Shown: positions 1 through 33,263 of the stretch, piece by piece
How positions within the stretch are numbered: position 1 is the first letter of the stretch
Layout of the letters: each line of letters begins with the position of its first letter
Source of the DNA: Eubacteriales bacterium
GTDB taxonomy: Bacteria > Bacillota > Clostridia > Lachnospirales > Vallitaleaceae
Assembly (NCBI GenBank): GCA_030535295.1
Contig: JAUMXK010000021.1
Coordinates: 1 to 33,263, forward strand
DNA: 33,263 bases
Direction: 5' to 3'
The notes under the pieces: model-generated
What the model was told of the DNA's origin: nothing
Seen by the model: only the letters and a program-made list of their open reading frames with translations
Database searches by the model: none
Translations under genes and position numbers: made by a program

Positions 1-28
1 CAACCTAAGTTCCAGTCAGACCTTAAAC

Positions 29-64
29 CTAGAACTTACTTTGGGAATTAACTGGGAATTAACT
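29..64. repeat. left-edge repeat: inverted match to the right edge, plus a tandem 11-mer
   Basis: Positions 29-43 read CTAGAACTTACTTTG, and the reverse complement of the same 15 bases lies at 33226-33240, close to the other end of the window. Weaker similarity continues for about ten bases. TAAGTTC at 6-12 can pair with GAACTTA at 32-38, so the left copy has its own imperfect dyad. Immediately after, GGGAATTAACT occurs twice in tandem (43-53 and 54-64). No gene is seen in 1-157. The end-to-end match may be a dispersed repeat at which a contig was broken, but one 15-base match in 33 kb can also be chance. Confidence 0.4.
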
Positions 65-89
65 TGTAAATGTATTTTTCAACAAATAC

Positions 90-118
90 TTGTTAAATAG
101 CCTATTTCATGGTAAAAT
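90..118 (+). promoter_or_regulatory. sigma-A type promoter of yebC
   Basis: TTGTTA (90-95), a 17-base spacer, and TAAAAT (113-118) preceded by an extended -10 TGg. The predicted start of transcription is near 125, about 33 bases before the yebC start codon. Confidence 0.7.
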
Positions 119-157
119 AATATGAAGTATGACTAAAAGAATAAAGGAGTAAAAATT

Positions 158-898
158 ATGGCAGGACATAGTAAATTTGCAAACATTAAACATAAGAAAG
201 CAAAGAATGACGCACAAAAGGGTAAAATCTTTACCAAACTCGGCAGAGAGCTTGCAGTAGCGGTTAAGACCGGTGGCAGTGCGGATCCGTCTTTGAATCG
301 TAAGCTTGCCGATGTCATTGCAAAAGCAAAAGCAAGTAATATGCCAAATGATACCATTGACCGCTCGATTAAAAAAGCAGCAGGTGAGGGAGATGCCAAC
401 AGTTACGAATCTATCGTCTATGAAGGCTACGGACCGGAAGGAATTGCGGTTATCGTGGAATGCCTGACCGACAACAAGAACCGCACCGCAGCCAATGTCA
501 GAAGTGCGTTTACCAAAGGAAAAGGAAATCTCGGCACCAGCGGCAGCGTTACTTTTATGTTTGATAAAAAGGGGCAAATTATTATTGAAAAATCAGCAAA
601 AATTGAGGAAGATGAGCTGATGATGTTGGCACTGGATTCCGGTGCGGAGGACTTTGTAGCGGAAGAAGACGGTTATGAGATTATTACAGATCCGGATAGC
701 TTCAGCGATGTTAATGATGCGCTTTTAAATGCCGGCTATCAGCCGATTTCCGCAGAAGTGACCCAAATTCCGCAAACGACGACCGATTTAAGCGATGCCG
801 ACAGTATCAAAGCTATGAATAAACTGCTGGATTTGTTAGAAGATGATGATGATGTGCAAAATGTATATCATAACTGGGGAAATCAAGACGAAGAATAA
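158..898 (+). CDS. yebC: YebC/PmpR family protein (translation factor or transcriptional regulator)
   Basis: This is a 246-residue member of the YebC/TACO1 family and is full length for it. It opens with the family signature MAGHSKFANIKHKK, where the more common tryptophan after HSK is phenylalanine. The conserved stretch YEGYGPEGIAVIVECLTDNKNRT follows in the middle domain (here broken only by my summary: YEGYGPEG, then a run ending in TDNKNRT), and the acidic C-terminus LLDLLEDDDDVQNVYHN is typical. The family was first described as DNA-binding regulators and has more recently been linked to translation of proline-rich stretches; the sequence alone does not decide between these. The ATG at 158 has AAGGAG eight bases upstream. 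A strong promoter lies at 90-118. The downstream ligA begins about 30 bases after the stop and may be co-transcribed. Confidence 0.95.
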   Translation: MAGHSKFANIKHKKAKNDAQKGKIFTKLGRELAVAVKTGGSADPSLNRKLADVIAKAKASNMPNDTIDRSIKKAAGEGDANSYESIVYEGYGPEGIAVIVECLTDNKNRTAANVRSAFTKGKGNLGTSGSVTFMFDKKGQIIIEKSAKIEEDELMMLALDSGAEDFVAEEDGYEIITDPDSFSDVNDALLNAGYQPISAEVTQIPQTTTDLSDADSIKAMNKLLDLLEDDDDVQNVYHNWGNQDEE

Positions 899-929
899 AG
901 CTTTATAGCAGAAAGTGAATGGAAAAAAG

Positions 930-2885
930 ATGAGTAGCCGAATCAGAGAATTGATTGATTTGCTGAAAGAAGCAAATGAAGCATATTATGCCAAAGGTCG
1001 TGAAATCATGAATGACCAAAAATATGATGCACTCTATGATGAATTGGTAGCTTTGGAAAAGCAAACGGGAATTCTTTATGCGGACAGCCCGACGATGCAA
1101 GTCGGTTATGAGGCGGTAGACTATTTGCCGAAAGAAGAGCATGACAGTCCGATGCTGTCGCTTGGGAAGACCAAGGAAGTGACGGATTTAATTGAATTTT
1201 CGGAAAAAGAAAGTCTCTTATCTTGGAAACTGGATGGCCTCACGGTGGTAATTACCTATGAAAACGGTAGGCTTTCTAAGGCGGTTACTCGTGGAAACGG
1301 CTTGATTGGGGAAGTGGTGACAAACAATGCCAAGGTTTTTGTCAATCTGCCGAATCGTATTCCTTTCCAAAATAAATTGGTACTACGGGGAGAAGCGGTG
1401 ATTCGCTATGATGATTTTGAACGCATCAATGCAGCGTTGTCACCGGAAATGCAGTATAAAAATCCTCGTAATTTAAGCAGCGGAACTGTTCGTCAATTGA
1501 ACAACGAAATTACCGCCAAAAGAAAGGTTCATTTTTATGCCTTTACTTTAGTGGAAGCTGCCGGCAAAACTTTTGGAGAAAAGTCTAAGCAGCTAGAGTT
1601 TTTAAAGGAAAATGGTTTTGAAGTGGTGCGTTATCGTAAGGTAATGCCGGAAACCATAGAAAAAGCAGTGGCGGATTTTGAAAAAGAAATTCCGAGCAAT
1701 CCCTATACCACAGATGGCTTGGTGCTTACCATCAATGACATTGCCTATTCGCAAAGTTTGGGAGCAACGTCGAAAGCACCGAGAGATTCGATTGCTTTTA
1801 AATGGAGAGATGAAATCAAAGAAACCACTTTGCTGGAGGTGGAATGGTCCGTTTCCCGGACGGGGCTGATCAATCCGATTGCCGTCTTTGAGCCGGTAGA
1901 TTTGGAGGGGACGGTAGTACAAAGAGCCTCACTTCATAATATCAGCATTGTCGAGGACTTGGAACTGGGCATTGGTGACAGTCTGGAAGTTTATAAAGCC
2001 AATATGATTATTCCGCAGGTGGCGGAAAACCTTACCAGAAGCGGGGGGCTTAAAGTTCCGGAGGTTTGTCCGGTGTGCAGTCGGCAGACCGAGATAAAAG
2101 CAGCCAATGGAGTGAAAACTCTAGTCTGCAACAATCCGGATTGCCCGACCAAAAAGCTGCGAGGACTGGAACATTTTGTGGGTAGAAATGCTATGAATAT
2201 AGAAGGACTGAGTGTATCGACACTGGAAAAGTTTATTCAAAAGGGCTATGTCCATACCGGAGCGGATATCTTTCGTCTGGGGAGATACAGGGAAGAAATC
2301 ATGACTATGGAAGGTTTTGGCCAAAAGTCTTATGAAAAGCTTTTGCAGGCCATCGAAAAGTCCAGAAAAATTGAGCTGGGTAATTTCATATATGCCTTGG
2401 GTATCCCTAATGTTGGCTTAAGCAATGCCAAACTTTTAGCAAGAAGTTTCTCCAATCAGTTGGATAGGATAAAAAAGGCAACAGCTGAGGAAATTGAGAC
2501 AATTGAGGGCTTTGGTAAAGTGATTGCGGAGTCGGTAGTCAATTACTTCCAAAATGAGAACAATCAAAAACTTCTGGAAGAATTGATTTCGGAGCTTCAA
2601 CTGCCCCAAGGAAACGAAAGCTCAGAAATTGAACGGGCACAAAACGGATTTATAAACGGCAAGAGTTTTGTCATTACCGGAAGTTTGGAACATTATAAAA
2701 ATCGAGAAGAACTAAAAGATTTTATTGAAAGAAACGGTGGCAAAGTAATCGGCTCAGTTTCGAGCAAAACTGATTATTTGATTAATAATGATTTTGCGTC
2801 CGCTTCTTCTAAAAATAAAAAAGCCAAGGAATTGAATGTGCCGATTATTACCGAAGCACAATTTAAGGAAATGACCGAGCAATAG
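930..2885 (+). CDS. ligA: NAD-dependent DNA ligase, divergent LigA clade
   Basis: The product seals nicks in duplex DNA using NAD+. It is about 651 residues, slightly shorter than typical LigA (about 670). The order is as expected: N-terminal Ia region with a YDALYDEL stretch, the PMLSL motif near residue 75, the adenylation site KLDG with its lysine near residue 100, the OB fold, a four-Cys zinc finger (CPVC ... CNNPDC), helix-hairpin-helix repeats (EGFGQKS, EGFGKVI) and a C-terminal BRCT domain (GKSFVITGSLE). It is divergent at the nucleotide-binding motif: canonical TRGDGxxGEDVT reads TRGNGLIGEVVT. An in-frame GTG at 915 is possible, but ATG 930 gives a more normal N-terminus; both have weak SD sequences. 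It could be a paralogue beside a canonical LigA elsewhere; that cannot be seen here. Confidence 0.93.
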   Translation: MSSRIRELIDLLKEANEAYYAKGREIMNDQKYDALYDELVALEKQTGILYADSPTMQVGYEAVDYLPKEEHDSPMLSLGKTKEVTDLIEFSEKESLLSWKLDGLTVVITYENGRLSKAVTRGNGLIGEVVTNNAKVFVNLPNRIPFQNKLVLRGEAVIRYDDFERINAALSPEMQYKNPRNLSSGTVRQLNNEITAKRKVHFYAFTLVEAAGKTFGEKSKQLEFLKENGFEVVRYRKVMPETIEKAVADFEKEIPSNPYTTDGLVLTINDIAYSQSLGATSKAPRDSIAFKWRDEIKETTLLEVEWSVSRTGLINPIAVFEPVDLEGTVVQRASLHNISIVEDLELGIGDSLEVYKANMIIPQVAENLTRSGGLKVPEVCPVCSRQTEIKAANGVKTLVCNNPDCPTKKLRGLEHFVGRNAMNIEGLSVSTLEKFIQKGYVHTGADIFRLGRYREEIMTMEGFGQKSYEKLLQAIEKSRKIELGNFIYALGIPNVGLSNAKLLARSFSNQLDRIKKATAEEIETIEGFGKVIAESVVNYFQNENNQKLLEELISELQLPQGNESSEIERAQNGFINGKSFVITGSLEHYKNREELKDFIERNGGKVIGSVSSKTDYLINNDFASASSKNKKAKELNVPIITEAQFKEMTEQ

Positions 2886-2965
2886 CTGAAACTGAAAATT
2901 GGAATAATTAAAGTAAAACAAAGAAACTTTGGCTACTATTTTCCGTAGGAAAGAAGGAGGCTCAT

Positions 2966-3607
2966 ATGTTTTGGGATTTTGTTGCAGGGATTTATGATAT
3001 TTTTGCAAAGAGATACAATTCCGAAGTACATGAAAATCTTGGTTTTTATTTAATGGACCGGATAGAGGAAAGGGATATTGTTCTGGAATGTGCTTGCGGA
3101 ACCGGTATTTTTAGTCGTGCGATTGCTACAAAGTGTAATTTTCTGGTGGCAACGGATATTTCAAAAAATATGTTGAAAGTGGCAAGGAGAAATTGCTATG
3201 ATTTTTCAAACATACATTTTGAAAAGTCGGATATCAATCAATTAAGATATAAAGAGGAAAGCTTTGATAAAGTGGTTGCCGCCAATGTAATACATCTGTT
3301 GGAAGAACCGTACCGGGCATTGGAAGAGCTTTATCGTGTTTGCCGAACGGGTGGAAGTATCATCATTCCGACTTACATTTCCAAAGGCCGAAAGGGGAAG
3401 GACAATCTATTCGTTCGAATAATCGGTAAATTGGGAGCGAATTTTCAAAAGCAGTTTAGCTATCGAGAATATAAAGCGTTTTTTAGAAAAGCAGGCTTTT
3501 CTAATATAGAATATTGCATTATTTGGGGCAGGGTGCCTTGTGCCGTTGCCGTCATAAAGAAAGAAGAGACAGGAGCAGTCAACCGATACCTGCATAAAAA
3601 TGAATAG
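2966..3607 (+). CDS. class I SAM-dependent methyltransferase (UbiE-like)
   Basis: A 213-residue Rossmann-fold methyltransferase. The SAM-binding motif I is LECACGTGIFS near residue 40, followed by the acidic motif II ATDIS near residue 60 and the FDKVVAANVIHLL segment (motif IV), then a post-motif PYRALEELYRVCRTGG segment. This order matches the UbiE/Methyltransf_11 group, which methylates small molecules or lipids; the substrate cannot be read from the sequence. The start codon follows a very good SD (AAGGAGG, spacing 5). It lies 80 bases after ligA and 57 bases before metA. I see no terminator between them, so it may be read with its neighbours. Confidence 0.85.
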   Translation: MFWDFVAGIYDIFAKRYNSEVHENLGFYLMDRIEERDIVLECACGTGIFSRAIATKCNFLVATDISKNMLKVARRNCYDFSNIHFEKSDINQLRYKEESFDKVVAANVIHLLEEPYRALEELYRVCRTGGSIIIPTYISKGRKGKDNLFVRIIGKLGANFQKQFSYREYKAFFRKAGFSNIEYCIIWGRVPCAVAVIKKEETGAVNRYLHKNE

Positions 3608-3664
3608 CACTTTATAAGCCAAATGCATGCATTACAATGAGTTTATTTCAGTATGGAGGAAAAG

Positions 3665-4591
3665 ATGCCAATCAAAATACCGAAAGGCTTACCGGCCGGC
3701 GACATTTTACAAAAAGAAAATATATTTATTATGGACGAAGAAAGAGCGATAACGCAGGATATTCGTCCACTGCAGATTGCTGTGCTCAATTTGATGCCTT
3801 TGAAGGAACAGACCGAAACACAGCTTTTGCGAATGCTGTCGAATACTCCGCTGCAAATTGAAATTACATTTTTAAGTACTTCCAGTTATGTCGGAAAAAA
3901 TACGGCAAAAGACCATTTAGATACTTTCTACCAGTCATTTTACGATGTAAAAGACCGAAAATATGACGGTATGATTATTACCGGAGCACCGGTTGAGCAT
4001 TTGGAATTCGAAGAAGTGGAATACTGGGAAGAACTCAAAGAAATCATGACTTGGGCAGAAAAGAATGTGACCTCCGTTTTTCATATCTGTTGGGCGGCAC
4101 AAGCGGGCTTGTATCACAAGTACGGAATCCGCAAATATCCGCTGGATAAGAAAATATTTGGTATTTTTCCGCATCGAGTGATTAAAGAACATTGCCCTCT
4201 AACCAGGGGCTTTGATTCGGAGTTTTTTGCTCCGCACTCCAGACATACTACCATTCATATAGAAGATATTTCGGCAGTCAAAGATTTGGAGCTGATTTCT
4301 TTCAGTGAGGAGGCAGGAGCCTATCTTATCATGTCCAAAGACAAAAGAAATATATTTGTAACTGGACATTCCGAGTATGATGCGTTAACCTTAAAGCAAG
4401 AATATGATAGAGATAAGAGTAAAGGACTGGAGATTGAGCTTCCAAAAAATTATTTTCCGGATGATAATCCGTATTTGGCTCCGAAATCCATTTGGAATTC
4501 TCATGCCAATTTACTGTACTCCAATTGGCTAAACTACTATGTGTACCAGCAAACCCCATACGACATTGAGAAAATAGGAGAGGAATCATGA
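3665..4591 (+). CDS. metA: homoserine O-acetyltransferase of the MetA family
   Basis: This enzyme activates homoserine for methionine synthesis. The start at ATG 3665 is chosen over ATG 3653 because GGAGG (3655-3659) sits just before it and the product then begins [12 protein letters not shown], as in the family (308 residues). With this numbering the catalytic set falls at the positions known from MetA structures: Lys47 (MPLK), Cys142 (FHICWAAQ), His235 and Glu237 (GHSEYDA). Residue 111 is Glu (GAPVE), where E. coli MetA has Gly. In the literature on the Bacillus cereus enzyme, Glu111 goes with acetyl-CoA rather than succinyl-CoA use, so I infer acetyl transfer. The stop codon overlaps the start of the next gene (ATGA), which suggests translational coupling. 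Confidence 0.93.
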
Positions 4592-5034
4592 GCATATTTT
4601 ACTTATTGGACTATTATTTTCGCTTGAAGTCAAGGGCAGATTGGCGCAGAAAGCCATCCAAAATCGGTAATCTTCACTTAGGATATGTGGAAAACTATGG
4701 TGTCTGCAAAGGTCTTTTCAAAGATAAGCCGAAAGAAGTGCTGAAATATCAAAGCATTTTCGTGGTTTGCACTGTTTTGTACTGCATTTATTTGATGTTC
4801 AGTCGTAAGCGGAGCCTTTATCAAGCCGGATGGATGCTCATTGCCATCGGGGGTATGGGGAACTTATGGGATAGAGCTATGAACGGCTTTGTAACCGATT
4901 ATATGAGTATTGACGGAAAATTATATTTTAACATTGCGGATATCTTTGTTTTTGCCGGAGCCTGTATGGTATTTTTGACCGAAGTATATGACTTGCTGGC
5001 CAAAACCAAAAAGGTAAAATATCCTGAAGCATAG
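4588..5034 (+). CDS. LspA-like signal peptidase II family protein, divergent
   Basis: A 148-residue membrane protein. The C-terminal half carries the signal peptidase II blocks: [18 protein letters not shown] (usual GG..GN..DR...G.V.DF) and [11 protein letters not shown] (usual FN.AD....G), including both catalytic aspartates (VTDY and NIAD). The N-terminal half is unusual: there is no clear first membrane segment, and the conserved N-x-G-A-A-F block is replaced by [10 protein letters not shown]. The protein may be a prolipoprotein signal peptidase or a repurposed relative; a standard lspA may exist elsewhere. It overlaps metA by four bases and is followed by tgt after about ten bases, so these three genes probably form one transcript. 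Confidence 0.75.
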
Positions 5035-5044
5035 AGGAATGAAT

Positions 5045-6187
5045 ATGTATGAATTAATTAAAAAAGATGGAAATGCCAAACGAGGGCGTTTTCATACCCC
5101 ACACGGAGTGATTGAAACTCCGGTTTTTATGAATGTTGGAACAGCGGCTGCCATAAAGGGAGCGGTTTCGGCGATTGACTTAGAGGAAATTGGCTGTCAG
5201 GTCGAGTTGAGCAACACCTATCACTTGCATCTTCGTCCGGGAGATGAAATCGTACACAAAATGGGTGGACTGCATCGCTTTATGAACTGGCACAAACCAA
5301 TTCTGACTGATTCCGGCGGATTTCAGGTTTTTTCCCTGGCATCACTTCGAAAAATCAAGGAAGAAGGGGTCCATTTTCGTTCTCATATTGATGGCAGAAA
5401 GATCTTTATGGGACCGGAAGAAAGTATGCAAATCCAGTCCAATTTGGCATCTACAATTGCCATGGCTTTTGATGAATGTCCACCGATTCCGGCTACCCGT
5501 AAGTATGTAGAAGACTCGGTAGCCAGAACGACCAGATGGCTCGCGCGCTGCAAAGAAGAAATGCGGCGTTTAAATCAAGAGGAAAGAACCATTAACAAAA
5601 AACAAATGCTTTTCGGTATCAATCAGGGCGGAATTTATTCGGATATCCGGATTGAGCATGCAAAAGAAATTGCGGAAATGGATTTGGATGGGTATGCAAT
5701 CGGCGGTTTGGCGGTTGGGGAAACTCATGCGGAGATGTATGAAATTTTAGAACATACAGTTCCATATTTGCCGATAAACAAACCGACATATTTGATGGGG
5801 GTGGGAACACCGGAAAATATTCTGGAGGCAGTGGAAAGAGGCGTTGATTTCTTTGACTGTGTCTATCCTTCCCGAAATGGTCGTCACGGACATCTTTATA
5901 CCAATCAAGGGAAACTGAATTTATTCAATGTCAAGTATGAAACGGACGAAAGACCGATTGAAGAAGGATGCGGATGTCCGGCTTGCAGGCACCATTCCAG
6001 AGCTTATATCCGGCATTTGCTCAAAGCCAAGGAGATGCTTGGAATGCGTTTATGTGTCCTACACAATCTATACTTTTATAATACTATGATGGCAGAAATT
6101 CGTCAGGCAATAGAAAATGATGAATTTTTAAGCTATAAACAGAGAAAGCTGGAAGGCTTTCGTCACAATACAAAGGAATCTAAGTAA
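5045..6187 (+). CDS. tgt: queuine tRNA-ribosyltransferase (tRNA-guanine transglycosylase)
   Basis: This enzyme exchanges guanine for preQ1 at position 34 of GUN-anticodon tRNAs. The 380-residue product has the expected marks: the substrate-binding aspartate in LTDSGGFQVFSL (Asp89), the nucleophile loop FDCVYPSRNGRHG, GINQGG, GGLAVGE, and the zinc site C-x-C-x2-C...H (CGCPAC, then LHNL). ATG 5045 is preferred to ATG 5039 because AGAGG at 5033-5037 is seven bases before it but only one base before 5039. In many Firmicutes tgt is followed by yajC and secDF, and the same order is kept here with extra genes in between. A palindromic repeat element follows six bases after the stop. Confidence 0.96.
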   Translation: MYELIKKDGNAKRGRFHTPHGVIETPVFMNVGTAAAIKGAVSAIDLEEIGCQVELSNTYHLHLRPGDEIVHKMGGLHRFMNWHKPILTDSGGFQVFSLASLRKIKEEGVHFRSHIDGRKIFMGPEESMQIQSNLASTIAMAFDECPPIPATRKYVEDSVARTTRWLARCKEEMRRLNQEERTINKKQMLFGINQGGIYSDIRIEHAKEIAEMDLDGYAIGGLAVGETHAEMYEILEHTVPYLPINKPTYLMGVGTPENILEAVERGVDFFDCVYPSRNGRHGHLYTNQGKLNLFNVKYETDERPIEEGCGCPACRHHSRAYIRHLLKAKEMLGMRLCVLHNLYFYNTMMAEIRQAIENDEFLSYKQRKLEGFRHNTKESK

Positions 6188-6192
6188 TTTAT

Positions 6193-6255
6193 TCAACTTT
6201 CCCACCCATTTTGCGAGTCTAAAAAAGACTGTTATAGGGGACGTGGGATAGTTAA
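6193..6255. repeat. small palindromic repeat element, copy 1
   Basis: The outer arms are TCAACTTTCCCAC (6193-6205) and GTGGGATAGTTAA (6243-6255), which pair with two mismatches. Inside is a small hairpin, AGTCT-AAAAA-AGACT (6216-6230). A second copy with the same left arm and the same AAAAAAGACTGT core lies at 11475-11539. Copy 1 is between tgt and yajC, in a gap with no gene. Confidence 0.75.
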
Positions 6256-6296
6256 GTGATTTACTGGCAAAATTTAATTGATTTTAGGAGGAAAAT

Positions 6297-6659
6297 ATGG
6301 ACTTTTTATTACATTTATTGACAGCACAACCACTTGGACTTGCAGAATTATTCCCGTATATCGTTGTTTGGGGCGGTATGTTTTTGGTGATGTGGTTTTT
6401 CATCTTCCGTCCACAAAAAAAGAGACAAAGGGAAACGCAAATGATGCAAGACAGCTTAAAAGTGGGAGACTTTGTTTTAACCAATGCCGGTTTTTACGGT
6501 AAAGTAGCGGATGTTGTCAATGATGTTGTAGTGGTAGAATTCGGAAAAAATAAATCGGTGCTAATTCCTGTACATAAAAGTGCAATTAATTCGGTTTCCG
6601 AGCCGGATTTAACGATTCATAAGGAAGAGACGGACGATAAAAAGGCTGAGGCAAAGTAG
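6297..6659 (+). CDS. yajC: YajC, accessory subunit of the Sec translocon
   Basis: A 120-residue protein with one N-terminal membrane segment (about residues 18-38), directly followed by the RPQKKRQRE motif typical of YajC, then the conserved block LKVGDFVLTNAGFYGKV. The acidic/lysine-rich tail is variable in the family. YajC associates with SecDF at the membrane. The start has a strong SD (AGGAGG, six bases upstream). It belongs with secDF, but here asd and a glucosaminidase gene lie between them. Confidence 0.95.
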   Translation: MDFLLHLLTAQPLGLAELFPYIVVWGGMFLVMWFFIFRPQKKRQRETQMMQDSLKVGDFVLTNAGFYGKVADVVNDVVVVEFGKNKSVLIPVHKSAINSVSEPDLTIHKEETDDKKAEAK

Positions 6660-6703
6660 GCAGAAAACAATAAATAGATAGTGAAAGAAATGAGGACAAA
6701 AAT

Positions 6704-7789
6704 ATGTCGGAAAAATTAAGAGTTGGTATCGTCGGAGCGACCGGTATGGTTGGCCAACGTTTGATTACTTTGCTTGCAGAACATCCTTGGTTTGAAATCA
6801 CTTGCTTGGCAGCCAGTGAGCGTTCAGCCGGAAAAAAATATGGGCAAGTGGTGGAAGGCCGTTGGACACAAAAAATGCCATTGCCGAATTTTGTGGCCGA
6901 AATGATGATTGAAAATGCCGATTCGATTGATACGATAAAAGAAAAGGTGGATTTTGTATTCTGTGCGGTCAATATGGATAAGGCAGCTACAAAGGAATTG
7001 GAAGTGCGCTATGCAAAAGCGGAAATTCCTGTGGTTTCCAATAATTCCGCCCACCGTATGGTTGAGGATGTACCGATGGTGATTCCGGAAATCAATGCAA
7101 GCCATTTGGATGTGATAGCACAACAAAAGAAACGACTCGGTACGGAGCATGGTTTTATTGCGGTAAAGCCTAATTGCTCGATTCAATCCTATGTACCGGT
7201 GTTGGCGGCACTTTCGGAATATGAGCCGAAAGAAGTCTTTGTCAGCACATATCAGGCAGTATCGGGTGCCGGAAAAACTCTGGCAAGTTGGCCGGAAATG
7301 GCAGACAATATAATTCCTTATATTGGCGGAGAGGAAGAAAAGTCTGAGCAAGAACCGCTCAAGATTTTTGGCAAAGTCTGCGAAAAGGGAATTGTGAATT
7401 CCACAGAATTGAAGATTTCAGCACAATGTGTGCGTGTTCCGGTAGAGGATGGACATTTGGCGACTTTTTCAGTCAAGTTTGCAAAGAAACCAAGCCGAGA
7501 GGAAGTTTTGGAAAAACTGGCTGCATTTAAAGGCTTGCCTCAGGAACTAAATTTACCGCTTGCTCCAAAACAGTTTATCCACTATTTCGAAGAAGACAAT
7601 CGTCCTCAAACAAACTTGGATAGGGACTTGGAAAAAGGAATGGCAATTTCTGTCGGCAGATTGAGAGAAGACAATTTATTTGATTATCGTTTTATCGGTT
7701 TATCTCATAATACTTTACGTGGTGCGGCCGGTGGAGCGGTTTTAATAGCAGAGTTATTAAAAGCGCAGGGCTACTTAAATAGGAAGTAA
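6704..7789 (+). CDS. asd: aspartate-semialdehyde dehydrogenase
   Basis: This enzyme reduces aspartyl phosphate to aspartate semialdehyde, the branch-point precursor for lysine/diaminopimelate, threonine and methionine. The 361-residue product starts with the NADP-binding loop VGIVGATGMVGQRL. The catalytic cysteine is Cys158 in KPNCSIQ and the catalytic histidine is His251 in VEDGHLA. The PNCSIQ form and the length resemble the archaeal/yeast-type subgroup rather than the E. coli subgroup. A GAGG SD lies upstream. The stop codon overlaps an upstream in-frame ATG of the next gene. It shares the aspartate pathway with metA in this window. Confidence 0.95.
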   Translation: MSEKLRVGIVGATGMVGQRLITLLAEHPWFEITCLAASERSAGKKYGQVVEGRWTQKMPLPNFVAEMMIENADSIDTIKEKVDFVFCAVNMDKAATKELEVRYAKAEIPVVSNNSAHRMVEDVPMVIPEINASHLDVIAQQKKRLGTEHGFIAVKPNCSIQSYVPVLAALSEYEPKEVFVSTYQAVSGAGKTLASWPEMADNIIPYIGGEEEKSEQEPLKIFGKVCEKGIVNSTELKISAQCVRVPVEDGHLATFSVKFAKKPSREEVLEKLAAFKGLPQELNLPLAPKQFIHYFEEDNRPQTNLDRDLEKGMAISVGRLREDNLFDYRFIGLSHNTLRGAAGGAVLIAELLKAQGYLNRK

Positions 7790-7818
7790 TGAATAAACCT
7801 CAAAACAGAAAGGAATCT

Positions 7819-9123
7819 ATGAAGAAATTTATTCTAGGGATGGCGTTGGTGTTGTGTGTGATGTTTATTTCATCTTTGGATGCGGCTGCATTTGAAGAGG
7901 ACTATGCCAATAAATTAAAATTACTTGGGGTATTTCAAGGCAGTGATAAGGGTTTTGAGCTGGATAGACAGCCGACACGCTTGGAAGGCCTTGTTATTAT
8001 GCTGCGTCTTTTGGGAGAAGAAGAAAATGCCAAAAATTTCAAAGCCGAAAGTGAGTTTTTTGCGGATTTACCGGAATGGGGGAAACCCTATGTATACTAT
8101 GCATATTCCAGAGGCATTACCAAAGGCGTGAGTGAAACCGAGTTTGCTCCCAATGTAATACTACAGTCCAATGCCTTCTTGACATATACCTTGCGAGCTA
8201 TGGGGTATCAGGATGGTGTGGATGAATCGGCAGATTTCATTTGGAGTCAACCGGAATTATTTGCGATGACCAAAAATTTGGTCAATGAGAGTCAATTGGC
8301 TGCTTGGAGTATGGATAATTTTTATCGCAAAGATGTCGTCCGAATTGCCTACAGTGCTCTAAAGGCGAAAACCAAGGATGATAAGATTCTGGCTACAATA
8401 TTAATTGATAAAGGTGTCTTTTCGAAAGAAAAGGCCATTATCGCTGAGGTAGATGTGCCGGAGCCAAAAGAAGAAAATAAAATAATAGCAGATAAAATCA
8501 GCAAAGTAGAGCCGATTGACAATGGAAAGAGTGAGGTTCCTCAAAAACCTTCGAATGATTTGGAAAAACCGGAAGAAGTCAAGCCGGAATTTCCGGATGA
8601 AAAGCCATATTCATTGGTCGGCCCTGCCACTTCCAGTAAAGAGCAGGTATATCTTTGGGCAAAATCCAGAGGTATGTCGCAAGAGGGACTTGATTTGGTG
8701 GATATTTACTTTGAAATCTGTGAAAGAAAGGGGCTCAATCCGGTGATTCAATATGCACAAATGTGTCATGAAACCGGTTTCTTATATAAAATTCGGAGTT
8801 TAGCAGGCTTGGATGCCTCTTATCATAATCCTTGCGGACTCAAAGTGACTGAAGGCGGTGACGGCTTTGTGGCAGAGTCTCATAAAAAATTTAAAGACTG
8901 GTATGAAGGAATTGATGCTCATACCGATCATACGGCCCTATACGCCGGAGTAGCCGGATATCCTAGATTGGATTCGCCGGATCCGAGACATTTCAAGTTC
9001 TTGAAAGGAACAGCAACCATGCTTTCCGATTTAAGTGGAAAATGGGCTCCATCTTGGTACTATCATAGGAAAATATATCAGATGGTACAAGAAATTGAAG
9101 CAATTAGGATTGCTGTAAAATAA
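7819..9123 (+). CDS. secreted glucosaminidase-type protein with degenerate SLH-like repeats
   Basis: About 434 residues. The start at 7819 is chosen because an AAAGGA SD precedes it and it gives a clean signal peptide (MKK followed by a hydrophobic core, cleavage near DAAA-FEE). An in-frame ATG at 7789 would overlap the asd stop and spoil the signal. Residues about 25-200 resemble S-layer homology repeats (a FADLPEWGKPYVYYAYSRG stretch is typical). A charged Pro/Glu/Lys linker covers about 210-265. The C-terminal domain (about 270-434) looks like an N-acetylglucosaminidase: IQYAQMCHETGF has the likely catalytic Glu318, followed by YHNPCGLK. It probably binds and trims the cell wall. Its place between asd and secDF is unusual. 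Confidence 0.8.
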   Translation: MKKFILGMALVLCVMFISSLDAAAFEEDYANKLKLLGVFQGSDKGFELDRQPTRLEGLVIMLRLLGEEENAKNFKAESEFFADLPEWGKPYVYYAYSRGITKGVSETEFAPNVILQSNAFLTYTLRAMGYQDGVDESADFIWSQPELFAMTKNLVNESQLAAWSMDNFYRKDVVRIAYSALKAKTKDDKILATILIDKGVFSKEKAIIAEVDVPEPKEENKIIADKISKVEPIDNGKSEVPQKPSNDLEKPEEVKPEFPDEKPYSLVGPATSSKEQVYLWAKSRGMSQEGLDLVDIYFEICERKGLNPVIQYAQMCHETGFLYKIRSLAGLDASYHNPCGLKVTEGGDGFVAESHKKFKDWYEGIDAHTDHTALYAGVAGYPRLDSPDPRHFKFLKGTATMLSDLSGKWAPSWYYHRKIYQMVQEIEAIRIAVK

Positions 9124-9234
9124 AAATCTTTGAAAAAGCGGTATTGAAACGGATTGGACTTTCCGATAAAGGAAAATTCAAATTAAGAGTTTCTTAGTAC
9201 GACCAATCGAAATTAAGCTTTTTTTAATATTTAC

Positions 9235-9263
9235 TTGACTATCTCGAAGTCTATGTTTATAAT
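9235..9263 (+). promoter_or_regulatory. near-consensus sigma-A promoter of secDF
   Basis: TTGACT (9235-9240), a 17-base spacer, and a perfect TATAAT (9258-9263). The predicted transcription start is near 9270. The 180-base gap 9124-9303 holds this promoter and nothing else I can recognise, so secDF has its own strong promoter and does not depend on yajC transcription. Confidence 0.85.
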
Positions 9264-9303
9264 GGAGTTTGAGAATTTTTAGCCATAGGAGGAAAATAAG
9301 ACA

Positions 9304-11466
9304 ATGAAGAAGAAAAATCTGACCAAAGTCTATTTTATAGCGGCTCTTTTGATATTGGCAGTTGCCATATATACAGCGGCTATGGGATTTGGTGCCAATC
9401 AAACGGGAAGTATCTATGATATTAAGTTGGGACTTGATTTAGCAGGTGGTGTAAGCATTACTTACGAGGCCACGGAAGAAAAGCCAAGTAAAGAGGCTAT
9501 GAATGATACGATTTTCAAGTTGCAACAAAGAATCACAGATAGCAATTATACAGAAGGGGAAGTGTATCCGGAAGGAGACAACCGTATCAATGTAGATATC
9601 CCGAATGTAAATGATCCGGAAAAGATTTTACAAGAGCTTGGTAAACCGGGTAGCTTATCCTTTGTGGATAATGACGGGAATGTCATTTTAACCGGTGAAG
9701 ACATCAAAGATGCACAACCGCAAAAATCTCAACAAAGTGTCACCGGTGAATATGAAATTGTATTAAGAATGACCGATGCCGGTAGCAAGAAGTTTGAAGA
9801 AGGAACTAAAGCCAACATGGGAAAACCGATTCATGTCATTTACAATGATAAACCAATTGTTTCTCCTGTAGTTCAGGCTGTTATTTCAGACGGAAATGCT
9901 GTTATTACCGGAATGAATGACCATGATGAGGCCAGTCGTGTAGCGTCCTTTATTCGTATCGGTGCCTTACCTTTAGAATTAAAAGAATTGCGCTCAAATG
10001 TAGTTGGTGCTAAGATGGGACAAGATGTCATTACAACTTCTTTGAAAGCCGGAGCAATCGGCATTGCTCTCATCTTTATTTTTATGATAGCATTTTATGG
10101 AGTGTCCGGTGTGGCCTCTTCGATTGCATTGGTATTTTATTCTTCATTAGTAGTTGTAGTGTTAAGTTTATTTAATATCACCTTAACTCTTGGCGGTATT
10201 GCCGGTATGATTTTATCGGTCGGTATGGCGGTCGATGCCAATATCATTATCTTCGCCAGAATTAAAGAAGAATTGAAACAAGGTAAAAATATTCAGGCTG
10301 CTCTGAAGGCAGGCTTTAGTAAAGCCCTTTCTTCTATTGTAGATGGTAATATTACCACACTGATTGCAGCAGGTGTTTTATATGGAATGGGTACCGGAAC
10401 CATTCGTGGTTTTGCCATTACCTTAGGTTTGGGTATTATTGTTTCCATGTTTACCGCTTTGGTGGTGACCAGAGTATTATTGGACGGTTTTGTAGCTCTT
10501 GGCTGGAGACCGGTTGTAAAGGCTGAAAAGGCACAAAAAGAATTGAAGATTTTCAAAATTGTAGAAAACAAAGCGAAATTCTTCGGCTTATCGGTGGCTT
10601 TAATCGTATTAGGCTTTGTATTCTTGCCTTTAAACACCAGCATGAAAAACAGTGCATTAAATTATGATATTGAGTTTGCAGGCGGTACCTCTACCATTGT
10701 TTCCATAGATAAAAATTATGCATCCATTGATGAATTGCAAGCAGAGGTTATGCCTCTTGTCACAGAAGCAACCGGAGAAGCCACTGCTCAATTAAATACA
10801 GCGAACGGCACAGACGGCAAATCTCAATTTATCATTAAGACAAAGTCTTTGACAACAGAACAAAGAGATAAATTAAATGATGCCTTGATTGCAAAATTCG
10901 GTATCAGTTCAGCGGAAATTCAGTCTTCGACAATCGGTGCAACCATTGGCGGAGAGATGCGTAGAAATGCGGTTATTTCCGTATTGGTGGCATCCTTATT
11001 AATGCTTGTTTATATCTGGTTCCGTTTTAAGGAAATTTCTTTCGGTATTGCGGCGATTGTTGCCTTACTCCATGACGTGTTTATTGTATTTATGGTATAT
11101 TCTGTATTTTATGTACCGATTAATAACTCGTTCATTGCGGCGATGCTTACCATCGTCGGTTATTCCATCAACGATACGATTGTTGTTTTTGATAGAATCA
11201 GAGAAAATTATCGTAGAGTGGAACACGGAAACTACAAGGCGCTTATTAATACCAGTATCAGTCAAACAATAGGACGTTCCATCAATACATCTATCACTAC
11301 TTTGATTATGGTATTGCTGTTACATGTACTTGGTACGGTTTCCATTCAAGCTTTGACATTACCGTTATTAGTGGGTATTATTTCGGGAACCTATTCTTCT
11401 ATTTTTGTTGCCAGCCCATTATGGTATTTGTTTAAAAAGAAAAGTGAAAAAGTAAAAAACGCATAA
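9304..11466 (+). CDS. secDF: SecD-SecF fusion, protein-export membrane protein
   Basis: A 720-residue protein joining SecD (about residues 1-410) and SecF (about 420-720), as in Bacillus subtilis. These RND-type proteins use the proton gradient to help release secreted proteins on the outer side. Visible marks are the SecD N-terminal signature GLDLAGGVSITYE near residue 43, the large periplasmic-type domain, the membrane block with SVGMAVDANIIIFARIKEE, and in SecF FAGGTSTIVSI, then VGYSINDTIVVFDRIREN. AGGAGG (9287-9292) is 11 bases from the ATG, a little long. A palindromic element and a terminator follow the stop. Confidence 0.97.
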   Translation: MKKKNLTKVYFIAALLILAVAIYTAAMGFGANQTGSIYDIKLGLDLAGGVSITYEATEEKPSKEAMNDTIFKLQQRITDSNYTEGEVYPEGDNRINVDIPNVNDPEKILQELGKPGSLSFVDNDGNVILTGEDIKDAQPQKSQQSVTGEYEIVLRMTDAGSKKFEEGTKANMGKPIHVIYNDKPIVSPVVQAVISDGNAVITGMNDHDEASRVASFIRIGALPLELKELRSNVVGAKMGQDVITTSLKAGAIGIALIFIFMIAFYGVSGVASSIALVFYSSLVVVVLSLFNITLTLGGIAGMILSVGMAVDANIIIFARIKEELKQGKNIQAALKAGFSKALSSIVDGNITTLIAAGVLYGMGTGTIRGFAITLGLGIIVSMFTALVVTRVLLDGFVALGWRPVVKAEKAQKELKIFKIVENKAKFFGLSVALIVLGFVFLPLNTSMKNSALNYDIEFAGGTSTIVSIDKNYASIDELQAEVMPLVTEATGEATAQLNTANGTDGKSQFIIKTKSLTTEQRDKLNDALIAKFGISSAEIQSSTIGATIGGEMRRNAVISVLVASLLMLVYIWFRFKEISFGIAAIVALLHDVFIVFMVYSVFYVPINNSFIAAMLTIVGYSINDTIVVFDRIRENYRRVEHGNYKALINTSISQTIGRSINTSITTLIMVLLLHVLGTVSIQALTLPLLVGIISGTYSSIFVASPLWYLFKKKSEKVKNA

Positions 11467-11474
11467 TGTAATAA

Positions 11475-11539
11475 CTCAACTTTCCCACGTTCCCTCTTCA
11501 GAGCGGGATAGGGCCAAAAAAGACTGTGGGAAAGTTGAG
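11475..11539. repeat. small palindromic repeat element, copy 2
   Basis: The arms are a perfect 14-base inverted repeat: CTCAACTTTCCCAC (11475-11488) and GTGGGAAAGTTGAG (11526-11539). The middle contains the AAAAAAGACTGT core shared with copy 1 (6193-6255), while the rest of the interior differs. It starts nine bases after the secDF stop. Confidence 0.8.
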
Positions 11540-11550
11540 ATAATAAAGAA

Positions 11551-11578
11551 AAAGAGCAAATCTTAGGATTTGCTCTTT
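11551..11578 (+). terminator. intrinsic terminator after secDF
   Basis: AAAGAGCAAATC (11551-11562), loop TTAG, then GATTTGCTCTTT (11567-11578): a perfect 12-bp stem ending in a short T run. It separates secDF from metN. The 11467-11617 gap is too short for, and does not contain, an S-box or T-box leader. Confidence 0.8.
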
Positions 11579-11617
11579 TGGAATTAAAGGAAATCAAAAG
11601 AAAGTGAGACAATTTTC

Positions 11618-12631
11618 ATGATTCGAATTGAACACTTAACGAAAACATTTGCAGGTGGAGAATCTACCGTTCATGCCCTTTCAGATGTAAATTTGAAGAT
11701 GGAAAAAGGAGATATCTTCGGTATTATCGGGCTTTCCGGTGCAGGAAAATCTACTTTGGTACGCTGCATCAATCGATTGGAAGAGCCGACCAGTGGAGAA
11801 ATTTATATTGAAGACATCGCCATGACAAAATTAACAGAGGTGGAGCTACGTAAAAAAAGAAAAGAAATCGGAATGATTTTCCAGCACTTTAATTTGTTGA
11901 TGAACTCTACAGTGGAAGAGAATATTGCCTTTCCCCTAAAAATGAACAATTATCCGAAAGCAAAAATTAAAGAGAGAGTAAAGGAACTTTTGGAAGTGGT
12001 AGGTTTGACGGAAAAAAGAAAAGCGTATCCGGCAACGTTATCGGGAGGACAAAAGCAAAGAGTGGGTATTGCCAGAGCCTTGGCCAATGACCCAAAGATT
12101 TTACTTTCGGATGAAGCGACCTCAGCACTTGACCCGATTACCACTGAAGCGATATTACAACTTCTGAAAGAAATCAATCAAAAATTCGGTATTACCATCG
12201 TTGTCATTACGCATGAGATGGATGTAATTAAAAAAATATGCAATAAAGTGGCTGTCATGGAACATGGCTCGCCGGTAGAAGTCGGCTCTGTACTGGATGT
12301 ATTCAGCAATCCCCAGTCGCAAACTGCCAAGAATTTCTTGGAAAATGACCTGTTTCACTTATCAAAGAAGGTACAGGCGGAAGCAAAAAGTTCCAGCCGG
12401 ATTGCCTCTGTACTGAAGATTTCCTTTTGTGGAAAGACGGCAGACGAGCCTATTTTATCCAATATTATCAAGAATCACCCGGTAGAAGTATCTATTATGG
12501 GAGGAAACATCGAAGAAATCCAAGATGTCAACCTGGGCTACTTGGTTGTCAAAATCCAAGGGGATAAAGCGGATTTGGAAAGGGTGTATCAGTATTTAAG
12601 CTCTAAGAATTTGCGTTGGGAGGTACTGTAA
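11618..12631 (+). CDS. metN: methionine ABC transporter ATP-binding protein
   Basis: The 337-residue ATPase powers uptake of methionine through MetI. Walker A is GLSGAGKS (about residues 38-45), the signature is LSGGQKQR (141-148) and Walker B is ILLSDEATSALD (161-172). After the ATPase domain, residues about 265-337 form the NIL domain typical of MetN, which senses internal methionine and inhibits transport. The SD is weak (AAGTGAG). The last base of the stop is the first base of the metI start (TAATG), so the two are translationally coupled. I find no S-box, T-box or recognisable operator in front. Confidence 0.95.
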   Translation: MIRIEHLTKTFAGGESTVHALSDVNLKMEKGDIFGIIGLSGAGKSTLVRCINRLEEPTSGEIYIEDIAMTKLTEVELRKKRKEIGMIFQHFNLLMNSTVEENIAFPLKMNNYPKAKIKERVKELLEVVGLTEKRKAYPATLSGGQKQRVGIARALANDPKILLSDEATSALDPITTEAILQLLKEINQKFGITIVVITHEMDVIKKICNKVAVMEHGSPVEVGSVLDVFSNPQSQTAKNFLENDLFHLSKKVQAEAKSSSRIASVLKISFCGKTADEPILSNIIKNHPVEVSIMGGNIEEIQDVNLGYLVVKIQGDKADLERVYQYLSSKNLRWEVL

Positions 12632-13296
12632 TGTACGAATTATTTCAAGAATTAATTATACCGAGTTTCTTTGATACCTTGTATATGGTCTTTTTCTCGA
12701 CGGTTTTTTCGGTGCTTTTGGGCTTGCCGTTGGGGGTATTCCTTTTAATTACCGAAGAAGGACATATTTTGCCGTTTAAACCGTTGAATATGGTGTTATC
12801 TTCAATCGTCAATATTTTTCGTTCGCTGCCTTTCATTATCTTGATTATTTTACTGTTTCCCTTGTCCAGAATTATTCTCGGGACGGCAATCGGCTCAACG
12901 GCAGCGATTGTGCCTCTTTCTATAGCGGCAGCGCCTTTCGTAGCCAGAGTGGTGGAGTCGGCACTTCGGGAAGTACCTTGGGGAATGATTGAGGCGGCAA
13001 AATCCATGGGAGCAAGCAATTGGCAAATCATTTTCAGAGTGTTGCTGCCGGAATCGGTATCGGCTTTGACTTTGGGCCTTACCTTAACTATCATCAATAT
13101 TATCGGATATAGTGCCATGGCCGGAGCTCTCGGAGCAGGAGGCATCGGTGACTTGGCGATTCGTTACGGTTTCCAGAGATTTCGTAGTGATGTCCTTTGG
13201 ATAACAGTTATTATTTTAATTCTGATGGTACAAGTGATTCAATCGTCCGGAAACTATATTGCCAACAAATTGGATAAAAGAAAAACGAATGGATAG
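12631..13296 (+). CDS. metI: methionine ABC transporter permease
   Basis: A 221-residue integral membrane permease with about five hydrophobic segments. The coupling (EAA) loop that contacts MetN is visible as ESALREVPWGMIEAAKSMGAS, followed by LLPES. The ATG at 12631 is preferred because GGGAGG lies seven bases upstream within the end of metN; an upstream TTG would bury the SD. It is translated with metN. A 214-base gap separates it from metQ. Confidence 0.95.
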   Translation: MYELFQELIIPSFFDTLYMVFFSTVFSVLLGLPLGVFLLITEEGHILPFKPLNMVLSSIVNIFRSLPFIILIILLFPLSRIILGTAIGSTAAIVPLSIAAAPFVARVVESALREVPWGMIEAAKSMGASNWQIIFRVLLPESVSALTLGLTLTIINIIGYSAMAGALGAGGIGDLAIRYGFQRFRSDVLWITVIILILMVQVIQSSGNYIANKLDKRKTNG

Positions 13297-13400
13297 ATTA
13301 TATTGCTGGATATTCAATCTGTACAACATATTCATAGTTTTTTTGGTTATTTTCACAAAACTTAAAGCAAAAAAGCACATAAGTTGATAACATTTATCAA

Positions 13401-13429
13401 TTGCCAAAGAAGCAAAAAACGGATATACT
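13401..13429 (+). promoter_or_regulatory. sigma-A type promoter of metQ
   Basis: TTGCCA (13401-13406), a 17-base spacer, and TATACT (13424-13429). The start would be near 13436, giving a leader of about 75 bases with a good SD (AGGAGG at 13499-13504). A separate promoter lets the binding protein be made in excess over MetNI. The rest of 13297-13400 is AT-rich and shows nothing I recognise. Confidence 0.7.
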
Positions 13430-13510
13430 GGACTGACTAAATAAGAGTTGCTTTTCTAAGCGGCTAACTGTTTAGAATACACAAACTATGTTTATCTAGG
13501 AGGTAACAAC

Positions 13511-14353
13511 ATGAGAAAAAGAAGTATCGCATTTTTGTTTGCGCTTGTTTTGGCACTTTCGGTGACTGCATGCAAAGACAATAATACAGCAACAGGAGAT
13601 TCTTATAATCAAAATCAAACTGCAAACACAGCAGTAATGACATTAACAGTAGGTGCAACTCCGGTTCCGCACGCTGAAATTTTGGAAGTTGTAAAACCAA
13701 TGCTTGAAAAAGAAGGTGTAAAATTAGAAGTAAAGGAATTTACGGATTATGTTTTACCAAATACTTCTTTAAATGAAAAGCAAATTGATGCCAACTTTTT
13801 CCAACATGTTCCATATATGGAAAAATTTAATGCAGAAAACAATATGAATTTGGTTTCCGTAGCAAAAGTTCACGTTGAGCCGATGGGAGCGTATTCGCAA
13901 AAAATCAAATCGGTCAATGAAATTGCCGACAATGCAACAGTAGCAATTCCAAATGATCCTACCAATGAAGGAAGAGCTTTATTATTGCTACAAGCACAAG
14001 GATTAATTAAGTTGAAAGATGCGGCGGATTTAAATCAAACTCCAAAAGATATTGTGGAAAATCCGAAAAATTTAAAATTCCAAGAATTAGAAGCAGCGAC
14101 TTTGCCAAGAGCATTGCAAGATGTTGATTTTGCAGTTATCAATACCAACTATGCATTAGTTGCTAATTTAAATCCTACCAAGGACGCTTTGTTTATGGAA
14201 GGCGGAGAATCCGCTTATGCGAATATCCTGACTACCCGTGAAGATAACAAAGACAGTGATGCTGTTCAAAAATTAATTAAAGCATTGCAAAGTGAAGAAG
14301 TAAAGAAATTCATCGAAAGTAAATACGAAGGTGCTGTAGTACCGGCATTTTAG
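13511..14353 (+). CDS. metQ: methionine-binding lipoprotein
   Basis: A 280-residue substrate-binding protein of the NlpA/MetQ family. The signal peptide ends in a lipobox (LSVTAC, Cys21), so the mature protein is lipid-anchored on the outside of the membrane. Family blocks are VGATPVPHAEILE, the ANFFQHVPYMEKFN segment, the VEPMGAYS block, and VAIPNDPTNEGRALLLLQ, then DFAVINTNYAL. It delivers methionine to MetNI. It has its own promoter (13401-13429) and ends at a bidirectional terminator. Confidence 0.96.
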   Translation: MRKRSIAFLFALVLALSVTACKDNNTATGDSYNQNQTANTAVMTLTVGATPVPHAEILEVVKPMLEKEGVKLEVKEFTDYVLPNTSLNEKQIDANFFQHVPYMEKFNAENNMNLVSVAKVHVEPMGAYSQKIKSVNEIADNATVAIPNDPTNEGRALLLLQAQGLIKLKDAADLNQTPKDIVENPKNLKFQELEAATLPRALQDVDFAVINTNYALVANLNPTKDALFMEGGESAYANILTTREDNKDSDAVQKLIKALQSEEVKKFIESKYEGAVVPAF

Positions 14354-14360
14354 GAAATAA

Positions 14361-14404
14361 AAAAGCGAAGGTAAGAAAATCAAGGTTTTCTTGCTTTCGC
14401 TTTT
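14361..14404. terminator. bidirectional terminator between metQ and the YoaK-like gene
   Basis: A 19-base arm (14361-14379) pairs with 14386-14404 around the loop TCAAGG, with two mismatches. A-rich and T-rich flanks occur on both sides, so it can end transcription of metQ (plus) and of the minus-strand gene that converges on it. Confidence 0.85.
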
Positions 14405-14437
14405 CTTTTGCACTTTAACGGATAGAAAAATAGTTGG

Positions 14438-15103
14438 TTATTTCCGGTGCTGAAAGAGAGACTTTCTACGAACGGTGAAATAAATGATACCGGCAAGGAC
14501 ATAAAGAATCGAAACAAGAAAGACGGCATTTTTTGCCCATAGGTCAATTGAAAGATGAGCAAGTAGACCACCGAGAAGAAAGACCAGAATTTGAAAGAAA
14601 TTAAAATAAAATTTTTGCCAGTCTTCTTTATAGCCACGTAAAACTCTTCCGAGGGCAAAGCCGGTATCTGTCAGATAGCCTGTCAAATGAGAGGTTCTGG
14701 CCAAATAATGCTTGATATAAAGGAACATGGCATTTTGTGCACCGGATAGAAAGCTGATGGCAAATAGAACTACTTTTTCTGAGAAAAAGAAAGAAGTAAA
14801 TAGCAAAAAGAAACCAAGGGAAATTAAAAGAACACCATATCGCTTCTGTGGCCGTAATTTTTGCTCGTGAAATAATATACCGGATAAGATAGAGCCAAGA
14901 AAAAAAGAGCCGACAAGAAAGAGCATAAAAATAATGGTTTCCATGTCTTTCTCCCATATCGCAATGGCCATTTTGCTGATATTACCGGTATGATGACTGG
15001 AGGCTCCGTCTAAAAGAAGCAGGCTGATGACATTGGCAAAACCGCTGGTAAAGGTCAAAAGCCAAGTCCATAAACTAATAAAAGAAAAAATAAATGATTT
15101 CAT
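14438..15103 (-). CDS. YoaK/DUF1275 family membrane protein
   Basis: About 221 residues with six or so hydrophobic segments. Family marks are TSGFANVISLLLL near the start, HHTGNISK, then SGAQNAMFLYI, and THLTG-like SHLTGYLTDTGFALGR. The biochemical role of the family is not known; it is a conserved polytopic membrane protein. I choose the ATG at 15103 (MKSFIF) because GAGG precedes it by about seven bases; the two ATGs at 15118 and 15115 lie at or before that SD. It is transcribed against both metQ and the pyr cluster. Confidence 0.8.
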   Translation of the reverse strand: MKSFIFSFISLWTWLLTFTSGFANVISLLLLDGASSHHTGNISKMAIAIWEKDMETIIFMLFLVGSFFLGSILSGILFHEQKLRPQKRYGVLLISLGFFLLFTSFFFSEKVVLFAISFLSGAQNAMFLYIKHYLARTSHLTGYLTDTGFALGRVLRGYKEDWQKFYFNFFQILVFLLGGLLAHLSIDLWAKNAVFLVSILYVLAGIIYFTVRRKSLFQHRK

Positions 15104-15117
15104 AAAATACCTCATCA

Positions 15118-15129
15118 CAATTGCAATTG
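15118..15129. promoter_or_regulatory. 12-bp perfect palindrome upstream of the YoaK-like gene
   Basis: CAATTGCAATTG is a perfect palindrome about 15 bases before the minus-strand start codon. Its position suits an operator, but it is short and AT-rich and I see no second copy. I could not place a convincing promoter for the YoaK-like gene. Apart from this site and the pyrB promoter, the gap 15104-15432 shows nothing clear. Confidence 0.25.
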
Positions 15130-15358
15130 ATATTATTCTTTTCTTGCTCTTTTACTTTCAAAAAACTAAGTATAAGAGAAAAGAATCAATACTATGAGTT
15201 TATAAGATTAAGATGAAAATAGCAAGTAGAAAATTGTCGGAGCTTTTATCGAAGGAAATCTTTTTCAAGCCATATTTTTTAAGATAGTTGAGCTTGAAAG
15301 AGAAAGAAAAAGCCAAAAAGAAAAAATCGAACATTAACTAAAAAATATAAAAAATCAT

Positions 15359-15387
15359 TTGACTTTTTTGCGGTTTTCCGCTATAAT
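15359..15387 (+). promoter_or_regulatory. strong sigma-A promoter of the pyrimidine cluster
   Basis: TTGACT (15359-15364), a 17-base spacer, and TATAAT (15382-15387). GCGG-N4-CCGC (15370-15381) forms a small inverted repeat inside the spacer and could be an operator. Transcription would start near 15394, leaving a leader of only about 40 bases before pyrB. That is too short for a PyrR-type attenuator, and none is seen. Confidence 0.85.
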
Positions 15388-15432
15388 CACTTGTTAGAAA
15401 TATCAAATCTTCTGACCAAGAGGAGAAAAAAA

Positions 15433-16302
15433 TTGAAGAATCTCTACAATCTAAAAAGTTTGACTTTAGACGAAATCCTATCTATTCTAAACAGAGCCGC
15501 CGAATTTAAAAAAGGTGCGGTTGCTGATTTTTCCGGTAAGATTGTGGCCAATTTATTTTTTGAGCCAAGTACCAGAACCCAAAATTCTTTTATCGTAGCA
15601 GAGAAAAAGCTCGGTATTTACGATATCAATTTTAATCCAACCATTTCCAGTGTTCAAAAAGGAGAAAGTCTTTACGATACCGTTAAGACATTTGAAGCCA
15701 TTGATGTGGATGCCGTGATTATTCGTGCCACAGAAAACGAATACTATAAACAATTTGAAAAAAATCTCCAAATTCCTTTAATCAATGCAGGTGATGGCTC
15801 TGGTGATCATCCGACACAGAGTTTACTTGATTTGATGACAATTCAAGAGGAATTTGGAGATTTTTTTGGATTAAAATGTCTGATTGTGGGGGATATTGCT
15901 CATTCCAGAGTGGCAAAGACCAATATTGAAATTATGCAAAGGCTGGGTATGCAGGTCTATCTGGCGGCACCGGAAGTCTTTCAAATGGAAGAATTTGATT
16001 TTGTCGATATGGATCAAATGATACCGGAAGTGGATATTGTCATGCTGCTACGGGTACAGCACGAAAGACATCAGGAAAGATATCAGATGACCTCTGAGCA
16101 GTATTTAAATCGATACGGTTTATCCAAAGAAAGAGCTGAGAAAATGAAGGAAGAAGCCATCATCATGCACCCGGCACCATTTAATCGTGGCTGGGAAATT
16201 GACGGTGACTTGTGCGAAGGTGGAAAGAGTCGTATTTTTGAGCAGATGACCAATGGGGTATATATTCGGATGGCTGTGCTGGAAAGAGCCTTGAAAGGCT
16301 AG
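15433..16302 (+). CDS. pyrB: aspartate carbamoyltransferase, catalytic subunit
   Basis: This enzyme joins carbamoyl phosphate and aspartate, the committed step of pyrimidine synthesis. I place the start at TTG 15433: AGAGGAG lies seven bases upstream, while the TTG at 15391 is at or before the predicted transcription start. The product is 289 residues, slightly short for the family. Carbamoyl-phosphate loop FFEPSTRTQNSF (about 43-54), HPTQS with His126, GDIAHSRVAKTN, LLRVQHERH and HPAPFNRGWEI are all present. No pyrI follows. It is the first gene of the cluster. Confidence 0.96.
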   Translation: MKNLYNLKSLTLDEILSILNRAAEFKKGAVADFSGKIVANLFFEPSTRTQNSFIVAEKKLGIYDINFNPTISSVQKGESLYDTVKTFEAIDVDAVIIRATENEYYKQFEKNLQIPLINAGDGSGDHPTQSLLDLMTIQEEFGDFFGLKCLIVGDIAHSRVAKTNIEIMQRLGMQVYLAAPEVFQMEEFDFVDMDQMIPEVDIVMLLRVQHERHQERYQMTSEQYLNRYGLSKERAEKMKEEAIIMHPAPFNRGWEIDGDLCEGGKSRIFEQMTNGVYIRMAVLERALKG

Positions 16303-16363
16303 CCGCTTGTCCATTCAGCAATAGAATAAAAGGTAACAAAAGCAGATTTAGGAGGAAAATCAA

Positions 16364-17650
16364 GTGATGTTTAAAATTATCAATGCAAAAAGAGTGTCGG
16401 AAAAGAATGAGCTGCAATGGATTGAAGTTTTAATTGATGGAGATAAGATAATAGAAATCGGTGAAAAAATAGCAGATAAGGAAGGCGTAGAAATCTTGGA
16501 TGCACAAGGAAAGTTTATTTGTCCGAGCTTTATTGATGTCCATGTTCATTTGAGAGAACCGGGATTTGAGTATAAGGAAACCGTTGCCACAGGTGCAAGA
16601 GCCGCTGCCAAAGGTGGATATACGACCATTCTGGCCATGCCCAATACCAATCCTGTCATTGATAGTGAGGAAATCCTGAATTTACTGAACGAAAAAAATG
16701 AAAAAGAATCCATCATTGATACCAAATTCTACTCTGCCATAACTTATGGTGAAAAAGGGGAAGAATTGGTTGATTTTGAAAAACAGCTGGCGGCAGGGGC
16801 TGTTGCTTTTTCTGATGACGGCAGAGGGGTTCAAGATGCCGGCATGATGTACGATGCTATGCTGGAAGCTAAAAGACGAGACAGTATGATTGTTGCCCAT
16901 TGTGAAGAAAACAGTTTAATCAGAGGCGGCTATATTCATGAAGGGAATTATAGTAAAGCACATGGTCATAAAGGGATTGTATCTCTTTGCGAGGATTTAC
17001 AGATTGCAAGAGATTGTGCCATTGCCTTGGAAACCGGTGCCCGTTATCATATCTGTCACATGAGTACAGCGAGTGGCGTAGATTTGTTGGAGTATTATAA
17101 AAGTAAATGTGATTGGATTAGCGGAGAAGTAACTCCACACCACCTCCTCCTGACAGAAGAGGATTTAAAAGAAGACGGTGATTTCAAAATGAATCCGCCG
17201 CTTCGTGGAGTCAAAGATAGAGAAAGACTGATAAAGGCATTGGCAGAAGGCACCATTCGTTGCATTGCTACGGACCATGCTCCGCACAGTGAGGAAGAAA
17301 AATCCCGTGGTTTAGCCTCTTCGCCATTTGGTATCATTGGCCTGGAAACTGCCTTTCCGCTTCTTTACACCAACTTGGTTCTGACCGGCAAAGTGACACT
17401 GGAGATTTTGGTCAAAGCTATGACAGAAAACCCGGCCGACATTTTCCGGATTGCCGGACATAGAATGAAAGTAGGAGAAAGTGCCAATTTAGTCTTGATT
17501 GACTTGGAAAAGGAATATGAAATCAAAAAAGAAAATATTATCAGTAAAAGCACCAATACACCGTTTGCCGGATGGAAGGTAAAGGGCTTGATTGACACGG
17601 TAATTTATCAAGGGAAGGAAATTGTCAAAGGAGGTCAAATCGTTGAATAA
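16364..17650 (+). CDS. pyrC: dihydroorotase
   Basis: This enzyme cyclises carbamoyl aspartate to dihydroorotate. About 428 residues, class I length. Metal ligands are visible as DVHVHLREPG near residue 60, later His in AHCEEN and CHMSTASG, and the catalytic Asp in ATDHAPHSEEEK. AGGAGG (16350-16355) is eight bases from GTG 16364 and eleven from ATG 16367. The GTG is slightly favoured; the choice changes one residue. The end overlaps the carA start by eight bases. Confidence 0.95.
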   Translation: MMFKIINAKRVSEKNELQWIEVLIDGDKIIEIGEKIADKEGVEILDAQGKFICPSFIDVHVHLREPGFEYKETVATGARAAAKGGYTTILAMPNTNPVIDSEEILNLLNEKNEKESIIDTKFYSAITYGEKGEELVDFEKQLAAGAVAFSDDGRGVQDAGMMYDAMLEAKRRDSMIVAHCEENSLIRGGYIHEGNYSKAHGHKGIVSLCEDLQIARDCAIALETGARYHICHMSTASGVDLLEYYKSKCDWISGEVTPHHLLLTEEDLKEDGDFKMNPPLRGVKDRERLIKALAEGTIRCIATDHAPHSEEEKSRGLASSPFGIIGLETAFPLLYTNLVLTGKVTLEILVKAMTENPADIFRIAGHRMKVGESANLVLIDLEKEYEIKKENIISKSTNTPFAGWKVKGLIDTVIYQGKEIVKGGQIVE

Positions 17651-18695
17651 AAAATTATTATTGGAAGATGGAACGGAATTTTGGGGAGAGTGTTTTGGTA
17701 CTTGTGAGGATGCCTTTGGGGAAGTGCTTTTTATCACCTCTATGACCGGCTATCAGGAAGTGTTGACCGACCCGGCCTTATTCGGGAAAATCGTTGTCAT
17801 GAGCTACCCTTTGATTGGAAATTATGGTATCAACCGAGATGATTATGAGGCCTTACAGCCACATTTAAGTGGATTCGTGGTCAGAGAATATGCCAAAGAC
17901 CCGAGCAATTTCCGAATGAATAAAAATCTGGAAGATTATTTGAAAAAAATGAAGGTACCGGGGCTTTTTGGGATTGACACCAGAAAGCTGACCAGACATA
18001 TCAGAGAACATGGCAATATGAAAGCGGCCATTTTGGATAGCGAAGTCTGTAAGAGTGAAGGCTTGGCCAGAATTGCAGAACATAACTTTGACACAAAGGC
18101 AATGGAGGCAACGTCTACTAAAAATATTTATCAAATCCCTGCCAACGGAAAGAGAGTGGTTTTGGTCGATTACGGTACCAAAAGCAGTATTATTCGTAAT
18201 TTCAGCGATATGGGCTACCATGTGACGGTCGTTCCCTTCGATACCGATGCCGGTGATATTTTAGACTTCAATCCGGATGCAGTGGTACTGGCAGGAGGCC
18301 CCGGAAACCCCAAAGATTATCCGGAGCAAATCAAGGCAGTCCAAGAATTAATAAGAAAAGTACCGGTATTCGGCATTTCCATGGGACATTATTTGATTGC
18401 TTTGGCTTGTGGTGCGGATATCAAAAAATTGAAGTTCGGCCATCATAGTAACGCACCGGTAAAAGATTTAGAAAGCGGTAAAATATTGATGACCGCTCAG
18501 AATCATGACTATACCGTTCACGAAGGGACTTTGGCCGGAACGGATTTGGAGGTCATATATCTTTCGGTCAACGATAGCACTATCCAAGGGCTTAGACATA
18601 GTAAGCAAAAAGTGTTTTCCGTACAATTTCAGCCGGAAGGCACCAAAGACGGACACATTGCATTTGAACAGTTTCAAAGATTGTTAGCAGAATAG
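17643..18695 (+). CDS. carA: carbamoyl phosphate synthetase small subunit with a lost glutaminase site
   Basis: In CarA, a class I glutamine amidotransferase domain splits glutamine and sends ammonia to CarB. The start is TTG 17643 (AAAGGAGG eight bases upstream), giving 350 residues. The N-terminal CarA domain is normal ([29 protein letters not shown]). The amidotransferase domain is not. The nucleophile motif GICLGHQ reads GISMGHY, with Ser246 (codon TCC at 18378-18380) for Cys. The HPE motif reads QPE, with Gln330 (codon CAG at 18630-18632) for His; Glu332 is kept. NGPGDP reads GGPGNP. The frame is intact and the overall fold seems kept, so I infer a structural or regulatory subunit and ammonia-dependent synthesis rather than a decayed gene. 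Confidence 0.93.
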
Positions 18696-18705
18696 GAGGA
18701 AGAAA

Positions 18706-21700
18706 ATGCCAAAGAGAAATGATATCAAAAAGATTTTAGTCATTGGCTCCGGTCCGATTGTTATCGGGCAGGCTGCGGAATTTGATTATGCCGGAACACA
18801 GGCATGTCAGGCACTACAGGAAGAAGGCATTTCGGTTGTTTTAATCAACTCCAATCCTGCAACGATTATGACAGATAGAGAAATGGCGGATAAGGTTTAC
18901 ATGGAGCCGATTACTCTGGATTTTTGTAAGCATATTATTCGCAAGGAAAGACCGGATGCAATTTTGCCATCTCTGGGCGGACAAACCGGTCTAAATATGG
19001 CAATGGAGCTTTACCACGACGGAATCCTCAAAGAAATGAATGTCGAAATCTTGGGAACGGATATGGAAGCGATTAAAAAGGCGGAAGATAGAGAGGAATT
19101 TCGTAGTTTGATGCGGAAAATCGGAGAACCGGTACCACCTTCTTTTATTGCGGAAGACATTCAATCAGCCGTCGATTTTGCCAATGAAATCGGTTATCCG
19201 ATTATCGTTCGGCCGGCTTTTACCTTGGGAGGAACCGGTGGAGGCATCTGTAAGGATGAGGAAGAGCTTAGAGTTACAGTGGAAAATGGTTTGACTCTCT
19301 CACCGGTGGGACAATGTTTGATTGAGATGTCGATTGCAGGCTGGAAGGAAATAGAGTTTGAGGTGATGCGTGATGCCAATGATACCGCAATTACAGTTTG
19401 CTCTATGGAGAACTTTGATCCGGTAGGGATTCATACCGGTGACTCGATTGTAGTGGCACCTTGCCAAACCCTTACCGACAAAGAAATGCAGATGATGAAA
19501 AACTCCGCTTTAAAAATTATCCGTTCATTAAAAATCTGCGGCGGATGTAATGTCCAATTGGCTCTCAATCCTCATAGCTTCGAGTACTATGTGATTGAAG
19601 TCAATCCAAGAGTTTCTCGCTCTTCGGCATTGGCTTCCAAGGCAACCGGCTATCCGATTGCCAAGGTGGCAGCTAAGATTGCACTTGGCTACCATTTGGA
19701 TGAAATTATCAATCCGGTCACAAAAGTATCTTATTGCTGTGTGGAGCCGACAATTGACTACATTGCCCTTAAGATTCCACGCTTTGCCTTTGATAAGTTT
19801 AATTCGGCCAATCGTAAATTGGGCACACAAATGAAGGCGACCGGTGAAGTGATGTCGCTGGGAAGAAGTTTTGAAGAAGCACTTTTAAAGGCGGTGCGCT
19901 CCCTTGAAATCAAAGCGGATCATATTGAACTTGCCAAATATAGAGATAGTGAAGATGCGGAATTGGTACGTATTTTGGAAAGAGCGGAAGATGAGAGAAT
20001 CTTCATTATCTATGAACTGTTAAAGAGAGGCTACACGCAAAAATACATTCATGATAAGACAAGAATTGATTTATTCTTCTTGGCGAAAATCGGCTATATT
20101 CTGGAGATGGAAAAGTTGCTGGTCAATGAAGATTTGAAAGACCATTTGGCAGCTGCTAAGAGAATGGGTTTTTCCGATTCGTATATTGCCAAACTGACCA
20201 AGAAAACAGTCGAAGAAATCACAGAACTTCGAAACGAATGGAAGATTCGTCCGGTCTATAAGATGGTAGATACCTGTGCAGCGGAATTTCATTCAGATAC
20301 CCCATATTTTTACTCGACATATGAAGAGGAAAATGAATCGGTTTGCAGTGGGAAAAAGAGTATTGTGGTGCTTGGTTCCGGCCCGATTCGGATTGGACAA
20401 GGGGTAGAATTTGACTATGCAACGGTACACTGTGTCTGGTCGATAAAAAAATCCGGTTATGAAGCCATTATCATCAATAACAACCCGGAAACGGTGTCGA
20501 CCGACTTTGCCATTTCCGATAAGCTTTATTTTGAGCCGCTGACCATAGAAGATGTCATGCATGTCATAGATTTGGAGCAGCCGGAAGGAGTAATCGTGCA
20601 ATTTGGCGGACAAACCGCTATCAACCTGGCAGCCGGACTGGCAGAACGTGGTGTGAAAATATTGGGCACTTCTCTGGAGAGCATTGATCTTGCCGAAGAC
20701 AGAGACAGATTTGAAAAGCGATTACAGGAGCTTTCCATTCCGATGCCAATCGGGGAAGTTACGGGCAGTACGGAAGAAGCACAAAAATTGGCAGCCAAAG
20801 TCGGATATCCCGTACTTTGCCGTCCATCCTATGTTCTGGGTGGCCGGAATATGGAAATCATATATTCAGATGAGGAACTGAAAGAATATATGGAAAGAGT
20901 GATTGCCGAAACGGAAGGTAGTCCTGTCTTGGTAGATAAATATGTTACCGGTATCGAGGTAGAAGTGGATGCGATTTGTGATGGTGAAAATGTATGTATT
21001 CCGGGGATTCTGGAACATATTGAGAGAGCCGGTGTTCACTCCGGTGATTCCATGGCAGTATGTCCACCGCTGAATTTATCCGAAGCGGTCAAGGCCAAGA
21101 TTGTGGACTACACGGAAAAAATTGGCAGAGGTCTTACGATTATCGGCCTTTACAATATCCAATTTGTCGTCACCAAGGAAGAAGAAGTCTATGTGCTGGA
21201 AGTAAATCCTCGCAGCTCGAGAACCGTACCTTTCCTTTCCAAGATAATGGGCATTGCTATGGCAGATGTTGCCTGTAAAGCGATTTGTGGCCAAGATTTG
21301 AAGGCTCAGGGGGCTCCGCTCGGTCTAATGCCGGAATTAAAAGATTATGCTGTCAAGATGCCTGTATTCAGCTTTTCCAAATTAAGAAAAGTGGATATCA
21401 GCCTTGGGCCGGAAATGAAGTCCACAGGTGAAGTTATCGGCAGAGATAAGGATATCAATAAGGCATTATATAAGGCGATGATTGCTGCCGGCTTTAAAAT
21501 GCCGGACTATGGTACCGTCTTATTTACTATCGGTGATAGAGATAAGACCGAGGCTCTTCGCATTGCCAAAGGTTTTGCCAATATCGGATACAATATTACG
21601 GCAACCGATGGCACACAAAGCTACTTGGTGGAAAATGGTGTGCATGCGACGACTGTCGGCAAAATCAGTGCCGGCGAAAACACGGTTCTGGATATGATTC

Positions 21701-21885
21701 GTAAACGAAAGGTACAGTTTGTCATCAATACTTTTACGGAAGTCCATAAAGCAAAGATTACAGACGGCTTTTTGATTCGTCGGGAATCGGTGGAAAATAA
21801 TATTCCGTGTATTACTTCTCTGGATACTGCCGGAGCGATTCTGAAGGTCTTAGAATCGAGGAGCTTTTCGGTAGAGGCATATTAG
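18706..21885 (+). CDS. carB: carbamoyl phosphate synthetase large subunit
   Basis: This subunit makes carbamoyl phosphate from bicarbonate, ammonia and two ATP. At 1059 residues it is full length. Two homologous halves are clear: the first begins [17 protein letters not shown] near residue 14 and the second [16 protein letters not shown] near residue 556. Each has an ATP-grasp domain with the glycine-rich loop (FTLGGTGGG and YVLGGRNME) and the EVNPR block (two copies). The C-terminal MGS-like domain (from about residue 935) is where allosteric ligands bind in E. coli. I see no missing catalytic residue. The SD is AGGAGG, ten bases after carA. Confidence 0.97.
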
Positions 21886-22066
21886 CAGGAGCGATGATTT
21901 ACTGGAATTGGCGATTGCAAAAATAAGTAAGCTCAAATTCAAATGTGCTTAGATACTTCAAATATGATTTGATACTTATGGGAATAAAGAGTGGAAAGTA
22001 ATGTTTGATGAAGTAGTGGGTTATAAAAAAGTGACATTCACAATATGACAACCAATCGAAATATAA

Positions 22067-22078
22067 GAACATATGTTC
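22067..22078. promoter_or_regulatory. LexA (SOS) box in front of the toxin promoter
   Basis: GAACATATGTTC fits the Gram-positive LexA/DinR consensus GAAC-N4-GTTC, and within the central bases it matches the best Bacillus form (ATAT). It is the core of a 16-bp perfect palindrome (22065-22080). The palindrome overlaps the first two bases of the toxin -35 element, so a bound repressor would block the promoter. An outer imperfect dyad (AACC...GAAA before, TTTCGGTT after) surrounds it. The remainder of 21886-22064 shows nothing I recognise. Confidence 0.7.
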
Positions 22079-22107
22079 TTGTGTTTCGGTTAGAAATATG
22101 ATAAACT
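22079..22107 (+). promoter_or_regulatory. promoter of the holin-like toxin
   Basis: TTGTGT (22079-22084), a 17-base spacer, and TAAACT (22102-22107) preceded by an extended -10 TGa. The start would be near 22114, so the toxin leader is about 65 bases. TATGAT at 22097 would leave only 12 bases to the -35 and is rejected. Confidence 0.65.
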
Positions 22108-22140
22108 AGCATACAGAAGCAGCTGGTACAAAAGGCTAAG

Positions 22141-22166
22141 CCTCTCGTTGACATTAAATCGAGAGG
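22141..22166 (+). promoter_or_regulatory. SD-sequestering hairpin in the toxin leader
   Basis: CCTCTCG (22141-22147) pairs perfectly with CGAGAGG (22160-22166) around a 12-base loop. The 3' arm covers the front of the SD (AGGAGG, 22164-22169), which is eight bases from the toxin ATG. Such masking of the RBS is common in type I toxin mRNAs. The 5' arm sequence recurs in the antisense RNA. Confidence 0.7.
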
Positions 22167-22177
22167 AGGTGGTGTAA

Positions 22178-22276
22178 ATGAGTGTTTTCGAAAGTTTATC
22201 TTTAATGATAGCTTTTGCTATTTTACTTCTTACACTTCTCGCCTACATCGATAAAAACGATCGTAGACGTAGATAA
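22178..22276 (+). CDS. holin-like type I toxin, 32 residues
   Basis: The peptide starts MSVFESLSLMIAF, has one membrane segment (about residues 7-24), then YIDKND and ends in four basic residues (RRRR). Start, length, the SLSLMIAF block and the basic tail match the putative holin-like toxin family (Hol_Tox; compare TxpA/BsrG-type toxins of Firmicutes). Such peptides insert in the membrane and stop growth when over-made. The strong SD is AGGAGG, spacing eight. The setting is typical: masked SD, convergent antisense RNA, shared terminator. Unusual features are the LexA box at its promoter and its place between carB and pyrK, inside a biosynthetic cluster. The family assignment is by recognition, not by search. 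Confidence 0.85.
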   Translation: MSVFESLSLMIAFAILLLTLLAYIDKNDRRRR

Positions 22277-22277
22277 C

Positions 22278-22323
22278 AAATAAGCCAATCCTTGTACTTT
22301 GCAAACCGAGGATTGGCTTATTT
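22278..22323. terminator. bidirectional terminator shared by toxin mRNA and antisense RNA
   Basis: AAATAAGCCAATCCT (22278-22292) pairs perfectly with AGGATTGGCTTATTT (22309-22323), a 15-bp stem with a 16-base loop and T-rich ends on both strands. It can end the toxin transcript and the antisense transcript, and it may also stop read-through from carB into pyrK. Confidence 0.85.
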
Positions 22324-22371
22324 CCCAATTTTCGAGAGGCAAGCCACTTTTTGGCGGTTGCTTCTTTTGAT
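22278..22371 (-). ncRNA. predicted antisense RNA antitoxin of the type I system
   Basis: From the promoter at 22378-22406 an RNA of about 94 bases would run from near 22371 to the shared terminator. Its 5' part (22333-22365, minus) holds a hairpin, GCAA-CC-GCC / GGCTTGC, followed by GCCTCTCG. That last string is complementary to the SD-side arm of the toxin leader hairpin (22160-22166). The 3' part is complementary to the 3' end of the toxin mRNA. Two contact regions plus a shared terminator resemble the par (Fst/RNAII) arrangement. The ends are predicted from promoter and terminator only. Confidence 0.7.
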
Positions 22372-22377
22372 AAGTAA

Positions 22378-22406
22378 AGTATATCATCAATACGTGGAAA
22401 ACGCAA
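22378..22406 (-). promoter_or_regulatory. promoter of the antisense RNA
   Basis: Read on the minus strand: TTGCGT (22406-22401), a 17-base spacer, and TATACT (22383-22378). The predicted start is near 22371. No LexA-type box is present here, so the antitoxin should be made constantly while the toxin is induced. Confidence 0.65.
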
Positions 22407-22450
22407 GGGGACATATTTACTTTAATACAAGAAAGGAACAGGAAAGCAAG

Positions 22451-24110
<1,660 letters not shown>

Positions 24111-24139
24111 ACACTGTTTGAAAGAGATATGGATTAAAA

Positions 24140-24182
24140 ACAAAAGCATTATCAAAGGAATTTTCCCGGATAATGCTTTTGT
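24140..24182. terminator. bidirectional terminator after pyrD
   Basis: ACAAAAGCATTATC (24140-24153) pairs perfectly with GATAATGCTTTTGT (24169-24182), a 14-bp stem with a 15-base loop and T-rich tail. It ends the pyr cluster and also the convergent minus-strand gene. Confidence 0.85.
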
Positions 24183-24188
24183 CTATTT

Positions 24189-24593
24189 TTATTTCCTGTA
24201 TTTTTCATAAAATTCTTTTACATCATTCGTTTGAATATCAATACATTCATCATTATCAATGAAGGAATCATCATCCGCTTTATAACATAAGCGAACATAA
24301 GACAGCGGCTGGTCCGAAGGGCTGAATTCCGGGTGCACGCCGCCTGCTAATAAGTAGAATTTCTCATTAATTTTGTACATAAGAATATATAAACCGGAAC
24401 CGGTATTTCTGCCATGAGCATAGGGACTGAGATCTGCCCAAGTGATATCTTCTTTTTGGGATAAAGAGTAAACATCTTCTATGGTCAGCGGTCTGGGTGT
24501 TTTGCTTCCTTTTAGTACTAGCCAAAAGAATAATATCAAAAGCAGTGCGGCAGTCAGAATAATGCCTGCCCATAGTTTTTTATTGGATTTCAT
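24189..24593 (-). CDS. membrane-anchored protein of unknown function
   Basis: I do not recognise this 134-residue protein. It has a short basic start (MKSNKKLW), one hydrophobic segment (about residues 8-28) and an outside domain of about 100 residues rich in acidic residues. Conspicuous stretches are TIEDVYSLSQKEDITWADLS, SGLYILMYKI and FYLLAGG; the ITWADLSPY...GLYILMY pattern suggests a small beta-rich domain. The start has an excellent SD (GAGGAGG). It lies 25 bases after the TPR gene on the same strand, so the two are probably one transcript. Confidence 0.7.
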   Translation of the reverse strand: MKSNKKLWAGIILTAALLLILFFWLVLKGSKTPRPLTIEDVYSLSQKEDITWADLSPYAHGRNTGSGLYILMYKINEKFYLLAGGVHPEFSPSDQPLSYVRLCYKADDDSFIDNDECIDIQTNDVKEFYEKYRK

Positions 24594-24618
24594 ACTTGCC
24601 TCCTCGTGAATTTCAATA

Positions 24619-25299
24619 CTATTTTATTTTTATATTTTTATTTACTTCTTCTGACGATTCGGACATCATTTCTTTTATTTCAGCAATGGCATATTGTGAA
24701 GAGGGACTGCCTTCATTTTCAAATGATTGAATTGCTTTTTTGAAATATTGTCGGGCATCGCAATGGTTACCTGAATCACTTAATATTTCAGCCATTCCTC
24801 GATAAGTGCAAGCAATCGTTGTCAGGTCCTTGGACTGCTCGGCATAATGAATGGCTCTTTTCATTTCTGCTATTGCTTTTTGAAATTCTTTGCATTTGGA
24901 TAAAATATAGGCTTTTTCATATAAATTGGTAGCAATGCGATGAAAGTCATTGGGAAAGTTTTCCAAGATGATTTCCGATTCTAAATCAAAAAGTTCCAAA
25001 GCTTTGGCATAGTTGCTTGCCATTCGTTCCACCATACCTTGTTGATGTAGATAAATATGTTGTTCTTCGGGATTTTGGGCGATATGCAGGAGTTCATCGG
25101 CAAATTGCCTTGCGATGTCGTATTTTTCAGCAAAGCATTCCACATAGATTAGTCCCATGAGAATGGAGCTGTATTTTTGGACATTCGATTTATCAATCGT
25201 ATCAAGGCATTCCAAATAGAGGGATTCCGATTGCTTCAAATCTCCTTTTTCAAATAATTCCCACGCCTTTGTAAGTTTTGTTTCAAAAGTATGATTCAT
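24619..25299 (-). CDS. tetratricopeptide repeat protein
   Basis: About 226 residues, all helical in pattern, with several TPR-like units: AWELFEKGDLKQSESLYLE near the start, ASNYAKALELFDLE, LSKCKEFQKAIAEMKRAIHYAE, and DSGNHCDARQYFKKAIQSFE near the end. TPRs bind partner proteins; no other domain is seen and the partner is unknown. The start at 25299 is taken because AGGAGG lies ten bases upstream and an extended N-terminus would be very basic. The protein has no signal peptide, so it is cytoplasmic. Its leader contains a notable repeat arrangement (25315-25510). Confidence 0.8.
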   Translation of the reverse strand: MNHTFETKLTKAWELFEKGDLKQSESLYLECLDTIDKSNVQKYSSILMGLIYVECFAEKYDIARQFADELLHIAQNPEEQHIYLHQQGMVERMASNYAKALELFDLESEIILENFPNDFHRIATNLYEKAYILSKCKEFQKAIAEMKRAIHYAEQSKDLTTIACTYRGMAEILSDSGNHCDARQYFKKAIQSFENEGSPSSQYAIAEIKEMMSESSEEVNKNIKIK

Positions 25300-25314
25300 G
25301 GTAGTTCTCCTCCT

Positions 25315-25490
25315 TTTCTTTTGACTTGTTCGTTGCACTTGTGTTTTTCAGGAATGTTATATTTGCTTTGTGAGTGCAATCGAAAAATGTACCATTTTTC
25401 GATTCGCGTTACCGCTCATATAACGAACTTCGCCAAAAGAAATCTTTATGCAAGCATCGTCTTTCTTTTGACTTGTTCGTTGCACTCACA
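25315..25490 (-). repeat. direct and inverted repeat unit in the TPR gene leader
   Basis: A perfect 25-base direct repeat occurs at 25315-25339 and 25462-25486. Between them lies an inverted copy split in two: 25422-25442 (AACGAAC and CAAAAGAAA, complementary to both direct copies) and 25369-25379 (TGTGAGTGCAA, fully complementary to the far copy, 7 bases to the near one). A perfect 12-bp hairpin (25378-25389 with 25393-25404) sits between the two halves. Read on the minus strand, the near copy directly touches the AGGAGG of the TPR gene. Similarity between the two direct copies extends further, to TATAAC/TATAAT. Confidence 0.8.
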
Positions 25491-25504
25491 GTTTATTCAC
25501 GAAT

Positions 25505-25510
25505 ATTATA
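25505..25510 (-). promoter_or_regulatory. probable extended -10 promoter of the TPR gene
   Basis: On the minus strand the sequence reads TGG-TATAAT, a perfect -10 with an extended TGn. I see no good -35. Transcription would start near 25498 and give a leader of about 200 bases that contains the whole repeat structure. Confidence 0.5.
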
Positions 25511-25648
25511 CCAAATAAATATGAGAAAAGGATTAAAAAGAGAGGGTTTTTGAGAAAAATTCATAGGGAGGAATGATTTTAGGATAAGTGAAGGTCAGAG
25601 AGTGGATTTCTTTTATTCCGTAGTTGAGGTGTAGGAATCAGATAGTTG

Positions 25649-25700
25649 TTGACACATTATGACTACTGTGATAGTATAAAAATATAACTACTGCTATAGT
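25649..25700 (+). promoter_or_regulatory. blaI promoter with two BlaI/MecI-type operators
   Basis: The -35 is a perfect TTGACA (25649-25654); the -10 is TAGTAT (25672-25677) after 17 bases. Two copies of a dyad ACTA-N6-TAGT occur at 25662-25675 (ACTACTGTGATAGT) and 25687-25700 (ACTACTGCTATAGT), 25 bp apart. The first overlaps the -10, the second lies just downstream. They resemble known BlaI/MecI operators (TACTACA...TGTAGTA), so the pair is expected to repress its own promoter. In 25521-25648 I see nothing clear. Confidence 0.8.
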
Positions 25701-25717
25701 CAAGAAAGGAGTGCAGC

Positions 25718-26077
25718 ATGAGTATCAAATTATTTGACTCGGAACTGAAAGTGATGGAGGCCTTATGGAAAGAGGGGGATTTGACGGCAGGACAACTGGC
25801 TAAGATTTTGAATGAGCAAATTGGCTGGAACCGCAATACTACTTATACTATAATAAAAAAATTGGTGGAAAAAGGTGCAATAAGACGCTATGAGCCGAAT
25901 TTTACTTGCAGTGCCTTAATTAGTAAGAAAAATGTGCAAACACAAGAAGTGAAAGAACTCTTTGGTAAACTTTTTGACAATTCGGCAGAATCATTTTTTT
26001 CAGCTTTTTTTAGCAGTCGGAAATTGAGCAAGGAAGAAATTAAGGAACTTAAAGAAATTGTGGAAAACCTAAAGTGA
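25718..26077 (+). CDS. BlaI/MecI family transcriptional repressor
   Basis: A 119-residue winged-helix repressor. The N-terminus LFDSELKVMEALWKEGDLTAGQLAKIL and NRNTTYTIIKKLVEKGAI form the DNA-binding domain; the C-terminal part (about 80-119) is the dimer domain cut by the cognate peptidase in known systems. It normally binds dyads in its own promoter, and two such dyads are present just upstream. The SD is AAAGGAG. The stop lies ten bases before the M56 peptidase gene, as expected for a BlaI-BlaR1 pair. No beta-lactamase gene is nearby, so the target may be something other than drug resistance. Confidence 0.9.
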   Translation: MSIKLFDSELKVMEALWKEGDLTAGQLAKILNEQIGWNRNTTYTIIKKLVEKGAIRRYEPNFTCSALISKKNVQTQEVKELFGKLFDNSAESFFSAFFSSRKLSKEEIKELKEIVENLK

Positions 26078-26087
26078 GGTGGAGAAT

Positions 26088-28403
26088 ATGAGCATTATGA
26101 TGATGACTTTACAGGCGAGTGTAATGATTGGAATTGTTTTAATCATTCGCAAGTTATTGTGGGAAAGACTGCCGAAACTGGTATTTCCTTTTCTTTGGGG
26201 AGTTGTTCTTTTACGCTTGTTGATTCCACTTGCTGTACCGTCGGCTTTTAGCATTTACAATCTGTGGAAAGCAGAAAATCAGGTAGGAATGCAAGAAAAT
26301 ATTCTTATATTAAATGGCGATAACTCGGAAAAGAATCAGGAGCAGGTTACCATATTCTTTCCGGATAACTCTCGGTGGACGAAATCGCAGAGTATTCCGG
26401 AAGACAAGGGGAAGGATGTTTGGCATTTTTTTGCAGATGCTTTCATTTGGAAGCCATTATGGCTTACCGGCAGCATAGTGATTTTTTGCTTTTTTCTATT
26501 TATCTACTATCGAAACCGCAAAGCGATTGAACCGCTAAAATCGCTGGAAAACGATGCTTTTATCATGGAATGGAAAAAACAACATCGCTTATTACGAAGT
26601 TTAAAAATATTGGAATCCTATCATCTTAGTACACCCATTTCGTATGGAGTTTTTCACCCGAAAATCATTTTACCGCAAGAGTTCTGCCAGCAAAATAAGG
26701 CAAAGCTACATTCTATTCTGATACATGAATTTTGTCATATCAAACGCTGGGATGCATTATGGAAATGGCTTATGGTATTGGCAGTTAGTCTGCACTGGAT
26801 GAATCCTTTGGTATGGCTAATGATGTATTATTTTAATCGTGATTTGGAAGTGAGTTGTGATGAAATGGTGCTCTCTCAAATGGGAGTGGATTATCGGACG
26901 GAATATGCTCATTCCTTATTGGAAATGGCACAAGAAAAAAATGGTTTTTCACCACTTTATAATCATTTCAGTAAGAATGTAGTCAAAGAAAGAATCGTGG
27001 CGATTATGAAGTATCAAAAGATTAGATTTTCTCTAATTGTCGCAGGACTTTTGATTACTTTGACAGTGGGGATTCTTTTTGCCACATCCTCCCAACCTCA
27101 AAAACAGCAAGGAGAAGAAACAAAAGAATCGACAAATCGGTCTTTGTTTGAAAAGAGAACAAATACAGTTACGAATGACTTGAGTGTAGAACAAATAAAA
27201 CAACTTACAAGCTATACCAAAGACGAGATGGCAAAACTGGAAGCCTTGCTGCTACCGGATGTGGAGAATATGACAGTGCTGGATTTCCGAAATCAAATTC
27301 ACGCAATGACAGATACACCGGAATATATGCAATTACTGGAAAAAGCAGCTGCGGATGAGAATCTGTATATCACTCTGGAAAATCAAGGTCTTGTAAAATA
27401 TTTGCAGTATGTCTTTTACCCTCTAACTTCTGAAAGATGGCAAAAACAATTCTTTAATCAGCAAATTGGAGTAGATTATGAAGAGGCAAAGGAATTTTCT
27501 TTGGAGTGGACAAGTGTCCTGTCTGTAACCGATGAAAAGATTCTGACAATAAGAGATTATTATATTGGAAGAGAAGAAGTTATCGGTGAGATACAAAAAT
27601 TTGTATCCACAAGAAAAAAAGAAGAATTATTGGATACCGACAATATAAAGATTGCTTTTGAAAAAGCGGTTTCAGAGATTGAGAAAAAATGGTCAAAAGA
27701 TGGATTGGCGGTGGAGATATTGTATCAAATATCGCCTGCAGTTTTATCTCAAAAAGGAAATAATACAGAAAAGCTAAGAGAAGAAAGACGGTTCGCCAAA
27801 GGAACAAAAGAGGATTATCAGTCGTTACTTCGCTTGAAGAATCGTTACAAAGAGAAATTCTTAGTGGATTTTAATCGGGAAATCAGCGAATGGAGCAATG
27901 AACATGAGGAAAGTAGTGAAAGAATCTATACCGACATCATTTGGAATGACATTCTGACAGGGCTTACAGCGGAAGAGCGTGATTTTGTCCAAAATACTTT
28001 TTATTATTCTGCTACTGAAATCGCAGCAATTAATCGAGCGAAATTTACAGGTACGGCTATGAAAGGTCCAATCTTTGATATTGAGTTACAGGCAAAGACT
28101 CAACCGGACAAAAGAACACAGGCATTGATTCGCTTTAGCTTTTCTTATCAAGTGTTTTATCACATGTCTTCCCATAGAATTTCAGTGGTAGAGAGAGATG
28201 AGGCAGTCAATGGTTTTATTCGTGAGGTTCAGGCATTTTGGGCAAATATGACCACAGAAGAAACAGTTCGTTTTTTAGAAAAACAGGAGGATGTGGATAA
28301 TTGGCTAAATGGACTATGCCAAAAGTATAGCAGCGAAAAAATAAAACTTGAAATAACGAATCAAATGATTCAACGGATGAATGAAGAACAATTTCAAAAA
28401 TAG
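26088..28403 (+). CDS. BlaR1/MecR1-like M56 membrane metallopeptidase with an unknown ectodomain
   Basis: About 771 residues. The first 340 are the M56 peptidase: four membrane segments (about 5-25, 32-52, 123-141 and 318-336), and the zinc site HEFCH (213-217) with the third ligand region LEVSCDE (254-257). In BlaR1, sensing outside activates this peptidase to remove BlaI. The last 430 residues lie outside the membrane. They are not the penicillin-binding domain of BlaR1: I find no ordered SxxK, SxN, KTG set. Nor do they match any domain I know. The ATG at 26088 follows AGGTGG; a GTG at 26079 is the alternative. It is co-transcribed with the BlaI-like gene. Confidence 0.85.
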   Translation: MSIMMMTLQASVMIGIVLIIRKLLWERLPKLVFPFLWGVVLLRLLIPLAVPSAFSIYNLWKAENQVGMQENILILNGDNSEKNQEQVTIFFPDNSRWTKSQSIPEDKGKDVWHFFADAFIWKPLWLTGSIVIFCFFLFIYYRNRKAIEPLKSLENDAFIMEWKKQHRLLRSLKILESYHLSTPISYGVFHPKIILPQEFCQQNKAKLHSILIHEFCHIKRWDALWKWLMVLAVSLHWMNPLVWLMMYYFNRDLEVSCDEMVLSQMGVDYRTEYAHSLLEMAQEKNGFSPLYNHFSKNVVKERIVAIMKYQKIRFSLIVAGLLITLTVGILFATSSQPQKQQGEETKESTNRSLFEKRTNTVTNDLSVEQIKQLTSYTKDEMAKLEALLLPDVENMTVLDFRNQIHAMTDTPEYMQLLEKAAADENLYITLENQGLVKYLQYVFYPLTSERWQKQFFNQQIGVDYEEAKEFSLEWTSVLSVTDEKILTIRDYYIGREEVIGEIQKFVSTRKKEELLDTDNIKIAFEKAVSEIEKKWSKDGLAVEILYQISPAVLSQKGNNTEKLREERRFAKGTKEDYQSLLRLKNRYKEKFLVDFNREISEWSNEHEESSERIYTDIIWNDILTGLTAEERDFVQNTFYYSATEIAAINRAKFTGTAMKGPIFDIELQAKTQPDKRTQALIRFSFSYQVFYHMSSHRISVVERDEAVNGFIREVQAFWANMTTEETVRFLEKQEDVDNWLNGLCQKYSSEKIKLEITNQMIQRMNEEQFQK

Positions 28404-28508
28404 TTTTGGCATATTGTAAAGAACTTCTCTTTCACAATCATTTTAAAATCATTTTTTGTATCAAAAAATACGGTCGAAAATACAGTGCAGAAATGATAGC
28501 GGTTTTCA

Positions 28509-28537
28509 TTGATTTTAATGCAAAGATTCGATATAAT
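28509..28537 (+). promoter_or_regulatory. sigma-A promoter of pepD
   Basis: TTGATT (28509-28514), a 17-base spacer, and a perfect TATAAT (28532-28537). The start would be near 28544, leaving a leader of about 150 bases that holds a small reading frame and an inverted repeat. In 28404-28508 I see nothing else clear. Confidence 0.75.
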
Positions 28538-28559
28538 AAAGGGAATGAAAAGGAATAAA

Positions 28560-28619
28560 ATGGTTAGCCGGTATTTGCCTATGCAAAAACTAAGCAAATC
28601 ATTAAAAGGTTTTGCATAG
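28560..28619 (+). CDS. possible 19-residue leader peptide upstream of pepD
   Basis: ATG 28560 has AAGGA six bases upstream and opens a 19-codon frame, MVSRYLPMQKLSKSLKGFA, ending at TAG 28617-28619. Its second half is an inverted repeat: CTATGCAAAAAC (28579-28590) against GGTTTTGCATAG (28608-28619), with one mismatch, so ribosomes on this frame would open that hairpin. A similar string (GCA-ATCATTAAA type) recurs at about 28644-28677. The frame is short and could be chance; nothing in the amino acids suggests a sensed amino acid. Confidence 0.35.
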   Translation: MVSRYLPMQKLSKSLKGFA

Positions 28620-28691
28620 TACAAAAACTTGTGTTTATATCAGGCATATCATTAAAGCGATTTTATACATACAAAAGAAAGAGAGGCAATT

Positions 28692-30140
28692 ATGTTGAAC
28701 TTAGAGCCAAAGAAAGTATTTGATTATTTTGAAGAAATTAGCCAAATTCCAAGAGGAAGCGGCAATGAAAAGGAAATATCCGATTATTTGGTGAAATTTG
28801 CAAAGGATAGAGGTCTAGAAGTGATTCAGGATAAGACAGATTCCGTCTTGATTCGTAAGCCTGCTACCAAGGGAATGGAGAATGCACAGGGAGTTATCTT
28901 GCAAGGTCACATGGATATGGTTTGTGTCAAGGAGCCGGACAGTAGCCATGACTTTTTGAAAGATCCGATTGAACTGGTGGTAGATGGCGATTTGTTAAAG
29001 GCCAATAAAACAACCTTAGGTGCAGACAATGGAATTGCGGTAGCAATGGGACTGGCAATTCTGGACTCCGATGATATTCCTCATCCGGCGTTGGAAGTAA
29101 TTATCACAACCAACGAAGAAGTCAATATGAATGGTGCTTTAAACTTTGATACCAATTTACTGCAAGGCAAATATTTTATCAATATTGATTCCGAAGAAGA
29201 GGGAGAAATTACCATTGGTTGTGCCGGTGGACTAAAAGCAGTTTTGGAAGTGCCTTATCATCTTGAAACTTTGGAAAGTGATAAACTGGTCAAAGAGCTT
29301 ATCGTAACAGGACTCAAGGGAGGGCACTCCGGAGCGGAAATCCATACCAATCGTGGAAACTCTCATAAATTAATGGGGAGACTCTTGTCCAATCTGAGAA
29401 AGCAAATCTCGCTGGATTTAATTGATATTTACGGCGGCACTAAGGATAATGTAATTCCAAGTCATACCGTAGCAAAAGTTGCTATTTTACCGGCGGAAGA
29501 GCCGGTCTTTGAAGAAGTGGTACAAAGAATGGAGAAAGAATGGAAAAATGAGCTTTCCGTTAGCGATAGTAATGTGCAGCTTATCGTAAATACATTGGAT
29601 AATAAAGATGTACAAAGATTGAACAAAGAAGCGACAAAAAAGATTGTGCTACTTATCAATACATTGCCTAACTCTGTTCAGACTATGAGCAGTAAGCTGG
29701 AAGGAATGGTGGAAAGCTCTTTAAACATGGGGGTCATTCAGAAAGATGAAAAAAATTATATGCTTTCGTTTGCAACACGCTCCAATGTCGGAAGTTTAAA
29801 ACAACAACTCAATTCTGTCTTGCAAGATTTTGCGGAAATGAATGATATCCACTTCTATAAAACGGCGGAATATCCGGAGTGGGAAATGAAACCGGAAAGT
29901 GAACTTTTAAAGACGGCGGTAGAAGTCTATAAAACACAAACCGGCAAGGAGCCGATTGTCAAAGCGATTCATGCGGGACTGGAATGTGGAGTATTCTTGT
30001 CAAACAAGCCGGAACTGGAAGCCATCAGTATCGGTCCGGATATGTGGGAAGTGCATTCGGTTAATGAAAGACTGAGCATTTCTTCGACACAAAGGACATG
30101 GGAATATGTAAAGGCGTTATTGTTAGGATTAGGGAAATAG
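28692..30140 (+). CDS. pepD: aminoacyl-histidine dipeptidase (PepD, M20 family)
   Basis: This cytoplasmic zinc peptidase splits dipeptides such as Xaa-His and carnosine-like substrates. The 482-residue product is full length. The M20 metal and catalytic sites are visible: GHMDMV (His73, Asp75), LGADNGIAVAMG (Asp112), TTNEEVNMNGA (Glu142-Glu143), NIDSEEEGE and the late HAGLECG. The lid/dimer domain sits between about 195 and 390, with KGGHSGAEIH near its start. The SD is GAGAGG. It has its own promoter and a long leader. Its context gives no closer clue to the substrate. Confidence 0.95.
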   Translation: MLNLEPKKVFDYFEEISQIPRGSGNEKEISDYLVKFAKDRGLEVIQDKTDSVLIRKPATKGMENAQGVILQGHMDMVCVKEPDSSHDFLKDPIELVVDGDLLKANKTTLGADNGIAVAMGLAILDSDDIPHPALEVIITTNEEVNMNGALNFDTNLLQGKYFINIDSEEEGEITIGCAGGLKAVLEVPYHLETLESDKLVKELIVTGLKGGHSGAEIHTNRGNSHKLMGRLLSNLRKQISLDLIDIYGGTKDNVIPSHTVAKVAILPAEEPVFEEVVQRMEKEWKNELSVSDSNVQLIVNTLDNKDVQRLNKEATKKIVLLINTLPNSVQTMSSKLEGMVESSLNMGVIQKDEKNYMLSFATRSNVGSLKQQLNSVLQDFAEMNDIHFYKTAEYPEWEMKPESELLKTAVEVYKTQTGKEPIVKAIHAGLECGVFLSNKPELEAISIGPDMWEVHSVNERLSISSTQRTWEYVKALLLGLGK

Positions 30141-30202
30141 GTTCGGATTATTTTGGGACTAAAATCGGTTAGGAGATAAATTGGCGAGAGAAAGGTCAGG
30201 TT

Positions 30203-33022
30203 ATGAATTCCATATTTGATTTTTTTGAAGAATTTTATTCCAAAGAACAAGCTGCTATTTTGATTCAAAACATTTTAGACTTTGACAGTTCAGATGTGGT
30301 TATCAAAGATTTACTTCAAATGTTGGGACAAAAAACGAAAAGCGAACGTTCCTATATTTTGGAATATGAGAAAGGTAAAATTTACAAAAACACCTATGAA
30401 TGGTGTGCAGAAGGAATTGAAAGCAGACAAGAGGCGGTCAATGCAGGTAAGATTCCGGTTATTCAATGGAGAACGGAGGCTTTCTACAACGGAAATTCAA
30501 TCATTGTAGAGGATTTTGAACAACTGAAATTTGACGAGCCCATGGCGTATGCCTTGATTAAACCTCGGGAGCTACGCTCAATTGTGATTATTCCTCTTTT
30601 TAAAAATGAATACCGAAAGCATATCATTGGCCTGATTGCCTTGGACAATCCGAATTGTAAGATTTTGAAGAACAAATTGGAGCTTTTGACACTGTTTTCC
30701 GATTTTGTGTCCAAAATCATAAAAAAACGAAACATTCATGAAAAAATAACCAATGCAGATAAACTTGATAAACTGACCGGCCTGAGAAATCGTTTTTCCT
30801 ACTATCAAATATTAAAAAAACCGATTGCTGCAAACAGTGTAGGCATTTTGTATTTGAATATCTGTGATTTGAAAAGAGTCAATGCTGATTTTGGTTATGA
30901 TGTAGCCGATGATTCGATAAAATACTGTGCTAAAATACTTTTGAATGTGTTTCACGAATATCGGATTTTCCGAATCGGCTCAGCGGAATTTGTCGTCTAT
31001 TGTGAAGAAATCAGTCAAGAGCAGTTCAGCCGTTTAATCAATCAAGCCAATAACTTTTTTCTCTACAGTGAGCTGGATGTGGCATTCGGAAATTACTGGA
31101 CGGACACCATTCATTTGCCTTTGCAAAGGCTGATTGATTTTGCTGAAAAAGATATGGAATTATGTAAGTCCCAATATTACAGTGGCACCAATCCGGCCAC
31201 GGGAGCAAGTCGAGACCGCAGAAAAAGTATTATCGATTCTTTATATTTAAGCTCCAATGTGAAAAGTAATGCGGAGTTGAGCTCTTTTTTAAAGGACAAT
31301 TTCTTCGACTTGGGAATGTTTCTAAAGGCACTTTCCATGACGGAGTACTATCCTTATTTCGGTGATATGAGGACAAATAATTTTTACATTACAGATAATA
31401 TGAAAAATACCTTCGGCTTTGAATCTAATGTAGTGGAGGATTTTATCAGCAAGTGGATGGAGCGTATTCCGCACAGAGAAGACAGCAATTTGTTTATACG
31501 TGATTTAGAACGCTTGAAAACCCAAAAAGAAGAAGTGCATGATATTCGCTATCGTGTCAAAGACAAAGAAGGAAAAGAATTTTGGATTCGCTGTTGTGGC
31601 AGTTATAAATGGGATGAAAAGAAAGAAAATCCATTGTTTTTTTCGGGAGCGATTTCCAAGTTGGAATATGAGTTTATTATTGATCCGATTACCAATTTCC
31701 CAAGAGAACAAGGTGCTATCTTAAAGATTTGTGAGATACAGCCAACAACGGATGAGCTTACTTTTATCGGTTTTCGCCTTAATAACTTTATGGAGATTAA
31801 CCAATTGAGAGGAAGGGATGTTTCCAATAAATTAATCAAGGATATTAGTTTGGCATTGTTTGCCTATTTTGAAGAAGATTTGCAGTTTTTCCGTTTGGAT
31901 GGTCTGAAATTTTTGACAGTGATTTCATCGCAAAGCTTGAAGAATATGAAGATGAAATATCCGGAAGAGAGTTGCCGAGATGGGGATGAGATTAAATGCA
32001 AAGAGAAAAAAACCGAAGACTTGATTTCTAAAATAAAGAAGGTAATTGAAGCCCAATATGACATTTACAGTATTTCGGTGCGTAAGCCGGTTTCTTTGGC
32101 AGTTATCCGAGAAAAGACGGATAATTTGCTGGTACATGAAACGATTGCTCACATGGTCAATTTGCTGGATGTGGCAAAGGCCAGTCCTGAAAAGGATTAT
32201 GTTGATGATTCTACCGAAGATGCCAACGAACATAAAGAAAGAAGCAAAATGGTGCTTACACTTAATCGGGATATTGCTTACGGATGCTTTAAGTTTTGGA
32301 CGGAAATTCAGCCTGTAGTCAACGCCAAAACCGGAAAAATTGAATCCGGGGAGCTTTTGGTTCGCTGGAAGTATAAAGATAAGGAAATTTCTCCATCTGT
32401 TTTCATTCCGATTTTGGAGGAAAACAAACAAATTATTCCGTTGGGGAAATGGATTTTTGAACACGCAGTCAGTCAGTGCAAATATATTTTAAATCTATCT
32501 CCGGATTTTCATTTGAATTTTAATGTCAGCTATCATCAGATTTTGGACAATGATTTTATTCCGTTTATGGAAAAGACTTTGGAAACTTATGGTTTAAAAG
32601 GAAATAATTTGGTAGTGGAAATTACCGAAACCAATTACAATGAAGACCCCAAAAAACTGAAAGAATTTATCAGGCGGTGCAATGAAATCGGAATGAAGGT
32701 GGCATTGGATGATTTTGGAACTGGTTATTCTTCTTTGGAAATGATGCTAAAAAATATGCTGAATATTGTCAAAATCGACCGTAGCCTAATGAAAGAAATG
32801 AATCATTCCAAAGAAAGCAATGATTTTATTACCAGTATCGTATATTCCTGCCATAAATTCGGCAAGCAGGTATGTGTTGAAGGCGTAGAAACCGAGGAAG
32901 AATATCGAATTGTCAGGGAAACGGGCTGTGACTCGATTCAAGGCTATTTTTTTCATAAACCGATGGATATGCAGGATTTATTGAAGTTATTGGTGAAAGG
33001 CAATGGCAGCAAGAAAAACTGA
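30203..33022 (+). CDS. GAF-GGDEF-PAS-GGDEF-EAL protein, probable c-di-GMP phosphodiesterase
   Basis: A 939-residue cytoplasmic protein; no membrane segment is seen. Order: GAF-like (about 10-175), first GGDEF domain (about 186-340) with GSAEF (259-263) in place of GGDEF, PAS-like (about 380-490), second GGDEF-like domain (about 494-665) with DGLKF (566-570), then EAL (about 685-930). Both GGDEF sites lack the catalytic residues. The EAL domain keeps the expected residues: GELLVRW (Glu717), the Asn in NFNVSYHQ, EITET, DDFGTGYSSLE (Asp836, Asp837), KIDRSLM, EGVET and QGYFF. I infer active c-di-GMP hydrolysis controlled by the sensor and degenerate GGDEF domains. The SD is AAAGG, somewhat distant. 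Confidence 0.88.
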   Translation: MNSIFDFFEEFYSKEQAAILIQNILDFDSSDVVIKDLLQMLGQKTKSERSYILEYEKGKIYKNTYEWCAEGIESRQEAVNAGKIPVIQWRTEAFYNGNSIIVEDFEQLKFDEPMAYALIKPRELRSIVIIPLFKNEYRKHIIGLIALDNPNCKILKNKLELLTLFSDFVSKIIKKRNIHEKITNADKLDKLTGLRNRFSYYQILKKPIAANSVGILYLNICDLKRVNADFGYDVADDSIKYCAKILLNVFHEYRIFRIGSAEFVVYCEEISQEQFSRLINQANNFFLYSELDVAFGNYWTDTIHLPLQRLIDFAEKDMELCKSQYYSGTNPATGASRDRRKSIIDSLYLSSNVKSNAELSSFLKDNFFDLGMFLKALSMTEYYPYFGDMRTNNFYITDNMKNTFGFESNVVEDFISKWMERIPHREDSNLFIRDLERLKTQKEEVHDIRYRVKDKEGKEFWIRCCGSYKWDEKKENPLFFSGAISKLEYEFIIDPITNFPREQGAILKICEIQPTTDELTFIGFRLNNFMEINQLRGRDVSNKLIKDISLALFAYFEEDLQFFRLDGLKFLTVISSQSLKNMKMKYPEESCRDGDEIKCKEKKTEDLISKIKKVIEAQYDIYSISVRKPVSLAVIREKTDNLLVHETIAHMVNLLDVAKASPEKDYVDDSTEDANEHKERSKMVLTLNRDIAYGCFKFWTEIQPVVNAKTGKIESGELLVRWKYKDKEISPSVFIPILEENKQIIPLGKWIFEHAVSQCKYILNLSPDFHLNFNVSYHQILDNDFIPFMEKTLETYGLKGNNLVVEITETNYNEDPKKLKEFIRRCNEIGMKVALDDFGTGYSSLEMMLKNMLNIVKIDRSLMKEMNHSKESNDFITSIVYSCHKFGKQVCVEGVETEEEYRIVRETGCDSIQGYFFHKPMDMQDLLKLLVKGNGSKKN

Positions 33023-33040
33023 TAATCGGATTATATGATT

Positions 33041-33075
33041 AAATGGAGCAGGATGTATAAATTCCTGCTCCATTT
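33041..33075 (+). terminator. intrinsic terminator after the EAL gene
   Basis: AAATGGAGCAGGA (33041-33053) pairs perfectly with TCCTGCTCCATTT (33063-33075), a 13-bp stem followed by a T run. The remaining 33076-33225 is AT-rich with no gene. Confidence 0.9.
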
Positions 33076-33225
33076 TTTGTAAATTATAAATTTTAAAATT
33101 ACAATTTTAAAAAGTTTAGAAAATGAAATAAATTTCAAAATAACATAGGGTGAAACGCATTAAATGAAAATATATTCATTTTATACGAAAAAAATCAAAC
33201 AACCAAAAATAAATAGGTAAATTTT

Positions 33226-33258
33226 CAAAGTAAGTTCTAGTAGGGCTAGAAGTTGCAC
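33226..33258. repeat. right-edge repeat: inverted match to the left edge
   Basis: CAAAGTAAGTTCTAG (33226-33240) is the exact reverse complement of 29-43. The copy contains its own dyad: AAGTTCTAG (33232-33240) against CTAGAAGTT (33246-33254), with one mismatch and the loop TAGGG. It lies after the last gene, with no coding sequence around it. Confidence 0.4.
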
Positions 33259-33263
33259 TAAGT

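Follow-up and report, generated by a model that had tools for sequence, protein, structure and literature searches.

The stretch of DNA analysed here, 33,263 nucleotides long and referred to as the window, comes from a presumed oral-type anaerobe and carries a carA gene whose product, the CPSase small subunit, has lost both the nucleophile and the base of its glutaminase domain. We consider it very probable that this CarA and the adjoining CarB form a working CPSase that is unable to hydrolyse glutamine and uses free NH3, and that the enzyme has in this respect converged with vertebrate CPS1.

A CarA protein with an altered glutaminase site

The carA gene (17643..18695) lies in a pyr operon whose genes are all on the plus strand. 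It is preceded by pyrB, encoding aspartate carbamoyltransferase (15391..16302; NF002032, 342 bits), and by pyrC, encoding dihydroorotase (16364..17650; TIGR00857, 425.6 bits, cut-off 279). Downstream are carB for the CPSase large subunit (18706..21885; TIGR01369, 1523.8 bits, over the cut-off), pyrK for the electron-transfer subunit of dihydroorotate dehydrogenase (22292..23212) and pyrD for dihydroorotate dehydrogenase itself (23184..24110; PF01180, 330 bits). The pyrK product matches NF000799 from residue 54 with 285 bits, below the cut-off of 314, and matches PF10418 over its cut-off; the true pyrK start is probably further downstream than 22292. Outside the operon, positions 11618-14353 upstream encode an ordinary methionine ABC transporter of the MetNIQ type (NIL-domain ATPase, permease and NlpA lipoprotein), and positions 25718-28403 encode a repressor of the BlaI type and, after it, an M56 peptidase of the BlaR1 type; the scan of neighbouring genes recognised no beta-lactamase.

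TTG 17643 is the likely start of carA, because a putative ribosome-binding site, AAAGGAGG (17627..17634, plus strand), can be read just upstream, within the end of pyrC, and because a gene starting there would overlap the pyrC stop codon. The open frame, 17622-18695, also allows TTG 17622. Counted from TTG 17643, the uninterrupted frame encodes 350 amino acids. The protein has the full-length CPSase_sm_chain plus GATase architecture and passes the curated cut-offs of TIGR01368 (386.1 bits, cut-off 307), of PF00988 for the CPSase N-terminal domain (17655..18032; 167.9-170.8 bits) and of PF00117 for the dead class I glutaminase (GATase) domain (18159..18647; 124.9-126.8 bits). Its predicted structure (pLDDT 92.4) compares well with E. 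coli CarA (Z 50.3, rmsd 1.6 Å, 350 residues) and with CPS1 (Z 46, rmsd 1.8 Å, 339 residues). The window protein is a CarA by descent. Only 10 bases separate its stop codon from the start of carB, which is intact: all 30 CarB residues that were checked, spread over the two ATP sites, the gate for ammonia and the tunnel for carbamate, are kept.

The window CarA was aligned by MAFFT with E. coli CarA (NC_000913), which serves as the reference for residue numbers. In the nucleophile elbow, GISMGHY (18372..18392), Cys269 is replaced by Ser (codon TCC at 18378-18380; Ser246 counted from TTG 17643), Leu270 by Met and Gln273 by Tyr. In the QPE motif (18630..18638), His353 is replaced by Gln (codon CAG at 18630-18632; Gln330 by the same count), whereas Glu355 of the triad (18636-18638) is kept; the PGP motif past QPE is gone. 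Ala stands at the position of Ser47 (17775..17777) and Asp at that of Gly313 (18507..18509), and the ammonia-tunnel loop at Gly292-Gly293, here HHSNAP (18441..18458), is one residue shorter than the HHGGNHP of E. coli. We take Ser47, Leu270, Gln273 and Gly313 to line the glutamine pocket in the E. coli structure, with Ser47 as a glutamine contact. In a first alignment of relatives, Cys occupies position 269 in 113 of 119 rows and His occupies position 353 in 114 of 119.

The first-pass annotation had read the same two replacements with the same numbering, and had described the frame, the N-terminal domain and CarB as intact; the profile matches and the residue alignment bear out both statements. 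It had also noted that class I amidotransferases need this Cys and His, and indeed Cys269 and His353 of E. coli CarA are described as essential to glutamine hydrolysis (PMC6245113). Judged from its residues, the window CarA has near certainly lost glutaminase function. Because the two defining residues, Cys269 and His353, are both replaced, the protein falls on sequence grounds outside the glutamine-hydrolysing CPSase class, although TIGR01368 names it so.

Conservation and divergence in a congener

A congener, Clostridiales bacterium COT073 (RQYD01000011.1; COT-073 hereafter), is a cultured canine oral anaerobe (PMC6557473) that possesses the same operon. Its CarA and CarB are 70% and 91% identical, respectively, to those of the window. 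The COT-073 CarA has Ser269, Met270, Tyr273, Gln353, Ala47 and His313, together with the same one-residue loop deletion; four pocket positions (47, 270, 273 and 313) and the Gly293 tunnel loop are altered in both proteins. Because an independently sequenced genome carries both catalytic replacements at this level of CarA identity, chance or error is excluded and the Ser and Gln replacements are real. This disposes of a sequencing error at the two codons, which had been named at first pass as a possible refutation. Any wider artefact of sequencing, assembly or binning, a concern that the draft state of the window genome (142 contigs) might raise, is scarcely credible, given that the substitutions recur in the independent isolate and that the neighbouring genes keep the same order at 69-93% identity. 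The first-pass suggestion of aligning CarA proteins from related Clostridia also yielded a clear answer, in that the Cys and His change is common to related genomes, starting with COT-073.

The two halves of CarA have diverged to different extents. Between the window and COT-073, at a CarB identity of 91%, the N-terminal domain is the better conserved half, with 82% identity versus 61% for the glutaminase domain. In contrast, intact CarAB pairs with CarB identities of 90-95% have about 87% identity in both CarA domains (glutaminase domain mean 87%, minimum 77%). Constraint is therefore relaxed in the glutaminase half of CarA, and the dead domain evolves unusually fast, with the reading frame, the CPSase domain and CarB being kept. 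The dN values for the same two genomes are 0.26 for the glutaminase domain (dS saturated), 0.12 for the N-terminal domain, 0.07 for CarB and 0.04 for PyrD. Since a glutaminase-domain dN of 0.26 stands against a saturated dS, carA is still under purifying selection and is not a pseudogene.

These values also bear on the possibility that the whole pyr operon is decaying, such that CarAB is being lost and the cell scavenges pyrimidines. Another congener, G020, is without carAB and without an ATCase-like match, as might be expected from such a process. However, the six pyr genes are undamaged and stand in the same order in the window, in COT-073 and in three distant relatives, the low dN of CarB and PyrD is accompanied by a dS of about 1 or more, and the CarB active sites are complete. 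We therefore regard decay as unlikely, and prefer the reading in which CarAB is a maintained enzyme.

The G020 genome deserves a separate description. Its sequence is complete in a single contig, in which neither CarA nor CarB was found. Two transcarbamylase matches score like ornithine transcarbamylases, and a carbamate kinase is found some 600 bases away from one of these. The genome appears to have lost de novo pyrimidine synthesis and to carry an arginine deiminase-type cluster.

Recurrence among related genomes

Other glutaminase-dead CarA proteins were encountered among the first 61 related loci. Locus L075, from a Tissierellia MAG, has C269G, Q273L and H353Y, and locus L051 has C269S, Q273L and N311G with His kept. 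Searching for CarB in 199 genomes from the surroundings of L075 yielded three more loci: L204 and L205, in which Cys is replaced by Gly and His by Gln and Lys, and which are each the sole CarB match in their genome, and L225, in which Cys is replaced by Ala. The CarB proteins of L075, L204 and L205, from three further genomes, are the nearest relatives of the window CarB after that of COT-073, at 69, 64 and 62% identity; each is encoded next to a dead CarA, within a pyrBCABKD operon that is complete. The genome containing L051 (G412) has a second CarA that is also dead, the catalytic Cys being gone in both copies. Another candidate, L076, proved to be read in a wrong overlapping frame and was dropped.

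A pattern for elbows without Cys was also searched for in 391 genomes of the class. Genomes G342 and G386 have Asp in place of Cys and G159 has Glu; a search with TIGR01368 found no other full CarA in these three. A fourth genome, G348, has Cys replaced by Ser and His by Leu, and a second copy alongside has a CarA with Cys. The remaining four of the eight matches (G291, G303, G228 and G056) are not CarA. Because the pattern misses leucines encoded by TTR, serines encoded by AGY and Gly at the Cys position, these counts are lower bounds. A phylum-wide pattern search in a sample of 398 genomes recovered the window only, all other matches being unrelated.

Trees of CarB and of CarA each require four changes of the label 'dead'. 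The first group comprises the window, COT-073 and L075 (support 100/100 for CarB and 96/90 for CarA), with L204 and L205 placed next to it in the CarB tree at a weak 87/73. The second consists of L051, with L182 as a sister in which Cys is intact, and the third of L225, with L217 and L218 as intact sisters. The fourth is a clade from several families of the class, L177-L181, in which Cys is replaced by Asp, Glu, Ser or Gly; this is an older, separate set of glutaminase-dead CarA proteins. Placements in the CarA tree are less safe than those in the CarB tree owing to long CarA branches. As both trees call for four changes, the sequences point to at least four independent glutaminase losses in Clostridia-type bacteria, provided that a lost nucleophile has never been regained. 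The case singled out at first pass thus stands, but as one instance of a recurrent trait. Moreover, the window CarB is 69% identical to that of L075 versus only about 55% to those of the window's own family members, which suggests either that the pyr operon was horizontally transferred or that both share an operon of ancient origin.

These relatives are informative with regard to a Ser that might serve as nucleophile, allowing the altered site to hydrolyse glutamine by another mechanism. The fold and Glu355 are kept, and Ser has this role in other hydrolases. However, the base is gone as well (H353Q), the glutamine contacts are altered, and the E. coli variant crystallised in 1c30, C269S, is a mutant of this very position. 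In addition, relatives have Gly, Asp, Glu or Ala at this position, none of which is a possible nucleophile of such kind. Hydrolysis by Ser is consequently very improbable, and a non-catalytic CarA remains the reading that we adopt. On balance we favour an evolutionary account in which Clostridia-type lineages have made CPSase ammonia-only at least four times with CarA kept as a non-catalytic subunit, and in which the window's clade, spanning a second group, is old and stable and has its own NH3 route.

Nitrogen supply and comparison with known systems

If CarA cannot release ammonia from glutamine, another enzyme might be expected to compensate. The first-pass annotation had proposed a search for a second, normal carA, and none was found in the window genome (about 90% complete) or in COT-073 (99% complete), each of which has one CarA. 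In both genomes, the class I amidotransferases matching PF00117 are only GuaA, PyrG and CarA. GuaA and PyrG, assigned by length and motifs, keep Cys and His in both, and the loss is therefore specific to CarA among these enzymes. Furthermore, neither genome has a carbamate kinase match (TIGR00746) over the cut-off, nor an ornithine or second transcarbamylase; the single PF02729 match in the window genome is pyrB. With no carbamate kinase over the cut-off and a single transcarbamylase, located in the pyr operon, these searches recognise no source of carbamoyl phosphate other than CarAB, which would serve PyrB alone. In the other genera of the family, every CarA locus that was read has the normal motif, mostly with two copies per genome. 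One family member has a CarA match (G015:C1:590081-591097) that was reported with one internal TAA.

The supply of glutamine was also considered. The window genome, G020 and COT-073 have no full-length GSI match; the only match that they show is weaker and falls in an open frame of about 715-825 amino acids (GSIII type), whereas nearly all members of the window's family have both GSI and GSIII types. The window's genus has thus probably kept a GSIII-type glutamine synthetase, which would make glutamine available. Loss of glutamine synthesis as the cause of the CarA change is unsupported, because the GSIII-type match is kept though full-length GSI is absent.

Available glutamine leaves room for the proposal that another glutaminase provides NH3 in trans, either as a different subunit that docks on CarB or as a free enzyme that raises local ammonia. 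Subunit sharing is common among amidotransferases, but PF00117 identifies no further class I candidate in either genome, and CarA, which occupies the docking site, is retained with a conserved N-terminal domain. From the class I matches and the retained CarA, we judge supply in trans to be improbable. The first-pass reading of an ammonia-dependent CPSase is supported by the clade-shared change, the lack of a second carA and the exclusion of sequencing error, and we infer from these that NH3 is the physiological nitrogen donor.

In an ammonia-dependent cycle, CarB would make carboxyphosphate from bicarbonate and ATP, capture NH3 to give carbamate, and phosphorylate the carbamate to carbamoyl phosphate for PyrB. 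CarA, with its conserved N-terminal domain, would be retained in a structural and perhaps also a regulatory role, presumably because CarB is adapted to functioning together with it. Nucleophile, base and several glutamine contacts are gone from the glutaminase pocket of CarA, and NH3 probably arrives at the gate of CarB along a path that bypasses the former glutaminase site, in the manner suggested for CPS1. Because the old pocket and the Gly293 loop are altered, entry along the subunit interface, as also proposed for CPS1 (PMC4655335), is possible. In vivo, E. coli CarB is able to make carbamoyl phosphate with NH3 as the nitrogen source, according to Rubino (1987) as cited in PMC3017870. Since NH3 use by E. 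coli CPSase requires very high concentrations (PMC6245113), we predict that the window organism has either a better NH3 affinity or high internal ammonium. The first-pass annotation had thought such an enzyme plausible for an anaerobe in ammonia-rich, amino-acid-fermenting surroundings; the habitat information here is confined to the canine oral origin of COT-073.

No report of a naturally glutaminase-dead bacterial CarA was found in the open-access literature, to which our search was confined. In one review, glutamine is given as the nitrogen donor of every bacterial CPSase, 'by extension' from the E. coli enzyme (PMC6245113); a second states that all CPS types but CPS1 use glutamine (PMC4655335). 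The genomes with dead CarA would be natural exceptions to both statements in several lineages, and they suggest that a group of CarA proteins is wrongly labelled 'glutamine-hydrolysing' by family models. If our reading is true, databases still give this label to what is a bacterial equivalent of CPS1. The switch from glutamine to ammonia has until now been known mainly from the vertebrate urea-cycle enzyme. The lineages would have repeated, independently of one another, the step from which this ammonia-detoxifying enzyme arose, and their separate subunits would let the NH3 entry route be studied, with one cultured strain (COT-073) at hand.

The window enzyme shares with E. coli-type CarAB (CPSase II) the fold, the operon partnership with CarB and the passing of the TIGR01368 and TIGR01369 cut-offs. 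However, the E. coli type keeps Cys, His and the glutamine contacts, which the window CarA has replaced, and its tunnel loop is not shortened. Engineered E. coli CarA C269S (PDB 1c30, 1c3o) is changed at the same residue as the window CarA. C269S and G359F (1m6v) are laboratory mutants of an otherwise intact enzyme, whereas the window change is natural, is accompanied by others and has been preserved within a clade. Ammonia-only NAD synthetases (PMC3376133) likewise represent ATP-dependent amidating enzymes in which NH3 replaces glutamine. Those enzymes have no glutaminase domain, and their single-domain form is considered ancestral, in contrast to the window CarA, in which the domain is retained but dead, a secondary loss. 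The carbamate-kinase-like CPS of Pyrococcus also carries out ammonia-dependent carbamoyl-phosphate synthesis, but its fold is unrelated to that of CarAB.

The parallel with CPS1 that was drawn at first pass holds at the level of residues. In both proteins the nucleophilic Cys has become Ser (CPS1 Ser294; PMC4655335), and the tunnel is disturbed at the Gly293 position, which human CPS1 fills with Gln318 (PMC4655335). Both also keep an inactive glutaminase-like domain beside an intact synthetase half. Unlike in CPS1, the His is also replaced in the window CarA. Vertebrate CPS1, a mitochondrial enzyme, consists of one fused polypeptide of about 1,500 residues, is NAG-dependent and acts in the urea cycle, whereas the window has separate carA and carB genes in a pyrimidine operon. 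Because the nearest relatives of the window CarA are bacterial CarA proteins, the likeness is one of convergence: in its presumed use of ammonia the window CPSase works like CPS1, but it is not CPS1.
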